Positions 1-64,000 of a DNA stretch of 64,000 nucleotides are shown in pieces. A model generated the notes under the pieces. The model searched no databases, was not told the DNA's origin, and saw nothing but the letters and a program-made list of their open reading frames with translations. How positions within the stretch are numbered: position 1 is the stretch's first letter; each line of letters opens with the position of its first letter. The DNA comes from Psychrobacter glacincola. GTDB taxonomy: Bacteria > Pseudomonadota > Gammaproteobacteria > Pseudomonadales > Moraxellaceae. Both the position numbers and the translations under genes were made by a program. The DNA lies in assembly GCA_001411745.2 (NCBI GenBank), contig LIQB01000004.1, forward strand, positions 124,001 to 188,000, read 5' to 3'.

Positions 1-73
1 ATTCTAGACTGAACGAGCTTAATACGGCTCATCGTGATTTTTGGGTTGCGGGTTTTAGGTTTACTGTTAGTTG

Positions 74-1555
74 TTAATTGGCAGTGATCGCAGTATTAGC
101 CACTGGCTGACCAGAAGCACTATCCTCTGCGATATTAATGGCGATAGAATCACTGTCATTAATAATGCTGGCAACTGGTGGTCGGGTTTTATCAAACAAT
201 ACTTGTTCGAATGCTGGCAAAGCAGTCTCCATCAGACTACCAATCACCATCTGCGGCTCTGAGGGTTCAAAACCCATCGCACTTTCACGTTCATTCACAC
301 GCAAACGGGCATCTTTAAAGGCAGATTCAAAACTGGTATTGCCACGCAGGCTTTCAGCAAAAAACGCTTGCCCAAAATAGGTCATCTCAGCAGTATTGGT
401 ACAGCCAAACGATGCCTTATCCACCGCTGATGCGGTAATCACCACCGTAGTCGGTGATGCCAATTCATCGATAAATGAGCCTGAATAGCAAGCAGATACC
501 ACAATCACCCGCCAGCGAATACCTGAAGCGTCTAGCGCCTCCCGTAACCATGCGGCATCTAGATTCTCCATTGCTAATGGTGGATTTGCTAATTGAATGA
601 TATTTTCGTTGCCGTGTGAAGACAAGGTTAGGAATAACACATCCTCATCGGCATTCATCTGCTGACCAATTTTCTTTAATCCACGCAGAATACTGGTTTT
701 GGTAGCGATTGGCTCATCAAGCCAACTATAAGTATTGTTGATCAACGAGAGTGAATGTCCACTAGTGCCAAAACGCACATCGAATAGCTCACGCACTTTA
801 TTAATCTCAGAGCGAAAAACATCTTGACCAGAGAATCCTGCCACACCCATAAAATACCAGTCGGTCTTGCCCGGAGTGCTGGGATCGATACTATTTAATG
901 CTTGCTGTAACAAACGAGGCTGCTCGTATAATGCTGCTTCGGCTAAAACAGGCTCTACAGGAATCTGCTTAAATATAGGCTGGTCCGCGACATTACGCTG
1001 CCAAATCGTCAACAGTGCGACTGCACCTACCAATACAATGACCCGCTCCCACCACGGTATGCGTAGACGACGAGAAAAAATCCATAATAACGCCAACGTC
1101 TGCCATAAAAACAGCACCAAAAACAGTATGGGTAAAAGTGAATAGCTCCAATCTGGCAACCAACCATAACTGCCCAAAAACTGCACCAAACTTTGTAATA
1201 GTGCAGATAAGGTATCAGCCACTAACCACAATACCACGGGCACAAACACCAACGTTTGATTGCCAGAACGCCGTGCCAAAATGATGCCGCCCAATAAAAT
1301 TATCATCGGCCAAATCAAGTAGCTGACCAACCCTTGCTCATTAAAGATACTGCCATTTTCCGCGGCTAACCAAGAAAACAGTACATTACTACCGAGTGCC
1401 AATAGTGCAAATACGGCAAACTGGATAAAGGTAGGTTTTACCCAAGAAAACGCGCGCGTCGACCCTACTAGCATCCACAAGGTTGCAATAATATTGGCAG
1501 CGAAATTGAGCGAAAAACGCTGAAGCGATACGGTTTTTAACGACGCAAGTGACAA
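74..1555 (-). CDS. Membrane-anchored C13 (legumain/caspase-like) cysteine peptidase
   Basis: The 493-residue protein has a hydrophobic N-terminal half with about five or six membrane segments (roughly residues 20-35, 42-62, 78-94, 101-118, 140-160, 171-186) and a soluble C-terminal half. The soluble part has the clan CD dyad: His314 in LSSHG after a hydrophobic strand and Cys356 in VVSACYSG, as in the C13 family (legumain, GPI transamidase subunit). By family knowledge it should cleave after Asn or Asp; its target is unknown. The active domain probably faces the periplasm, but topology is inferred. It is the last gene on the minus strand here, with nothing recognisable in the 73 bases beyond its stop. 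The call is firm for family and weak for role. Confidence 0.8.
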   Translation of the reverse strand: MSLASLKTVSLQRFSLNFAANIIATLWMLVGSTRAFSWVKPTFIQFAVFALLALGSNVLFSWLAAENGSIFNEQGLVSYLIWPMIILLGGIILARRSGNQTLVFVPVVLWLVADTLSALLQSLVQFLGSYGWLPDWSYSLLPILFLVLFLWQTLALLWIFSRRLRIPWWERVIVLVGAVALLTIWQRNVADQPIFKQIPVEPVLAEAALYEQPRLLQQALNSIDPSTPGKTDWYFMGVAGFSGQDVFRSEINKVRELFDVRFGTSGHSLSLINNTYSWLDEPIATKTSILRGLKKIGQQMNADEDVLFLTLSSHGNENIIQLANPPLAMENLDAAWLREALDASGIRWRVIVVSACYSGSFIDELASPTTVVITASAVDKASFGCTNTAEMTYFGQAFFAESLRGNTSFESAFKDARLRVNERESAMGFEPSEPQMVIGSLMETALPAFEQVLFDKTRPPVASIINDSDSIAINIAEDSASGQPVANTAITAN

Positions 1556-1840
1556 AGACTTAAACCTCTAGCCAGTCGAGAAAAGAAAGTGAGTTGATGA
1601 TGATTTTTGGTGTGGCAGCTACCTACAAAATGTCATTAATTCACATTTTTTATATAGCATATGGACATCAAGATTACATGCAATTCACAATGAGATGATT
1701 TTAAGAGACGAATAGCAAAGACTAAAAATATGACTAAACAGTTTAGCTCGCTAATATAACGCGATTGTAACGGATTGTCGGTCAAGAGGATAAGGCTGAT
1801 TTGTAAAATTCGCTTAAATTTGGCTAAGGACATATAAAAA
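1556..1840. other. Spacer between the C13 peptidase gene and htpG
   Basis: This stretch is A+T-rich and holds the upstream region of the C13 peptidase gene, which reads away to the left. A 65-codon minus-strand reading frame (1636-1833) is present, but it has no ribosome binding site or recognisable features and I treat it as chance. The htpG terminator lies at its right end. Confidence 0.5.
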
Positions 1841-1872
1841 AGGAGGTCTTGAATCCAAGACCTCCTTTTTTC
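1836..1872 (-). terminator. Bidirectional intrinsic terminator downstream of htpG
   Basis: A perfect 11-bp stem (AGGAGGTCTTG / CAAGACCTCCT) with a 4-base loop is flanked by A and T runs, so it can end transcripts in both directions. It lies about 35 bases after the htpG stop codon. Confidence 0.9.
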
Positions 1873-1901
1873 TCAATAATGACTGTATCAAAGACTCACT
1901 A

Positions 1902-3947
1902 CTATCTCATCAAAAGCTCATTCACACGTTTTAGATAAGCGGCTGGATCATCTAATTGACCGCCATCTGCTAGCAATGCTTGGTCAAAAATTACTTGCGC
2001 CAATTTATCAAAATCAACGTCAGATTGCTCGCTACTTTCAAGCTTTTTAATCAATGGATGATCAGGGTTGACCTCTAATGTCGGCTTGCTTTCTGGCACA
2101 TCTTGACCCATTTGTTTAAGCATCTGAATCATTTGTGGTGATAACTCACCTTCCCCAACGACCAAGCAGGCAGGACTATCAACCAAACGCGTCGATACTT
2201 TCACATCTTTGGCACGTTCGCCTAATGCTGCTTTAAGTTTATCGACAACAGGCTTCATGGTTTCTTGCGCTTTTTCTGCTTCCGCCTTTTCAGCTTCATC
2301 TTGCAAATCGCCCAAATCAACGGCACCTTTCGCGATATTTTGTAGCGGTGTCTCATCAAATGAGGTCAAGAAGTTCATCGCCCACTCATCAACACGGCTG
2401 GTCATCAAAATAACTTCGATACCTTTCTTTTTAAACAACTCAAGTTGTGGACTATTTTTAGCAGCCGCTAGATTATCAGCCGTTAGATAATAGATGGCTT
2501 TTTGACCCTCTTTCATACGCGCTTTATAGTCTTCAAAGCTGGTGGTCACACTATCCTGCGTACTGGTCGCATAACGTAGCAATTTGGCAATACGTTCTTG
2601 ATTGCCCATGTCTTCGCCAACGCCTTCTTTGATAACATCACCAAATTCAGCGTAGAACTGCGCGAATTTTTCTTGCTTATCACTGTCTTCACTGTTGGCT
2701 AGACTGGCCAGCAACGTCAAAATACGACGGGCGTTACCATCACGAATAGACTTCACATCACGCGACTCTTGTAATAGCTCGCGGCTGACATTCAATGGCA
2801 AGTCTGCTGAATCAATGACCCCTTTGACGAAACGCAGGTACATTGGCAACAGCTGCTCGGCTTCATCCATAATAAAGACGCGCTTCACGTATAGCTTTAG
2901 ACCATGCTGCTGGTCACGAGTATACAAATCGACAGGGGCTTTTTTCGGAATATACAATAGCTGAGTATACTGAACACGACCTTCGACACGGTTATGCGTC
3001 CATGCTAGTGGCGCATCCATGTCATAGGTGATATTTTTATAAAAATCGACATACTCGTCATCTTCAATCTCAGATGCCGTACGTGTCCATAGCGCACTGG
3101 CTTTATTGATAGTTTCCCATTCATCGGTCAATACCATCTCGCCACCAGCAGGTGCGTCGTCGTTCTCATCTTCTTTGACATCTTCTTGCCAAACTTCTTT
3201 ACGCATCTGAATCGGTAAGCTGATATGGTCTGAGTATTTATTAACCAACTGCTTAATTTTGCCACGGTCTAAATAGCTGTCTTCACCCTCAGAATATTGC
3301 TCTTTTAAATGCAAAGTAATGGCGGTGCCACGAGTTTCTTTAGTGATAGTTTCAACCGTAAAGCTACCGGTACCGTCAGATACCCAGCGTACGCCTTGAT
3401 CCGCAGGCTCACCCGCTTTACGTGTTTCGACGCTAATCGTATCGGCAACGATAAAACCTGAATAGAAGCCAACCCCAAACTGTCCGATTAATTGACCATC
3501 TTGCTTTTGTGATTCAGACAGCTTGTCTAAAAATGCTTTAGTCCCAGATTTGGCAATCGTACCCAAGTTTTCGATGGCATCTGCTTCATTCATGCCAATA
3601 CCATTATCGGTAAAGGTGATGGTTTTGGCGTCTTCGTCGACCGCAATGCGAATTTTTAGCTCACCATCGTCTTCATAAAGGCTGTCATCATTGGTCGCTT
3701 CAAAACGCAATTTATCACAAGCATCAGAGGCGTTTGAAACCAGCTCACGCACAAAGATATCAGAATTAGAGTAAAGCGAATGTGTGACTAGATGTAGCAG
3801 TTGCGCCACTTCCGCCTCAAAGGTATGTTTTTTTAATTCAGGGGTACTTTCATTAGCGGCACTGTCATTAGCAGTGTCTTTATTAACATTAATATCATCA
3901 ACAATGTCATCAACATTTTTATTGTCTGCTGGGGTCTGTTCACTCAT
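1902..3947 (-). CDS. htpG: Molecular chaperone HtpG (Hsp90)
   Basis: HtpG is the bacterial Hsp90, a cytosolic ATP-dependent dimeric chaperone that works with DnaK. GHKL ATPase motifs are visible near the N-terminus: [21 protein letters not shown] and [11 protein letters not shown]. At 681 residues it is longer than the roughly 624 of the E. coli protein. The excess comes from an acidic, low-complexity N-terminal tail of about 38 residues rich in Asp, Asn and Thr, and from an acidic insert ([12 protein letters not shown]) in the middle. An AAAGGAG ribosome binding site precedes the chosen ATG, so the tail is probably translated. A sigma-32-like promoter lies about 120-145 bases upstream. Confidence 0.97.
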
Positions 3948-4064
3948 AAAAAACTCCTTTAATTTATGTCAAAAACGTATCATAAAATAGCAATCATTTG
4001 ACTGTCTCTACTCAGGTACAAATTAAGCAGTTCAATTTCGAATATCGCTAAGCTGTTTATACTA

Positions 4065-4090
4065 ATAGGGGCGCAGCAGAATATTTCAAG
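4065..4090 (-). promoter_or_regulatory. Sigma-32 (heat-shock) type promoter of htpG
   Basis: Reading the minus strand, CTTGAAA (4090-4084) is followed after 12 bases by CCCCTAT (4071-4065). The RpoH consensus is CTTGAAA, 11-16 bases, CCCCATnT. The -35 match is perfect, and htpG is a classic RpoH target. The implied leader is about 110 bases. Confidence 0.75.
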
Positions 4091-4110
4091 CTAAAAAGTA
4101 CAATTCAACA

Positions 4111-4141
4111 AAAACACCGCCATAGTTTCCTAAGGCGGTGT
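4111..4141 (-). terminator. Intrinsic terminator of the catalase gene
   Basis: An ACACCGCC / GGCGGTGT stem of 8 bp is followed on the minus strand by TTTTTG. It lies about 65 bases past the catalase stop codon. Confidence 0.8.
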
Positions 4142-4204
4142 CGTTATATCGATAATAGGTTTAGCAAATAGATTTAGTAATACGTTTTTAGGTAAAGCTA
4201 TCAA

Positions 4205-5737
4205 CTATAAGCAGCTAGGCAAATGCAGCGCTGGATCTGACTCACGAGCATTCATCGCATCTTCAACCGTTAAGCCTAGTGCTTTGGCAACACCTGCGCC
4301 ATAAGCGGCATCACACCAGTTACAGTTGCGAATGTGGCGATACTGAATAAAGTCCGGCACACCAGCCATATTATTTGCTGTGTTTTCAAATAGCACTTGT
4401 TGTTGCTCAGCACTCATCAAATTAAACAATGCGCGAGGTTGGCTAAAATAATCGCTATCGTCTTCACGGAAGTCATAATGCGCCGCATAGCCGTCAATTT
4501 TTAATGGTGGCTCAGCATAATCAGGCTGCTCTTGCCACTGGCTAAAGCTGTTTGGTTCATAATGCGGGCGACTGCCATAGTTATCATCGACACGGCCTTG
4601 ACCATCACGATGATTGCTCATCACAGGGCAACGCGGCTTATTTACCGGAATCTGTTGATGATTGACACCGACACGATAACGCTGAGCATCGGCATAGTTA
4701 ACCAAGCGGTTTTGTAGCATTTTATCTGGTGAAACGCTGATACCCGGTACCAAATTACTTGGGGCAAATGCAGCTTGTTCCACATCGACAAAGTAGTTGT
4801 CAGAGTTTTTATTTAATTCAAACTCACCCACTTCAATCAGTGGATAATCCCCTTTTGGCCATACTTTGGTCAAGTCAAACGGATGATAAGGAACGGTATC
4901 CGCCTCAGCTTCTGGCATGATTTGCACATACATTTTCCATTTAGGAAAATCACCATTTTCGATGGCATCGTACAAGTCTTTTTGATGACTCTCACGATCA
5001 GAACCAACCACCTCTGCCGCTTCTGCATCGGTCAAGTTCTTAATGCCTTGTTGCGTACGGAAATGGAATTTTACCCAAAAACGTTCTTTGGCTTCGTTCC
5101 AAAAACTATACGTGTGCGAGCCAAAACCATGCATATTTCTGTACGAGGCTGGCAGACCGCGATCACTCATAACGATAGTAACTTGATGTAAGGCTTCAGG
5201 TAATAAAGTCCAAAAGTCCCAGTTGTTGGTCGCCGAACGCATATTGGTACGTGGATCACGTTTGACGGCTTTGTTTAGGTCTGGGAATTTGCGCGGATCA
5301 CGTAAGAAGAACACAGGTGTATTATTTCCCACCATGTCCCAGTTACCTTCTTCGGTGTAGAATTTCAAAGCAAAACCGCGAATGTCGCGCTCGGCATCAG
5401 CCGCGCCGCGCTCACCTGCGACGGTACTAAAGCGCGCAAACATTTCCGTCTGTTTACCCACTTCGCTAAAAATATCCGCGCGGGTATATTTAGTGATGTC
5501 ATTGATCACGGTAAAAGTACCGAATGCGCCAGAACCTTTGGCGTGCATACGGCGCTCTGGAATCACTTCACGGACGAAATTTCCTAACTTTTCATTGAGC
5601 CAAACATCTTGCGCCAATAATGGGCCGCGTTTGCCAGCGGTCATGCTGTTTTGATTGTCTGCCACTGGTGCGCCATTGCCCATAGTCAATTGGGTCGGTG
5701 CGTAAGGACATTTTTTATCGCTCATATCGTTGCTCAT
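4205..5737 (-). CDS. katA: Haem catalase, small-subunit (clade 3 like)
   Basis: This monofunctional haem catalase converts hydrogen peroxide to water and oxygen. Visible features are the distal His in [13 protein letters not shown], the Asn in [10 protein letters not shown] and the proximal haem Tyr in [14 protein letters not shown]. The long conserved core and the length of about 510 residues fit small-subunit catalases. An in-frame ATG at 5776 and another at 5743 exist, but AGGAG at 5749-5745 sits only 1 base from the ATG at 5743 and 7 bases from the ATG at 5737, so I start at 5737 ([10 protein letters not shown]). There is no signal peptide, so it should be cytosolic. It stands alone with its own terminator. 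I saw no clear OxyR site upstream. The symbol katA is by family and not by strict orthology. Confidence 0.95.
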
Positions 5738-6125
5738 AGTCATACTCCTGTGAATAGCAAATGGATTAAAGTACAAAACCTATTCTGAATACGCTTCTAT
5801 TAATAGTTCCAGAATAGTTGTCAGCTTGTTCGAAAAACGGTTTGTTTTTTTCATAGTAATGTCTAATGACAGTCATGTTCTGTGGTTAGATACTATTACA
5901 ACTCATTACCATTAATTTGTATAATTAATTAATTACATGCTTTCGTTTTGTTTTTCAGAACCACTTAACGTGTTTTCTACTCATCCAAATACTTTATTCC
6001 TTAGGATGGTTGTTATTAACAACGATAAATATTAACAGTGCAACTACTCTCTATCAGCCTTGCTATCACTTTTTTAAAGCGAATTGACCATATCAAATAG
6101 AGCTTAATTAAATACTACAGAGCAA
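5738..6125. other. 388-base spacer upstream of the catalase gene
   Basis: This A+T-rich spacer presumably holds the catalase promoter. A run of TTAA/AATT palindromic steps (5920-5935) stands out, but nothing matches a known operator well enough to call, and no reading frame looks coding. Confidence 0.4.
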
Positions 6126-6944
6126 TTAACGCGGCATCGGACGAATCGTCAATATTTGCTCACTACGACCAAAAGGGCCATTGATGTCATGCAACACGGC
6201 GCTCGTTAAGCCAATGCCGTCATTGCCATACTGCTGCACCGCTTCGATGCCAAGCCAGCGACCTTGGGGCGCGCGATGCATATGAATTTGCAAATCCGTA
6301 TTGGGAAACATCCATTCTAATTCTGACAAGCCAAGCCCAAGCCGAGGCACAACGCCATTGGCCGTATCAACCATGCCCAATAGATGCACCAAGTCATCAG
6401 TTGGCTTGCCCTCGATCATATCCACATCGTTAGTAATCCAGACCATACCGCGTCCTGGGCGACGCTGCGTATCATCAGCGACCAAGCGCACACTTTCAAT
6501 AAACCCGCCCGGCCAGCCTTTCATGTCTTCCCAAATAGGCAACTCTTCGGGCTTATGTAACGTTTTTTGGTCTTCAATGCCTGCAATCTCGCTGGTATCT
6601 TGGGTCATTAGACGCCATGCCCGCGCAATAATCGCATCACGACCGCGACTGCTCATGACTGCCTCAATCAGCTCAATGGTCTTGCCCGGACGAATACAAC
6701 GCGTGGTAACGGTAAAGTCATCCAGTGGAATCAATCCTAAGATATCTAGGCTAATGCGAGCGATACGCATGTTTTCTTGCGGCGCATAACCGTTTAGCTC
6801 AGCCGTGAGCAATCCTGTCGCTGGTGCCATATGCTGTTCATGCTCATTCCAAGCACCTTGGGCATGTTTGGTTGGCTGATAATGTGCGACGTTGACGCCG
6901 TCTTCTCGCTGTTCGCGTTTGATAAAGTTATAATAAGCTGACAT
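6126..6944 (-). CDS. Thioesterase-family protein (double hot-dog, acyl-CoA thioesterase like)
   Basis: The 272-residue cytosolic protein resembles the TesB/4HBT_3 group. A first hot-dog half has APATGLLTAELNG and MRIARISLDILGLIPLDDFTVTTRCIRPGKTIELIEAVMS split over strands, and a second half contains ...GRWLGIEAVQQYGNDGIGLTSAVLHD, the usual final strand pair of acyl-CoA thioesterases. The likely substrate class is acyl-CoA thioesters, but this is not fixed by sequence. AGGA lies 5 bases before the ATG. The gene follows a small membrane-protein gene by 14 bases and ispH by one more gene, suggesting one transcript. Confidence 0.75.
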   Translation of the reverse strand: MSAYYNFIKREQREDGVNVAHYQPTKHAQGAWNEHEQHMAPATGLLTAELNGYAPQENMRIARISLDILGLIPLDDFTVTTRCIRPGKTIELIEAVMSSRGRDAIIARAWRLMTQDTSEIAGIEDQKTLHKPEELPIWEDMKGWPGGFIESVRLVADDTQRRPGRGMVWITNDVDMIEGKPTDDLVHLLGMVDTANGVVPRLGLGLSELEWMFPNTDLQIHMHRAPQGRWLGIEAVQQYGNDGIGLTSAVLHDINGPFGRSEQILTIRPMPR

Positions 6945-6958
6945 AACTGTCCTATGAT

Positions 6959-7204
6959 TTATTTGATAAGCTCTTGTTGTTTTAATTTAAGAACCTGTCG
7001 ACTCTTAATGACAAAAAATAATGCAACGACCATCGCGGCAATTAATACGCCATAAAAAACATTCTTTTCTCGCATAAAATGCAGAATATTACTGCCCAAC
7101 ACGAATCCCACCACCACGATGACAAACAAATTCACTTTCAATTGTTTGTTAACCTCACCGAGAGTGGCTTCTGCCAATACAAATCCTTTTTTTTGCTTTT
7201 TCAT
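6959..7204 (-). CDS. Small two-segment membrane protein, unknown function
   Basis: The 81-residue protein has a Lys-rich N-terminus (MKKQKKG), two membrane-spanning stretches (about residues 26-44 and 50-66) and a basic C-terminal tail. I do not recognise a family. AGGT precedes the ATG by about 8 bases. It sits 52 bases after ispH and 14 bases before the thioesterase-like gene on the same strand, which supports it being real and co-transcribed. Confidence 0.65.
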   Translation of the reverse strand: MKKQKKGFVLAEATLGEVNKQLKVNLFVIVVVGFVLGSNILHFMREKNVFYGVLIAAMVVALFFVIKSRQVLKLKQQELIK

Positions 7205-7256
7205 TTTGCATTACCTACTATACGTTACCTATTAGATGTCTTGTACAAAGCCTTAT

Positions 7257-8213
7257 CTATTTACCCACTTGGGTAACTGGGATACGCAAGGCTTTAGGCA
7301 GACTGAAAGTGACATTTTCTTCGATGCCTGATAGCTCACTCGGTAAATCACCACCCCAATCTTGCAGTTGCTGTAGCACTTCTTGAATCAGTACTTCGGG
7401 TGCTGATGCGCCAGCGGTGACGCCGATACTCTGCACACCATCCAACCAGCTTTTATCCATCTCACTGGCATTGTCGATTAAATACGCACGGCAATTCATC
7501 CGCTCAGCCAGCTCACGCAGACGATTAGAGTTTGATGAATTGGGCGAGCCGACCACCAAGACCACCTCACAGCGACTAGCTAAGTCTTTTACCGCATCTT
7601 GGCGATTTTGCGTGGCATAACAGATATCGTCTTTGCGCGGACCTTGAATACTAGGGAATTTTTCACGCAGTGCATCGATAACGCGTGCGGTGTCATCCAT
7701 AGATAAGGTCGTTTGGGTAACAAATGCCAAACGTTCGGCATTTTGTACACTCAATGCTGCCACATCGGCTTCGTTTTCAACCAAATGAATGTGACCGCCG
7801 TGGCGACGGTTAAAGCGCCCCATCGTGCCTTCCACTTCGGGATGTCCAGCGTGCCCAATCAATACCGCATCCATACCCTCTTGCGCAAATTTAGCGACTT
7901 CGATATGTACCTTAGTGACCAGCGGACAAGTGGCATCAAATACGGTCAAATCGCGGCGTTCAGCCTCATCTTCGACAGCTTTTGATACACCATGAGCAGA
8001 AAAAATAACGATAGAGCCATCTGGCACTTCATGAAGTTCTTCCACAAAGACCGCACCGCGATTGGCCAAATCAGAGACGACAAATTTATTATGTACCACC
8101 TCGTGACGGACATAAATGGGCGGTTCAAAACGTGTCAATGCTTCGTTCACAATCGCAATCGCGCGATCCACACCAGCACAAAATCCACGTGGATTGGCAA
8201 GATAAATTTGCAT
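7257..8213 (-). CDS. ispH: 4-hydroxy-3-methylbut-2-enyl diphosphate reductase
   Basis: IspH is the last enzyme of the MEP isoprenoid pathway. It reduces HMBPP to IPP and DMAPP using a [4Fe-4S] cluster. Three cluster cysteines are visible: NPRGFCAGV at the N-terminus, VFDATCPLV near residue 100 and [11 protein letters not shown] near residue 200. The substrate-loop residues HEVVHN and [10 protein letters not shown] are also present. An in-frame ATG five codons earlier (8228) exists, but the conserved family N-terminus begins at [10 protein letters not shown], so I start at 8213 (318 residues, the usual length). Confidence 0.97.
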
Positions 8214-8551
8214 AAGAGGGCCTATCATTAGATAATTTATTATTAAAGCTTAAATACACGACATTATTGTCAAAAGCTTTAACTCAAAAATTGGGATGAA
8301 TTCATTACGCTACTTTAGCATAATTTACTTTTATTGCCTTTGAAAATAGCACGGTACTAGAGGCTGTTTTAACTAGAAGCACACACATATTCATACGTTC
8401 AAAGTATTTATCCATAGTGGCAGCGTTAACTGCACTTAATGCACTAAAAATGTGATTTATAATAAGTTGCCCTATGCCATCTTTAGATCGCTTCGATGAT
8501 AACGACTGGTCAAAGGCGGCTTTAATTAAAATAAAAGCCACAAAAGCAGTT

Positions 8552-8557
8552 TATAAT
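8552..8557 (+). promoter_or_regulatory. Probable -10 box of the gmk promoter
   Basis: A perfect TATAAT lies 139 bases before the gmk ATG, with no good -35 hexamer 16-18 bases upstream. Transcription would begin near 8564, only about 15 bases before the hairpin at 8579. Confidence 0.5.
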
Positions 8558-8578
8558 AGTGCATCGATGACAATGTCT

Positions 8579-8604
8579 ATCGCCATACATGATGGCGATT
8601 TTTC
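8579..8604 (+). terminator. Terminator-like hairpin in the gmk leader
   Basis: A perfect 8-bp stem ATCGCCAT / ATGGCGAT with a 5-base loop is followed by TTTTTC. It faces the plus strand upstream of gmk, with no plus-strand gene before it, so it may attenuate gmk or end a very short RNA. Confidence 0.6.
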
Positions 8605-8695
8605 TTTTTACCAGTTTTGAATTGTTTACTAAAACAGCTTTCGCTCTTTTACTCGCACAGATTTGACTAGCACACACTCCATTAGGACACATTGT

Positions 8696-9322
8696 ATGAC
8701 AGGTTCATTATTTATTATTACCGCCGCCTCAGGTACGGGCAAAACCTCACTGGTAAAGCAGCTACTTGCCACGACTAATGACTTAACCGTCAGCGTATCA
8801 CACACCACGCGCACGCCGCGTCCCGGCGAGATTGATGGTCATCATTATCATTTTACCGACGTCGAAAAATTTGTGACTGCCATCGGTGAAAACAAGTTTT
8901 TAGAACATGCTGAGGTCTTTGGTAATTACTATGGCACCTCGGAGCAAAGTGTGCGAACGCAGTTAGAAGCAGGCGTCGATGTTATTTTAGAGATTGATTG
9001 GCAGGGCGCACTACAAGTCAAAAAAATCTTTACTGACGCCATTATGATTTTTATTTTACCGCCAAGTATTGCCACTTTACGTCAGCGTCTATCGACGCGT
9101 GGGCAAGATACTATGGAGGTAATAGAGCAACGTCTGGCTGGCGCAGTGACTGAGATGGCGCAATATGTCCATTTTGATTTCGTGATTATTAATGACAATT
9201 TTGAGGTCGCTTTAACTGAGCTAAAAGCCATTATCGTGGCGGACAGGCAGACGCTTAAGCGTCAACAGCAGCGGTATCATCGCACCATCAGCAATTTACT
9301 TAGTAATAAAGTAGAAGAGTAA
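8696..9322 (+). CDS. gmk: Guanylate kinase
   Basis: Guanylate kinase phosphorylates GMP to GDP with ATP in the cytosol. The P-loop is ASGTGKTSL, and the GMP-binding residues lie in [13 protein letters not shown] and DGHHYHF. The frame extends back to a TTG at 8663, but AGGA at 8684-8687 sits 8 bases before the ATG at 8696, giving [13 protein letters not shown] and 208 residues, the usual length. It is the first gene of the gmk-rpoZ-spoT group and links guanine nucleotide supply to ppGpp metabolism by position. The leader may be attenuated (see the hairpin at 8579). Confidence 0.97.
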
Positions 9323-9420
9323 AGCAAGAACGAAATACTACTGTCAACTCAGTCGATGAGCGCTTATTAATAGATACGTTAATAGACACGCAAAAAGCAA
9401 CTACGCGGCTGGGCAAAAAA

Positions 9421-9429
9421 TGCTATAAT
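9421..9429 (+). promoter_or_regulatory. Extended -10 promoter of rpoZ
   Basis: TGCTATAAT is an extended -10 element 91 bases before the rpoZ ATG. No clear -35 is seen, which is normal for extended -10 promoters. An identical TGCTATAAT precedes murJ at 53826. Confidence 0.65.
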
Positions 9430-9519
9430 GTCTCGCTATCCCCCTTTATATTTTGATATTATTTTTATTGAGTAGCGGGCAAGCTCCGTGACTAATAAAA
9501 ACAACCGAGGTAGCTACAT

Positions 9520-9780
9520 ATGGCACGAGTGACGATTGAAGATTGTTTGGATAATGTTGATAATCGCTTTGAACTGATTTTAGTGGCAAGCAAACGTGCA
9601 CGTCAATTGGCTAAAGGTATCGCAGAACCATTGGTTGATGTGGATAATGACAAGCCTACGGTATTGGCATTGCGTGAAATCGCTGCTGGTAAAATCACTC
9701 GCGATATCCTAAATCAGCCAGAGCACAACTTTGCCACCAGTTCATTAGATTTGGCACTGTCAGGCGATCATGGTTTTTAA
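9520..9780 (+). CDS. rpoZ: RNA polymerase omega subunit
   Basis: Omega helps fold and retain the beta-prime subunit, and in proteobacteria it forms part of a ppGpp site on RNA polymerase. The 86-residue protein has the family N-terminus [11 protein letters not shown], then [16 protein letters not shown] and the helix [14 protein letters not shown]. It has its own extended -10 promoter and a strong terminator after it, and lies in the conserved order gmk-rpoZ-spoT. Confidence 0.97.
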
Positions 9781-10192
9781 GACACTGTATTATTAAGATA
9801 CAGCATTGAAGATTTGTCTTATAAAAACTATAAAGCTAACCACTGCCTTATAAGACAAATACACACAGTGATGACATATTGACGAGAGACCACAGCATAG
9901 GCTGTGGTTTTTTGGTTGTAATAGCTGGTTGCTGTGATATTGCTTTGACTGTTTTAGTCGCCATTTATACCTCAAAACCTACCATTGAGTTAGAATTTCT
10001 AAATTTTTATAGCACCTGTTCGCTTAGCAGTTGACATTGAATGCGATTTACGATTAATTAGAGGATGGTCTACCTATTTTTATCTTTTTTCTCGAGATTT
10101 TTTATATTTATAGTATTCCAGCATTCATTCAGTCACCATTTACCCGATAGACAGTCAGGCAAACAGGTAATGGAAAATAGGATCGTTACTTT
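9781..10192. other. 412-base spacer between rpoZ and spoT
   Basis: This holds the rpoZ terminator (9889-9913) and the upstream region of spoT. A TATAGT box at about 10110 could serve spoT, but there is no convincing partner hexamer. No coding frame is evident. Confidence 0.4.
9889..9913 (+). terminator. Intrinsic terminator of rpoZ
   Basis: An ACCACAGC / GCTGTGGT stem of 8 bp with a 4-base loop ATAG is followed by a run of T. It separates rpoZ from spoT, so spoT must have its own promoter. Confidence 0.85.
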
Positions 10193-12391
10193 ATGAGTCA
10201 AACCTTACCCAAACTCAGCCATCATTTAGTCGATGAGGCTCAATATAATTTACTGCGCTCAGTAGGTTACCTCACTGCTGCTGAACGCCGTGATATTATT
10301 GATGCCTGTGAGTTCGGTGATATTGCGCACATCAAAGATAAGCGTAAATCAGGAGAGCCTTATATCACCCACCCGATTGCGGTGGCCGAGATACTGGCAG
10401 GTTTTCGTTTGGATCGAGATACGATTATTGCAGCGATTTTGCATGATACGGTCGAAGACACCGAGGTGAGCGATGAGCAGATTGAGCAGCGCTATGGCAA
10501 AATAGTGGCGAGACTGGTCGACGGTGTGACTAAGCTAAAGTCGTCCTCCCACAATAAACAGCAAAACAAAGCAGCCACCTTCCATAAAATTTTGACAGCC
10601 ACCCTTGCCGACCCACGCGTATTGATTATTAAGCTTGCTGACCGCTTACATAATATGTCGACACTAGATGCGGTACGTCCCGAAAAACAACGCACCACAG
10701 CACAAGAAACGTTGGATTTTTATGTGCCGTTTGCGCGGCTAATGGGTCTCAATGATATTGCCGATTATATTGAGGTGCTCTGTTATCGTAATCTTGATTC
10801 TGACATGTACAACAAACTGTCTGACAAGCTACTACAGCACGGGCTTGGGCGTAACTTTCAAAGAGAGGCCATCCATCGCTATCTGAGTATTGTCCTCAAT
10901 AATTTGGGGTTGAATGGTCTGGTCAAAGTTTTAGACAATCGCGTGGTCATCTACCGTCAGTTTTTCCGCAATCGCGGTGAAATCAACGCTCTGCTCCGTC
11001 ATTATGCCTTTGAGATTGTCCTCGATAATGTCGAAGCCTGTGACAAGCTGGCCTATTACTTAATTAAAAAATACCAGATTGATGACTCTCATATCGCTGA
11101 TAATATTCGTCGTCCGCTACCGGGTGGCAATCAGTCGCTCACGCTTATCTATGAGCGCGATAACGATGTCGTCAAAGTGACGATTTTGACCAAGCAAATG
11201 CAAAGCGCAGCGCGGCTTGGTGTCATCGGTGCAGAGCATGCCTCAGACGTTAGCCAATCGGTTATTCAAGCCTCATTACGCAATATGAAAGACTTGGTCG
11301 ATGAAGACAGCTTAGATGAAAATAGCCCAGACTTTTCAGCGGCAGTCTCTACCATTAATGAGCTGATGGATTACCTACACTCCAGTAAAATCATCTGTTA
11401 TAGTCCAAAGGGTCGCGCTTATGAGCTGCCACAAGGCGCAACCGCACTAGATTTTGCTTACGCTGTCGGACCGATGGTCGGCAATGTAGCCGTTGGCGCC
11501 AATATCGATGGCAAAAAAGCCAAACTTGGCACAGTTGTTAAGAATGGGCAACTGGTTGAAATAGAAGTCAATAGCCACTCAGAACCAAAAGCAGAATGGC
11601 TAGGATTTGTCGTGACCAATAAAGCGCGTGAAGAGATTTTGCGTTGGTTTAAAGACTTGTCTCCTGCTGATAAGCAACACCATGGTCAACAAGCCTTAGA
11701 TCGGGCGCTAAAAACCTATCAAAAAAGTCTCGATGACTTAACCGATAGTGATTGGAAAAACCTCACTGAATGGCGTGGCTTGACCGAAAAATCCGAACTA
11801 TTTGAACAAATAAGCTCTGGTACGTTACTACCACAGCTGGTGGTAACTCGCTTGTTTAGCGATGAAGTCAATGATTTACAAGCACAAGAACACAGCGATG
11901 ATATGACCCAACCACAGCAGCTGATAGTCAATGCGTCTGGGGTTGAGCTTGATTTTGCCAATTGTTGTCATCCTATTTATGGTGACCCTATCGTCGGTCA
12001 CTTGTCCCGTCACGGTCTGGTTGTTCATCGACACAAGTGCTTTTCACTTGACGATATTCGTAAAGACAATCCTTATCAGGTTATACAACTGCGCTGGCGT
12101 AATGACAAGGCCATAAAACAAGGTGACGCTGGCGAGCATGACATAAAAAATACCGGAAAGATTCGCTTTCCAGCTTATTTAAAGCTATCTATTGCCCTCA
12201 GCGACGAACAAATTACTGAAGTCATCTATCATTTACGCCAATTAAATATCGGGGTAGAAAAAGTAGACGTGCGCAGTAGTGATACCATCATTCATATCAT
12301 CGTTCGTAGCCGCAATCATCTAGCACAAGGCATTCGCGAACTACGCTCCTTGCTAGGTTTCCCAAATATCATCAGGCTGTATCAGCTGTAG
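10193..12391 (+). CDS. spoT: SpoT-type (p)ppGpp hydrolase with degenerate synthetase domain
   Basis: The 732-residue RSH protein has an intact HD hydrolase domain: RKSGEPYITHP (51-61), His84-Asp85 with Glu88-Asp89 in ILHDTVEDTEV, and KLADRLHNM (Asp150). It should break ppGpp to GDP and pyrophosphate. The following region (about 240-350) aligns with the RelA/SpoT synthetase fold but has lost key motifs: the family YQSLH reads NQSLT, EVQIRT reads KVTILT, and the metal-binding Asp before the AxR strand reads HYAFEIV. A TGS domain (about 395-460), a zinc-type motif (NCCHPIYGDPIVGH) and a C-terminal ACT domain follow. I therefore read it as hydrolase-only, with synthesis left to a RelA elsewhere. 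It sits between rpoZ and ridA as in other gammaproteobacteria. Confidence 0.93.
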   Translation: MSQTLPKLSHHLVDEAQYNLLRSVGYLTAAERRDIIDACEFGDIAHIKDKRKSGEPYITHPIAVAEILAGFRLDRDTIIAAILHDTVEDTEVSDEQIEQRYGKIVARLVDGVTKLKSSSHNKQQNKAATFHKILTATLADPRVLIIKLADRLHNMSTLDAVRPEKQRTTAQETLDFYVPFARLMGLNDIADYIEVLCYRNLDSDMYNKLSDKLLQHGLGRNFQREAIHRYLSIVLNNLGLNGLVKVLDNRVVIYRQFFRNRGEINALLRHYAFEIVLDNVEACDKLAYYLIKKYQIDDSHIADNIRRPLPGGNQSLTLIYERDNDVVKVTILTKQMQSAARLGVIGAEHASDVSQSVIQASLRNMKDLVDEDSLDENSPDFSAAVSTINELMDYLHSSKIICYSPKGRAYELPQGATALDFAYAVGPMVGNVAVGANIDGKKAKLGTVVKNGQLVEIEVNSHSEPKAEWLGFVVTNKAREEILRWFKDLSPADKQHHGQQALDRALKTYQKSLDDLTDSDWKNLTEWRGLTEKSELFEQISSGTLLPQLVVTRLFSDEVNDLQAQEHSDDMTQPQQLIVNASGVELDFANCCHPIYGDPIVGHLSRHGLVVHRHKCFSLDDIRKDNPYQVIQLRWRNDKAIKQGDAGEHDIKNTGKIRFPAYLKLSIALSDEQITEVIYHLRQLNIGVEKVDVRSSDTIIHIIVRSRNHLAQGIRELRSLLGFPNIIRLYQL

Positions 12392-12403
12392 TGCTGGTAA
12401 TAA

Positions 12404-12431
12404 GGTGTAGTGCGCGTGGTGTAGTGCGCGT
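12404..12431. repeat. Perfect 14-bp tandem duplication after spoT
   Basis: GGTGTAGTGCGCGT occurs twice head to tail, starting 13 bases past the spoT stop codon. Function is unknown. Confidence 0.9.
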
Positions 12432-12643
12432 GATACATTGCCACCAACACTCACTCAATAGAACATTGAATAATGGATTTAGAAAATTTTAGAAAGACCT
12501 GAAATAATGATAAACTGTGTTTTTTGATTTTCAGCAAATAAACGTAGAGCGTGTCATCATTTGCACGGTGAAAAATGAAATGTAAATGATGAATAATGCG
12601 CCCTTACCTACCAAACCAGAAAAAGATAAAAAGGATATATAAT

Positions 12644-13024
12644 ATGACTCGTCAAACCATTCAAACTGATAAAGCACCTGCTGCCGTTGGTACTTATTCA
12701 CAAGCCGTCAAAGTCGGTAACACCGTCTATATTTCAGGACAATTGGGTTTTGACCCTGATACCATGGAATTAAAAGAAGGTTTTAAAGCACAGGCTGAGC
12801 AAGTGTTCGAAAACATCAAAGCCATCTGTGAAGCGGCTGGTGGCAGCTTAAATGACGTAGTTAAATTTAACGTGTCATTGACTGATTTGAGTGATTTTGC
12901 GGCACTAAACGACGTGTTTGTTGCCAATTTGAGCGAGCCATATCCTGCCCGTGCAGCCGTCCAAGTAGCGGCGTTACCTAAAGGCGGTGTGGTCGAGATT
13001 GAGTCAATTTTATATATTGAGTAA
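12644..13024 (+). CDS. ridA: RidA family reactive enamine/imine deaminase
   Basis: RidA hydrolyses reactive 2-aminoacrylate-type enamines released by PLP enzymes, giving 2-oxo acids and ammonia. The 126-residue protein shows the family signature: APAAVGTYSQAVKVG, VYISGQLGFDP, the substrate Arg in YPARAAVQVAALPKGG and a final VEIESI. The frame opens earlier, but AAGGA lies 8 bases before the ATG at 12644 (MTRQTIQTD), which matches family starts. It follows spoT, a common neighbour pair. Confidence 0.95.
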   Translation: MTRQTIQTDKAPAAVGTYSQAVKVGNTVYISGQLGFDPDTMELKEGFKAQAEQVFENIKAICEAAGGSLNDVVKFNVSLTDLSDFAALNDVFVANLSEPYPARAAVQVAALPKGGVVEIESILYIE

Positions 13025-13125
13025 CTTAAGCCGTATCATCATGTAAATGGTAAGGCTTAATACATAGACGTACTTAATTCTCAAGTCGTTACGTCAAAAA
13101 AGCTACTGCTAAAAGGTAAGGCCAG

Positions 13126-13157
13126 AGTAAGCCCAAATATCACTATTTGGGCTTACT
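13126..13157. terminator. Long inverted repeat between ridA and priA, probable ridA terminator
   Basis: The arms AGTAAGCCCAAATA and TATTTGGGCTTACT form a perfect 14-bp stem with loop TCAC. The following bases are only moderately T-rich (GCTATTATTCTT), so termination is likely but not certain. Confidence 0.6.
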
Positions 13158-13242
13158 GCTATTATTCTTAACAATATTACAACCCAGTTATCCAAAAGCT
13201 GGTTATCTAAAGTCCATTTACCTGAAACTGGGAACGCATTCT

Positions 13243-15528
13243 ATGTTGGTACAAGTTGCTCTACCCGTGCCCCTTTATCGGGTATTTGACTATAGCGTAC
13301 CAGCAGATATCAACGCCTTATCAAGCCCTTCTTTACCTCATATTGGCTGCCGTGTCGAAGTATCCTTTGGTCGTCAAACTTTAATCGGTATCGTCGTCGC
13401 TCATATTCCAGAAGCAAATAGCAGCGTGCCACTTAATAAGCTAAAACCTATCAATAAATGCTTAGATACTGAGCCTATTTTGGACGCCAGTATGCTAAAG
13501 CTGGCACATTGGCTGGCGCGTTATTATCACTACCCGCTTGGTGACGTTTTAGCAGTCATGCTGCCAACTCTCGTTCGTCAAGGTAAGCCGTTGGATTTAC
13601 TGATTACCCATTGGCGAATTTTGCCACATGTAAGCGACGCTGACTTTCGTGCCAACGCCAAAAAACAAAAACAACAATTTGATATGCTTAAGCTGCATGG
13701 CGAGCGCGGCGCGAGTGAGGATGTTTTATTACTAGAGGGCATGGAGAGGAGTTTTTTAAAAGCGCTCGAAGACAAAGGATTAATCGAACGCTATATTCAG
13801 ACCAAACAAGCACCTGCGCCTGTTAAATTAGCAAAAATGCCCCTTGATCTCAATGACGAGCAACAACTCGCCGTTACCGCCATTATTGCGGCTCATGAAG
13901 CCAATCGCTACACGGGATTTTTATTAAATGGCATCACTGGTAGTGGCAAGACAGAAGTCTATCTGCAAGCGATGCAAGCCGTATTGGAAGCTGGCAAGCA
14001 GGTATTAATTTTGGTACCAGAGATTGGATTGACACCGCAAACGCGCGCGCGTTTCGCCAGTCGCTTCGCTGCGCATATCGTCTTGCTACATTCAGGTATG
14101 AATAACACCCATCGCTTACAAGGTTGGCAAGATTGCCGTACCGGTCACGCTCAAATCATTATTGGCACGCGCTCAGCAGTGCTCTATCCCTTTGCTGATT
14201 TGGGCTTAATTGTCGTTGATGAAGCGCATGATGGTTCTTATAAGCAGCAAGATACCTTGCGCTATCATGCCGCTGACGTCGCGCTGTATCGTGGACTACA
14301 AGCCAATATCCCTGTCGTATTGGGTACGGCGACGCCATCTCTTGAGCATCTAAAACTGGTCGATGACGGTAAGCTGGTGGAGTGCCAACTGCAAACTCGT
14401 CCCGGTAATGCGAAGCTTGCAACCATGCAGCTGATTGATGCGCGCCTGCAAAGTACTCATCAACAAACAACGGACGACGGTGCGCGCTATGATACTGGGC
14501 TGACCGATGCGCTTATTGGGGCAATACGGCAAACGCTAGAAGCGGGCGATCAAGTATTAATATTTTTAAACCGTCGCGGCTATGCGCCAGTTTTGCTCTG
14601 CGAAGCGTGCGGCTGGCAAGCAGATTGCCCGCGCTGCGACGCCCATTTAACCGTTCATTACAATAGCCAATCCCAACACAACGCTTATAGTAGCTCCTAT
14701 TTAAAATGCCACCACTGCGACTGGCAAGCTTATATTCCAAAAGTTTGCCCTGATTGTGGCAGTCAAAATTTGGATGCCAAAGGGATGGGCACGACAAGGC
14801 TCAGCGAAAACCTGCATGCAATTTTTGCCAATCCGCAAACCAGCAAAGAGCTATATCCCATTATCCAAATCGATCGCGATACCACCAGACGTAAAGACAG
14901 TTGGGAGAATATCTACCAACGTATCAATCAAGGCAAGCCTGCCATCTTGGTTGGCACACAGATGGTCGCCAAAGGTCATCATTTCCCCAATGTTACACTT
15001 GTCTGCTTGCCAAACGCCGATCGTGGTTTCTTGTCCGCCGACTTTCGCTCGCCGGAACATACCGCGCAATTGATGATTCAGGTCGCAGGACGTGCCGGTC
15101 GCGGTGACAAGTCTGGTCGTGTACTCATTCAGACGCTGCAACCGGACAATGAATTATTATTGAAACTGGTCAAAGATGGTTATCTGTCTTTTGCTCGCGA
15201 GCTATTGCAAGAGCGTAAAATGATGGGTTTACCGCCACACAGTCATGCTGCCCTGATACGCTGTGAGGGCAAAACCCTTGCCGCCACGACCCAAGCCCTT
15301 AAAGATGCGATTGCCATTTTGCCAAATGGTCATAATCTCGCCGTACTAGGACCTATCGATGCACCAATGAGCAAAAAGAATAGCCGTTACCACGTACAAC
15401 TGCTACTTTTAGGCAAAAATCGACAGCAACTACATCATGTATTACAGCACTGGTGGCAGCCCGTACTGACCTTGCCAAGTACCAAGTACCTTAAACTCAC
15501 TTTGGATATCGACCCTGTTGGTTGGTAA
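13243..15528 (+). CDS. priA: Primosomal replication-restart helicase PriA
   Basis: PriA is a 3'-5' superfamily 2 DNA helicase that recognises stalled forks and reloads DnaB. The N-terminal DNA-binding domain begins MLVQVALPVPLYRVFDY. Walker A GITGSGKT is at residues 230-237, DEAH is at 326-329, and a zinc-binding insert carries eight cysteines in CEACGWQADCPRCD and CHHCDW...CPDCG. The GTQMVAKGHHFPNVTLV and GRAGRG helicase motifs follow. The reading frame runs upstream through the ridA hairpin, but the family start is the ATG at 13243, giving 761 residues. Confidence 0.95.
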   Translation: MLVQVALPVPLYRVFDYSVPADINALSSPSLPHIGCRVEVSFGRQTLIGIVVAHIPEANSSVPLNKLKPINKCLDTEPILDASMLKLAHWLARYYHYPLGDVLAVMLPTLVRQGKPLDLLITHWRILPHVSDADFRANAKKQKQQFDMLKLHGERGASEDVLLLEGMERSFLKALEDKGLIERYIQTKQAPAPVKLAKMPLDLNDEQQLAVTAIIAAHEANRYTGFLLNGITGSGKTEVYLQAMQAVLEAGKQVLILVPEIGLTPQTRARFASRFAAHIVLLHSGMNNTHRLQGWQDCRTGHAQIIIGTRSAVLYPFADLGLIVVDEAHDGSYKQQDTLRYHAADVALYRGLQANIPVVLGTATPSLEHLKLVDDGKLVECQLQTRPGNAKLATMQLIDARLQSTHQQTTDDGARYDTGLTDALIGAIRQTLEAGDQVLIFLNRRGYAPVLLCEACGWQADCPRCDAHLTVHYNSQSQHNAYSSSYLKCHHCDWQAYIPKVCPDCGSQNLDAKGMGTTRLSENLHAIFANPQTSKELYPIIQIDRDTTRRKDSWENIYQRINQGKPAILVGTQMVAKGHHFPNVTLVCLPNADRGFLSADFRSPEHTAQLMIQVAGRAGRGDKSGRVLIQTLQPDNELLLKLVKDGYLSFARELLQERKMMGLPPHSHAALIRCEGKTLAATTQALKDAIAILPNGHNLAVLGPIDAPMSKKNSRYHVQLLLLGKNRQQLHHVLQHWWQPVLTLPSTKYLKLTLDIDPVGW

Positions 15529-15795
15529 CCGCCAATTACTAACCATCACTTTTTAACTCAGATTATTACTTTATCGCTGTCCGCTACTAGAGCTTATCCC
15601 CATTTAGAGGATAATCGATTGAACTGAGGATACGCCCTAAAGAACGTTATTCTAAATAGTAACCAATGGTTTACTGCCTAGATACAGCAAGCATTTATTA
15701 AATATGCTAAATTCTTTATATCTGGCTAGTTCGCGAACAGCAAGCCTAGCCTTATAAGCAATCAAATTTCCTCTTCTGTCATTCTGAGTGTTGTT

Positions 15796-16986
15796 ATGAG
15801 TCAAAATAAATCAAACGCTGAACAAGGCAATCATTCTCATCAGAATGATACTGTTAATGTGGCTAACCATCTGCATAAAGAGGATGAGAGCAACTACACT
15901 CATGACAATCAAGCCACTCACGATCACGATGAACACTTAGAGCAAACAACAGCCCCGCGAGACACAAAGGGCTATCAGCGCACCTTGCTGTTCAGCTTTA
16001 TCATTATCACAGGCTATATGTTTATTGAAGCCATCGGTGGCTGGCTGACTGGCAGTTTGGCGCTATTATCTGATGCAGGTCACATGCTCAGTGATGCAAT
16101 CGCACTTGGCGCCACTCTGATGGCATTTAAAATTGGTGAAAAAGCAGCCACTCATCAAAAGACGTTTGGTTATAAACGCTTTGAGATTTTAGTCGCAACA
16201 GTCAATGGTGCGACGCTGGTCATTATTGCGCTAATGATTTTTTATGAGGCGATTAAGCGCTTCAATTCACCGCCTGAAATTGCTACCCAAGGCATGCTTA
16301 TCGTTGCTACTATCGGTATGTTGGTCAATATTTTGGTTGCGTGGCTGATGCATCGAGGCAGTCGCGGCGAAGATGCACATGGTCACAGTCATGCTGGTAG
16401 TCACAAAGACAGTAATGAAGACACTCAAGGAAAAAATGCGGGTAAAAAACCAGTGAATCTTAATATGCAAAGCGCTTACCTGCATGTATTGAGTGACTTA
16501 ATGGGTTCGGTTGCCGCTATCATGGCCGCGCTTTTGATGATGAGCTTCGGCTGGGTTTGGGCGGATGCAGCAGCCTCGGTGATTGTCGCGATACTGATAT
16601 TATTTAGTGGTTATCGCGTCGTGCGTGATTCCGTACATATTTTGATGGAAGGCACGCCAGAAGGCATATCCTTAGTGGATGTCGAAAAAAAACTGCTTAC
16701 CCATCCGCAAGTACAAGAAGTGCATGATTTGCATGTTTGGAGTATTACCAGTGGTCTAAATGCCTTGTCTTGTCACGTCGTTGTCGATGGCGAGATGAGT
16801 ATTCATGAATCCAGCATATTGATTGCCAATTTAGAACAAAGCTTGCTTGAGCTCGGCATCCATCATGCGACCATTCAGGTAGAAAGCGCATCACGTCAGC
16901 AGACTGAGGCACATAGCGATGCGCTGGTCTGCGACATCTCAGAACAACAAATAGAGGGTAATAATCATATTGGTCACAATCATTAA
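15796..16986 (+). CDS. CDF family divalent metal (Zn/Co/Cd) efflux transporter
   Basis: The 396-residue inner-membrane antiporter exports Zn2+ or related ions in exchange for protons. Six membrane segments lie between about residues 58 and 285. Metal-site motifs SDAGHMLSDA and HVLSDLMGS are present, and a cytoplasmic C-terminal domain contains HDLHVWSIT. A His/Asp-rich N-terminal tail of about 55 residues and a second His-rich loop (HGHSHAGSH, around residue 195) probably bind metal. It resembles CzcD/ZitB. There is no metal-responsive regulator next to it. Selectivity cannot be set from sequence. Confidence 0.92.
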   Translation: MSQNKSNAEQGNHSHQNDTVNVANHLHKEDESNYTHDNQATHDHDEHLEQTTAPRDTKGYQRTLLFSFIIITGYMFIEAIGGWLTGSLALLSDAGHMLSDAIALGATLMAFKIGEKAATHQKTFGYKRFEILVATVNGATLVIIALMIFYEAIKRFNSPPEIATQGMLIVATIGMLVNILVAWLMHRGSRGEDAHGHSHAGSHKDSNEDTQGKNAGKKPVNLNMQSAYLHVLSDLMGSVAAIMAALLMMSFGWVWADAAASVIVAILILFSGYRVVRDSVHILMEGTPEGISLVDVEKKLLTHPQVQEVHDLHVWSITSGLNALSCHVVVDGEMSIHESSILIANLEQSLLELGIHHATIQVESASRQQTEAHSDALVCDISEQQIEGNNHIGHNH

Positions 16987-17576
16987 GCATGAAACATTGA
17001 AAATCAGACTTTGAAAGTCAGACATTAAACATTGAAAAGACCATTCTTCATTCAAATATCAATTTAAACGTTGCCTATGGTTGGCGACGTTTTATCAAGT
17101 GGTGGAAATCATAACGTCATATGCACCACATTAGCCAAAGCGTTGTTATTGACCAAATACCCAACCCCAACGATAAGAATATGATTCGAATCCAAAAATC
17201 TCATGCGTCAGTCCTGATGTGCGTTACATAATCCTACGTCAAATAATCAGATGCCATATATAACGCAAGCAGCAACCAAAATCCAAATAACAGCGCCAGT
17301 CCTGCCCCGAAAACCCTTAAAATTATTTTGCTAAAAATCTTCAATAATCCGCGCAACTTACTATAAGTTGGCTAATCATCGTGCATGAATTTAACTTCTT
17401 ATGCGCCGACATAAACAGGCTTTATTTTAAATAAGCTTATATCACGCCGATTTTTAGCATTGTAATGGCATGTTAAAAATGATGGGAAATTTAGCCTCGC
17501 CGCCATATTTTTCATATAAATTCTGTATACTTAAAGCTGAAACAACCAATTTACCATTAATGGATTATTTTCTGCC
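16987..17576. other. 590-base spacer after the CDF transporter gene
   Basis: It holds a 14-bp imperfect tandem repeat, TTGAAAATCAGAC / TTGAAAGTCAGAC (16997-17023), and a probable terminator (17067-17093). The remaining A+T-rich sequence shows no coding frame I trust. A long plus-strand frame from 17470 is an out-of-frame overlap of the next gene. Confidence 0.45.
17067..17093 (+). terminator. Probable terminator of the CDF transporter gene
   Basis: AACGTTGCC / GGCGACGTT form a 9-bp stem with one T-G pair and a 7-base loop, followed by TTT. It lies 80 bases past the stop codon. Confidence 0.5.
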
Positions 17577-18281
17577 ATGTCGAGACGCTCAGCTCCTTTT
17601 GTTGCTCCAAGCTACATTGATAACCCTATCTCAGCAGAGGGTAAAAAGCATGCCAAAGCATTGTTATCGACATTGCAAGAAGACATTGCTAGCTTTCGAG
17701 ATGAGCAGTTTCCACCTGATATTTTGCGTCAAATTCGTGATATGCCAATTTATGAAGGCAATATCGCCGAAGTCCAAGCCTATCAGCAGCGTTGGCATAA
17801 TCTGCTTGAGCGCGCCATGGCGTTTTATCCTGCGGCCAACCTACCGCCCGATCATCTGCCGCTACCAGCTAGCCTTGAGATACCGCAATTTATCTATCAT
17901 GTACAAAGGCTACATTTGACCAAGACCCGTGCAAAAGAATCCAAAAGCTTCGGTTCGGTCGGTGCGCTTACTGATAAGTGTGGTGATTATAGTGCTGATG
18001 AAATTGCGCGTATGAGTGCAGTATTTGATAATGATGATGAGGCGCGTTTGGTGGCGCATCGTGAATTTATTGATTTGCGCGCCTATGTATTTTGCCGTGA
18101 TAGCAAGGGCGAGATGCTGGAGCCTGAACGCGTACGTTTTTATCGAACGGGGCTTATCGTCCATGCTCTGCCCAATTTCAAAATCGTAGACAGTCGCCAG
18201 ACCCCGCGTAAGCGCCGTAACGATGCTTATAACAATCCACTTGCCGATAATGGTGTGTGGAAGATTTATCGTAAAAAATAA
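17577..18281 (+). CDS. Conserved hypothetical protein, unknown function
   Basis: The 234-residue protein appears soluble, with no signal peptide or membrane segment. It has an N-terminal helical part, a central acidic stretch (DNDDEARLVAHREFIDLRAYVF, residues about 157-178, given here only as a landmark in two halves DNDDEARLVAH and REFIDLRAYVF) and a basic C-terminus (TPRKRRND ... IYRKK). I do not recognise a family. Only 75 bases separate it from the downstream antiporter gene on the same strand, so it may be co-transcribed with that gene. The base composition resembles its neighbours. Confidence 0.65.
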   Translation: MSRRSAPFVAPSYIDNPISAEGKKHAKALLSTLQEDIASFRDEQFPPDILRQIRDMPIYEGNIAEVQAYQQRWHNLLERAMAFYPAANLPPDHLPLPASLEIPQFIYHVQRLHLTKTRAKESKSFGSVGALTDKCGDYSADEIARMSAVFDNDDEARLVAHREFIDLRAYVFCRDSKGEMLEPERVRFYRTGLIVHALPNFKIVDSRQTPRKRRNDAYNNPLADNGVWKIYRKK

Positions 18282-18356
18282 CGTATGCTAAGATTTTTTA
18301 TTTTTGCCATGCCCGTATTGTACCGCTTATTTTATCATGATTGCTAAGGATTCCAG

Positions 18357-20243
18357 ATGTTCGCTGCCGCCACCGGCTCACCAAATTTAATGTTACAAGC
18401 TACAATCTTCTTAGGAGCAGCCCTGCTCTTTGTACCCCTTGGTAAACGTTTTGGCATTGCGACGGTCTTAGGTTATCTCATTACAGGATTGATATTGGGG
18501 CCCAGTGGTCTGGACGTCGCAGGCGATGCTGAGAGCTTGTTGCACTTCTCTGAGTTTGGCGTGGTCATGCTGCTATTCATTATCGGACTTGAGCTGCAAC
18601 CCTCACGATTATGGGCACTGCGGCGTTCGATATTTGTCCTCGGTGGTTTGCAAGTTGGTCTGACTGGCACATTATTAATGGGACTGTTACATCAAATTTT
18701 TGGCTTACAGCTCGATACTGCTTTTATCGTCGGTTTTGGCCTTGCCTTGTCGTCCACAGCTTTTGTACTACAAATACTGACGGAAAAACAGCAGCTTTCT
18801 AGCACCCACGGTCGTGAAGCGTTCACGATTTTATTATTCCAAGATATTGCGGTCATTCCATTGTTAGCCGTCATTCCTTTCCTATCAGGGGTGCGCGAAC
18901 AAAGTTATGATTTGATTTATTTTGGCAAAGTTTTTGCGGTTTTTGCTGGACTGATTTTTGCTAGTCGTTATGTCGTTCGTCCCTTCTTTAAGTTTGTAGC
19001 CTCTAGTGGCGCATCAGAACTGCTGACCGCCGTTGCGCTATTTATCGTGATGGGTGTGTCTATTTTGATGGGTCAAATTGGTTTATCCATGGCATTGGGT
19101 GCTTTTTTGACAGGGGTACTGCTCGCAGATTCTGAGTATCGCCATGAGCTGGAAGCCAGTATTGAGCCGTTTAAAGGATTGCTACTTGGCTTGTTTTTTA
19201 TGTCGGTCGGTATGCTGACTGATGTCAAACTTATCTTGGCAAAACCTATCTTTATCATCGGCTGTGCAATGGCATTGATGGCTATCAAATTTGGTGTCAT
19301 TACCGCCATTGCAAAGATATCAGGCAATCGCTGGCCAACCAGTATCAGACTGGGTGTGACGCTCGCTCAAGGTGGTGAATTTGCCTTTGTTTTATTCAGT
19401 GTCGCTACTGCTCAAAATGTCTTACGACCTGAGCTTGCCAACACCCTGAACCTTATCGTCACTATCTCCATGGCGCTCACACCGCTGGCATTTTTGTTAC
19501 TTGAGAAAATCGGTGAGCCGTTATTTGCCAAAAGCAAACCCAGCCGCGAATACGATGCCATTCCCGATCATGAACATCAGGTCATTATTGCTGGCTTTGG
19601 GCGCGTCGGTCAGATTATCGGTCGTGTATTACGCATGCATAACATCGAATTTACCGCCATCGAACGCTCAGCGAATCGTGTCGATTTCGTTCGTAAATTT
19701 GGTAACCAAGTCTATTATGGCGACCCAAAAAACCCTGAGATATTGCGCGCGGCTGGTATCAAAAAAGCCCGTGTGTTTATTTTAGCCATCGATGATTTGG
19801 AGCGCTCAATCACCACGGCTCAATACTTACGTAAAAACTATCCAGACTTAATTGTCTTGGCAAGGGCACGTGACCGTCAGCATTATTATCGATTGCGTGA
19901 GGTCGGTGTGCGTCATATTTGGCGTGAGACTTACCTATCGTCCTTGGATATGTCGCGTGAGTCGCTACAACTGCTTGGCATCTCACCAGAAAAAGCGCGC
20001 GAGACGGTGCAAACTTTCCGCGATTACGACGATGATTTAATTGAACGTCAGCAAGCGATCTATGATGATGAAGCCAGCATGATTGAATCCGCACAATCAG
20101 CGATGGCAGAGCTAGAAAGCTTGTTTGATGAAGACATTGATAAAGCCCGAAAAATGGACTTAACAGATTTTTATGACGCGCTAAAAAGTAAAGCAACACC
20201 CGTTGATAAAAAGGACGACGTTGCAACTGACTCTAACACCTAA
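18357..20243 (+). CDS. CPA2 family monovalent cation/proton antiporter with RCK domain (Kef type)
   Basis: The 628-residue inner-membrane protein has about twelve hydrophobic segments in its first 390 residues, typical of KefB/KefC/YbaL antiporters that move K+ (or Na+) against H+. The exchanger core motif GFGLALSSTAFVLQIL and the QDIAVIP segment are present. A cytoplasmic RCK/TrkA-N domain begins with VIIAGFGRVGQIIGRVL, a nucleotide-binding GxGxxG, followed by GDPKNPEILRAAG. A highly acidic tail ends the protein. No KefF/KefG partner is adjacent. The ion and any glutathione gating are inferred from the family only. Confidence 0.9.
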   Translation: MFAAATGSPNLMLQATIFLGAALLFVPLGKRFGIATVLGYLITGLILGPSGLDVAGDAESLLHFSEFGVVMLLFIIGLELQPSRLWALRRSIFVLGGLQVGLTGTLLMGLLHQIFGLQLDTAFIVGFGLALSSTAFVLQILTEKQQLSSTHGREAFTILLFQDIAVIPLLAVIPFLSGVREQSYDLIYFGKVFAVFAGLIFASRYVVRPFFKFVASSGASELLTAVALFIVMGVSILMGQIGLSMALGAFLTGVLLADSEYRHELEASIEPFKGLLLGLFFMSVGMLTDVKLILAKPIFIIGCAMALMAIKFGVITAIAKISGNRWPTSIRLGVTLAQGGEFAFVLFSVATAQNVLRPELANTLNLIVTISMALTPLAFLLLEKIGEPLFAKSKPSREYDAIPDHEHQVIIAGFGRVGQIIGRVLRMHNIEFTAIERSANRVDFVRKFGNQVYYGDPKNPEILRAAGIKKARVFILAIDDLERSITTAQYLRKNYPDLIVLARARDRQHYYRLREVGVRHIWRETYLSSLDMSRESLQLLGISPEKARETVQTFRDYDDDLIERQQAIYDDEASMIESAQSAMAELESLFDEDIDKARKMDLTDFYDALKSKATPVDKKDDVATDSNT

Positions 20244-20261
20244 ATATTTATATATTTTAAA

Positions 20262-20315
20262 GCGTGTTTGATGATTCACAAATAGTCAGTGTCATGGTTA
20301 AATCATCAAACATGC
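20262..20315. terminator. Inverted repeat between convergent antiporter and DUF2628 genes
   Basis: 15-base arms GCGTGTTTGATGATT and AATCATCAAACATGC pair with one G-T wobble around a 24-base loop. The repeat fills the gap between two convergent genes, and its second arm ends one base before the last codon of the minus-strand gene. It probably acts as a bidirectional transcription end despite lacking a long T run. Confidence 0.5.
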
Positions 20316-20316
20316 C

Positions 20317-21252
20317 CTAATCGGGCATACAGCTTGATGGTGCCAGTTTCTTATTTAGTGAACTTGTACAGTTCCAACTATCGCTGTCTGGCACATGGTA
20401 AAAAACCAGTGTCTGCTGATTTAGATAGCGGATAGGGAACTGAACATTTTGTATGGTCGCAATGACTGCACAATCCGTTTCTACTACGCCAGCGACCTTT
20501 TTATCGATATCAATTCGTATCTGCTGAGTGCCTGTATCGATATCGATAGGCAAATCCATTGGACATTGCCCTGTCTGTTGATAAATCAGTGCCACACGAT
20601 TTTGTGCCGTTTTAGCGGTATCATACGCATCGAATAGCACTTCATTGGCTTTTGGCTTGGCAATAATTGGTAAAAACTGTATCTTAATAACCATTAAAGC
20701 AAAGGCAAAAATACCAAACCCCAATCCTAACCCAAATAGACTGACCCCACCTTCTCGGCGCAGATGCGCCTTTTGCGCTGCTTCATCACGCGGATAATCA
20801 TCGATAGCATCTGCAATCTCACGTCGCGCCATGCGGTAATAATACGCATCCGTCCAACGCGCCACCATGAACGACCAAAATAACCAAATGATCGCGGCAA
20901 TACCTATGCGTGTCGCCATCTGGTAAGCATCAGGGATGAAGGACATTGCCAAAAATTCAAACGCAACCAATACCAGTGCCACATTGAGCTGAATAAACGA
21001 CCAGCCAGCCACGCTATAGACAATCGCATCCATATAGCGTTTGCGATAGAGGAGCCAAGGAAACGTCACAAAAAATGCTGCCCAATGCCATTTTGGCGAA
21101 AGATAACCTTGTGCATCGAACTGCTCAAAACGTCTCAGATAATAATGCTGGCTACGGTGACCGATGAACCATTTATCAAGTTGTGTACGCTTAGCAGGAG
21201 TCAGCTGTTCTTGATAAAAAGGGGGCGGCGAATCCGTCTCGATAAATAGCAT
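20317..21252 (-). CDS. DUF2628 membrane protein with C-terminal type IV pilin-like domain
   Basis: The first about 200 residues match the DUF2628 layout: a soluble start, YLSPKWHWAAFFVTFPWLLYRK, which is the typical entry motif (here spanning residues 50-71), and three to four membrane segments (about 58-72, 75-105, 114-131, 170-196). The last 105 residues look like the globular part of a type IV pilin: a helix TAKTAQNRVALIYQQTGQCP and a terminal disulfide loop with W293-N-C295 and C308 near the end (LAPSSCMPD). There is no pilin leader or prepilin cleavage site, so this domain is held by the preceding membrane helix and probably faces the periplasm. Its role is unknown. Confidence 0.75.
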   Translation of the reverse strand: MLFIETDSPPPFYQEQLTPAKRTQLDKWFIGHRSQHYYLRRFEQFDAQGYLSPKWHWAAFFVTFPWLLYRKRYMDAIVYSVAGWSFIQLNVALVLVAFEFLAMSFIPDAYQMATRIGIAAIIWLFWSFMVARWTDAYYYRMARREIADAIDDYPRDEAAQKAHLRREGGVSLFGLGLGFGIFAFALMVIKIQFLPIIAKPKANEVLFDAYDTAKTAQNRVALIYQQTGQCPMDLPIDIDTGTQQIRIDIDKKVAGVVETDCAVIATIQNVQFPIRYLNQQTLVFYHVPDSDSWNCTSSLNKKLAPSSCMPD

Positions 21253-21482
21253 AGATGACCCCTATTAACGATGAAGAAAAATTTAAATCCATTACTCACT
21301 TTATATGATAACGCCAAAACCGATGTGCAGAACAGTAAAACGACAGATAAATACCGTTAATTCAATGTAAAAGACAGTCAAGGCAGCCGAATGCCAATCT
21401 ATATGTGATACGTCAAACAAGATCAACACTTTCACTTTTTTATGCTAAATGAACGATAACAATATTAAAAAAGGATTGTGCG

Positions 21483-21511
21483 TTCACAGCTGTATAGATT
21501 TAACTTATAAT
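21483..21511 (+). promoter_or_regulatory. Sigma-70 promoter of trmB
   Basis: TTCACA (21483-21488) and TATAAT (21506-21511) are separated by 17 bases, five of six and six of six matches to consensus. The trmB ATG is 40 bases downstream. Confidence 0.75.
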
Positions 21512-21550
21512 AAGCATACATCACCCATTTTATGAAGCCTTGTCAATCCT

Positions 21551-22402
21551 ATGAGTCCACATCCTGATATTAATGATCACATCGATAGTACGAGTACTAC
21601 TGATGAGCAAAAAGTCCTCAGTACTAACACCGAAAGCAATACTAATACTGACATTGAAGCCCGTATTAGTAATGAGAGTGAGCCTGAAGAAAGCAAACAT
21701 CTACGTATCGTCAATACTTTTATGAAACGACGTACGCACATGAATAAAAATGCTGAACTGGCACTAACCGCGCCAGAATTTGCTGAGTATCTGGTCAATA
21801 ACAGTTTCGGTGATGGCAATCTTGATGGTATTGACAATCTACGAACGCTATTCGCTGATAGCCCTAACGGTAGTGAAGCACCGCTTACTTTAGAGATTGG
21901 TTTTGGACTGGGTGATTCGTTCATTGAGATGGCAGCAGCAGAACCTAGCCGCAATTTCGTTGGTGTCGAAGTGCACGAGCCAGGTATCGGTAAATGCGCC
22001 TATATGGCTGGCACGCAAAATTTAAATAACGTCAAAATCATCAACGGTGACGCTATTCAACTGCTCAAGCAACTACCAGAAAACCATATTGATCGTATCC
22101 AGCTTTACTTCCCTGACCCATGGCAAAAAAAGCGCCATCACAAGCGCCGCTTCGTCAGCCCTGAACGTATGGCGATTGTGACTCGTAGTCTAAAGCAAGG
22201 CGGCTGGTTCCATACCGCAACCGACTGGGAGCATTATGCCTTTTGGATGGTTGAAGTTTTAGACGGTTTTACTGGTTTAACCAATCAAGCAGGCGCAGGT
22301 AACTTCACCGACCGCCCTGACTTTCGTCCAATGACCAAATTTGAGCGCCGCGGTATAAATAGTGGACATGGCGTTTGGGATTTAATCTATATTAAAGACT
22401 AG
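21551..22402 (+). CDS. trmB: tRNA (guanine-N7-)-methyltransferase
   Basis: TrmB methylates G46 of tRNAs to m7G using S-adenosylmethionine. The SAM site [15 protein letters not shown] and the family signature [16 protein letters not shown] are present, with a C-terminal WDLIYIK. At 283 residues it is about 45 longer than the E. coli enzyme; the excess is a Ser/Thr/Asn/Glu-rich N-terminal tail (residues 1-50). The ATG at 21551 fits the promoter spacing well, so the tail is probably real. A strong terminator follows. Confidence 0.95.
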
Positions 22403-22435
22403 ATTCGGCTCACTTATCTTCGATGACTTCTGCAT

Positions 22436-22464
22436 AGCGGCTAAATTATTTAGCCGCTTTTTTG
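22436..22464 (+). terminator. Intrinsic terminator of trmB
   Basis: A perfect 10-bp stem AGCGGCTAAA / TTTAGCCGCT with a 3-base loop is followed by six T. It lies 34 bases past the trmB stop. Confidence 0.92.
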
Positions 22465-22716
22465 TGCTTGCAAATTATCTAATGACAATATTATTTGATT
22501 TTTTTCAGCTACAACCCTTAATAGACAAGCTATAAGTATTTTTATTAAAAATAATAAATTTTTTTTAATACGTGAAACATCGTCTATTTTCATAGAATTT
22601 TTAAATAAATAACGCTACATATAGGGGTAAAAAATATATTCCAGCGCCACACTCACAGGTCACCTACCTACTCAAACATTGATAGTATAAGGGATTCATG
22701 AGTTCTCCCCATAAGC

Positions 22717-22945
22717 TGTGGATAACCCTGTGCATAAGTACGCACTTGACAACAATTTCCCTAGATAGCTCAAAGGATGAGGTAAAATCGTTCATTTTTT
22801 ATACAATTTAAAAAACCTTTTAAATCAGTAAGTTAAATGGCATTTCATAATACTGTAATTTATTTTTAATATATTTTTAAATTAAATTAATCCTCACTGA
22901 TGTTTCACAAAAGCTAAATTTAGACGCTTTATTTCTTGTGGACAA
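22717..22945 (-). promoter_or_regulatory. Cluster of three DnaA-box-like sites
   Basis: Two consensus boxes (TTATCCACA and TTATGCACA in minus-strand reading) are 12 bases apart in the same orientation. A third (TTGTCCACA) lies 200 bases downstream, also in the same orientation. An A+T-rich tract lies between them. They could titrate DnaA, regulate recA, or be part of an origin-like element. Confidence 0.5.
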
Positions 22946-23092
22946 CTTTTAATGCTATTGACAAAGGGCGACATTATCCTATCCAAAAATAGGATGTATT
23001 CAGCAACTAGATTACACAAGTTATCACTTATATACAATGCGACAGTTAGTGTCGTTTAGCATCATTGAATCCTCTATATGCTCCTTGGTTTT

Positions 23093-23101
23093 TGTTATAA
23101 T
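23093..23101 (+). promoter_or_regulatory. Candidate extended -10 element upstream of recA
   Basis: TGTTATAAT is an extended -10 element with no clear -35. It would give a leader of about 325 bases before recA, long but possible. No LexA-type SOS box (CTGT-N8-ACAG) was seen nearer the gene, in line with my recollection that Moraxellaceae lack classical LexA. Confidence 0.35.
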
Positions 23102-23432
23102 CATCTTATCTAATCAACCGCACTTTAGAAAACAGTTAAGGCTTAACGAGCATAATGTTACCTACAAATTACATCTGTTGCCGCTGATTATGAACTTAAT
23201 TTTACTTTTATCGTTATTTGATTTTACTGTATAGTAGAGTGATATATCCTATATTACTGTCTACACCATCGATACCCTAACCCATTCATCCTAGATAGAC
23301 ATTGAACGAACGCTGCCTATTATTTAGATAGCCATCAGCACTATTGAGCCGTTAACCTTCATAGCTACAAACATTTTATTTATCATACCAAATTTATAGT
23401 TTTAACCAATGATTGAAGACAAGGAATCCAGT

Positions 23433-24485
23433 ATGGACGACAATAAAGCCAAAGCCCTTAAAGCAGCACTCGGTCAAATCGAAAAGCAGTTTGGTAAGAA
23501 TACCATCATGCATTTAGGTGACGACTCAGCTATTATGGATGTCGATGTAGTATCAACAGGTTCGTTGGGTCTGGACATTGCACTTGGCATTGGTGGTCTA
23601 CCAAAAGGCCGTATCGTAGAGATTTATGGCCCAGAAAGCTCGGGTAAAACGACCATGACGCTACAGGCGATTGCAGAATGTCAAAAACAAGGCGGCACCT
23701 GCGCCTTTATTGATGCTGAGCATGCGCTTGACCCTGTTTATGCGCGTAAACTTGGTGTAAACACTGACGAGCTATTACTTTCTCAGCCTGATAATGGTGA
23801 GCAAGCACTTGAAATTACCGACATGCTTGTGCGCTCTGGTGCTATCGATATGATCGTCATTGACTCAGTCGCCGCTCTAACGCCACGTGCGGAGATTGAA
23901 GGCGAGATGGGCGACTCACATATGGGTCTGCAAGCACGTCTGATGAGCCAAGCACTACGTAAAATCACAGGTAACGCCAAACGCTCCAATTGTATGGTGG
24001 TATTTATCAACCAAATCCGCATGAAAATTGGTGTGATGTTTGGTAGCCCTGAGACCACGACTGGTGGTAACGCGCTTAAGTTTTACGCCTCAGTGCGTAT
24101 GGATATCCGCCGCATCGGTGCGGTCAAAAATGGTGATGAAATCATCGGTAACCAAACCCGTGTCAAAGTTATCAAAAACAAAATGGCACCGCCTTTCCGC
24201 CAAGCAGAGTTTGAAATTACTTATGGTGAAGGTACCAACCACTTAGCCGAAGTGATTGACTTGGGTGTTGAAATTGGAGCCGTTGGCAAAGCAGGCTCTT
24301 GGTATAGCTATGGCGACGAAAAAATTGGTCAAGGTAAAGCCAATTCTGTGCTGTTCTTAAAAGAAAACCCTGCGATTGCGCAAGAAATCGAAGCTAAAAT
24401 CCGTGAAGAAAAGCTTGGATCAAAGAAAGAGACCAAAGCCGAAGATAAAGCCAATGAAGCGTTAGTCTCTGACCCTGTACAATAA
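23433..24485 (+). CDS. recA: Recombinase RecA
   Basis: RecA forms filaments on single-stranded DNA and drives homologous pairing and DNA repair. The ATPase P-loop GPESSGKTT, the Walker B strand [10 protein letters not shown], the loop-2 region [18 protein letters not shown] and the [11 protein letters not shown] segment are all present, and the length of 350 residues is usual. The frame opens at 23409, but AAGGA lies 7 bases before the ATG at 23433 ([21 protein letters not shown]), which is the family start. recX follows 40 bases later. Confidence 0.98.
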
Positions 24486-24525
24486 CGGCGCAATGATTAA
24501 TCGTTATCAATAATCATGACTTGTT

Positions 24526-25635
24526 ATGAAAATTAAAACCTTAGCTGAAATACTCGCTGAATCCGATGCCGATTCAGCGAGTAGTCCCACTATCAAATCA
24601 AAAAAACCGTCCAAACACTCTGAATCCTCCAAATTTTCTCAGCATTCCTATCAAGGCAATCCTAAAAAAACAACTAAGACGCGTAAGCATTCAACTTACT
24701 ATCATGAAGTCCATTCATTATCTGACGATACTGACTTTTCAGTAGAATCCGTTGACGCACCCCCTTCTACCAATAAAAATCCTGCTAAAACCAAGAAACG
24801 TAAAAAGCGCTTTCATCCAGCGGCTAACTTTAGCCCTGAGCCTAGTAACGTGCCCGCTTATCAACCACCAGCAGCACAAAGTATCAAAGAGATGCTCGCT
24901 GAAGTTAAACAAAATATTAATGGTGAACCAGACGATAGCGCGGCTACTGATAATGAATTTAACAAAGAATCACAGTATACAACCGATGCTGCCATTACCA
25001 ACACTTCTGCGCACAGTACAGTCGACAGTCAGATGGATAACCTACCTGCTGCTCTTAAAGCCTATTTGCGTACCCCTGAACAACGACGAGCAGAAATAGA
25101 TGAGGTCAAAGCCGAAAGCCGCTTGCGTTGGTTAGCGTTTTATTATTTATCGCGCCGTGAGTACGGCAAAGCTGAGCTTAAGCAAAAGCTTATTGATAAA
25201 GAGCAAGCCCCAGATAAAATTGATGCGCTACTCGATGAGTTTGAGAAAAAAGGCTACCAAAGTGATTATCGCACGACGCTCATGCTCATTCGTGAAAATA
25301 TTCGTAAAGGTCGGGGACGCGGACGTATCAAGCAGGAGTTTTATCGTAAAAAAATTGCCATGCCCAGTAATATCGATGAGTTAATCGATATGGCAAATGC
25401 AGAGTCAGAAGAGTTTAGGGAGTTTGTAGATGATAGTGCAGATAATCTGGTAGATGGTGTCGACTGGCTCAAACTGGCAGTCACAGCACGCACTAAGAAG
25501 TACGGCGATGACATACCCACTGAACAAAAAGACAAAGCAAAGCAGCTACGGTTTTTGCAATATCGAGGCTTTCAGAGCGATATCTGTTTTGCCGCGCTCA
25601 ATTATACATTAGACACATTAGATGAGCGCTTTTAA
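24526..25635 (+). CDS. recX: RecA regulator RecX with long N-terminal extension
   Basis: RecX binds and restrains RecA filaments. The RecX three-helix repeats lie in the last 190 residues: RLRWLAFYYLSRREYGKAELKQKL (helix pair around 200-223), then ALLDEFEKKGYQSDYRTTLMLI and GRGRGRIKQEFYRK, each cited as landmarks. Typical RecX proteins are about 150-170 residues, so the first 175 residues are extra. They are Ser/Lys/Pro/Asn-rich, partly basic (KTKKRKKRFHP), and look disordered. No good ribosome binding site precedes the ATG, and a perfect 13-bp hairpin occupies codons 9-20, so translation may be low. It is in an operon with recA. Confidence 0.88.
   Translation: MKIKTLAEILAESDADSASSPTIKSKKPSKHSESSKFSQHSYQGNPKKTTKTRKHSTYYHEVHSLSDDTDFSVESVDAPPSTNKNPAKTKKRKKRFHPAANFSPEPSNVPAYQPPAAQSIKEMLAEVKQNINGEPDDSAATDNEFNKESQYTTDAAITNTSAHSTVDSQMDNLPAALKAYLRTPEQRRAEIDEVKAESRLRWLAFYYLSRREYGKAELKQKLIDKEQAPDKIDALLDEFEKKGYQSDYRTTLMLIRENIRKGRGRGRIKQEFYRKKIAMPSNIDELIDMANAESEEFREFVDDSADNLVDGVDWLKLAVTARTKKYGDDIPTEQKDKAKQLRFLQYRGFQSDICFAALNYTLDTLDERF
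24551..24583 (+). promoter_or_regulatory. Perfect 13-bp inverted repeat inside the start of recX
   Basis: The arms TACTCGCTGAATC and GATTCAGCGAGTA match exactly around the 7-base loop CGATGCC. The hairpin starts 26 bases into recX, within the region a ribosome covers at initiation. No T run follows, so it is more likely to affect translation or RNA stability than to terminate transcription. Confidence 0.7.
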
Positions 25636-25699
25636 CCCACCCTCACCTTTTTTTAAATACATCCATCTGTACATAAAACAATATGACTTGAGCGATCTA

Positions 25700-27157
25700 T
25701 TAATAATAGCCGAGCACTTTCCACCAAATCAAACCAGCACCGATCCAAATAACTAAATTGACCACACTCATTATTGCGCCAATACTCCACCACTCTCTTA
25801 ACGTCACATAGCCAGAGTTAAAAATGACTGGCGCAGTACCAGTTGCATAATGCGTAAGCGTCATCATGATATTGCCCGCTGCGGCTAAGATAAGCGCATA
25901 TAACATCGGCGGTGCGCCCAAGCTTAAACCCACCGCATAAAATGCTGCAAATAGTGCAGTAATGTGAGCCGTGGTACTAGCAAAGAAGTAATGGATATAT
26001 AAGTATACTAGGGTCAAAATAGTCACAGCACCGATCCAGCCAAGCCCAGTCGTGCCAATCATCGATTCGATATTGCCAGAGAACCAGCTTATCAGTCCAA
26101 GCTTATTAAGATAAGCGGCCATCATAATAAGGGCGCCAAACCAAATAATGGTATCCCATGCTGACTTCTCTTTTAAAATATCGTCCCAAGTCAGTACCCC
26201 AGTCAATATTAAGGTCGTCAAACCAATAAATGCTGTGGTGGTAGCATCAACGCTATATTGCTCACCTAACATCAATGCGGGAATATTCGCCCACAATAAC
26301 AGCATCAGAGCAAATACCCCGAGCATGATTTTTTCTTGGCTACTTATTTTTCCCATTTCTGCCAAATTTTCCTTGGCAAAACCTTTTGCATCGGGCGTGA
26401 TTTTAACATCAGGTGGATAAATCATATAAATGACTAACGGCATCACAAGCAGACATAGCATGCCAGGTACAAGCATCGCCACTGCCCAAGTGGTCCATGA
26501 CAGCTGAATATCCCCGCCTGTGGCTTTATTCACCAAATCTACAACCAGCGGGTTGGGTGCAGTAGCCGTGATAAACATCCCAGAGGTAATCGGGTTGGCA
26601 TGATAATTCACCATCGCCAAATAACGACCAATCTTATTTTGAGTGCCTTCCTCAGGTGTTGAGTGAAAGCTTTGCGCGATAGACTTCATAATAGGATGAA
26701 TAATACCGCCGCCACGCGCCGTATTGGAGGGCGTAATGGGTGCTATCATCAATTCAGCCGCAGTCAAAGAATAAGCCACGCCGATGGTTTTTTTACCAAA
26801 AATAGAAATAAAATAATAGGCAATACGTCGACCCAAACCCGTTTTTATCAAGCCACGCGATATCATGACTGCAATACCAATTAGCCAAATCAACGGACTT
26901 GAGTAGCTTGATAGTGCATCACTAATGGCTTGTGCTGGGCTATCACTAGTCACGCCTGTAAGTGCGACTAGGGTGACTGCAATGATAGCAATGGCACCAA
27001 TGGGTAATACTTTGCCGATGATGGCGACAATAGTGGCGATGAATAACGCCAGCATGTGCCATGCTTCAGGCGTAACGCCAGTAGGCACTGGTATCACAAA
27101 CCAAATGATCAAGCCGACCAAAATGGCAACCGCTGCTTGAATAGGCTTAAATGGCAT
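25700..27157 (-). CDS. DASS/SLC13 family anion transporter
   Basis: The 485-residue inner-membrane protein has about twelve hydrophobic segments. It resembles the CitT/oxoglutarate-malate translocator group: an N-terminal VAILVGLIIWFVIPVP, substrate-loop sequences around MIAPITPSNTARGGGIIHP (residues about 136-154) and MFITATAPNPLVV, and a second conserved TAHITALFAAF half. It probably imports or exchanges di- or tricarboxylates such as citrate, succinate or 2-oxoglutarate. The Ser-Asn-Thr and Thr-Ala-Pro-Asn-Pro motifs are those of the ion and carboxylate site. It stands alone and converges with recX. The exact substrate is not deducible. Confidence 0.88.
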   Translation of the reverse strand: MPFKPIQAAVAILVGLIIWFVIPVPTGVTPEAWHMLALFIATIVAIIGKVLPIGAIAIIAVTLVALTGVTSDSPAQAISDALSSYSSPLIWLIGIAVMISRGLIKTGLGRRIAYYFISIFGKKTIGVAYSLTAAELMIAPITPSNTARGGGIIHPIMKSIAQSFHSTPEEGTQNKIGRYLAMVNYHANPITSGMFITATAPNPLVVDLVNKATGGDIQLSWTTWAVAMLVPGMLCLLVMPLVIYMIYPPDVKITPDAKGFAKENLAEMGKISSQEKIMLGVFALMLLLWANIPALMLGEQYSVDATTTAFIGLTTLILTGVLTWDDILKEKSAWDTIIWFGALIMMAAYLNKLGLISWFSGNIESMIGTTGLGWIGAVTILTLVYLYIHYFFASTTAHITALFAAFYAVGLSLGAPPMLYALILAAAGNIMMTLTHYATGTAPVIFNSGYVTLREWWSIGAIMSVVNLVIWIGAGLIWWKVLGYY

Positions 27158-27374
27158 GATTAACTATCCTTATAAATGCTTATACCATCACGCAGTCATA
27201 TTATATAAAGGATCATCAAAGTAGCCACTGCGACAAAAGACTCAATGAATCATATGACCATCTTATAAGATTTATAGAATTATTTTTCTATTATTCACCA
27301 TTTTTAACATATCTGTTTAGAACAAAGAGTAAATATTCAGTAATTGAGTACCAATAGTAGGGTTAAACTAACAG

Positions 27375-27416
27375 CCATAAAAAAGAGCACATTGGATAAC
27401 GTACTCTTTTTTATGG
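27375..27416 (-). terminator. Terminator downstream of the DUF937 gene
   Basis: 16-base arms running CCATAAAAAAGAGCAC to GTACTCTTTTTTATGG pair with one mismatch around a 10-base loop and include A and T runs on both sides. It lies 48 bases past the DUF937 stop and can act in both directions. Confidence 0.8.
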
Positions 27417-27464
27417 TATTAACTTTGTGGCATTAACGATTGCGACTTTCTTTAAAAGATAAAT

Positions 27465-28193
27465 TTATTTTAACGCACCTAATCGACTAGATAATTGATT
27501 GATGATTTGATCAATCTCTTCATTGGCTTCAGATTCATTATCCAAATTGCCACTTGGTGTCAGCTGATTCATTACTTCTGGCAGCAATTCAGCAAGACCT
27601 TGACGTACTTCTACGTCATTAGCACCAGTATGTGCTGCAACCTGCTGAATCTCATTTTCATCGAATAACTGACTGATATCATTTGGATCAAGGTTGTCAT
27701 TGTCTTGTTGGTTACTCATCCAAGAACGCGCTTGGTTTTCATAACCCATGCCTGTGATTTTCGATAATGCACCACTCAAGCCGCCATTGCGTTTGATCCA
27801 GCTTAGTACCATTGGCATAAGTGCAGCGATTAGCATACCTTTACCACCAAATCCGCCTTTGGTACGCTGACCACCCAATACGCTGCCTAAAATATCGCCC
27901 AGACCACCAGCATTAGAATTGACACCGCCACGTTGATTGCCACCAGTGAGTCCACCGCCTGTTAACCCACCGAGAATATCATCTAAGCCAAAACCATTGT
28001 CTGGCTGACGATCATACTGGCGTGGATTGTAGCCTCCAGTTTGACTACCACCGCCTAGCACGCTACCCAATATATCCCCAAGACCACCTGTACGACGTGG
28101 ATCAATGCGTTGATTTACAGGATTACGCTGTGCATCTTCAGGATCCATCGCACGACGGGCCACCTGACTAACCAAATTCCCTAATAAGCTCAT
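27465..28193 (-). CDS. DUF937 (YidB-like) glycine-rich protein
   Basis: The 242-residue protein has a Gly-rich first half with repeats of the type GGLGDILGSVLGG (residues about 36-48 and again about 96-108) and a related GLDDILGGLTGG between them. It then has a DUF937 helical part (KGMLIAALMPMVLSWIKRNGGLSGAL, residues about 118-143, cited as landmark) and an acidic C-terminal helix bundle (NEIQQVAAHTGANDVEVRQGLAELLPEV). YidB-like proteins have no firmly established function that I know of. AAGGA lies 7 bases before the ATG. There is no signal peptide. Confidence 0.78.
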   Translation of the reverse strand: MSLLGNLVSQVARRAMDPEDAQRNPVNQRIDPRRTGGLGDILGSVLGGGSQTGGYNPRQYDRQPDNGFGLDDILGGLTGGGLTGGNQRGGVNSNAGGLGDILGSVLGGQRTKGGFGGKGMLIAALMPMVLSWIKRNGGLSGALSKITGMGYENQARSWMSNQQDNDNLDPNDISQLFDENEIQQVAAHTGANDVEVRQGLAELLPEVMNQLTPSGNLDNESEANEEIDQIINQLSSRLGALK

Positions 28194-28495
28194 TCTCGAT
28201 TCCTTTTTGTCATATTATTTATTATCTATAAACCGCTAAAAACTTCGCTGCTAATTTAATATATTAAGCAACAGCTTTATTTACTTATGCGATTCATAAT
28301 TCTCTTGCAATATAACAAATCTCTTTCGCTATCCAGATAGGTGTTTTGTTATGACATGTAGGTGTTCGTAAATTCGTGGAAAAAACCGCTCATTGGAAAC
28401 TATAAAAAAATACTTCCTTAACTCGTATTTTCGGCGTTTATGTTAGGCATATTGAACATTCAACCATGGCACTGATAAGCACTATTTATAAGTAC
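28194..28495. other. 302-base spacer between ygfX and the DUF937 gene
   Basis: This A+T-rich spacer presumably holds the DUF937 promoter. I see no terminator, repeat or coding frame in it. Confidence 0.4.
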
Positions 28496-28939
28496 TCAAT
28501 ACAATCTAGCCAAAATATTCAACTCTCGCCATTGTTCAGGGCTCACTTGATCTCGAAAGATGGTCACTGATAAAGAGCGCTGATAAGGCTCTATAACATT
28601 GAATTCAAAGCTTATCGCCCATCGATATCCAGAGACAGCGATTAATTGTGCCTGCCATAGCTCATCACCGCGACCCGTACGAAGCAGTAGCTGCCAATGT
28701 TGATCGATACGATGGCTAAGTGGTGGTTGGTTCAGGTGCAGCAGTATGGGTCGTGATAATGTCAAATAAATAATCACCGCGGCGGTAACGATTAAAATAA
28801 GCACATATTGCCATAACAGTAAAGAAGCAAGCCATGCCAGTACAACCATGACGGCGGTCAACCCACTATAAAGCAGCAAACGAAAATAGCTGGCAGGCCG
28901 AATAGCCGTATCAATACGCAACGAATTTGCCAAGGTCAT
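28496..28939 (-). CDS. YgfX (CptA)-like membrane protein
   Basis: The 147-residue protein has two adjacent membrane helices (about residues 20-40 and 42-62) and a soluble C-terminal domain. Its ending, RDQVSPEQWRELNILARL, matches the YgfX ending (DSMDEAEWRDLRRIL in E. coli), and it lies 91 bases after sdhE as ygfX does in E. coli. YgfX (CptA) was proposed to inhibit FtsZ/MreB polymerisation with SdhE/CptB as antagonist; that role remains uncertain. Overall similarity is low, so the call leans on layout, tail motif and neighbour. Confidence 0.65.
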   Translation of the reverse strand: MTLANSLRIDTAIRPASYFRLLLYSGLTAVMVVLAWLASLLLWQYVLILIVTAAVIIYLTLSRPILLHLNQPPLSHRIDQHWQLLLRTGRGDELWQAQLIAVSGYRWAISFEFNVIEPYQRSLSVTIFRDQVSPEQWRELNILARLY

Positions 28940-29030
28940 ATTTTATCACCAAAAAAACGGCAGATCATTATGTTGCTCAAGCTTAGCTATGCCAGCTCTG
29001 GACAACCATTTTTTATATCTAAATCAGTTT

Positions 29031-29312
29031 TTAAGTCAAATCTTTGGTATGACGCCATGTCTTAATTTTATTGACTAATGCCCATATCTCTTCATTTTCT
29101 GGACGATTTTGATTGGTGAAATAATCCAACAAATCAGGGTCTTCATGAGTCAGCATTTCTGCAAACGTCTCTTGTTCAGCAGGCTCTGCCGTTAAGTAAA
29201 TCTCTTTGACATAAAGGTCAATATAAAAGTCTAACTCTTTTAATCCGCGGCGTGCTTGATAGATAATGCGTCGCTGTTCATTGGTTGGTTCTGGCTGAAT
29301 CGGGGTGGTCAT
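29031..29312 (-). CDS. sdhE: FAD assembly factor SdhE
   Basis: SdhE promotes covalent attachment of FAD to the flavoprotein subunit of succinate dehydrogenase. The 93-residue all-helical protein has the diagnostic RRG motif at residues 21-23 (YQARRGLKELD), the second region FAEMLTHEDPDLLDYF and a tail WALVNKIKTW. It begins 29 bases after folP and is followed by the ygfX-like gene, so these three may form one unit. The sdh operon itself is not in this window. Confidence 0.92.
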   Translation of the reverse strand: MTTPIQPEPTNEQRRIIYQARRGLKELDFYIDLYVKEIYLTAEPAEQETFAEMLTHEDPDLLDYFTNQNRPENEEIWALVNKIKTWRHTKDLT

Positions 29313-29341
29313 AAAAGTACTCTCATTATTTTAAATTGGGA

Positions 29342-30256
29342 TTAAGGATAATTATGCGCAGATAATTGACGCCATAAGGCGACTGCTTGCTGCATCATCG
29401 CCACATTATGGGTGCGTATAATGCCAGCGCCTTGCTGTAGGGCAAAGATACCAGCTGCCGTACCTACCACATCACGATCTACCGCGTTGGTAGTAGCAAC
29501 GACTTCGACGCCACTCTTGCTCAATACTTCCGCTAAAAAACGTTTGCGCGAAATGCCAAACATCATCGGAAAACCAAGCGTTTGTAGCCTGCCAAGCTGG
29601 CTTAATAGTGCACAATGATGCTCATAATTTTTAGCAAAACCAAAGCCTGGATCGATAATAATTTTCTCACGCTTAACACCGATTCCTGTTACTTCGTCAA
29701 TACGCGATAATAGCTCAGCCCTTACGTCACTAATGATGTCGTCATATTGTGCCAAATTATTCATCGTTGTTGGCTCACCGCGCATGTGCATCAGCATGAT
29801 GGGTATATCAAGCTCAGCCGCTAGTACTGCTGCACCCTCGCGTTTGAGTGCGCGTACATCATTCCAAATATCAGCACCAGCGTCAAAAGCCGCTTTCATA
29901 ACCTCTGGATTACTGGTATCAATGGATAGCCAAATATCCTCCCCGCAATGCCGGCGGATGGCTCGAACCACTGGCGCAACACGCTGCAGCTCTTCAGACG
30001 TGCCCACAGCATTCGCATTGGGGCGAGTAGACTCACCGCCAATGTCGATAATAGTCGCGCCCTCTTCTATCATTTGCTGACAATGCGCAACAGCCTTATC
30101 TACCGCATTGAACTGTCCACCGTCTGAAAACGAATCGGGTGTGACATTAAGAATACCCATAATATGAGGCTGCGATAGATCTAGTGTTTTATCACGACTT
30201 GATATCTTATAGCTGGGTAAGGGCTGAAATAAGGACATAACCAAATTATCTCTCAT
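29342..30256 (-). CDS. folP: Dihydropteroate synthase
   Basis: FolP joins p-aminobenzoate to 6-hydroxymethyl-dihydropterin diphosphate in folate synthesis and is the sulfonamide target. The diphosphate-binding GILNVTPDSFSDGG (residues 34-47), IDIGGESTRPNA, the DTSNPEV strand, MLMHMRG and DPGFGFAKN are present. The length of 304 includes a short N-terminal extension. An ATG at 30238 (MSLFQPLPSYK) is an alternative start, and neither has a strong ribosome binding site. It lies downstream of ftsH in the conserved order rlmE-ftsH-folP, but a terminator separates the two. Confidence 0.95.
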   Translation of the reverse strand: MRDNLVMSLFQPLPSYKISSRDKTLDLSQPHIMGILNVTPDSFSDGGQFNAVDKAVAHCQQMIEEGATIIDIGGESTRPNANAVGTSEELQRVAPVVRAIRRHCGEDIWLSIDTSNPEVMKAAFDAGADIWNDVRALKREGAAVLAAELDIPIMLMHMRGEPTTMNNLAQYDDIISDVRAELLSRIDEVTGIGVKREKIIIDPGFGFAKNYEHHCALLSQLGRLQTLGFPMMFGISRKRFLAEVLSKSGVEVVATTNAVDRDVVGTAAGIFALQQGAGIIRTHNVAMMQQAVALWRQLSAHNYP

Positions 30257-30370
30257 TAAAACATTCTAATTATTGCAGACTGCTTGTTATGCACCGTGCT
30301 TGTTATGCGTTGTGCTTATGATACCAGTAAACTCTATTCTGTACTAAATCCTTCACGAAATATGGACAAC

Positions 30371-30397
30371 AAAAAAGCCCTTTATGATAAAGGGCTT
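30371..30397 (-). terminator. Intrinsic terminator of ftsH
   Basis: AAGCCCTTTA / TAAAGGGCTT is a perfect 10-bp stem with a 3-base loop, followed by TTTTTT on the minus strand. It lies about 30 bases past the ftsH stop. Confidence 0.9.
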
Positions 30398-30425
30398 CTT
30401 CTATTGAATATGAATCAATTAATAA

Positions 30426-32321
30426 CTACATCGCTGGTAACGGTGGCGGTGTTGAGTTGGTTGTTTTAATATCATTCTTCGATAAGTTGACTTCGTTGTG
30501 CTGATAGACTCTAGGTGGACGTGGGTCTTCACCTGCTAAGATATCTTGCAACTGATCTCGGTCAATCGTTTCCCACTTCATTAGGGCATCTACCATCGCA
30601 TGCATTTTTTCTTGATTGCCTTCAATCAATTCACGCGCGATATCATATTGCTCCTCTAACATACGGCGAACTTCTTCATCGACCTTTTGCTGCGTGGCTT
30701 CTGAAATCGTACGACTGCTAGAGCCAAAATAGCCTTGCGAGCTGTCTTCGTCTTCATAAACCATAATACCAAGTGCGTCAGACATACCGTACTTCGTCAC
30801 CATGGCGCGAGCCATCTTGGTTGCACGTTCGAAGTCGTTAGAAGCACCCGTCGACATTTGATTGATAAAGACTTCTTCAGCGATACGACCGCCGAATAAG
30901 ATAGCAATATCGCTCAGCATTTTTGATTTATACATACTGGTTTGGTCATGCTCTGGCAACTGCCAAGTAACACCAAGTGCAAAACCACGCGGCATGATCG
31001 TTACTTTATGCACAGGATCGGTACCTGGTAGTAGCTCAGCGACTAAGGCGTGACCTGCTTCATGATAAGCAGTAGCACGGCGCTCTTCTTCACGGATGAC
31101 CATTGATTTACGCTCAGGACCCATATATAGCTTGTCTTTTGCATCTTCAAAGTCATTCATATCAACGCTGGTCTTGTTGCGACGTGCTGCAAACAATGCC
31201 GCTTCGTTAACAAGGTTGGCCAGCTGTGCACCACTAAATCCAGGCGTACCGCGAGCCAGTGCATTGGCATCGACACCGATAGTATTCGGCAGCTTTCTCA
31301 AATGCACTTTAAGAATTTGTTCACGGCCTTTAATATCTGGCAAGCCCACTTGTACCTGACGGTCAAAACGACCTGGACGCAATAACGCTTTATCAAGCAC
31401 ATCCGCACGGTTGGTCGCTGCAATGACGATCACGCCTTCATTGCCTTCAAAACCATCCATTTCAACCAATAATTGGTTTAGTGTCTGCTCACGCTCATCA
31501 TTACCGCCACCCATACCAGAGCCACGATGACGACCGACCGCATCAATTTCATCAATAAAGATGATACAAGGCGCGCTCTTTTTAGCCTGTTCGAACATAT
31601 CGCGTACACGTGAGGCACCGACACCGACAAACATTTCAACAAAATCAGAACCTGAGATTGAGAAGAACGGCACTTTAGCTTCACCAGCAATGGCTCTTGC
31701 TAGTAGCGTTTTACCTGTACCCGGAGGGCCTACCATTAAGATACCACGTGGAATCGTCGCACCAAGCTTGGTAAATTTATCAGGATCGCGTAAAAACTCG
31801 ACCACTTCAACCACTTCTTCTTTGGCCTCTTCACAACCAGCCACATCTTCAAAGTTCACCTTGATTTGGTCTTCAGTCAGCATTTTAGCTTTTGACTTAC
31901 CAAAGCTCATAGGGCCGCCGCCTTTACCGCCAGCGCCGCCTTGCATGTTACGCATGAAGAATAAAAACAGACCAATAATCAATAGAATTGGGAAACTGGC
32001 TATCAGTAATTGCATCAAGACGCTTTGGCGTTTTGGGGCAGTCCCTTGGACTTCGACTTGGTTCTCACGCAGCAATGGCATGAGCTCATCATCTGACACA
32101 GCTGGTCTAATGGTCTCAAATGATGAACCATTTTTCTTTTCGCCGGTGATTTGCTCGCCATCGATTTCAACGCTGGCTACTTGGTTTTCTGACACGGCGG
32201 TCACAAACTCAGAGTAGTTAAGGCTATCCGGCTCGGATGATTGATCAAAGCCGCTAAACACCAGCACCAAAACGCCGATTACCACCAGCCACAATAAGGT
32301 ATTTTTTACCATGTCGCTCAC
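30426..32321 (-). CDS. ftsH: ATP-dependent zinc metalloprotease FtsH
   Basis: FtsH is a membrane-anchored AAA+ protease that degrades misfolded membrane proteins and regulators such as LpxC and sigma-32; both lpxC and a sigma-32-type promoter occur in this window. Two membrane helices (about 7-24 and 102-122) frame a periplasmic domain. Walker A GPPGTGKT is at 198-205, Walker B IIFIDE at 253-258, the second region of homology at 304-321 and the zinc site HEAGH at 420-424. The length of 631 is normal. It stands between rlmE and folP, as in E. coli. Confidence 0.98.
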
Positions 32322-32722
32322 TAGTTATTCCCATCCCTTACTTATTGGTGTGTTTATTAAACACGTGACGTCTATAAACGTATCGCTCATTTTTTAGTAG
32401 ATATATTGATAGCCAAAACTTATGATTCAGACTCATACAACCCAAATGCTGCATGGGGACTGTTTTCACAAGTTATAAATATCAATGACCTATATATCTA
32501 TCGTAGATGAGCACATCAGGCGCTTATTGTCAGACGACTTTGCCTAAAACATATGCTTGAAACAAAGTTAATATACCATGATATGTGGTGCTAACCTGCA
32601 TAATTCAAGCAGGTTTCGCTATTATTCAGTTAACGATTGTAGCGAGTTCAATACGCTCATGAGACTATGTTATGGTGACACATTATCTCGCTTACAATGG
32701 CTGTGACACAACGACTTTATGA
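32322..32722. other. 401-base spacer between rlmE and ftsH
   Basis: The ftsH promoter must lie here. On the minus strand CTTGTGA and CCCCAT occur only 7 bases apart, too close for a sigma-32 promoter. No coding frame or clear repeat is seen. Confidence 0.4.
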
Positions 32723-33355
32723 TTATTTAATCGCTATCCAAAACATCTCTTTTGACCGTGGTCGTGATGCACCTGGCTTGATACTACGGATTTTACTAAA
32801 ATCCTGCTGCATCTGCTTGCGTAATTCTTGTGTGCCTTCACCTTGAAACACTTTCATAATAAGTGCGCCACCTTCTGGTAAGGTTGCAAGCGCGAAGTCC
32901 ACTGCCAGCTCGCATAAATACATCATACGTGGCTGATCGATTGCGCTGTTTCCTGCCGTATTTGGTGCCATATCGGACAGCACTACATCGACTTGCCTAT
33001 CACCAACCTCTGCCATGATTGCATCAAACACGTCTGCTTCGCGAAAGTCGCCTTGAATAAAGGTCACATCAGGCAATGTATCCATCGGCAGAATATCAGA
33101 GGCAATCAAAATACCTTTTTCGCCTACTAGCTGACCTGCCACTTGAGACCAACTGCCTGGAGCACTGCCCAAATCTACGACCGTCATGCCTTTTTTAATA
33201 ATATTGGTCTTTTCATTAATTTCTAATAACTTATAGGCGGCACGGGCACGATAGCCATCTTTTTGCGCTTTTTGCACATAATGATCGTCAATATGCTCTT
33301 TCATCCAAGCGCTACTACTCTTTGACAGTTTTTTATTTTCGATACGCGTGGCCAA
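32723..33355 (-). CDS. rlmE: 23S rRNA (uridine-2'-O-)-methyltransferase RlmE, TTG start
   Basis: RlmE (FtsJ/RrmJ) methylates U2552 of 23S rRNA in the 50S subunit. The SAM site VVDLGSAPGSWSQVA and catalytic Lys/Asp/Lys/Glu context (YRARAAYKL, VLSDMAPN, LIMKVFQGEG) are visible. An upstream ATG at 33385 has no ribosome binding site. A TTG at 33355 is preceded by AGGAG with 8-base spacing and gives (M)ATRIENKKLSKSSSAW, which fits the family, and 210 residues, the usual length. I therefore choose the TTG. It lies upstream of ftsH as in E. coli. Confidence 0.94.
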   Translation of the reverse strand: MATRIENKKLSKSSSAWMKEHIDDHYVQKAQKDGYRARAAYKLLEINEKTNIIKKGMTVVDLGSAPGSWSQVAGQLVGEKGILIASDILPMDTLPDVTFIQGDFREADVFDAIMAEVGDRQVDVVLSDMAPNTAGNSAIDQPRMMYLCELAVDFALATLPEGGALIMKVFQGEGTQELRKQMQQDFSKIRSIKPGASRPRSKEMFWIAIK

Positions 33356-33697
33356 AATACCTGCTCCTATTGCTTTGCAAAACATTCATACATATTACTG
33401 AAGTAGCTAAAAGATTTATGAAGCACTTCGATATGGGTTAAATTCATTCGAATATGCTATCAATCAAGATTTTTATACATTTGCAGTCTTAAACTGACTA
33501 AATTCTATTGGTTAAAACACTGATTTATCAGACAGTAGCGTTTATAATGTGCCCAAACATTCAGTTTAACATTTTCATCACGTAAAATCGTGCAAAATCC
33601 TGCTGATCCCATGCAAGATGACCATAGATTATCTATAATGGTCGTCAACTGCTCTTAATAGCACTGTCTTTTATTTTTACCAACACCTAGGAATTCT
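33356..33697. other. 342-base divergent spacer between rlmE and yhbY
   Basis: It contains two TATAAT boxes on the plus strand (33543-33548 and 33634-33639) without good -35 partners, and the small inverted repeat over the second one that is listed separately. Confidence 0.45.
33620..33643 (+). promoter_or_regulatory. -10 box of yhbY inside a small inverted repeat
   Basis: GACCAT (33620-33625) and ATGGTC (33638-33643) form 6-base arms, and TATAAT (33634-33639) overlaps the right arm. The yhbY ATG is 59 bases after the -10. The symmetry could be a repressor site or chance. Confidence 0.4.
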
Positions 33698-34006
33698 ATG
33701 CAACTCGATAACGCTACCATCAAACGCCTAAGAGGCATTGGTCACGACCTCAAACCTATCGTCATGATTGGCAACAAAGGTATTACCCCAACCATTACTG
33801 AAGAGATTGATCGCGCGCTATCAGATCATGAGCTTATCAAAGTAAAACTGCCTGCTGGCACAAAAGAAGAGCGCGATGTCATCGGTGCAGAACTTGCCAA
33901 AGCGGCTAACGCGTCTTTGGTTCACTCTATTGGCCGTATGGCATTGTTACTACGTAAAAATCCAAACGCCAACCCAAAATTGTCTAACTTAGCACGTCAT
34001 GCATAA
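33698..34006 (+). CDS. yhbY: Ribosome assembly RNA-binding protein YhbY (CRM domain)
   Basis: The 102-residue single CRM-domain protein binds pre-50S particles in other bacteria. The family signature is clear: LRGIGHDLKPIVMIGNKGIT, with the GNKG loop, then LIKVKLPAG and a terminal IGRMALLLRKN. It is divergent from rlmE, as in E. coli, so two 50S assembly factors share a promoter region. A strong terminator follows. Confidence 0.95.
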   Translation: MQLDNATIKRLRGIGHDLKPIVMIGNKGITPTITEEIDRALSDHELIKVKLPAGTKEERDVIGAELAKAANASLVHSIGRMALLLRKNPNANPKLSNLARHA

Positions 34007-34027
34007 TAATATGTGATGACCAGCGGG

Positions 34028-34073
34028 TTTGAGTGATGTGATGATATGGCATGGCATGCCATATCAACTCAAA
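34028..34073. repeat. Compound palindrome downstream of yhbY
   Basis: GATATGGCAT / ATGCCATATC is a perfect 10-bp inverted repeat around GGC (34043-34065), flanked by outer arms TTTGAGT (34028-34034) and ACTCAAA (34067-34073). It lies before the yhbY terminator. It may be an extra transcript-end structure or a protein site. Confidence 0.7.
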
Positions 34074-34100
34074 TCATAGCCAAATGGTGACGATAAATGT

Positions 34101-34134
34101 AAAAGCCGCGATGCATCTTGCTCGCGGCTTTTAT
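34101..34134 (+). terminator. Intrinsic terminator of yhbY
   Basis: AAAAGCCGCGA / TCGCGGCTTTT is a perfect 11-bp stem with a 10-base loop and terminal T residues, about 95 bases past the stop codon. Confidence 0.85.
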
Positions 34135-34239
34135 GTTGTCTGCTCGTTTTAGATTTACTTAGCGTGTAATATTAGCTCGCTTAGTCGGTACAACTTTTCT
34201 TATGGTTACTTCTATATTTTTATTGTCAGGTCTTAACTT

Positions 34240-34968
34240 ATGAATCAATCATTCAATCTCTGTATGGCCACCGAAACCATAGTAAATGATGCGCAGCAAC
34301 TGGGTGTAACAGTGGATGAGTTGCAGCGCATCTGCATCAATGTAAGTGCCCAGATTATTCGACAGCCAGCGCTATATTTACAGCTGACCTATCAAGTTAC
34401 CTTACCCTGTCAAGTGTTAGCAGATCAACTAACTTGGCCTACTTGGCAGCAAGCGCAAGTAAAATTCGATGATTACTTGTGGGAAGAGACTTGCCTTGAG
34501 TGTTTTATCGCTGGTCGTCTAATAAATGATGAAAATCTAACGGATGCTCAAAAGGCAACGCCCTATATCGAAATTAATGCCAATCCAGACGGTCGTTACG
34601 CGCTATATCAATTTGAGAGCTATCGTAATCCTGCCACCTTACCGCCAACACCTTTATATGCAGCTGATGGACAGGCGCGCGCGTCTATTAATTGGATAAA
34701 TAATGTAAAGCCAACATTAAGATACGTGGAGAATCCTTTATTTAATGATCCATCACTAGCAAATAAACCTCATCATTATGAGCGCAGCTTTAATGTACCA
34801 GTAATCCAACGATCCAATAAGCAATACACCATCGCAAATACTGTGATTGAGCAAATACATCCTTGCGTTATTTTATGGTTTGGTGAGATTGCTTTATATT
34901 TTGCCCCAAACCACGCCTCCCCGCCTGACTTTCACAATCGTAGCCACTGGTCGAAATTTGAGCTTTAA
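34240..34968 (+). CDS. DOMON-like domain protein
   Basis: The 242-residue protein matches the bacterial DOMON-like group: WEETCLECFIAG, then YIEINANPDGRYALYQFESYR split at the glycine, and the C-terminal ILWFGEIALYFAPNHASPPDFHNRSHW. These proteins have a beta-sandwich fold thought to bind a ligand, perhaps a sugar or haem. I know of no proven activity. There is no signal peptide. Its codon use resembles its neighbours. It stands alone between yhbY and a convergent CHAP-domain gene. Confidence 0.75.
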   Translation: MNQSFNLCMATETIVNDAQQLGVTVDELQRICINVSAQIIRQPALYLQLTYQVTLPCQVLADQLTWPTWQQAQVKFDDYLWEETCLECFIAGRLINDENLTDAQKATPYIEINANPDGRYALYQFESYRNPATLPPTPLYAADGQARASINWINNVKPTLRYVENPLFNDPSLANKPHHYERSFNVPVIQRSNKQYTIANTVIEQIHPCVILWFGEIALYFAPNHASPPDFHNRSHWSKFEL

Positions 34969-35081
34969 CTCTACTTTTAACTTAAGCATCACAACTCCAA
35001 GCGCAAAAAAAACCAGCAACGCTATAAAGGCATTACTGGATTTGGAGAAAACTTTTAACTTAGGTTACATCTAACTGGCTA

Positions 35082-35810
35082 CTATTTGTCAGCCATCGCG
35101 AGGTAAATACCGCGGTCTGATGCATCATCGACATATTGCGAATCACGCCATGTCGTATAGCTGTAAGTGCCACTGTATGGGCTAATGCTGTTTTGGCGGA
35201 AATCAGATACCCAATCGTTACCATCAAAGATCTGGATATGACCATGTGGACGGTTTGACGTACGATTATAGACAACGACGTCACCCACTTGTGGCTGCAT
35301 ATCATTACTGATCTTGGTAAAACCTGCTTGAGCAAGTGTGCCGCGAGAGGCATACTGATAAGCTGAAGGGTTAGGCGTAAATTCGTAACCTGCTGATTGT
35401 AGCGCTTTACGTACATAGCGAGCACAGTAGCCAGAGCTTCTAGACAGTGCTACTCGCGATGCACTTGCCGCTGCGATAGCAGGAGCAGAATTGCGATCAG
35501 GAGCGCGGCTTGATTGCTGCTGACGCTGCTCATAAGACAAACGACTGGTAAGCGAAGCAAGCTGGTATTCTTTTTGCTTGGCATGCGCACTTAAATTATC
35601 AATGGCTTGACTGATCTCATCATTGCTATATACATGAGCACCACTGTTAGTGCTATAGATATTGCGGCTAGAACCGTAGTTCGCAGAAGCAGAGATGTTA
35701 GTGATGGTATGACTCAAGGTATTATTTGGTTGAAAGGTTGTTTCGACAGCACCACTTGTCTGTGCTATACCCATTCCCAATACTGACAAAATTAATAAAG
35801 CTTGTTTCAT
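35082..35810 (-). CDS. Secreted CHAP-domain protein, probable peptidoglycan amidase/endopeptidase
   Basis: The 242-residue precursor begins MKQALLILSVLGMGIAQTSGA, a signal peptide with cleavage near residue 21. A linker of about 95 residues, partly Gln/Ser/Arg-rich, precedes a CHAP domain. Its catalytic Cys129 is in SGYCARYVRKAL and its His is in RPHGHIQIF (189 or 191), with Asp/Asn in DGNDWVSDF. CHAP enzymes cut peptidoglycan cross-links or amide bonds. The frame extends to an upstream ATG (35888), but the start at 35810 with AGG upstream leaves a clean signal peptide. It is divergent from the DciA-like gene. Confidence 0.82.
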   Translation of the reverse strand: MKQALLILSVLGMGIAQTSGAVETTFQPNNTLSHTITNISASANYGSSRNIYSTNSGAHVYSNDEISQAIDNLSAHAKQKEYQLASLTSRLSYEQRQQQSSRAPDRNSAPAIAAASASRVALSRSSGYCARYVRKALQSAGYEFTPNPSAYQYASRGTLAQAGFTKISNDMQPQVGDVVVYNRTSNRPHGHIQIFDGNDWVSDFRQNSISPYSGTYSYTTWRDSQYVDDASDRGIYLAMADK

Positions 35811-36072
35811 AAATTTACTACCTATTGTTAATACAAGACCGCTCGTCATCCGTGACAAAGCATCAATTAGTTTAGAGGAGATGATCATTACAAAACATGA
35901 TAAAATCCTTGTTAAAACAGCCCGCTATTTCTTCTGTAGTGACTAATGCTGGTATTATCTGTTAATACCATATTCCGCTTAGTTCACTGTCTCGCAAATC
36001 GTTCAGTATCAATTGCTTTTAACATGTCAATTATGAATATCGATTTTGTCACCTATTAGATGAGTCATCACG

Positions 36073-36588
36073 ATGTCAAAAAAACAGCCAAATCGGCTTG
36101 CCCAACTTATCGACCATCAAGCTTTTGCTGGTAGCGCACTACCCCGAACGCTTGCTGACAATATGCGGCTATACATAGAAGCGACCAATGAGGTAAAAGA
36201 GCTATTGGTAGATTGTCTACCTGAAGAAATTCTTAATACCTGTTGGGTCGTAGGCCTCACCTCCGAGCAATTAATACTCAGTGTGGGCTCAATGACTGCT
36301 GCCAATCATATTCGCTATTTGCAGAGCGCTTATTTGCAAGTCTTAACAGAGCAGTCAATTACATTTAAACAACTCAAGCAAATTCGCGTCGTCGTAGCTA
36401 AAAATTCAGCTGATAATCATTCATCTAAACAACTATCAGCAGTATCAGCAACTTTGTCAAAATCTAGTAAAGCCAATGAAAATCAGGCTCTTAGCCAAAA
36501 CACAAAGCGGACTATATCACAGGCCGCAGAGCATGTCACCACTGATGAAAATCTCAAAAAAGCACTTTTACGTCTGGCAAATCATTGA
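36073..36588 (+). CDS. DUF721 / DciA-like protein
   Basis: The 171-residue protein has the DUF721 core in its first 110 residues (LPRTLADNMRLYIEATNEVKELLVDCLP, a helix cited as landmark at about 23-50, then CWVVGLTSEQLILSVGSMTAANHIRYL and LKQIRVVVA) and a Ser/Lys/Asn-rich tail. DciA is the ancestral loader of the replicative helicase DnaB, found in bacteria that lack DnaC. Its position next to lpxC matches Pseudomonas, where a DUF721 gene lies between lpxC and secA. Similarity is moderate, so the function is inferred. Confidence 0.75.
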   Translation: MSKKQPNRLAQLIDHQAFAGSALPRTLADNMRLYIEATNEVKELLVDCLPEEILNTCWVVGLTSEQLILSVGSMTAANHIRYLQSAYLQVLTEQSITFKQLKQIRVVVAKNSADNHSSKQLSAVSATLSKSSKANENQALSQNTKRTISQAAEHVTTDENLKKALLRLANH

Positions 36589-36694
36589 AATTATTAATGT
36601 TACTATGTAAAGTTGTGTAAACAAAACCGTAAAAATCAGCTGATAACGCTGCGATTTTGTAATGACGCAAACAAAAAAAATCACCTGCTAGCTC

Positions 36695-36711
36695 CGTTCA
36701 CATTATGAACG
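36695..36711. repeat. Small inverted repeat between convergent dciA-like and lpxC genes
   Basis: CGTTCA / TGAACG arms flank a 5-base loop. A near-consensus DnaA box, CTATCCACA, follows at 36734-36742. I see no classical terminator for either gene. Confidence 0.4.
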
Positions 36712-36886
36712 TCACCAACAGATGATTGAAAAACTATCCACAGCTTTGATATTCTCTACTCTAGAGCAGAATTGTTAAAATAATCTAAACAATACATTCA
36801 AAAAAACGAATATTATTAGAATGTAATTACAGCCGGATTATGTAATATTGCGTAAATGTTTCGATACTTCGTGTATATTCCTGTAT

Positions 36887-37804
36887 TCATCCTTCAACAG
36901 TCAAACCTTCGAGAGGTAAATACTGAATTGGGCACGTTACATTGTCATCAAAAGTTACAATTTCAAAATTATTATGGTCAGATAGTATCTCACGTACCAA
37001 TAAATTGTTTAACGCGTGACCAGATTTATAAGCATTAAAGCGACCCAAAATCGGATAGCCAATCAAATATAAATCACCTAAAGCATCCAAAATTTTATGG
37101 CGAACGAACTCATCATTAAAACGCAGACCTTCTTCGTTAAGAATATTTGCCTCATCAATAACAATAGCATTATCCATACTGCCTCCTAACGCCAAATTAT
37201 TCTGACGTAAGGCTTCTATATCTCGTAAAAACCCAAAAGTACGGGCTGAACTCAATTGCTCAATGAAGTTTTGCGTCGAAAACTGCAACTGTGCATGCTG
37301 AAAATCTTTGTCGATAGCAGGATGATCAAAATCAATCTCAAAATTCAGCTCAAACCCTTCATAAGGACGCAGTTCTGCCCATTTATCATCCACTTTTACT
37401 CTTACAGGTCTGACGATTTTTATAAACTTCTTTAAAGCGTCTTGCTCGCAGAATCCTGCGTCAAGCAGTAACGCTACAAAAGGAGCGGCACTACCATCCA
37501 TAATCGGTATCTCTGAGGCGGACACACGAATTAAAAGGTTATCCACGCCAAGTCCTGCAATGGCACTAAGCAAATGCTCGACCGTCCCCACACGTGTGCC
37601 ACCAAACACTAGGTTTGACGACATCATAGTGTCTTGTACTAAAAAAGCACTGGCTGGAATCGGCTGACTGCCTTCGATATCAGAACGCTCGAAAACAATA
37701 CCTGTATCAATAGGTTGCGGATGAAACTCTAAGTCAACAGGCTGACCACTATGGAGACCAATACCTGTAACAGCAATAGCAGTTTTTATGGTTCTTTGGT
37801 TCAT
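36887..37804 (-). CDS. lpxC: UDP-3-O-acyl-N-acetylglucosamine deacetylase LpxC
   Basis: LpxC is the zinc deacetylase that commits UDP-3-O-acyl-GlcNAc to lipid A synthesis. Zinc ligands and catalytic residues are visible: VEHLLSAIAG (His), KSGHALNNLLV (His) and DALGDLYLIG (Asp), with MDGSAAPFV. An ATG at 37849 is in frame, but the family start is MNQRTIKTAI at 37804, giving 305 residues, equal to the E. coli enzyme. It closes the division/cell-wall cluster as in many proteobacteria. FtsH, encoded at 30.4 kb, is its known protease in E. coli. Confidence 0.96.
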   Translation of the reverse strand: MNQRTIKTAIAVTGIGLHSGQPVDLEFHPQPIDTGIVFERSDIEGSQPIPASAFLVQDTMMSSNLVFGGTRVGTVEHLLSAIAGLGVDNLLIRVSASEIPIMDGSAAPFVALLLDAGFCEQDALKKFIKIVRPVRVKVDDKWAELRPYEGFELNFEIDFDHPAIDKDFQHAQLQFSTQNFIEQLSSARTFGFLRDIEALRQNNLALGGSMDNAIVIDEANILNEEGLRFNDEFVRHKILDALGDLYLIGYPILGRFNAYKSGHALNNLLVREILSDHNNFEIVTFDDNVTCPIQYLPLEGLTVEG

Positions 37805-38123
37805 GGCTGTCTTCTCACATATTTTGTTACAATTGCCATAGTGTATCATTACCCGCCCCTAGTTCGCCATAGTTAAAACTCGCTAATTTCCTTATCTCCT
37901 TGATTGATAACACTTATCGTCAATAAATTTTGATGGTTCTCATGTCTTATTGATCACATTGCCTCTGTTAAAACAGGGAAATAACAGCCAAATGTTACAA
38001 TCATAAATTGTTTTATACACCTATTTATTAATGATTATTTTCGCATTGAGAGGCGATTCTTATAAATAGAGCGCTCTCATAGCTGAATCTGTTTGCTAAT
38101 ATATCGACATTTTCTATAGGCAC
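37805..38123. other. Spacer between ftsZ and lpxC
   Basis: Together with the ftsZ terminator this makes a 372-base gap, so lpxC should have its own promoter here. No coding frame or clear hexamer pair was found. Confidence 0.4.
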
Positions 38124-38156
38124 AAAAAAGCCAGCAACTTAGTACTGGCTTTTTTT
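38124..38156 (-). terminator. Intrinsic terminator of ftsZ
   Basis: AAAAAAGCCAG / CTGGCTTTTTT is an 11-bp stem with a 10-base loop. It is T-rich on both strands and lies 21 bases past the ftsZ stop. It separates ftsZ from lpxC. Confidence 0.88.
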
Positions 38157-38176
38157 ATCCCAAACATCTGAAAATA

Positions 38177-39382
38177 TTATTTATTTTGTTGACGTTTTAG
38201 ATAGTCTTGAATGCTATTGGTTTTGGTTTTCGCCTGCTCTTGAGGCGCGCTTGAGCGAGTAGCACTAGCCGTTTCTTGATACATCTGAGCTTGCGATTGC
38301 TTCTGGCTGTTTAAAGCACTGGTATGCACGTTAGGGTCAACAGGCTGAGTGCTATTGACAGAAGGAACTGGTGCCTCGACTACTTCTGGCTCTTGTCCAG
38401 CGTTTTCATCTAAAGTCAGACCCGTTGCAATAACAGTGACATGTAAGTCATCACCCATTTTTTCATCAATCACTGAACCATAGAAAATATGTGCATCGTC
38501 AATATCTGTAATTTCTTCGACAATAACACTGATTTTGCTCATCTCATCTAATGAGAGTGATTCAGAAGAAATCACGTTAACCAACAGACCTTTTGCATTT
38601 TCTAAACGCAAGTCATCAAGTAATGGTGATCTGATGGCTTTCTCAGTTGCTTGACGCGCACGATCATCGCCGCTAGCACGGCCGATACCCATCATCGCAT
38701 GACCTTTGGCAGTCATAGCAGTGCGGATATCGTTAAAGTCGATATTGATCATACCTTCACTAGCGATAGTTTCAGCAATACCTTGAACCGCATGTAATAA
38801 CACATCGTCCGCTTTTTTAAAGGCATCTTGCATAGAGATATTGCCATAGACACTCATCAACTTATCATTCGGAATCGTAATGATAGAATCAACAAAGTTA
38901 GTCAATTGCTCAATACCAGCTTTAGCAGCCTTGATACGTTTGCCACCTTCAAACTTAAATGGCGTAGTTACGACGGCAACTGTCAACACTTCCATTTCTT
39001 TAGCAATACGAGCAACCACAGGCGCTGCACCCGTACCCGTACCACCGCCCATACCAGCAGTAATGAACACCATGTCTGAATGTTCGAGTAATGCACGGAT
39101 GGCTTCTTCTTCGCTCTCTGCTGCTTCACGCCCAACTTCTGGGTTCGCCCCTGCGCCCAAACCGCGATTCGTTTTTGCGCCAAGTTGCAATTTATGCGGT
39201 GCAGTTAAACGATCAAGCGCTTGTTTATCCGTATTAGCACAGACGAACGTTACACCTCTAATCCCTTGTTGTACCATATGTTCAACCGCATTACCGCCAC
39301 CACCACCAACACCGAATACAGTGAAGCTTGCTTGGCCGTTATTTTGAGGCTGGTTATCATCTGGCATGGTGTATTTTGACAT
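38177..39382 (-). CDS. ftsZ: Cell division GTPase FtsZ
   Basis: FtsZ is the tubulin-like GTPase that forms the division ring. The nucleotide loops VFGVGGGGGNAVEHM and GGGTGTGAAPVVA and the T7 loop NIDFNDIRTAM are present. A Gln/Ser/Pro/Ala-rich linker (about residues 325-385) leads to the C-terminal peptide SIQDYLKRQQ, a divergent version of the usual IPxFLRxQ that binds FtsA and ZipA. The frame opens earlier, but the ATG at 39382 with GGAG upstream begins MSKYTMPDD and gives 401 residues. ftsA lies 235 bases upstream, an unusually large gap. Confidence 0.97.
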   Translation of the reverse strand: MSKYTMPDDNQPQNNGQASFTVFGVGGGGGNAVEHMVQQGIRGVTFVCANTDKQALDRLTAPHKLQLGAKTNRGLGAGANPEVGREAAESEEEAIRALLEHSDMVFITAGMGGGTGTGAAPVVARIAKEMEVLTVAVVTTPFKFEGGKRIKAAKAGIEQLTNFVDSIITIPNDKLMSVYGNISMQDAFKKADDVLLHAVQGIAETIASEGMINIDFNDIRTAMTAKGHAMMGIGRASGDDRARQATEKAIRSPLLDDLRLENAKGLLVNVISSESLSLDEMSKISVIVEEITDIDDAHIFYGSVIDEKMGDDLHVTVIATGLTLDENAGQEPEVVEAPVPSVNSTQPVDPNVHTSALNSQKQSQAQMYQETASATRSSAPQEQAKTKTNSIQDYLKRQQNK

Positions 39383-39617
39383 AAAAAGGTTTCTCCAGTT
39401 GCAGATAGCGTGATGGTCGATACTTGGTAACACACTTATATGGCGCGCTATCGACTTACTATATATAATTGTATTTAAATAAAACAGGGCAATGGCTTAG
39501 ATAATTGTGCTAGCCACAATATGCCAGTATGGTACAGGGTGTTACTTTTCGTATTCTTGCCTATTATATAGCTGCATACTCTTATGCTGCTTAATATAAG
39601 TATGTTTTGCTAACAGA

Positions 39618-40910
39618 TTATAATATCTTTTTGAGTACACTAGCAAAACGCTGCCCTGCACTTTGAAAAACACCAGTGACTCGATTTTTTTGAATCGCTT
39701 CAGGCTCGCTTTTTTCACTACGGCGAAACTGCTCGCTTTGACTATATAATAGTGTACCAAATGCCGTTTGATAAGCACGATCATTTACTTGACTGTTTAG
39801 CTGCTTAAATGACTCATCATTATCAAAATGATTATGAGCACTAATAGCAGGATGAGTATTGGTTAATACTACGGGCATTTTGAGCAATTTTTTGGTAAAG
39901 GGTATCATACCTTTAATCGCCGTACCGCCACCTGTGAGTACGATACCTTTGTCGATATAGCCGATGAGATCAGCCTCATGCAATTGACGAGCAACTTCCG
40001 TAAATATCTGCACATAGCGCGCTTCAATAATGCGGGCTAGATTATAGATACCAATATTAATCTCGTCACCTGTTCCTTGTGGTTTAAAGATAAAGAATGA
40101 GCTAGGATCGACACTATTGACATCGACAGTACCATGGGTTTTTTTCAGCTTTTCAGCTTCAATCATGGAGATACCAAAATCAGCTGAGATATCCATCGTC
40201 ACTTCGTGGCTGCCTGTCGCGATACAATGGGTAAATATGAGCTTGTTTTCTTTATAAACGCAAATACTGGTCGTACTAGCACCAATATCTACCAAACAAA
40301 CCCCTTGCTGACGCTCGTCACTCATCAAACTATATTCAGCACTCGTCACTGCATCAAATACAATGTGGTCAATACCAACATCACAGCTTTGCAGTAATTT
40401 TTGGATATTCTGACGACTAGCAACGGGCATCATCATCATGTGATACATCACAGTAATATTATGCGCCATCATTTCGATCGCATCATCCACCATGAAATCT
40501 TGATCATCAACATAGATACCCTGCTGACAGCAATGCATTAAATAATAGTCTGATGATAGATCGCGTGACTTGGCATTAGACAATGCCTGCACCATATCTT
40601 TGGCACGTACCGCCTCATCTTCTACACGTACCTCGCCTGCACTATTTTTGCTCGATAATTCCGGGGTCGCTAAGGTCAACCACACACTGTGCACGCGGCA
40701 ATTGGCAGTGTCTTCTGCTTCTTGAATGGCTTGCTTAATAGCACCTTGTAGACGTTCACGGTGTTTTATTTGACCTTGGTAAAAATCGCTATTTTTGACT
40801 TGTCCCACGCCCAGAATACGGATGTCTTTTGCAGAGACAACGTTACCAATGACGACATAGACTGCCGTGGCACTTAGATGGACAACAACCAGATTTTCAG
40901 TATTTTTCAT
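39618..40910 (-). CDS. ftsA: Cell division protein FtsA, with an atypical phosphate-1 motif
   Basis: FtsA is the actin-like protein that tethers FtsZ to the membrane. Phosphate-2 (VCLVDIGASTTSICVY) and the adenosine motif (IVLTGGGTAIKGM) are well kept, as is the C-terminal amphipathic helix (RFASVLKKIL). The N-terminal phosphate-1 strand reads LVVVHLSATAVYVVIGNV, while other FtsA proteins have an acidic residue and Gly-Thr there (LEIGTAKV in E. coli). I chose the ATG at 40910 (MKNTENLVVV, 430 residues) over 40958 by family length; neither has a clear ribosome binding site. It lies between ftsQ and ftsZ. Confidence 0.93.
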   Translation of the reverse strand: MKNTENLVVVHLSATAVYVVIGNVVSAKDIRILGVGQVKNSDFYQGQIKHRERLQGAIKQAIQEAEDTANCRVHSVWLTLATPELSSKNSAGEVRVEDEAVRAKDMVQALSNAKSRDLSSDYYLMHCCQQGIYVDDQDFMVDDAIEMMAHNITVMYHMMMMPVASRQNIQKLLQSCDVGIDHIVFDAVTSAEYSLMSDERQQGVCLVDIGASTTSICVYKENKLIFTHCIATGSHEVTMDISADFGISMIEAEKLKKTHGTVDVNSVDPSSFFIFKPQGTGDEINIGIYNLARIIEARYVQIFTEVARQLHEADLIGYIDKGIVLTGGGTAIKGMIPFTKKLLKMPVVLTNTHPAISAHNHFDNDESFKQLNSQVNDRAYQTAFGTLLYSQSEQFRRSEKSEPEAIQKNRVTGVFQSAGQRFASVLKKIL

Positions 40911-41081
40911 GGTACCAGACAAATTATCGCTAAACAGGAGACCAAATGACGTCTCCATTAGATCATTAAAAAAAGCGTTATCAACACGCTATGATGTTGT
41001 ATATTCTGTGCTACAAACTATCAAAACAGCTCAAACTAACATACAAAGCAGTTTTTGCCTGCTTATTCTATCTATCTATCG

Positions 41082-41876
41082 TTATTTTGCTTCATCAATT
41101 TTTGGCTGTGCCATATCCCAAGCAATGGTAAAACCATTTTTATAGCGCAAATCTACAGACTGTATTTCGCCTCGACGCTCACTTAGCTGATTGCCGAGCA
41201 GCTGACTTAAACTCAGCAGCTTTTGCGCAGTATTCTCGTTATCAACAATCACACGCAGTCCATTGTCAAAACGAATCAGCCAAGTCATTCTTGGTGACAG
41301 GATAATATCTTCGACTTGCATACCAAGTGGTGCGTACCAGTCGTTAACTTGCTGCATCTGCTGCATGATAACTGGGGCTTGCGTTATCTCACCTTGTAAA
41401 GTGGCGAAGCGTTCTTGCGTCAAATCTTTACTATCAGCAGGGACAAAAACCGCACCTTTTGCATCCACCAAACGCTCTGTACCAAAATTAGCAACCGCTT
41501 GCTTAGGTAATGCGGTAACGACTATGCCCCGTTGCCAATCACGAGAAATACTGACCTGATCAACCCAAGCCAGACCCGTCGTAATATCTCTTAACGCTTG
41601 CAAATCAGAGGTAAAAAAGCTGCTTACCTTTTGTTGATTCATAACCTGTTGCAATGCGCGATATTGGGTAACGGTCAAACCCTGATTATTCACATGGATA
41701 GAAGCTGGCGGTGCATCACGCAACGCTTTTCCACCCATTATCAATATCAGTACGAGCAACCCTAGTACCAATACCATAAAAAAATATTTGAGCGAAGTCG
41801 GTACTTGGAACTTAGAGTTTGGGCGACGGGTTTTATCACTCATCAAGTCAGTTACCTCGTTGACAGTTTGAGCCAT
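41082..41876 (-). CDS. ftsQ: Cell division protein FtsQ
   Basis: FtsQ is the bitopic scaffold that brings FtsB and FtsL to the divisome. The 264-residue protein has a short cytoplasmic tail, one membrane helix (about residues 31-47), a POTRA domain (about 58-125, including RALQQVMNQQ and GLAWVDQVSISRDWQRGIVV) and a beta domain ending LRYKNGFTIAWD. AAGG lies 6 bases before the ATG. ftsA follows after 171 bases. Upstream a 561-base non-coding gap separates it from ddl. Confidence 0.9.
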   Translation of the reverse strand: MAQTVNEVTDLMSDKTRRPNSKFQVPTSLKYFFMVLVLGLLVLILIMGGKALRDAPPASIHVNNQGLTVTQYRALQQVMNQQKVSSFFTSDLQALRDITTGLAWVDQVSISRDWQRGIVVTALPKQAVANFGTERLVDAKGAVFVPADSKDLTQERFATLQGEITQAPVIMQQMQQVNDWYAPLGMQVEDIILSPRMTWLIRFDNGLRVIVDNENTAQKLLSLSQLLGNQLSERRGEIQSVDLRYKNGFTIAWDMAQPKIDEAK

Positions 41877-42437
41877 AACGACCTTTGTCCCTATATTTGC
41901 ATAAAACTGATCATGCTATTTATAAATGTAACTCTGCATATTTTTGCAGAAGCCTATTAAGTTGCCATATTATCAAAATATTTTACTAAAACGATTTATA
42001 GGATGACATTATGCTCATTTAAACGTAACATTTTTCTTAATTTATGAATAACTTATGAGCTAAATTCATAGAAAACAGAAATATCACTAAAACAGACCTA
42101 TAATTACAATATTAACGTATTTTATGGTTAAACAATAGCTTAACCCCTACTAGTGACAACGAATTTACACAAGTTTACATGACGCTGTGGTATAGCAGCT
42201 CTAGTGATACATTAACCCGTTCTCGTCTAGTAATATTCTCAGGCTATAATAAAATTTCAAATCTAATGATTCATAAGTTTTATCACTGATTTATTAAGAC
42301 AGCCTATCAATGACAACTGCCTTAATAAATATCAATAGCATTATGAACAATGTTAAAAAATGAGCAATGTTAAAGAATGAATAATATTAAAAAGTAGCAA
42401 TGCTAAATCACTGTTTAAGCAATGACTGCTATACCAG
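41877..42437. other. 561-base gap between ddl and ftsQ
   Basis: In most proteobacteria ddl and ftsQ are adjacent. Here the gap is very A+T-rich, lacks a coding frame and contains the 17-bp tandem repeat at 42345-42395. It presumably carries promoters for ftsQ-ftsA-ftsZ. Confidence 0.5.
42345..42395. repeat. Three 17-bp tandem repeat copies downstream of ddl
   Basis: GAACAATGTTAAAAAAT, GAGCAATGTTAAAGAAT and GAATAATATTAAAAAGT follow head to tail, with a decayed fourth copy (AGCAATGCTAAATCA) after them. They lie just beyond the ddl stop codon. Confidence 0.8.
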
Positions 42438-43445
42438 TCACTCTAATGTCTGCGCTAAAATATGCCAGCACAATGCATCAAAGTCCATGCCTCGAGCCTT
42501 GGCTGCCATCGGAACCAAGCTATGGCTGGTCATGCCTGGCACTGTATTGATTTCAAGCAACCAAAAGTTGCCTGCTTCATCTTGCATAGCATCGATGCGT
42601 CCCCAGCCTTTGGCATCAACGGCACGGAACGCTGCAAGGCTCAGATCTTGTAAATGCTTTTCATCAGCAGCGCTCAGACCACAGGGAATGTAGTAACTGG
42701 TATCATTACGATTGTACTTGGCTTCAAAATCGTAGAAGTTGGTAATATCCGCAGGTTCAAGACGAATGACTGGATAAGCTTCATCGTCGATAATGACGAT
42801 TGTAAACTCGCGACCAGTAATCCAGCGCTCAGCCATAACTGCATCACCGCACTGTACCGCCGTTGCATAAGCCGCTGGCAACTCGTCAAGATTGTTGACC
42901 TTAGTCATACCAATACTCGAGCCTTCATGAACGGGCTTAATAATAAGTGGTAGACCTAGCATGTTGACCACTTGCTGCCAGTCAGTCTCAGCTGTTAACA
43001 ATGAAAATGGCGCAGTTGCTAATCCACAACCTTGCCACAATTGCTTGGTACGAACCTTATCCATACCCAGCGCTGATGCCAGAATGCCTGAACCCGTCTG
43101 CGGAATATCAAACCATTGCAGCACACCTTGCAACAAACCATCTTCGCCGCCGCGACCATGCAACACGTTAAACACGCGGTCATACTCACGTAGCTCTGTG
43201 ATGTCTTGATGCTTAGGGTCGAAATGAGTGGCATCAACGCCTTGGTTTTGTAGCGCCTGCAATACGGCAGCACCACTGTCTAATGACACGCTGCGTTCAT
43301 TGCTACTGCCGCCGTAGACAACCGCCACTTTACCAAATTGTCTGGTATCTTTTGCATCACTGGTCGTCGTGTTTAGAGTGGCATCATTGCTCTCTAAATT
43401 ATCTGAATTTTGAGTGCTGGTATTTTCTTTAGTATCAGTCGTCAT
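42438..43445 (-). CDS. ddl: D-alanine--D-alanine ligase
   Basis: Ddl makes the D-Ala-D-Ala dipeptide for peptidoglycan precursors. ATP-grasp features are clear: KVAVVYGGSSNERSVSLDSG, NVLHGRGGEDGLLQG, IIKPVHEGSSIGM and the metal/substrate segment WLLEINTVPGMTSHSLVPMAA split by the glycine. The 335 residues include an extra N-terminal tail of about 36 residues rich in Thr, Asn and Asp. It follows murC by 26 bases on the same strand, so the two are probably co-transcribed. Confidence 0.96.
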   Translation of the reverse strand: MTTDTKENTSTQNSDNLESNDATLNTTTSDAKDTRQFGKVAVVYGGSSNERSVSLDSGAAVLQALQNQGVDATHFDPKHQDITELREYDRVFNVLHGRGGEDGLLQGVLQWFDIPQTGSGILASALGMDKVRTKQLWQGCGLATAPFSLLTAETDWQQVVNMLGLPLIIKPVHEGSSIGMTKVNNLDELPAAYATAVQCGDAVMAERWITGREFTIVIIDDEAYPVIRLEPADITNFYDFEAKYNRNDTSYYIPCGLSAADEKHLQDLSLAAFRAVDAKGWGRIDAMQDEAGNFWLLEINTVPGMTSHSLVPMAAKARGMDFDALCWHILAQTLE

Positions 43446-43471
43446 GAAGATCGTTCCTAGAATTTTTTAGC

Positions 43472-44911
43472 TTACTTAATGTAAAGGTTATTGGCAGCCA
43501 AGTCGACAGCGATCTGCCCTACATTACCTGCACCTTGAGTAATGAGCATGTCATTGGCTTTTAATAAACGCTGCATGACAGGAGCTAAATTGTCCTTGTC
43601 AATAATCGTCGGTTCAACTTCACCGCGCAACCGAATACTACGTGCCAATGACTTGGTATCAGCACCAGTAATTGGGCTTTCACCTGCTGAATATACGTCT
43701 AATAATAATAATTCATCAACGCTGGAGAGTACTTCAACAAAATCATCGAAGCAATCTCGGGTACGACTATAACGGTGCGGCTGAAACATCATTACCAAAC
43801 GACGTTCAGGGAAACTTTGACGCGCCGCTTTAATGGTGGCATCGACTTCTTTTGGGTGATGACCATAATCGTCAATCAATAAAACATTACCCTCATCAAG
43901 GCTAACAGAAGCATGCTGCTCAAAACGGCGACCAACGCCTTCAAATTTTTGCAGAGCGCGTTTGATCGCTTCGTCATCGACCCCTTCATCGGTCGCCATG
44001 GTGATAGCGGCAAGCGCATTGTAAACGTTGTGAGTACCAGGAATATTGAGAGTCAAACGTAAAGGTTCACGGTCACGGCGCAGTACCGTGAAGTGAGTTT
44101 TCGTGCCTTCCGTTACCAAGTCGATGGCTTGAACGTCGTTAAAAGGCTCAAGTCCAAAGGTCAGTACGGGACGACCAATATCATCAATCATCGCATACAA
44201 TTCAGGATCGTCACCGCAGACCACCGCCAAACCATAGAATGGCATATTTTGTAAAAACTGAATATAAGCGGCTTTCAATTTATCAAAACTATTCTCATAC
44301 GTTTCCATATGGTCTTGATCGATATTGGTGATAATCGCGGCCATCGGATGTAACGATAAAAACGACGCATCAGACTCATCGGCTTCTGCCACCAAGAAAC
44401 GACTGCTACCCAGCGCAGCATTTTTACCAGATGCATTCAGCTTACCGCCAATTACGTAGGTAGGATCGAGTTGTCCTTCTGCCATCATGGTAGTCAACAA
44501 ACTGGTCGTCGTGGTTTTGCCATGAGCGCCAGCAACAGCGATACCGTGACGATAACGCATCAACTCGCCCAGCATATCGGCACGGCGTACCACTGGCAAA
44601 CGTGCTTCTAATGCCGCTTTTACTTCAGGGTTGCTGCGATCAATCGCTGACGATACAACGATGACATCAGCATTAGCGATGTTCTTAGAATCATGACCGA
44701 TCGCAATATCAATACCAATCTGTGCCAAACGTTTGGTTACTAAACTCTCAGCGATATCGGAACCACTTACTTGATAACCTTGATTGTTCATCACCTCCGC
44801 GATACCGCACATCCCCGAGCCACCAATACCGACAAAATGCAAATGCTGAATACGACGCATTTCTGGTATTTCAATCAAACGCTTAGGTAAGGCTTTCGCA
44901 GGGTTAGACAT
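43472..44911 (-). CDS. murC: UDP-N-acetylmuramate--L-alanine ligase
   Basis: MurC adds the first amino acid (L-Ala) to UDP-MurNAc. The N-terminal Rossmann motif [16 protein letters not shown], the ATP loop [24 protein letters not shown] and the C-terminal [12 protein letters not shown] are present. A TTG at 44929 is in frame, but the ATG at 44911 with GAGAAG upstream is better, giving 479 residues. It is preceded by murG (83 bases) and followed by ddl (26 bases). Confidence 0.97.
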
Positions 44912-44994
44912 AAGGCTTCTCTTTATCAAAGGCTAATAAAATTTAGTGTATCAAAATAATTGGTAATAAAAACAGTCAGCTATAAGAATATAGG

Positions 44995-46080
44995 CTACAG
45001 CGTTTGCCAGATAATATCAGCCACTTGCTTGCTCGCACTTCGATTGGCAAGGGCATGGCCTTTTTTGGCCATTGCTAGGCACTTCTCTCGATTAAGGGTA
45101 GCAAGCTCATTGCTCAAACGCTGTGCTGTCAACTCAGACTGCGGTAACAAAATCGCTGCATCGTGTGAGGTTAAAGTGCGGGCATTAGCAGTCTGATGGT
45201 CATCTACCGCATGCGGCAGCGGTACAAAAATTGCGGCAATACCGACGTTCTGGATTTCCGTAACTGTCAATGCGCCTGCTCGGCAAACAATAATATCTGC
45301 CCAATTATAAGCGGCGGCCATATCGTCGATAAAAGGCTGTACCACAAATTTGTGCATATTCAAATCTTGCTCTTCGTAAGCTGCTTGTGTGGCAGCCTCA
45401 TTGTTACGCCCGCATTGATGACGCACTTCAAAAGGCTGATTGAGCAATGCCAGCGCTTTTGGCACAGTGTCGTTTAAGGCTTGTGCACCAAGTGAGCCAC
45501 CCACCACCAACAATTTGAGCGGTGAGTTGTCATTAACATCATAACGCACCGTTGGTTCAGAGACACCAGTGATAGCATTGCGTACTGGGTTACCAACCGT
45601 TTCAAGCTTAGGATCCTGTACACTATTGGCAAAGGTATCCTCAAATGCTTGCAGCACCTTGGTTGCAATCTTAGATAGGTAGCGATTACTCATGCCTGCA
45701 ATGGCATTTTGTTCATGGATAATCAGAGGCGTATTGGTCAGACGTGCGGCGATACCGCCAGGCGCTGTCACATAACCACCAAAACCGACGACTATATCAA
45801 TTTGATTGCTTCGAATCACTTTTATAGCGGCCATCGTCGCTGACAATAAGGTCACCGGTAACTTTAATAAACGCCCGATTCCTTTACCACGTAGTCCTTG
45901 CATATCGATAGCATGAAAGCGATAACCAGTCGGTGCAACCAAGCCATTTTCCATACCATTTGGCGTTCCTAGCCAATGAATAACCGCACCACGCTGGGTC
46001 AATTCCTCAGCAACTGCCAGCGCTGGGAACACATGCCCGCCCGTACCCGCGGCCATCATCAATATATGCGGTGCTTTCAT
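44995..46080 (-). CDS. murG: Undecaprenyl-PP-MurNAc-pentapeptide N-acetylglucosaminyltransferase
   Basis: MurG adds GlcNAc to lipid I to form lipid II on the inner face of the membrane. The GT-B fold signatures are present: MAAGTGGHVFPALAVAEEL, the GFGGYVTAPGGIAARL loop and the C-terminal DIIVCRAGALTVTEIQNVGIAAIFVPLPHAVDDHQTANA, quoted in parts as RAGALTVTE and PHAVDDHQTANA for the donor site. The length is 361. Genes that usually precede it (ftsW, murD) are not here; gshB lies upstream instead. Confidence 0.97.
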   Translation of the reverse strand: MKAPHILMMAAGTGGHVFPALAVAEELTQRGAVIHWLGTPNGMENGLVAPTGYRFHAIDMQGLRGKGIGRLLKLPVTLLSATMAAIKVIRSNQIDIVVGFGGYVTAPGGIAARLTNTPLIIHEQNAIAGMSNRYLSKIATKVLQAFEDTFANSVQDPKLETVGNPVRNAITGVSEPTVRYDVNDNSPLKLLVVGGSLGAQALNDTVPKALALLNQPFEVRHQCGRNNEAATQAAYEEQDLNMHKFVVQPFIDDMAAAYNWADIIVCRAGALTVTEIQNVGIAAIFVPLPHAVDDHQTANARTLTSHDAAILLPQSELTAQRLSNELATLNREKCLAMAKKGHALANRSASKQVADIIWQTL

Positions 46081-46418
46081 GAACGCCTGCCTATCTTTTC
46101 TTTATTTATATGAAGGACTTATTATCCTATAATTATCTCAGTCATCAGCAAATAATGACCCTATAAAATCTCGCATAGTATAGTGTAAATCGTTGTCTGA
46201 TATATAGCACTTTATGCACTGTCAATAACAAAAATCCAAGCCGTGAGCAATCGCGACTTGGCTGTTATAAATACTATCGAGAAACCATAAAAGCATCGTT
46301 TGTTAATGACGTTTTATCGCCTTTTTATGGGCTATTAAAAGATGCTGTTTATCAATCTATCTTAGCACACTGTTTTTTAAGTATTGTGCGCATAGCTTAG
46401 TGATAAATCACTCTATCC
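46081..46418. other. 338-base spacer between gshB and murG
   Basis: It holds the probable gshB terminator (46229-46261) and then the murG promoter region. No coding frame was seen. Confidence 0.4.
46229..46261 (-). terminator. Probable terminator of gshB
   Basis: On the minus strand CCAAGTCG pairs with CGGCTTGG (8 bp, one G-T) around a 10-base loop and is followed by ATTTTTG. It lies 158 bases past the gshB stop, so it may instead end a longer transcript. Confidence 0.6.
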
Positions 46419-47402
46419 TTACAGCGTTGCGCAAACTGCTAATTTATTTTCAATGGCGATGATAAAGTCTGTCGCGATGTCCGTACCACATTGGTCGTCA
46501 ATCTCACGAACACAGGTTGGGCTGGTGACATTAATCTCAGTAATACGACCACCGATTAAATCTAGCCCGACAAACATTAGACCTTTTTCTTTAACAATCG
46601 GTGCGACTACTTCTGCCACTTGACGTTCGATATCGGTGAGCGGCATCGCAACACCGCTACCACCCGCAGCAAGATTACCACGGGTTTCGCCTTTGGTAGG
46701 AATACGCGCCAAGCTATAATCGACCACTTCTCCATCGACGATCAACACGCGCTTATCACCTTCCTTAATCTCTGGCAAATAGCGCTGCGCCATAATGGGT
46801 AGTGTCTCAAGCTCAGTTAAAATCTCAAGCGTGACGCCAATATTTGGACTATCTGTGGTCAAACGGAAAATCCCCGTACCGCCCATACCATCTAATGGCT
46901 TAACAATGACGTCTTGCTGCTCAGCGATAAACTTGCGAATATGCGCCTGTTTACTGGTCACAATCGTTGGGCTCATATAATCGCTAAACCACGTGGCAAA
47001 GAGCTTTTCATTACAATCACGTATCGCTTGTGGGTCATTGACCACTAGTACACCTGCCGCTTTGGCATGATCAAGCATATAAGTGGCATAAATAAAACGC
47101 ATGTCAAACGGCGGATCTTTACGCATCAACACCACGTCATAGTCGCTGATTGGCACTGTCACTTTATCCTCTAGTGTATAAAAATTTTCAGGATCGCGCT
47201 TGACCGTCACTGGCTGCGTATCAACCATCAGCTGACCACGATCCAACCACAAATCATGAATCTGACAGTAACCAAGGCTGTGACCACGGTCTTGCGCTGA
47301 CCACATCATCGCAAGGCTAGTGTCTTTTTTATAATTAACTTGCTCGATAGGATCCATAATAACGAGTATGTTTAACGATTTTTTTTGATTTTCTTGGCTC
47401 AT
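46419..47402 (-). CDS. gshB: Glutathione synthetase
   Basis: GshB joins gamma-glutamylcysteine and glycine with ATP. It is an ATP-grasp enzyme: VIMDPIEQVNYKKDTSLAMM split as MDPIEQV and KKDTSLAM at the N-terminus, VLMRKDPPFDMRFI, VVNDPQAIRDCNEKLFA, VKPLDGMGGTGIFR and the terminal ITEINVTSPTCVREID are all typical. A GTG at 47414 is in frame; I prefer the ATG at 47402, giving 327 residues. pyrE lies 58 bases upstream on the same strand, an arrangement seen with gshB only by chance elsewhere. Confidence 0.96.
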   Translation of the reverse strand: MSQENQKKSLNILVIMDPIEQVNYKKDTSLAMMWSAQDRGHSLGYCQIHDLWLDRGQLMVDTQPVTVKRDPENFYTLEDKVTVPISDYDVVLMRKDPPFDMRFIYATYMLDHAKAAGVLVVNDPQAIRDCNEKLFATWFSDYMSPTIVTSKQAHIRKFIAEQQDVIVKPLDGMGGTGIFRLTTDSPNIGVTLEILTELETLPIMAQRYLPEIKEGDKRVLIVDGEVVDYSLARIPTKGETRGNLAAGGSGVAMPLTDIERQVAEVVAPIVKEKGLMFVGLDLIGGRITEINVTSPTCVREIDDQCGTDIATDFIIAIENKLAVCATL

Positions 47403-47460
47403 GATAAGGCTCACTTACGTTATATTATTAATATAGAACAGCTTCGAACTCAGTGCCCAA

Positions 47461-48183
47461 CTATACGCCGTACTGCGCGCGATAATGTTGCATCTTGGCA
47501 AGTTGGGTCGCGTCTTTATGCTGACCGCTTTGTACGCCATGGTCATCTGCCAAATAACTGATTAAATCATCGATATCGACGAGCGCGCGCACTGGTACAT
47601 CTAATGTCGACGCCAACTCTTGAATAGCAGAATGCTCAGCCTGACCTTTTTCTTTACGGTCAAGGGCAACGATAATACCAGCAACGCTAGCGCCCGCTTG
47701 CTCTAAAATCTCAACCACTTCGCGCATCGCCGTACCAGCGGTAATGACATCATCGAGTACCCAGACTGCTTTACCACTAACGTCAGCGCCTACTAAGTTG
47801 CCACCTTCGCCATGAGTTTTGGCTTCTTTACGATTATAGCCCCACTTGGCATTGATACCATGATGAATCCATAAGGCTTGCGCAGTTGCTGCCACAAAAG
47901 GAATACCTTTATACGCCGCCCCAAATATCACCAGCTCCTGCTCATCTGTACCGTTATGACTAGCAGCCATTTGCTCAGCCAAGGCATCAGCATAACCACA
48001 CGCGAGCAACGACAATATCTCACCCGACGCCAGCAAGCCTGCATTAAAAAAATACGGACTGATGCGACCAGACTTGAGGACAAACTCGCCAAATTTGAGA
48101 ACTTGATTGTCTAAAGCCAGTTGGATAAATTGATGTGAGGAAAAAGAAGGGTGTTGCGCATTAGGCATTGAGGCATTAAGCAT
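47461..48183 (-). CDS. pyrE: Orotate phosphoribosyltransferase
   Basis: PyrE converts orotate and PRPP to OMP in pyrimidine synthesis. The PRPP motif VWVLDDVITAGTAMREV, the substrate strand FGEFVLKSGRISPYFFNAG and the catalytic loop YNRKEAKTHGEGG are present. The 240 residues include a short extra C-terminus (YLADDHGVQSG ... HYRAQYGV). AGGAA lies about 9 bases before the ATG at 48183, which supports this first ATG rather than the second one five codons later. Confidence 0.96.
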   Translation of the reverse strand: MLNASMPNAQHPSFSSHQFIQLALDNQVLKFGEFVLKSGRISPYFFNAGLLASGEILSLLACGYADALAEQMAASHNGTDEQELVIFGAAYKGIPFVAATAQALWIHHGINAKWGYNRKEAKTHGEGGNLVGADVSGKAVWVLDDVITAGTAMREVVEILEQAGASVAGIIVALDRKEKGQAEHSAIQELASTLDVPVRALVDIDDLISYLADDHGVQSGQHKDATQLAKMQHYRAQYGV

Positions 48184-48244
48184 GGAAGCGTTCCTATTGA
48201 CAAAAAGAAGAGCAAAAAATTGGCGTTATTGTACGCATTATTGA

Positions 48245-49243
48245 TCAGCTTGACCAACCATTGATGTCGTAATCCTGCATGTTAGGATAACGAGTCAATA
48301 GGCCACTGCGCGATGAGAGATTAAAATAACACTGACCGTCATCACTCACTTGTATCTCCCAACCTAAATGATACGCGGCAACAATAACATGTCCTGTAAA
48401 AATGCGTATTTGACGGTAAGCATGGCGCTGCGATGGCTCACAAATGATTTGACTCAGCAGATAACTGCGTATGTGCTGACAGATTTGCGCGGCGCTGTAG
48501 CGGTGATTGATACTTTTGCGTGTCTCGCACTGCCTCAATGCATGAACAGCAACGCTACACGCCATAATATCAGTAGCCAAACTGCCCTCGCCTGTCTCAA
48601 ATTGCTGCGGCTGCAACACCACCTGCCAATCTTCGGCGTAAACACTATTGAGCAACTCATCTGGGTTATACCGTTTGGTCAATACACGTAAAGAAGCCTG
48701 TGTGTTTTCAGCATTACTACTAACGCTCGTATCGGTGCTTACAGAAGAGCCATTCAGTATAAAACCGTAACGATGCAGTTTTGGATAAGCACGAAGCGCC
48801 TGCTGAATATCGGCCATGTCGAGCAAAGTCATACCACTTAATGATGCTAACAATGGTTGCGCGCTGTGATTGTGATAAAAGCTGTCTGGAAACTCGACAA
48901 GCTCTGCTGCTCGCAGTAATGACAGATGCTCGCCCAATACTTCTGAAGCAATCAGCGCCCATTTTGACAAGCTGTGTTCTTTAGGCTGGTAAAAACGCGC
49001 AGAGCGACCATAGAGTCGTTGCAATTGACCATTTAAGCGCCTAGCAGGCTCTGGAATATCGCTCAAGGGTCTGGCAGGATCAAGTGCCAAGCGACTCGGG
49101 TCAAAATTAGGATGTACAATCGAAGGTTGGGTACTATCTGGCAAAATAGACGACTGCTCAGCATTGCCTTCTGAAATTGTACCGCCTGCTGCTGTAAGAT
49201 CAGCACTGGGTAAATGAGTGTCAGAAGTGGAAGGCTGGGTCAT
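48245..49243 (-). CDS. Hypothetical protein, unknown function
   Basis: The 332-residue protein has no signal peptide or membrane segment. The first about 60 residues are Ser/Pro/Thr-rich and probably disordered. The rest looks folded, with helices such as RRLNGQLQRLYGRSARFY and LLASLSGMTLLDMADIQQAL, and a C-terminal strand-rich end (WEIQVSDDGQCYFNLSS). A Ser/Thr/Asn-rich loop sits at about 165-180. I recognise no family. It lies between pyrE and a YeeZ-like epimerase gene on the same strand, 51 bases from the latter. It is long, in a good context and probably real. Confidence 0.65.
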   Translation of the reverse strand: MTQPSTSDTHLPSADLTAAGGTISEGNAEQSSILPDSTQPSIVHPNFDPSRLALDPARPLSDIPEPARRLNGQLQRLYGRSARFYQPKEHSLSKWALIASEVLGEHLSLLRAAELVEFPDSFYHNHSAQPLLASLSGMTLLDMADIQQALRAYPKLHRYGFILNGSSVSTDTSVSSNAENTQASLRVLTKRYNPDELLNSVYAEDWQVVLQPQQFETGEGSLATDIMACSVAVHALRQCETRKSINHRYSAAQICQHIRSYLLSQIICEPSQRHAYRQIRIFTGHVIVAAYHLGWEIQVSDDGQCYFNLSSRSGLLTRYPNMQDYDINGWSS

Positions 49244-49293
49244 GAAATCTCCATAAGCTATAAAATATAAAATAATTAAATCAAACTGGCATA

Positions 49294-50148
49294 TTACTCT
49301 TGATGTTGTTCTTGATGACGCAAAATATCACGGTAACCGACTTGCCAATCAGGATATGCCAACCAAGCTAATGGAATATTACTGTGCAAGCGTTTTCCCG
49401 TAACCGCTGCTTTTTCATTGTCAAGAGCAGGAGGCGTTTCATTGATCTGCTGACTTAACCAAACGCCCAACTCAAAAGTCGTGACTGGCGCATAATCAGT
49501 AGCAATATACAGGGGCTTGGGCGCATCGATAGTCAGTACGTTAGCGATGATAGCGACCAAATCGCGATCCATAATCCGATTGCTCCAATGCGCGGCTGCC
49601 ACTGCTTCCTTTTGTGGTTCGCGGGCTTTGCGCAGACGCATGAGACGCGCGCGTCCATAAATACCGCTTGGACGAATGATAATGGCTTTATCCCCAAAAC
49701 CTTGTTGCAGGACTTGTTCTGCTTGCAATATCACCTGCGATGCTTCACGCTCTGGCGTCACAGGTGCAGTATTGTCATCAATCCATTCGCCATTATCTTG
49801 CCCATAAACACCCGTTGATGAAATAAAAACAATGCGTAAAAGGTTGGTGAGTTTGTCCGCAAGCGTTGCCAAATGCTGGCTAATTGCTAAGTAGCTATTA
49901 TGATAGCCACTGGTCGAATAATCATCGGGCGTAACGATAATTGCTATCGCCGTAAAATCTTGCAGCTGCTCAGCCGTCAGAGTCAATGCATCGGCTTGCA
50001 TAAATTCAGCGTTATCATCCAAAGAGTAATGATGGCGCTCACCACGAGCCAAACCTGTGACATTTAAGCCGTCCTGTGCCAGCTGGTTGCTGACTGGCAA
50101 ACCAATATCACCTTGACCAATAATCAATAAATTTTGCGTACTCATCAT
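49294..50148 (-). CDS. NAD(P)-dependent epimerase/dehydratase-like protein (YeeZ group)
   Basis: The 284-residue extended SDR-type protein has an N-terminal nucleotide motif NLLIIGQGDIGLPVSNQL and IVFISSTGVYGQDNGEW, which carries the YxxxK-region equivalent of the YeeZ group, followed by IRPSGIYGRAR. YeeZ-like proteins have a Rossmann fold, but I know of no established substrate. It follows the DUF4105-protein gene and precedes the unknown gene at 48245 on the minus strand. A 20-base spaced duplication (TATACATCTTTTTA at 50185 and 50205) lies just upstream. Confidence 0.8.
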   Translation of the reverse strand: MMSTQNLLIIGQGDIGLPVSNQLAQDGLNVTGLARGERHHYSLDDNAEFMQADALTLTAEQLQDFTAIAIIVTPDDYSTSGYHNSYLAISQHLATLADKLTNLLRIVFISSTGVYGQDNGEWIDDNTAPVTPEREASQVILQAEQVLQQGFGDKAIIIRPSGIYGRARLMRLRKAREPQKEAVAAAHWSNRIMDRDLVAIIANVLTIDAPKPLYIATDYAPVTTFELGVWLSQQINETPPALDNEKAAVTGKRLHSNIPLAWLAYPDWQVGYRDILRHQEQHQE

Positions 50149-50184
50149 TTATCCTTTATTCGAACGCCATTTCTAATGACTGCT

Positions 50185-50218
50185 TATACATCTTTTTAAT
50201 AACCTATACATCTTTTTA
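50185..50218. repeat. Duplicated 14-mer upstream of the epimerase gene
   Basis: TATACATCTTTTTA occurs at 50185-50198 and 50205-50218, a 20-base period, in the 80-base gap between the DUF4105 gene and the epimerase gene. Confidence 0.75.
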
Positions 50219-50228
50219 GTAATAAGTG

Positions 50229-52331
50229 TTAAAAATAGCGTCTGTACGACAGCTGTACGTCTTCATTGGCATCAACACGATCTTGCCATTCGTAGTTGGC
50301 ATTAATGCGTAATGCTTGTTTTTTATCGATATCATACTGCAGCCCTAATGTCGATATCGGCTGCCAATAATGACCACGGGCATTAGACTCATCGCTGCTG
50401 CCATGATACCAATATGGCAGTTGCAATTCAGCCTGCGCGCGTAACTGATTGTTAATCTGATAACGACAGCCTGCATTGACGCCAGCACCAACGCGAAAGC
50501 CTTTATTGATACCGCGCCCTGCTTGCGCTGTGCCGGACAAAAAGGTATAGCATAGCTGCGGCGGCATCTCGCCTGTACCTGTGCGAGGCGTGCCAAATGC
50601 CCATGACCAACCTGATTCATAGCCCAAGCTCCCAACTAAATGATCGCGACCGTCTTGCTGGGAGCCATCATTCACACGCGTCGCCTCGATGCTAGCGCCC
50701 CAGGTTTTACCTTTTTTGGCAGAATTGACCGGATTAAATGAGCGCCCACGAATCAATGTCACATTTTGCAAAACCACACTGTTTGGCTGATTGGCTTTGT
50801 CATTATCGGTGTCGTACAGGCGCAAAGTCGCAGATGCGCCTTCTAAGTCAAAAAACTGTGGGAATCCTGAGGGACGATCGAGAATATCATGATAGCCCGC
50901 TCGTAAGCCCAAATCGATATAGTTATTATCACCGCGCTGCCCTAGTCCCATATGAGCCAGTTGCAGTGGATGTCTGTCTATTGGATTGTTATCTGATACC
51001 GCTATATTAGGCTGCAATAACGTCTGTCCATCAGCTGACATACTCGAAACCGCATTGAGTTGGGCAGATTTAATCTCATTGATCGTCTGTTTTGCGCTGT
51101 TGTGATAGCCGAATTGCTCGCGCTGCTCTTTAACCTTATTCAACTGCGCTTGGCGTAAAGTGCTATCGGCAGGAGTATAGTTGGTGCTGGCAAGTAAGCC
51201 TTCATCATCAAGCAACTGCACGACATCTGAGGGAATAACCGCATAAGGCAGCTGACTCAATAAGTGCTGCTGCGGACGCACCACATCAATTAAGCGTAAA
51301 ATCTCAGACGCACAGTTATCTGTGGTGAAGTAATACGGCAATTTTAAATCTTTGGTTTCCCAAACGTGCAACATAATCTGCTGTACTTCCGCTGGAGTCA
51401 AATCCAATTGATACGTCCATGCGTCACGCTCGTCTTCTTGCAGATACTTGGCCAGCCTTGCGGGATAAGGGTCAATTTCAATGAGATTGTCATAACCGCC
51501 GGTCATTGACTTGATGGCATACACCACAAAATTGTCTTTTGGATTACCACCAACCGTATAATTCAGCGCAACCGCGTGATGAATTTGGCTCGGATCAGCC
51601 ACGCTCGATTTTGAGTCGATACGCAATAAGGTATGAGCAAAGGCTGATAAAGGGTTGTCTAAATATTCTTGGGCAAACATGATAGAGAGCTGCTCGGGGG
51701 CAATATTCTGCATCCATTCATTCAATTCGGGACAGTCAACTTGTAGCGTCGCCTTATCAATGTTCAATGTATCGGTCAACCATTGTACACGCGCTGGAAA
51801 ACGACATAATACCGAATTGTTGGCAGTATTTTTTTTGACAGTACGGTTATTCGTCGTCGCTACCTCATTAGCGAGAGCGACGAGTAATGCATCTAGCTCG
51901 GCAGCTGAATCATGCTGTCCATTCTCACTTAAAAAAAAGTCAGCCTCATCAACCATGCTGGTGTTTTTTTTCTTACCAATCAAATTCTTTTGATCATCAA
52001 AGAAATATAATAAACGTCGCCATGTCGTATGTTGGGCTAAGTTTTGCGTTGCTGCTTGCTCACGCCACTTGGCTAATAATTGCTCAGCGTTACTTTTTTC
52101 TAGCCCTTGGGTATCTTCTGGAGCGTCATTATTTGGCGTATTATTAGCGATTGCAGCAGCTTGCGGCGTAGGCGCTAATGCCTCTGTCGTTACTAATGAT
52201 GATGGGGTTGGCAAAAAAGCTTGCGTTTGTGCAGAGAGTAGCAATCCTGCAATAGCAAGTGGTAAACGCGCTCGTTGACTCATAGTAGTTAGGGTAGAAT
52301 CTACAGATAAAAAATTAGGCTTTAGAGACAT
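50229..52331 (-). CDS. DUF4105 (Lnb N-terminal domain) envelope protein with C-terminal beta-barrel-like region
   Basis: The 700-residue protein has an N-terminal signal-like helix (LPLAIAGLLLSAQTQA, about residues 24-39) after a long basic start. A central DUF4105 domain follows (about 235-360), with RDAWTYQLDLTPAEVQQIM and PYYFTTDNCASEILRLI, whose Cys, and a His in HVWE, resemble the papain-like NlpC/P60 layout. The last about 230 residues are rich in alternating aromatic and polar strands (RHYWQPISTLGLQYDIDKKQ... ending SYRRYF with a terminal Phe), typical of an outer-membrane barrel. Function is unknown; a peptidase or acyltransferase at the envelope is conceivable. GAGGT lies 8 bases before the ATG at 52331. 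Confidence 0.75.
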   Translation of the reverse strand: MSLKPNFLSVDSTLTTMSQRARLPLAIAGLLLSAQTQAFLPTPSSLVTTEALAPTPQAAAIANNTPNNDAPEDTQGLEKSNAEQLLAKWREQAATQNLAQHTTWRRLLYFFDDQKNLIGKKKNTSMVDEADFFLSENGQHDSAAELDALLVALANEVATTNNRTVKKNTANNSVLCRFPARVQWLTDTLNIDKATLQVDCPELNEWMQNIAPEQLSIMFAQEYLDNPLSAFAHTLLRIDSKSSVADPSQIHHAVALNYTVGGNPKDNFVVYAIKSMTGGYDNLIEIDPYPARLAKYLQEDERDAWTYQLDLTPAEVQQIMLHVWETKDLKLPYYFTTDNCASEILRLIDVVRPQQHLLSQLPYAVIPSDVVQLLDDEGLLASTNYTPADSTLRQAQLNKVKEQREQFGYHNSAKQTINEIKSAQLNAVSSMSADGQTLLQPNIAVSDNNPIDRHPLQLAHMGLGQRGDNNYIDLGLRAGYHDILDRPSGFPQFFDLEGASATLRLYDTDNDKANQPNSVVLQNVTLIRGRSFNPVNSAKKGKTWGASIEATRVNDGSQQDGRDHLVGSLGYESGWSWAFGTPRTGTGEMPPQLCYTFLSGTAQAGRGINKGFRVGAGVNAGCRYQINNQLRAQAELQLPYWYHGSSDESNARGHYWQPISTLGLQYDIDKKQALRINANYEWQDRVDANEDVQLSYRRYF

Positions 52332-52465
52332 GGGGTAAACCTCGCACGTTACTATTCATACGCCGATAGCGTGATTGATGGCTGGCTGGCTGATAATGCC
52401 GATTGGATCGTTCACTAAAATAACCTTAAAAGCCATATACGAGCTAGATCATTGAAATATCTTAG

Positions 52466-52540
52466 TCAAAGTGGCTGTTATCAAAGTTGTTACTATCAAA
52501 ACTACTGTTACCAAGGTAGCTACTGTCAGAATGGCTATTA
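52466..52540. repeat. Five degenerate 15-bp tandem repeats upstream of ampD
   Basis: TCAAAGTGGCTGTTA, TCAAAGTTGTTACTA, TCAAAACTACTGTTA, CCAAGGTAGCTACTG and TCAGAATGGCTATTA follow head to tail. One plus-strand frame reads as a five-residue Gln/Cys/Tyr repeat ending in a stop at 52539-52541, but it has no ATG. The array lies in the divergent region between the DUF4105 gene and ampD. Confidence 0.8.
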
Positions 52541-52608
52541 ATTGATAAAAATGGCTAGCAACCAGCGGTCAATGCCCACTTATTAATATTATGATAAAAG
52601 AGAATATT

Positions 52609-53193
52609 ATGTCCATAACACCCATAACGATTAACGATGGCAGATTATCAGCAGCCACATACCTTGCATCACCAAACTGCAATCTGCGACCAACAGATAT
52701 GAGTATTGATACTATTGTTATTCATAATATCAGCCTACCTCCGAACGAGTTCGGAGCATCTGATACTGACGGCATCCATTACGTTAAAGCATTATTTACC
52801 AATCAGCTAGACTGGGCGGCGCATCCCTATTTTCAAACAATTAAAGGCGCGGAGGTTTCGGCTCACTTATTCATCGAGCGTGATGGTACGATGACTCAGT
52901 TTGTCAATTTTAATGAGCGCGCGTGGCATGCTGGACGCTCTAGCTATTTGGGTCGCCCTGAATGTAATGATTATAGCATCGGTATTGAGCTTGAAGGGTC
53001 TGATTTTGTGTCCTTCACCGCCGCACAATATGAGGTACTTGCAAAAGTGGTCTGTGCCATTTATGCCGCCTACCCCAAAACTCGTCGTCATCTAGCAGGT
53101 CATAGCGATATTGCCCCTGGTCGCAAAACAGATCCCGGTGATTATTTTGAATGGGCAAGATTGCGTGAGATGGTCGCCGCTCTATTAAAATAA
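52609..53193 (+). CDS. ampD: 1,6-anhydro-N-acetylmuramyl-L-alanine amidase AmpD
   Basis: AmpD is a cytosolic zinc amidase that recycles anhydro-muropeptides and thereby controls AmpC induction in many gammaproteobacteria. Zinc ligands appear in IVIHNISLPP (His) and HLAGHSDIAPGRKTDPG (His and Asp), with Glu in SIGIELEGSDF. The frame begins at an ATG at 52591, but AAGAGA lies close before the ATG at 52609 (MSITPITIND), giving 194 residues. No signal peptide is present. Slt and other envelope enzymes in this window would produce its substrate. Confidence 0.95.
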   Translation: MSITPITINDGRLSAATYLASPNCNLRPTDMSIDTIVIHNISLPPNEFGASDTDGIHYVKALFTNQLDWAAHPYFQTIKGAEVSAHLFIERDGTMTQFVNFNERAWHAGRSSYLGRPECNDYSIGIELEGSDFVSFTAAQYEVLAKVVCAIYAAYPKTRRHLAGHSDIAPGRKTDPGDYFEWARLREMVAALLK

Positions 53194-53241
53194 AAAGACT
53201 CACTTAACTTTAATAATTATTAACCATCGATTAGAGATATT

Positions 53242-53759
53242 ATGACTTGGATTGAAGTAGTCGATTCAGCAGTGAAAATAGGTTTGGGCGCATTGATAGC
53301 AGGCGTTATTGCTTTTCTATTATCTTCAACACAACATAGTCATGAACTCAAAAAATCTAAAGTAGACCGTGAGTTTGAAATGTTAAAAGAAGTCGCAGAG
53401 AAAGTAGAGAATTTTAATAATATTCTTTAAGGTATTGGTCACTTTCTTCTGATTGGCGTAGAAGATTACTACTAGATAGTACGATCTTACCATCTAGCAA
53501 CCTATTAGATTCTCAAAATGATTTATACGATAGCTTTAGCGAACTGACCAAAGCAGAATCATTACTACTACTATTCGGTTATGACGAAGCTTCCGTCTCA
53601 TTGAGATCATATGGTGAAACAATTATATCCTTTAGAAAGAGAGTATCGTCTTTAGATATATTTTTTGATGAAAGTGATGCAGCTAGCTACAGAGAATCTA
53701 TGATTGATAAGCGGGCTGAGCTATTTAAGATATTAAACAAAATTTATAAAATGATTTAA
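53242..53759 (+). pseudogene. Frameshifted gene for a single-helix membrane protein
   Basis: The first 62 codons (53242-53430) encode an N-terminal membrane helix (LGALIAGVIAFLLSS) and a charged helix ending EKVENFNNIL before TAA. The reading then continues cleanly in the -1 frame from 53421 to TAA at 53757-53759 for about 110 codons: LRYWSLSSDWRRRLLLD, then LTKAESLLLLFGYDEAS and a terminal RAELFKILNKIYKMI. Together they make a coherent protein of about 172 residues, so one base was probably lost at the CTTTA stretch (53425-53429). This could be a true pseudogene or a sequencing error. No slippery heptamer of the standard kind is present. The family is not recognised. It is more A+T-rich than its neighbours and inserted between ampD and murJ. 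Confidence 0.7.
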
Positions 53760-53825
53760 TGCAAGAAACCTCAGTTTTCCAAATGTCATATTCCACATCC
53801 AATCCATTTATCTCGATTATGAAAA

Positions 53826-53834
53826 TGCTATAAT
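53826..53834 (+). promoter_or_regulatory. Extended -10 promoter of murJ
   Basis: TGCTATAAT, identical to the rpoZ element, lies 70 bases before the murJ ATG. No -35 hexamer is evident. Confidence 0.6.
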
Positions 53835-53903
53835 CCGTCAGCTTTTTGATAGCAGCAACTTAGTAAACAACCTTCATTAAACAAATTAGCACAATAGGTT
53901 CTC

Positions 53904-55454
53904 ATGGCAAAAAGTCGGTTATTTCGTTCAACCATGGTGGTCAGTAGTATGACCATGCTGTCTCGTATCTTAGGTCTGGTACGCGATGTCGTATTATTAG
54001 GCGTCTTTGGCGCTGGTGGTCTGATGGATGCCTTTTTGGTCGCCTTCAAAATCCCAAACTTTTTGCGGCGTTTGTTTGCAGAAGGTGCTTTTAGTCAAGC
54101 CTTCGTCCCTGTGCTATCTGAATACAAAGAAAAATATAGCTTGCAGCAGGTACAAATCTTAGTCAGTCGTACTTCAGGCGCTCTGTTGTTAATTTTGTCG
54201 ATGCTTACCGTGGTTGTTATTTTAATGGCACCTTGGGTCGTGACTTTATTCGCGCCTGGTTTTGCGGACCAACCAGGTAAGTTTGCTATTACCGCTGAAT
54301 TACTGCGTCTGACCTTTCCTTATTTGCTATTTATTTCTATGACCGCCTTTGCCAGTGGCATTTTACAAAGCTACGGACGCTTTGCTGCGCCTGCCTTTGC
54401 ACCCGTGTTATTGAACCTATGTATGATTGGTGGTGCGCTAATTTTTGCCCCTATGTTCGATGTTCCTATCATGGCGCTAGGCTATGCAGTCGCTATCGCA
54501 GGATTGTTGCAATTCTTACTACAGCTACCGCAGCTATGGCAACAAAAGCTGCTGGTCGCACCCAAAGTCGACTTTCAGCATGAAGGCGTTCGCCGTATTT
54601 TAAAACTCATGCTGCCTGCTATCTTTGGCGTCTCTGTCACTCAGATTAATTTACTGCTCAATACCATTTTTGCCTCATTGATGATTGGCGGCTCGGTTTC
54701 TTGGCTGTATGCCGCAGAGCGCATGAGTGAGCTGCCATTAGGCTTGATTGGCGTGGCAATCGGTACAGTCATTTTGCCCAGTTTATCAAAAAGTGAGGCG
54801 CAAAAAGACGATGTTAGTTTTAAAAAAACCATCGATTGGGCGGCACGCTTAATCATTTTAGTCGGTGTCCCTGCATCAGCAGCGTTGTTTATACTTGCCG
54901 ATGTACTGATGCAAGCGCTGTTTTTGCGCGGTGAGTTTACCTTACGCGATGCGCAGATGAGTTCGCTCGCATTACGTAGTATGGCTGGTGGTATTTTAGG
55001 CTTTATGCTTATTAAAATCTTTGCCCCTGCTTTTTTTGCCCGTCAAGATACCAGAACACCCGTAAAAATCGGTATCATTTCTGTCTTTGCCAACATGATT
55101 TTTAGTGTCATTTTCATCGGTATATTTTATTTCTTAGAGATTCCACTACATGGCGGCTTGGCCTTAGCAACTACGGGCGCGGCCTTTGTGAACGCAGGCT
55201 TATTATATTACTTCTTACATAAACGTGATATTTTCCGCTTTGGCAGCCATTGGAAGAAACTATTCACCCAGTTTGCAATTGCGACTAGCGCTATGATTGG
55301 CGTACTTTATGTCATGCTGCCTTACTTCCCTAGCGATGATGCGCAGTGGCGACGTATCGCCGCTTTGCTCATTATGTGTGCCGTGGGAGCACTGGTTTAT
55401 GGCGTGGTATTACTAGCCACTGGTTTCCGTCCACGCCAGCTAAAGCATGGTTAA
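53904..55454 (+). CDS. murJ: Lipid II flippase MurJ (MviN)
   Basis: MurJ moves lipid II across the inner membrane. The 516-residue protein has about fourteen hydrophobic segments. The family N-terminus MVVSSMTMLSRILGLVRDVVLLGVFGAG, split as MTMLSRILGLVRDV and FGAGGLMDAFLVAFK, is clear, and the FLRRLFAEGAFSQAFVPVL motif with charged residues of the central cavity follows. It has its own extended -10 promoter. A lipoprotein gene follows on the same strand. Confidence 0.96.
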   Translation: MAKSRLFRSTMVVSSMTMLSRILGLVRDVVLLGVFGAGGLMDAFLVAFKIPNFLRRLFAEGAFSQAFVPVLSEYKEKYSLQQVQILVSRTSGALLLILSMLTVVVILMAPWVVTLFAPGFADQPGKFAITAELLRLTFPYLLFISMTAFASGILQSYGRFAAPAFAPVLLNLCMIGGALIFAPMFDVPIMALGYAVAIAGLLQFLLQLPQLWQQKLLVAPKVDFQHEGVRRILKLMLPAIFGVSVTQINLLLNTIFASLMIGGSVSWLYAAERMSELPLGLIGVAIGTVILPSLSKSEAQKDDVSFKKTIDWAARLIILVGVPASAALFILADVLMQALFLRGEFTLRDAQMSSLALRSMAGGILGFMLIKIFAPAFFARQDTRTPVKIGIISVFANMIFSVIFIGIFYFLEIPLHGGLALATTGAAFVNAGLLYYFLHKRDIFRFGSHWKKLFTQFAIATSAMIGVLYVMLPYFPSDDAQWRRIAALLIMCAVGALVYGVVLLATGFRPRQLKHG

Positions 55455-55565
55455 GCAGCTTCACTTACGAAACCAAAACAAGCTTAGTAAGAGAATGGAT
55501 AGTGAATGACGCGGATAGTTGCCATAATTAACCATTAACGAATAAATAAAATCTGAGGGCTAATA

Positions 55566-56195
55566 ATGACAACCAAACGAGTAACCTTGCTACGCTTACC
55601 AACCATCCTGACCGCTGGTGTACTTAGCACTGGACTGCTTTTAAGTGCTTGTAGCAATAACGATAAGACAGCTAATAGTGCCGAAGATACGGCAGCCATC
55701 GCTGAAGGCAGTGCTGATGAAAGCATTAATGCTGAAAATAGCGCTGCTAATCAAACGTCAGCAGTGGATGCGAATAGCACAGTTGACAGCAAGCAGATGG
55801 CTGAGAGTGGCAAAGATGAAACGGCTATTGATAGTGATGATATTAATCCAGTCACCTCTGCAACCAAGCAAAAAAGCCTCGTAACCAATACGACCCAAGC
55901 TGGCACACCAGAAGATACTGTCAAGCAAGCACTAGATAGCTTGTATTATGGCGAGGTAAAAGAAGCTGTTAAATATTATAAAGTAGATATGGCAAACTTC
56001 GAAGAAGAGCTGGCTAAAACCCAGTATGCCTTTCAGCAAACGGTCGATGGCGTCACTATCACCGATACTCAATACAACGATGATAAAACCCGTGCCACCA
56101 TCATTGGGGAGCTGATGTTAAAAGGACAAAGCGAACCTGCACCATTGACCTATCAGCTACAGAAGATAGAAGGTCAATGGAAGATCTTGGGTTAA
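55566..56195 (+). CDS. Lipoprotein with DUF4878-like C-terminal domain
   Basis: The 209-residue lipoprotein precursor has a basic start, a hydrophobic stretch and the lipobox LLSAC with Cys29. Residues 30-110 are Ser/Asn/Asp/Glu-rich and probably a disordered tether. Residues 112-209 look like a DUF4878 (NTF2-like) domain: GTPEDTVKQALDSLYYGEVKEAVKYY in two helices, then strands up to LTYQLQKIEGQWKILG. The function is unknown. GAGGG lies 8 bases before the ATG. It converges with the acetyltransferase gene, only 11 bases apart. Confidence 0.8.
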   Translation: MTTKRVTLLRLPTILTAGVLSTGLLLSACSNNDKTANSAEDTAAIAEGSADESINAENSAANQTSAVDANSTVDSKQMAESGKDETAIDSDDINPVTSATKQKSLVTNTTQAGTPEDTVKQALDSLYYGEVKEAVKYYKVDMANFEEELAKTQYAFQQTVDGVTITDTQYNDDKTRATIIGELMLKGQSEPAPLTYQLQKIEGQWKILG

Positions 56196-56206
56196 GCTAT
56201 TTTAGC

Positions 56207-56821
56207 TTACTTATCTGAAGCATCATCCGATGTCACCGCTTTACCCAGCATCACAACATCAGCGATAAAGCCTTGCATATCACACACTTTTGGCATATAT
56301 CCCCATTGCTCAAAACCAAGCTTACGGAACAATCCTAAGCTTGGCTGATTGTGCGCAAAAATAAGCGCGATCACATTATGAATGCCTAGGCTTGGCGCTT
56401 GTGTCAACATCCAGCAGGTCAATAAACTGCCCAATCCTTGACCGTGAAAATCCTGATGCAAGTAGATACTAATCTCAGTGCTGATATGATAAGCCGGTCG
56501 TGCATATAAATCGCTAAAGCTTCCCCATGCAACGATTGTTGCTGTCTCTGCTTCTGCTGAATTTTGCGTGGCCTTATGCATCGCTTTTACGACATAAATA
56601 GGACGCGTCGGACTGTTTATATGCTCATCAAACCAATCTGCACGCTCTTCACAAGTCACTGGGGTAAGATTGGCAGTGGCTTGCTTACCTGCAATAGTCT
56701 GATTATAAATCGCCAAAATCTCTGACAAGTCGTCTCTACTTGCACGCTGCACGACAAACTCATCAGTAAGATAGTGTCCTAACAAAACAGTTGGTACAGC
56801 ATTCAAGGCAGCAACGGGCAT
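56207..56821 (-). CDS. GNAT family N-acetyltransferase
   Basis: The 204-residue protein resembles phosphinothricin/methionine-sulfoximine-type acetyltransferases: VQRASRDDLSEILAIYNQ at the N-terminus, TEISIYLHQDFHGQGLGSLL with the acetyl-CoA loop, and IFAHNQPSLGLFRKLGFEQWG. The acceptor substrate is not deducible. The open frame extends to 56881, but GGAG lies 5 bases before the ATG at 56821, which I take as the start. Confidence 0.88.
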   Translation of the reverse strand: MPVAALNAVPTVLLGHYLTDEFVVQRASRDDLSEILAIYNQTIAGKQATANLTPVTCEERADWFDEHINSPTRPIYVVKAMHKATQNSAEAETATIVAWGSFSDLYARPAYHISTEISIYLHQDFHGQGLGSLLTCWMLTQAPSLGIHNVIALIFAHNQPSLGLFRKLGFEQWGYMPKVCDMQGFIADVVMLGKAVTSDDASDK

Positions 56822-57084
56822 AAGGTCTCCGTAATTATTAATTAATAGTCTATGGGTGCTAATTGTTGCAAGATGATCCATCTATACAGAGGGTCATTAC
56901 AAAAGCATGTGGACAAACATCACGGTATTTTAAGATGACAGAGCGGATAGCGCCATACTTTTATTGTCAGTAGACTATAGGATGTTAGTGTGGTCATTTT
57001 ACTTTATAATGGCTGATTTTAAACACATTGATTTTGGTACGGGTGTGTTTCTTATCTGGTTTTATCTATCATAGCTGAAAATTT

Positions 57085-58125
57085 ATGAACACCTATTTTC
57101 TTGAGCAACTGATTGCCTCGCCCAGTAATTTGACTGCAAATACTAGCCCAGTAGATTTAGCGCCCTGTGTGCTCACTATCGGTAACTTCGATGGTGTCCA
57201 TCTTGGTCATCAAGCGATGCTTGAACAAGTCCGTGATATTGCGCATGCACAAAATCTTGGTTCTGCTGTCATGATATTTGAGCCACAGCCTCGTGAATTT
57301 TTTGCGCCAGCCACTGCGCCTGCTCGCCTCACCAATCTCGCTGAAAAACAAGCTTTGTTAGCAGAATATGGCGTTGAGACCTTGATTGTGGCAGGATTTG
57401 ATGCAGAATTTCGCTCGCTATCCGCCCAAGCATTTGCGGATATTTTAGCCCTGCGCTTAAATGTCAAAGCGTTGGTGTTAGGTGATGACTTCAAATTTGG
57501 TCATGACCGTACTGGTGACAGTCAGTTTTTGCGGAATTATGGCTTAGATGTGACCAATCTACATACCGTCATCGATGATAGTGGTAAAGCGGCACGTATC
57601 AGCTCTACTCGCGTTCGGGACTTACTATTGGCTGGTGATATTGACGCTGCTAATGTGCTACTTGGTCGCGATTATGCGATTACAGGAATGGTCGTTGGTG
57701 GTGATAAAATAGGTCGCACCATGGACTTTCCTACTGCGAATATTGACCTACAGCGTTTAAAGCCTGCCCTGCATGGTATCTTTGCTGTTGATGTCGTCAG
57801 CCTCGACGAGGATGGGCAAGTGATTGCTGATGGCTTATCGGCACTTGCTATAGATGGCAAATCAGGTATCTCAGGACTACGTTCCAATAGCCTCTTTGGG
57901 ACAGCCAATATCGGCACTAGACCCTCTGTCGATAAACAACATGATTGGCGTTTGGAAGTTCATTTTCCAGAATTAAATGCCGATTTATATGGATTAACTT
58001 TACAGGTTCGATTTTTGCATTATTTACATGGTGAACGACATTATGATGGCTTAGAAGCATTAAAAACAGGCATCCATAATGATGTCAAAGCATTAATTGA
58101 GTGGCGAGAGCAGCAGTCCAGTTAG
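57085..58125 (+). CDS. ribF: Bifunctional riboflavin kinase / FAD synthetase
   Basis: RibF phosphorylates riboflavin to FMN and adenylylates FMN to FAD. The N-terminal nucleotidyltransferase domain has LTIGNFDGVHLGHQAML and SSTRVRDLLLAGD. The C-terminal flavokinase domain begins GMVVGGDKIGRTMDFPTANI, holds GTANIGTRPSVD and ends RFLHYLHGERHYDGLEAL. At 346 residues it is slightly longer than the E. coli enzyme because of a short N-terminal addition. ileS and lspA, which often follow, are absent here. Confidence 0.96.
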   Translation: MNTYFLEQLIASPSNLTANTSPVDLAPCVLTIGNFDGVHLGHQAMLEQVRDIAHAQNLGSAVMIFEPQPREFFAPATAPARLTNLAEKQALLAEYGVETLIVAGFDAEFRSLSAQAFADILALRLNVKALVLGDDFKFGHDRTGDSQFLRNYGLDVTNLHTVIDDSGKAARISSTRVRDLLLAGDIDAANVLLGRDYAITGMVVGGDKIGRTMDFPTANIDLQRLKPALHGIFAVDVVSLDEDGQVIADGLSALAIDGKSGISGLRSNSLFGTANIGTRPSVDKQHDWRLEVHFPELNADLYGLTLQVRFLHYLHGERHYDGLEALKTGIHNDVKALIEWREQQSS

Positions 58126-58170
58126 ATTGCTAGTAAGCTTAAATGCGGGCGTCGATATTTATAATTTATA

Positions 58171-58206
58171 AAAAACCCACAGCTTTTATAACGTTTGTGG
58201 GTTTTT
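58171..58206 (+). terminator. Bidirectional terminator between ribF and the DUF2789 gene
   Basis: AAAAACCCACA / TGTGGGTTTTT is an 11-bp stem with a 14-base loop and A and T runs on both sides. It lies between convergent genes. Confidence 0.9.
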
Positions 58207-58239
58207 ATTTAATAATTCGTTTTTTAATAGTTCTTTTTT

Positions 58240-58479
58240 CTAAGCATCTGGATGCATACGTACGTTTAAGTCATCGATGACCTCTACCCATTCCGCATCT
58301 TTTTCCCATTCTTCTTGTAGAAAAGCACGCTGATTGTCTGTCCAAATGCTCGCTTCTATCAACTTCTCTTCTTTATCCAACTGATTATTTTCAATAAAAC
58401 TATCAATCGCTGCATCTGAGCTATCAAGTCCCAACTGTGCAAATAATTCATTCATATTGTATTCTGGTTCACCCAACAT
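58240..58479 (-). CDS. DUF2789 family protein
   Basis: The 79-residue acidic helical protein matches DUF2789: NMNELFAQLGLDSSDAAIDSFI, split here as NMNELFAQLGL and AAIDSFIENNQL, then ASIWTDNQRAFLQEEWEKDAEWVEV. No function is established. AGGAG lies a short distance before the ATG. It is monocistronic by appearance. Confidence 0.8.
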   Translation of the reverse strand: MLGEPEYNMNELFAQLGLDSSDAAIDSFIENNQLDKEEKLIEASIWTDNQRAFLQEEWEKDAEWVEVIDDLNVRMHPDA

Positions 58480-58618
58480 ATTTTTCTCCTTGAATGGTAC
58501 GAGTGTCTTTGTGTTTATTATCTAAATTGACATATTTATTGTAGCAAGCTTTATTTTAATAGCTGTTAACCAACGTGTATCTAACGTTATCAATTGTATT
58601 TTGATAGGCAGACAAGAC

Positions 58619-58652
58619 ACAAAAAAGCCCTCTAATGTAGAGGGCTTTTTTA
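58619..58652 (-). terminator. Intrinsic terminator of mdh
   Basis: AAAAAAGCCCTCTA / TAGAGGGCTTTTTT is a perfect 14-bp stem with the 3-base loop ATG. It lies 55 bases past the mdh stop and is active in either direction by structure. Confidence 0.92.
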
Positions 58653-58706
58653 GATCAATTTCTATATAACAGTTTTATGACATGATAATATCGTGACATT
58701 GGCGGC

Positions 58707-59696
58707 TTATGGAAGCAGGTGTGCTACCGCATCACGTTCTTCGCTAAGCTCTTGCTCAGTCGCTGCCATTTTCTCTTTAGAGAAATCTGATGACACATCA
58801 ACGCCATCTACGATAGACCAGTCGCCGTTAGTGCATGTGCATGGGAATGAGTAGATTAAGCCTTTTGCGATACCGTATTCGCCGTTTGAATAAACGCCCA
58901 TCGATACCCAATCATTCTCATCAGTACCCAATGCCCACGTACGTACGTGTGCAATGGCCGCGTTGGCAGCAGAAGCGGCAGATGATGCACCGCGTGCTTT
59001 AATGATTGCAGCGCCACGTTGTTGTACTTCTGGGATATAAGTCGCTTCGTACCATTCGCGATCAACCAAATCTAATGCAGGCTTACCGTTGACAGTAGCA
59101 GCAGTCAGATCAGGATACTGCGTTGATGAATGGTTGCCCCAGATGATCATTTTTTTCACGTCATTTACTGTGCTGTCAGTTTTGCCAGCCAACTGTGCCA
59201 TGGCACGGTTATGATCTAGACGAGTCATCGCAGTGAAGTTACGTGGATCAAGATCTGGTGCATTACGCTGAGCGATAAGGGCGTTGGTGTTGGCAGGGTT
59301 ACCGACAACCAATACTTTTACGTCACGGCTTGCAACGTCATTCAATGCTTTACCTTGTGCTGAGAAAATCGCAGCGTTGGCTTCTAGCAAATCTTTACGT
59401 TCCATACCTGGACCACGAGGACGTGAACCGACTAGCAGAGCATAGTCAACATCTTTGAATGCAACCGTCGCATCATCAGTCTGCACAATACCTGCTAATA
59501 AAGGGAATGCACAATCTTCTAATTCCATGACCACACCCTTTAGGGCGTCAAGTGCTGGAGCGATTTCAAGCAATTGCAAAATAACTGGCTGATCTTTACC
59601 TAGCATCTCGCCAGATGCAATACGAAATAACATAGCATAGCTGATATTACCAGCGGCACCAGTGACGGCAACACGTAAAGGCTGTTTCATTGACAT
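58707..59696 (-). CDS. mdh: Malate dehydrogenase (NAD type, 329-residue group)
   Basis: Mdh interconverts malate and oxaloacetate in the TCA cycle. The NAD-binding start [15 protein letters not shown], the mobile-loop arginines in [38 protein letters not shown] and the catalytic His in [13 protein letters not shown] are present. The length is that of the cytosolic-type bacterial enzymes rather than the 312-residue E. coli type. GGGAG lies 7 bases before the ATG at 59696. Confidence 0.97.
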
Positions 59697-60068
59697 TGAA
59701 TACTCCCTAATTATAGATTAGATAATTCATGATTCTGATTGATGGTTCTAATGGATGACTATCGTTGTAAATAGCGACTTGCCTACTGAATATAGCAGTC
59801 ATAAACCGAGAGCTAGTGTAGCACTTCGTTCAGCAAATCGTCTAGAGACAATAAGACGCCGACCACCGATTATATTGTTACATTTTATACGGGAGGATTT
59901 TTATATCTACTGTAAACCTATACGGATAAAGTGCTAGAAAGCAATAAAAGGCAGCTGATAACAGCATTGAGAAGCGTTGTATACAGTGGATACAACACTT
60001 AAAATAAGCGAGTATTATTAGGGCGTGTCCTCAATTCAAACAATAAGCATTTAAATAGGCTAAAAAAA
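59697..60068. other. 372-base spacer upstream of mdh
   Basis: It contains the mdh promoter region and a small inverted repeat GTTGTAT / ATACAAC (59976-59996) near the end of the RNase T2-like gene. The word GGGCGTGTCCTCAATT (60021-60036) looked like a mobile-element end but has no partner here. Confidence 0.4.
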
Positions 60069-60710
60069 CTATTTTCCACCCGAAATGACGAACTTACTGC
60101 CACAATTATTCACAACATTATGACATGTGCCAAATTCGCTCCCTTCATAACAAATATGGATATCCGTCAATGTTGATTGACGACGACTGCCCGCTTGGCA
60201 AATCAGATCAATACTGTTTGAGGACATACCGCTATTGAGTTGAGTCATTTGACTGATAAATCGAGATTTAGAAACCGTATAGCTATTACCTGTATTAAGC
60301 TCGTTAGGCAGCTTTAATGCGCCAGCGTAATTGGTAATCTGGCGGAAATAACTACTGGCACTGAGTGGACTACACGCCCCATAACGCTGCCAAGCTTGGC
60401 TACGTACTGTCGTATCAGGCATGATACGGTTAACGACTTTTAACTGTAACGGTGTCAGACGTGGCTCACTACCACGTCCGCAGCGCTCACCATATCCCAT
60501 ATCCAGACCTGATACTGTCAACGAATAACCCTCCAAGCATTGACGCATGCGGGCACGTGTCGGCTGTATGCTACACAATGCTGGCGTCATCTCAATCATC
60601 AACACCCGCTGTCCGCTCTTAACAGCGCTCGCGGCATGTACCGGCATCATCATAATGCCTTGCAACATCACTAATGCACCGATACTTAGCGTCGTATTTA
60701 GTTTATCCAT
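60069..60710 (-). CDS. Secreted RNase T2-fold protein lacking catalytic residues (putative pseudoenzyme)
   Basis: From an ATG at 60710 the 213-residue precursor begins with a signal peptide (LSIGALVMLQGIMMMPVHAA). The mature part aligns by eye with RNase T2/RNase I: MTPALCSIQPTRARMRQC resembles the WPPxFC...C start, then GYSLTVSGLDMGY takes the place of GFxxHGLWPxx, and QAWQRYGACSPLSASSYF takes the place of HEWxKHGTCxxxxxxYF. Cysteines typical of the fold follow (LICQAG, IHICYEG, GTCHNVV). The catalytic His of HGLWP is Ser, and the His, Glu and His of HEWxKHG are Gln, Ala and Tyr. RNA cleavage is therefore unlikely; an inhibitor-binding or RNA-binding role is possible. The frame also opens at 60860, and that longer start cannot be excluded. 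Confidence 0.7.
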   Translation of the reverse strand: MDKLNTTLSIGALVMLQGIMMMPVHAASAVKSGQRVLMIEMTPALCSIQPTRARMRQCLEGYSLTVSGLDMGYGERCGRGSEPRLTPLQLKVVNRIMPDTTVRSQAWQRYGACSPLSASSYFRQITNYAGALKLPNELNTGNSYTVSKSRFISQMTQLNSGMSSNSIDLICQAGSRRQSTLTDIHICYEGSEFGTCHNVVNNCGSKFVISGGK

Positions 60711-61194
60711 AGATGTATTAGTTATCGAGCTTGATTGGTTTAAATCTGGCGTCAGAGTAGATAGCGAGCGTACCTGCATCTGCTGAATAGATGACTGATG
60801 CCGAACTTTGGATAACAGGGACAGATTGAAATATTTTTTGATCATAGGGGCTGAAGGCATCTAGCAATGATAAAAACATGGGCTATCGTTTAGCTCATAG
60901 TGTTCGACGTATGAACACTGATAAAACTAAGAATAGAGCTAACAAAAATGTGTGCGTTGATTGATAAGCACTTATTATAAGCACGTATAAAAGACACTAA
61001 TTGATGCAATGGTAGCAAAACGTTTTTTTTAATCTATAGCAGAAACGTAAACATAAGCTAATGATAGCATCAATAGTACAAAAATATCGCAACGTTAGCA
61101 TGTCATCATCAGCGAGGTTGGGTGTCGAATTAGGCATATCGTCAAGACAAAACTAGCTTTGATTGCACGATCAAAAGTGACATAAAGTGACATG
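60711..61194. other. Spacer between slt and the RNase T2-like gene
   Basis: About 480 bases of A+T-rich sequence, of which the first 150 could be coding if the longer start of the RNase T2-like gene is used. It holds that gene's promoter. No other coding frame or strong structure was seen apart from the slt terminator at its end. Confidence 0.4.
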
Positions 61195-61231
61195 AAAAAA
61201 CCATTAATGATTGCTCACGAATGGTTTTTTT
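61195..61231 (-). terminator. Intrinsic terminator of slt
   Basis: AAAAAACCATT / AATGGTTTTTT is an 11-bp stem with a 14-base loop, and it lies 19 bases past the slt stop. Confidence 0.85.
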
Positions 61232-61249
61232 GGTTTATACATTAGTACT

Positions 61250-63388
61250 TTAGAGCGCGGCAGGTATCGTGCCCATGCGCTGGCTAATAGGCTGACTACG
61301 ACCTAATAGACTGCTATAAATGGTGGCATTTTCCATCACGTGTTTAACGTAATTACGGGTTTCAGGAAAGGCAATCGACTCGACGTACTGGTCGGCTGCG
61401 AGCGAACCATATACTGGTTGCCAACGCTTGGCATTGTTCGGACCCGCATTATAGCCAGCCGTTGCCAACACAGGTTGACGGTTTAGCTTGCCGAAAATAT
61501 CACCCATATACCATGTGCCATAACGAATATTGGTATCGCCACTATTGGCACGGCTGGCGCTATAGGTCTCACCTAAATTGCGAGCAATGTATTTTGCCGT
61601 GTCAGGCATCACCTGCATCAAACCACTGGCACCAACGTTTGAGCGTGCTGATGCAACAAAACGACTTTCTTGACGCATGATGCCATAAGCCCAAGCAGGA
61701 TCGATACCAGCAGACTGACTATAACGTACGACTGCATCTTGATGCGGCATCGGATGTGATAACGCTAAGCTGTCTACTCTATCAGTATTATCAACGGCAT
61801 AAATTGCTCGGTCGAGCCAGCCCATATCATAGGCTTGACGAGCAGCGGCAATAATCAAGTTATCATCACGCTTGTCGCGCGCCTGCTTTACCGCCCAGTT
61901 CCATTCACGATTGGCATAGGCACGGCTGGCGTCAGCATTATATAGAGCAAAAGCACGCGCAAAGTTGGCATCTTGCATGACACGTGCGCGATCAGCGGTA
62001 CTGACATTTGGTAAGTTATTACCACCCAAACGACTGGCATCAAAACGCTGACCCACTTTATCCTTTGCCATTAAGCCATAATAGTCATTATTTTTTGCCA
62101 AGTTTTGATACATTTTTTTAGCAGTATTACGTTTGTTAGCATCGCTTGATTGCTCGTAAGCGCGAGCCAGCCAATATTGCCACTGATCACTTTTTTGGGT
62201 TTCAGCCTCCATTTTTGAGATGGCTTCGACCACATCATCCCAGCGGCTAAAGCGAATCGCTGCCATGGCATAATCTTCGGCTTCTTCAAAATTAAAATCT
62301 TCGTCTAGGCTATTGCGGAACCAGTCAACCGCCTCAGCATTAAAACCATCATCCGTATTATGATTCATACGTTGCACCCCAAGGATGCGATACGCATAGC
62401 GACGAGTCTCCGCATTCAATAATTTAACTGAACGCTGATTGTCTTGCTTAACATCAAAATCTAACTGTAATGCAGCTTCACGGTAAGACTTATCAGCAAC
62501 GCGTCCCATGGCATATAGATATAAGTATTGATTGTTTTGACTTGCAGGTTCTCGACTAAAACGGCTAAAAAAAGCAGACGGATTCAGTTGAATCTCACTC
62601 AATGCTGAATAAGCAATGGGCGTTCCTAAACGTGATGACAATGCCATAATGTCACCCGTTTTGCCTTTGCGTAGCATACGCTTGAGCCGCGCCGCGCGAT
62701 CCTGATTGCTAATCAGCGCGTTATTATTCATCTCCATCGCGAGCTGGTCACACAAAGCTGGCTGCTTTTTGGTCGTCAACCAAACTTCAGACTTGGCTGC
62801 CATAGCCCGCATAGTATCGCCGCCATTATTGAACCCAAGCGCAACCGCACAGCGCTCACTGGCATCCGCATTGGTAATTAAATTCGCAACTTGGCGTACT
62901 GAGGCGTAATCATTGGAGCCTGCTTTGGTCTCAGCAAAATCCGCCACCAGCTTTTCTGCCATCACGGTATTTGGATATTGACGCACAAACTGTGATACCG
63001 CCGCCGAACTTTGCGAATTAAGATCTAAATTCATCCGCCAATAAGTGGGATACATAGCAAACAAACCGCCACTCATCGCTTGCTCATAATTGTATAAGGC
63101 ACTGACATCACCGCGTTCTGCCGCAATTGCCGCTGCTGTAAATGAGCTCACACCATTGTCTGACTGATAGCCACTGTTTTGTTGATAGCTGCCTTCTTGC
63201 TGATAACTGTCCTCTTCGCCCCACGTCAGCTCAGCACAAGCCACCTGTGACAATCCTAGCGCACTCACTGCTGTCGCCAAACTTAACGCACTGACTCGTA
63301 GCGTCCTTGCTTTCATTCGTTTTGCATCTTCATTTTGCTTAATAGATTCTCTATCCTTGATGCTATGAGCAACCTGCGGCTTTGTCAT
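61250..63388 (-). CDS. slt: Soluble lytic murein transglycosylase (Slt70-like)
   Basis: Slt cleaves the MurNAc-GlcNAc bond of peptidoglycan in the periplasm, giving anhydro-muropeptides that AmpD later processes. The 712-residue precursor has a 24-residue cytoplasmic-like start, then a signal helix (VSALSLATAVSALGLSQVACA). A long alpha-superhelical region follows (about 75-540). The C-terminal SLT domain contains the catalytic Glu574 in GIMRQESRF, then SGLMQVMPDTA and ATAGYNAGPNNAKRW. A Gln/Tyr/Ser-rich segment just after the signal (YQQEGSYQQNSGYQ) is low-complexity. AGAGAG lies 5 bases before the ATG at 63388, which supports the longer start. Confidence 0.94.
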   Translation of the reverse strand: MTKPQVAHSIKDRESIKQNEDAKRMKARTLRVSALSLATAVSALGLSQVACAELTWGEEDSYQQEGSYQQNSGYQSDNGVSSFTAAAIAAERGDVSALYNYEQAMSGGLFAMYPTYWRMNLDLNSQSSAAVSQFVRQYPNTVMAEKLVADFAETKAGSNDYASVRQVANLITNADASERCAVALGFNNGGDTMRAMAAKSEVWLTTKKQPALCDQLAMEMNNNALISNQDRAARLKRMLRKGKTGDIMALSSRLGTPIAYSALSEIQLNPSAFFSRFSREPASQNNQYLYLYAMGRVADKSYREAALQLDFDVKQDNQRSVKLLNAETRRYAYRILGVQRMNHNTDDGFNAEAVDWFRNSLDEDFNFEEAEDYAMAAIRFSRWDDVVEAISKMEAETQKSDQWQYWLARAYEQSSDANKRNTAKKMYQNLAKNNDYYGLMAKDKVGQRFDASRLGGNNLPNVSTADRARVMQDANFARAFALYNADASRAYANREWNWAVKQARDKRDDNLIIAAARQAYDMGWLDRAIYAVDNTDRVDSLALSHPMPHQDAVVRYSQSAGIDPAWAYGIMRQESRFVASARSNVGASGLMQVMPDTAKYIARNLGETYSASRANSGDTNIRYGTWYMGDIFGKLNRQPVLATAGYNAGPNNAKRWQPVYGSLAADQYVESIAFPETRNYVKHVMENATIYSSLLGRSQPISQRMGTIPAAL

Positions 63389-63775
63389 ACTGACTCTCTT
63401 TGTAATGTGTCCAAATGATTTGGCTAAATAATATGTTTAGAATAACAATGCCAAAACGGCGTAAATCGCGATTTAATCAATCGCGCTAATATGGTCGCAT
63501 TCATCATACTATACTCGTTGCACTTTCAACCATCACCTTTACCTTTTGTTAATAAATACGATAGCACGGTGTAACATAGAAGTGATAGCAAGCCATAATT
63601 TTTGCCAAACGCGTTATTAGCAGCAGTAAATAATTGATACTGTTATAAATAATTTATCATAACGACCAACAATTGACCCTGCTAATTTTTCACATTGTCA
63701 TAGGGTTGTGATAAAATACGCCACCTGTTAATCACCTATCACGCTATATTTTTAGTCAATCATGGACTTATCCTT
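63389..63775. other. 387-base divergent spacer between slt and miaB
   Basis: This A+T-rich region carries the promoters of slt (leftward) and miaB (rightward). Apart from the extended -10 at 63709 I see no clear element, and no coding frame. Confidence 0.45.
63709..63717 (+). promoter_or_regulatory. Candidate extended -10 element of miaB
   Basis: TGATAAAAT fits TGN followed by a five-of-six -10 box (TAAAAT). It is 59 bases before the miaB ATG. A -35 hexamer is not evident. Confidence 0.45.
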
Positions 63776-64000
63776 ATGAGTGTTACTGTATTTAATCCCC
63801 GCATCGATGACACTGCTGTCGCTGAAACAACCGCTACTGCGCCTGCTGTCACTGCACTCAAAGAATCAAGTTCAGCCCAATCGCCAGTCAAAACAGCGAC
63901 TAAAAAAGTCTTTGTCACCACACAGGGCTGTCAGATGAACGTCTATGATTCTGGCAAAATGCTGGATGTGCTCGGTGATTCCCACGGTATGGAAGTCACG
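63776..64000 (+). CDS. miaB: tRNA-2-methylthio-N6-dimethylallyladenosine synthase MiaB, 5' part
   Basis: The gene runs off the right edge after 75 codons. MiaB is a radical-SAM enzyme that adds a methylthio group to i6A37 of tRNAs. The N-terminal UPF0004 domain is recognisable: [20 protein letters not shown], with the first auxiliary-cluster Cys. About 42 extra residues, rich in Ala, Thr and Ser, precede this domain. The E. coli protein starts almost directly at it. The start codon choice is not certain because no strong ribosome binding site is seen, but an upstream ATG at 63762 is closed by a stop after five codons. Confidence 0.9.

Follow-up and report, generated by a model that had tools for sequence, protein, structure and literature searches.

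Why would a bacterium keep and export a protein built like RNase T2 in which both active-site blocks can still be located by their frames but the residues that cut RNA have gone? Such a gene lies on the minus strand of the window, the 64,000-nucleotide stretch of Psychrobacter DNA analyzed here. We find that this pseudo-RNase is already known, as RnaA, and that its relatives within the Moraxellaceae allow the loss of the active site, and of the gene itself, to be traced.

A predicted RNase T2 fold with a replaced active site

The first-pass annotation placed the remnants of the two active-site blocks, CAS-I and CAS-II, in 60069-60710; translation of the minus strand gives 213 amino acids and reproduces both motifs at exactly those positions (Table 1). 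Profile searches indicate homology to the RNase T2 family beyond chance. With the NCBIfam model NF050015 ("ribonuclease T2 family protein"), the match has an E value of 2.8e-56 and spans positions 16 to 218 of the 220 in the profile; its score of 190.4 bits lies below the curated cutoff of 250. A search with Pfam Ribonuclease_T2 (PF00445), which the annotation had proposed as a check, bore it out in part: there is a match at E 9.8e-5, but its 23 bits fall under the cutoff of 26. A close copy in genome G019 passes with 28.8 bits, and at E 0.001 the model finds 23 of 27 family members. Searched against the PDB, the single protein gave no match (phmmer), whereas a family-wide profile of 27 rows found Escherichia coli RNase I at E 9e-12.

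Table 1. Features of the rnaA-type locus in the window (residues counted from the first-pass start)
Feature	Coordinates	Strand	Remarks
Lactate/malate dehydrogenase family gene (mdh)	58707..59696	-	PF00056, PF02866
rnaA-type gene	60069..60845	-	258 aa, MIKKYF..., with probable true start
N-terminal extension, fast-evolving	60711..60845	-	45 aa here; basic and Ser-rich by eye
Signal segment, hydrophobic	60633..60710	-	First-pass start to residue 26; ends ...MPVHA, followed by AS
Mature RNase T2-fold domain (predicted)	60072..60632	-	187 aa, eight Cys
CAS-I remnant SGLDM	60498..60512	-	Residues 67-71; HGLWP in intact homologues
CAS-II remnant QAWQRYGAC	60372..60398	-	Residues 105-113; HEWxKHGTC in intact homologues
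Lytic transglycosylase (slt) gene	61250..63388	-	SLT, PF01464

An AlphaFold2 model of the mature domain, built from 48 aligned sequences (the window copy plus 47 of the 72 named loci introduced below), had a mean pLDDT of 69.6 and a pTM of 0.69; an earlier model spanning the signal segment as well was of poor quality (pLDDT 59.6), and the fold searches used the mature-domain model. With it, Foldseek returned T2-family proteins at ranks 1 to 13, and the 19 best VIA-align matches were T2-family entries with Z of 9.2 to 11.4, the next match standing at 4.1. The mature domain is thus predicted to adopt the RNase T2 fold, as the annotation had supposed. CalsepRRP (1jy5), an RNase-related protein of the plant Calystegia sepium that we take to be another T2-fold protein without activity, shares this fold (Z 10.5, rmsd 3.6, 152 residues) at 12% identity, with no known shared function. 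E. coli RNase I (2pqy, 2ea1) superposes on the window model with a VIA-align Z of 10.8 and an rmsd of 4.4 over 164 residues at 22% identity; the protein in entry 2pqy was refolded with DsbA. The E. coli enzyme is, according to PMC10249906, an endonuclease active in the periplasm, whereas in the window protein each catalytic residue is replaced.

In an alignment with intact homologues, the changed residues do fall in the CAS-I and CAS-II columns, which confirms that all catalytic residues are replaced: the CAS-I His is Ser, the CAS-II His/Glu/Lys/His are Gln/Ala/Arg/Tyr, and CAS-I has also lost its Trp and Pro. We followed these columns through 73 Psychrobacter copies, the window copy plus 72 named loci retrieved with the conserved peptide patterns RMRQCLEG and PLQLKVVN, one of which holds Cys58; 8 of the 72 are 99 to 100% identical to the window copy, and diverged copies, such as those of genomes G341 and G342, are outside this set. 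No copy has a His in the CAS-I His column (Ser67 in 69, Ala in 4), and none has Glu at position 106 (Ala, Thr, and Val in 40, 24, and 9). Gln105 and Trp107 are present in all 73, position 110, the second CAS-II His column, holds Tyr in 68, His in 4, and Phe in 1, and the former Lys column varies among Arg, His, Tyr, Gln, and Ala. The replacing residues therefore appear to be fixed in part only; the annotation had expected conserved Ser, Gln, Ala, and Tyr, which holds for Gln and nearly so for Ser and Tyr but fails for Ala. We infer from these columns that the Psychrobacter protein lacks RNase activity.

The fold cysteines, in turn, are kept. All eight occur in 73/73 Psychrobacter copies and in the mature part of 28/28 diverse family copies, the third sitting slightly off in the alignment in 16 of them. 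The median dN/dS is 0.02 (121 non-independent pairs, dS 0.2 to 1.0), and no stop interrupts the matched stretch in any of the 73 copies. Selection on the protein, as the annotation had proposed, is supported by both measures. Of the copies outside the pattern-based set, L168 and L169, from genomes G341 and G342 in the window's genus, encode a far more divergent RnaA, scoring 192 to 209 bits against at least 350 for the other matches of the genus; both keep the eight cysteines and lack the CAS-I His.

In the window genome, NF050015 at E 1 matched only the rnaA-type gene, and a second, intact T2 RNase was not found; PF00445 at E 0.01 gave no match in that genome (G000), a weak search that missed even the rnaA-type gene. 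One scan with six patterns from one protein found no viral copies.

Export signal and probable start codon

The -3/-1 pattern serves as a rule for locating signal cleavage sites and here probably places cleavage between MPVHA and AS. Around this site A27 is invariant and A26 and P23 are nearly so (32 rows); the export signal, which the annotation had also noted as kept, was judged by eye.

The gene probably starts at 60845, giving 258 amino acids, and not at 60710, on moderate evidence. In 72/72 named Psychrobacter loci the open frame continues for 29 to 156 codons beyond the upstream end of the match; a MIKK(Y/H)(F/L) start motif is present in 54, and none was found in the other 18. Three of 11 relatives compared (L042, L057, and L085) have no ATG at the first-pass start. 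We tested the extension in 38 hand-picked sequences, 37 from the 54 motif-bearing loci plus that of the window, in all of which the match begins at residue 1, 3, or 4. Its length there is 43 to 73 amino acids, long for a signal peptide n-region. Close pairs differ there by gaps of 6, 15, or 51 nt only, and they change most at the third codon position; pN/pS is 0.45 for the extension, 0.26 for the signal segment, and 0.03 for the mature part, against 0.84 when the 100 nt ahead of the probable start are read as codons. In strict sets the extension gaps are multiples of 3 in 40/40 cases and, at the 0.85 level, in 33/33, a result resting on as few as three indel lengths. Against a coding extension, a set at looser identity, divided at residue 1, contained 128 gaps in whole codons and 96 of other lengths, and in the same set none of the 8 gaps in the fixed-length signal segment is a multiple of 3.

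Two of the motif-less loci, L037 and L056, have a frame apparently shifted by one base near the A run of MIKK, which may be a sequencing error or a real switch. Upstream of the probable start, 60846-60945 (minus strand) is conserved among close relatives, with a pS (as codons) of 0.030 against 0.142 in the extension, hinting at a regulatory region; a promoter and terminator scan found nothing above shuffles.

Orthology to RnaA of Acinetobacter

The annotation knew of no described role for such a protein in this group, a statement that the literature overturns: work on the ortholog goes back to 2014. In the report of that year, Acinetobacter baumannii A1S_3026 lacks both histidines, and the purified protein had no detectable RNase activity (data not shown), the authors leaving assay limits or a missing cofactor as possible reasons; the mutant colonized surfaces poorly and expressed fewer pilus genes (PMC3904860). 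In 2023 the gene was named rnaA and its product called a possible pseudoenzyme, with Acinetobacter and Psychrobacter orthologs named as lacking the catalytic residues. According to that study, deleting either rnaA or dsbA led, through BfmRS, to about 50% more capsule, a roughly threefold larger phosphorylated fraction of BfmR, and greater sensitivity to phage; rnaA overexpression reduced capsule only if BfmS was functional, and strains lacking both rnaA and bfmRS resembled the bfmRS mutant. The authors proposed that the RnaA pseudoenzyme senses disulfide or oxidative defects in the envelope (PMC10249906). In two other papers, a colistin-evolved line carried a mutation in the rnaA gene (PMC5088200), and surface motility is given as reduced in an rnaA mutant that also has changed drug marks (PMC7997844). 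Within the open-licence PMC literature, with PMC12604733 and PMC13371490 set aside, we found no experiments on Psychrobacter rnaA and no later follow-up.

With A. baumannii RnaA, as far as the excerpts describe it, the window protein has in common T2 homology, eight cysteines, an export signal, and missing catalytic histidines; the MIKK start of a longer N terminus, in the 54 Psychrobacter copies noted above, differs from the A. baumannii protein. For direct comparison, a genus labeled g23 among the genomes surveyed stands in for A. baumannii. We take g23 to be Acinetobacter, as it is the largest genus and its BfmR is nearly identical to the BfmR chain in the PDB (5hm6, presumably from A. baumannii), with few differences over 129 positions in one g23 genome. 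The window protein is 42% identical to one g23 copy, and two of five g23 copies have the remnant motifs SSLLP and QLWQNVGGC where the window has SGLDM and QAWQRYGAC. The window row lies within a 16-row clade that holds the five g23 rows (support 100/99), and five g23 loci have the same mdh-rnaA-slt order as the window. Tree and gene order together thus point to orthology with RnaA, and the protein has the features of the RnaA pseudoenzyme, namely, no CAS catalytic residues, eight cysteines, and a putative export signal.

The gene order is well kept. Within the named Psychrobacter loci mdh is a neighbor in 72/72 and slt in 70/72, slt also adjoining in 5/5 g23 loci compared. Both genes flank rnaA in the g23, g25, g28, and g29 loci compared, one of them does so in g26 and g32, and neither lies within the flanks in g24, g30, and g37. 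Elsewhere in the window, 55566-56195 (plus strand) is a lipoprotein-like frame of 209 amino acids with a lipobox, LLSACSNN, seen by eye and no Pfam match at E 0.001.

Stepwise loss of the active site and clean loss of the gene

An rnaA-type match was found in 292 of 348 Moraxellaceae genomes, among them 95 of the 105 Psychrobacter genomes (g1, the genus of the window) and 172 of 175 in g23, where the three misses are genomes only 64 to 80% complete. All genomes match in g24, g25, and g26 (4/4 each) and in g28, g30, and g32 (1/1 each), some do in g29 (3/6) and g37 (7/9), and none do in g27 (0/1), g31 (0/2), g33 (0/3), g34 (0/3), g35 (0/22), and g36 (0/7).

The states of the motifs differ across a tree computed with the motif columns left out. 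Its outgroup T2 proteins, five of 11 fetched, have HGLWP or HGLWA, plus KHG. The g37 copies keep HG(L/M)WPE and KHG in 7/7, with HEW in two and YQW in five. Two g24 copies keep HGLWT and have AWQKYG in CAS-II, and the g30 copy has QGFWP with EWQRHG. The CAS-I His is absent from 22/22 rows of the crown (g1, g23, g25, g26, g28, g29, and g32), a clade with support of 99/93; crown, g24, and g30 together have 96/98. The fewest changes on the tree are two for the CAS-I His, three for the second CAS-II His, and six for the Glu, and these counts imply a stepwise loss, partly parallel in g30 and the crown. As judged from these sequences, the active site was lost inside the Moraxellaceae, via half-lost states. 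The root region is less sure because long outgroup branches meet there, the g37 rows forming an open fork. The published accounts of RnaA, in the parts available, state the end state of this loss; an order of loss was not found in them.

In some genomes the gene itself has gone. mdh is present in 10/10 RnaA-less Psychrobacter genomes, and in nine of these loci a transglycosylase match follows about 240 to 530 bases on (the tenth has none); in three RnaA-less g29 genomes the distance is about 200 to 320 bases. No RnaA-like stretch was found at E 0.1 in 24 RnaA-less loci. The gene thus appears to have been lost without remnant in two genera, Psychrobacter and g29, that otherwise carry it.

BfmR, BfmS, and DsbA

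The window genome has counterparts of the Acinetobacter pathway. A response regulator matches PDB BfmR (5hm6) at E 1.1e-67, and its gene adjoins that of an RstB-like kinase (best model RstB, 278.9 bits, under the cutoff of 478) that is likely BfmS; kinase naming covered 7 of 30 HATPase_c matches. There are three DSBA-family genes. Across the family, 341 of 348 genomes have a BfmS-like sensor, counted as a sensor-region match, with matches in distant genera taken without a one-by-one orthology check. By cross-count they include 289 of 292 RnaA-bearing and 52 of 56 RnaA-less genomes, and because the sensor is kept in the latter, BfmS would not need RnaA. Cysteine is absent from the BfmS sensor segment in 41/41 chosen sequences, and therefore RnaA could be the disulfide-sensitive part.

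If RnaA and BfmS evolved together, the divergence of the sensor relative to the kinase part might differ with and without RnaA. This ratio of means was 2.37 without RnaA (9 genomes) and 3.61 with it (10 genomes) in Psychrobacter, and hence not raised after RnaA loss, whereas a small g29 set ran in the opposite direction, with 4.83 without and 2.76 with; it was 3.20 in g35, without RnaA, and 2.11 and 1.64 in g23 and g25/28, with it. There was no consistent effect and hence no support for coevolution in these 41 hand-chosen BfmS sequences, which cover few clades and form non-independent pairs.

What RnaA may do in Psychrobacter

Orthology makes BfmRS signaling the most likely role in Psychrobacter. 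We lean toward a reading in which the gene is the RnaA ortholog and its product, a noncutting exported T2-fold protein, acts on BfmS as in Acinetobacter. Following the published Acinetobacter genetics, DsbA-type oxidases would fold RnaA in the periplasm, and the level or folded state of RnaA would hold the sensor kinase BfmS in check. Loss or misfolding of RnaA would then increase BfmR phosphorylation and, with it, envelope (capsule) output.

A different view, which we consider unlikely, is that the pseudoenzyme has an envelope role independent of BfmS, such as aiding the transglycosylase, pilus assembly, or attachment, with BfmRS merely reacting to the resulting stress. The adjoining slt gene, the persistence of BfmS-like sensors without RnaA, and the colonization, pilus, motility, and drug-related phenotypes of Acinetobacter mutants would all fit, but the dependence of the A. 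baumannii capsule drop on a working BfmS and the double-mutant phenotypes argue against it. The protein might instead bind RNA or nucleotides without cutting them. The predicted fold and the invariant Gln105 and Trp107 of CAS-II are compatible with this, and an E. coli RNase I mutant is seen on a hibernating ribosome (PDB 9iot), but the columns that once held Glu and Lys are variable and CAS-I lacks its Trp and Pro, and we give binding a rather small chance of being the function.

Cleavage of RNA by other residues is very improbable: 4 of the 73 copies have a His at the second CAS-II His position, but none has the CAS-I His, and the purified A. baumannii protein showed no detectable activity in the 2014 report. 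Almost no likelihood is left for a recently decayed gene kept by chance. Outright loss in some genomes of two genera otherwise carrying rnaA might suggest one, but the stretch is free of stops, the CAS-I His is missing throughout the crown, and we rejected a decayed copy because all eight cysteines are constant and dN/dS is so low. One can also envision, as a long shot, that the hydrophobic segment behind the basic tail stays uncleaved and tethers the dead RNase in the inner membrane next to BfmS, where it would serve the sensor as a permanent subunit reporting on disulfides. Tethered RnaA would then be a pseudoenzyme turned two-component accessory protein after stepwise loss of its active site.

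Returning to RnaA as a regulator of BfmS, retention of BfmS without RnaA calls for caution. What the comparison of sequences adds to the published picture is the apparent loss of the site via half-lost states, the clean gene losses, the BfmS-like sensors of RnaA-less genomes, and the probable start at 60845. What looked like an oddity thus proves to be a pseudo-RNase already on record, with an envelope-signaling phenotype in the literature, and its intact and half-lost relatives, together with the clean losses, mark the places in the family at which the change from enzyme to signaling protein can be studied.
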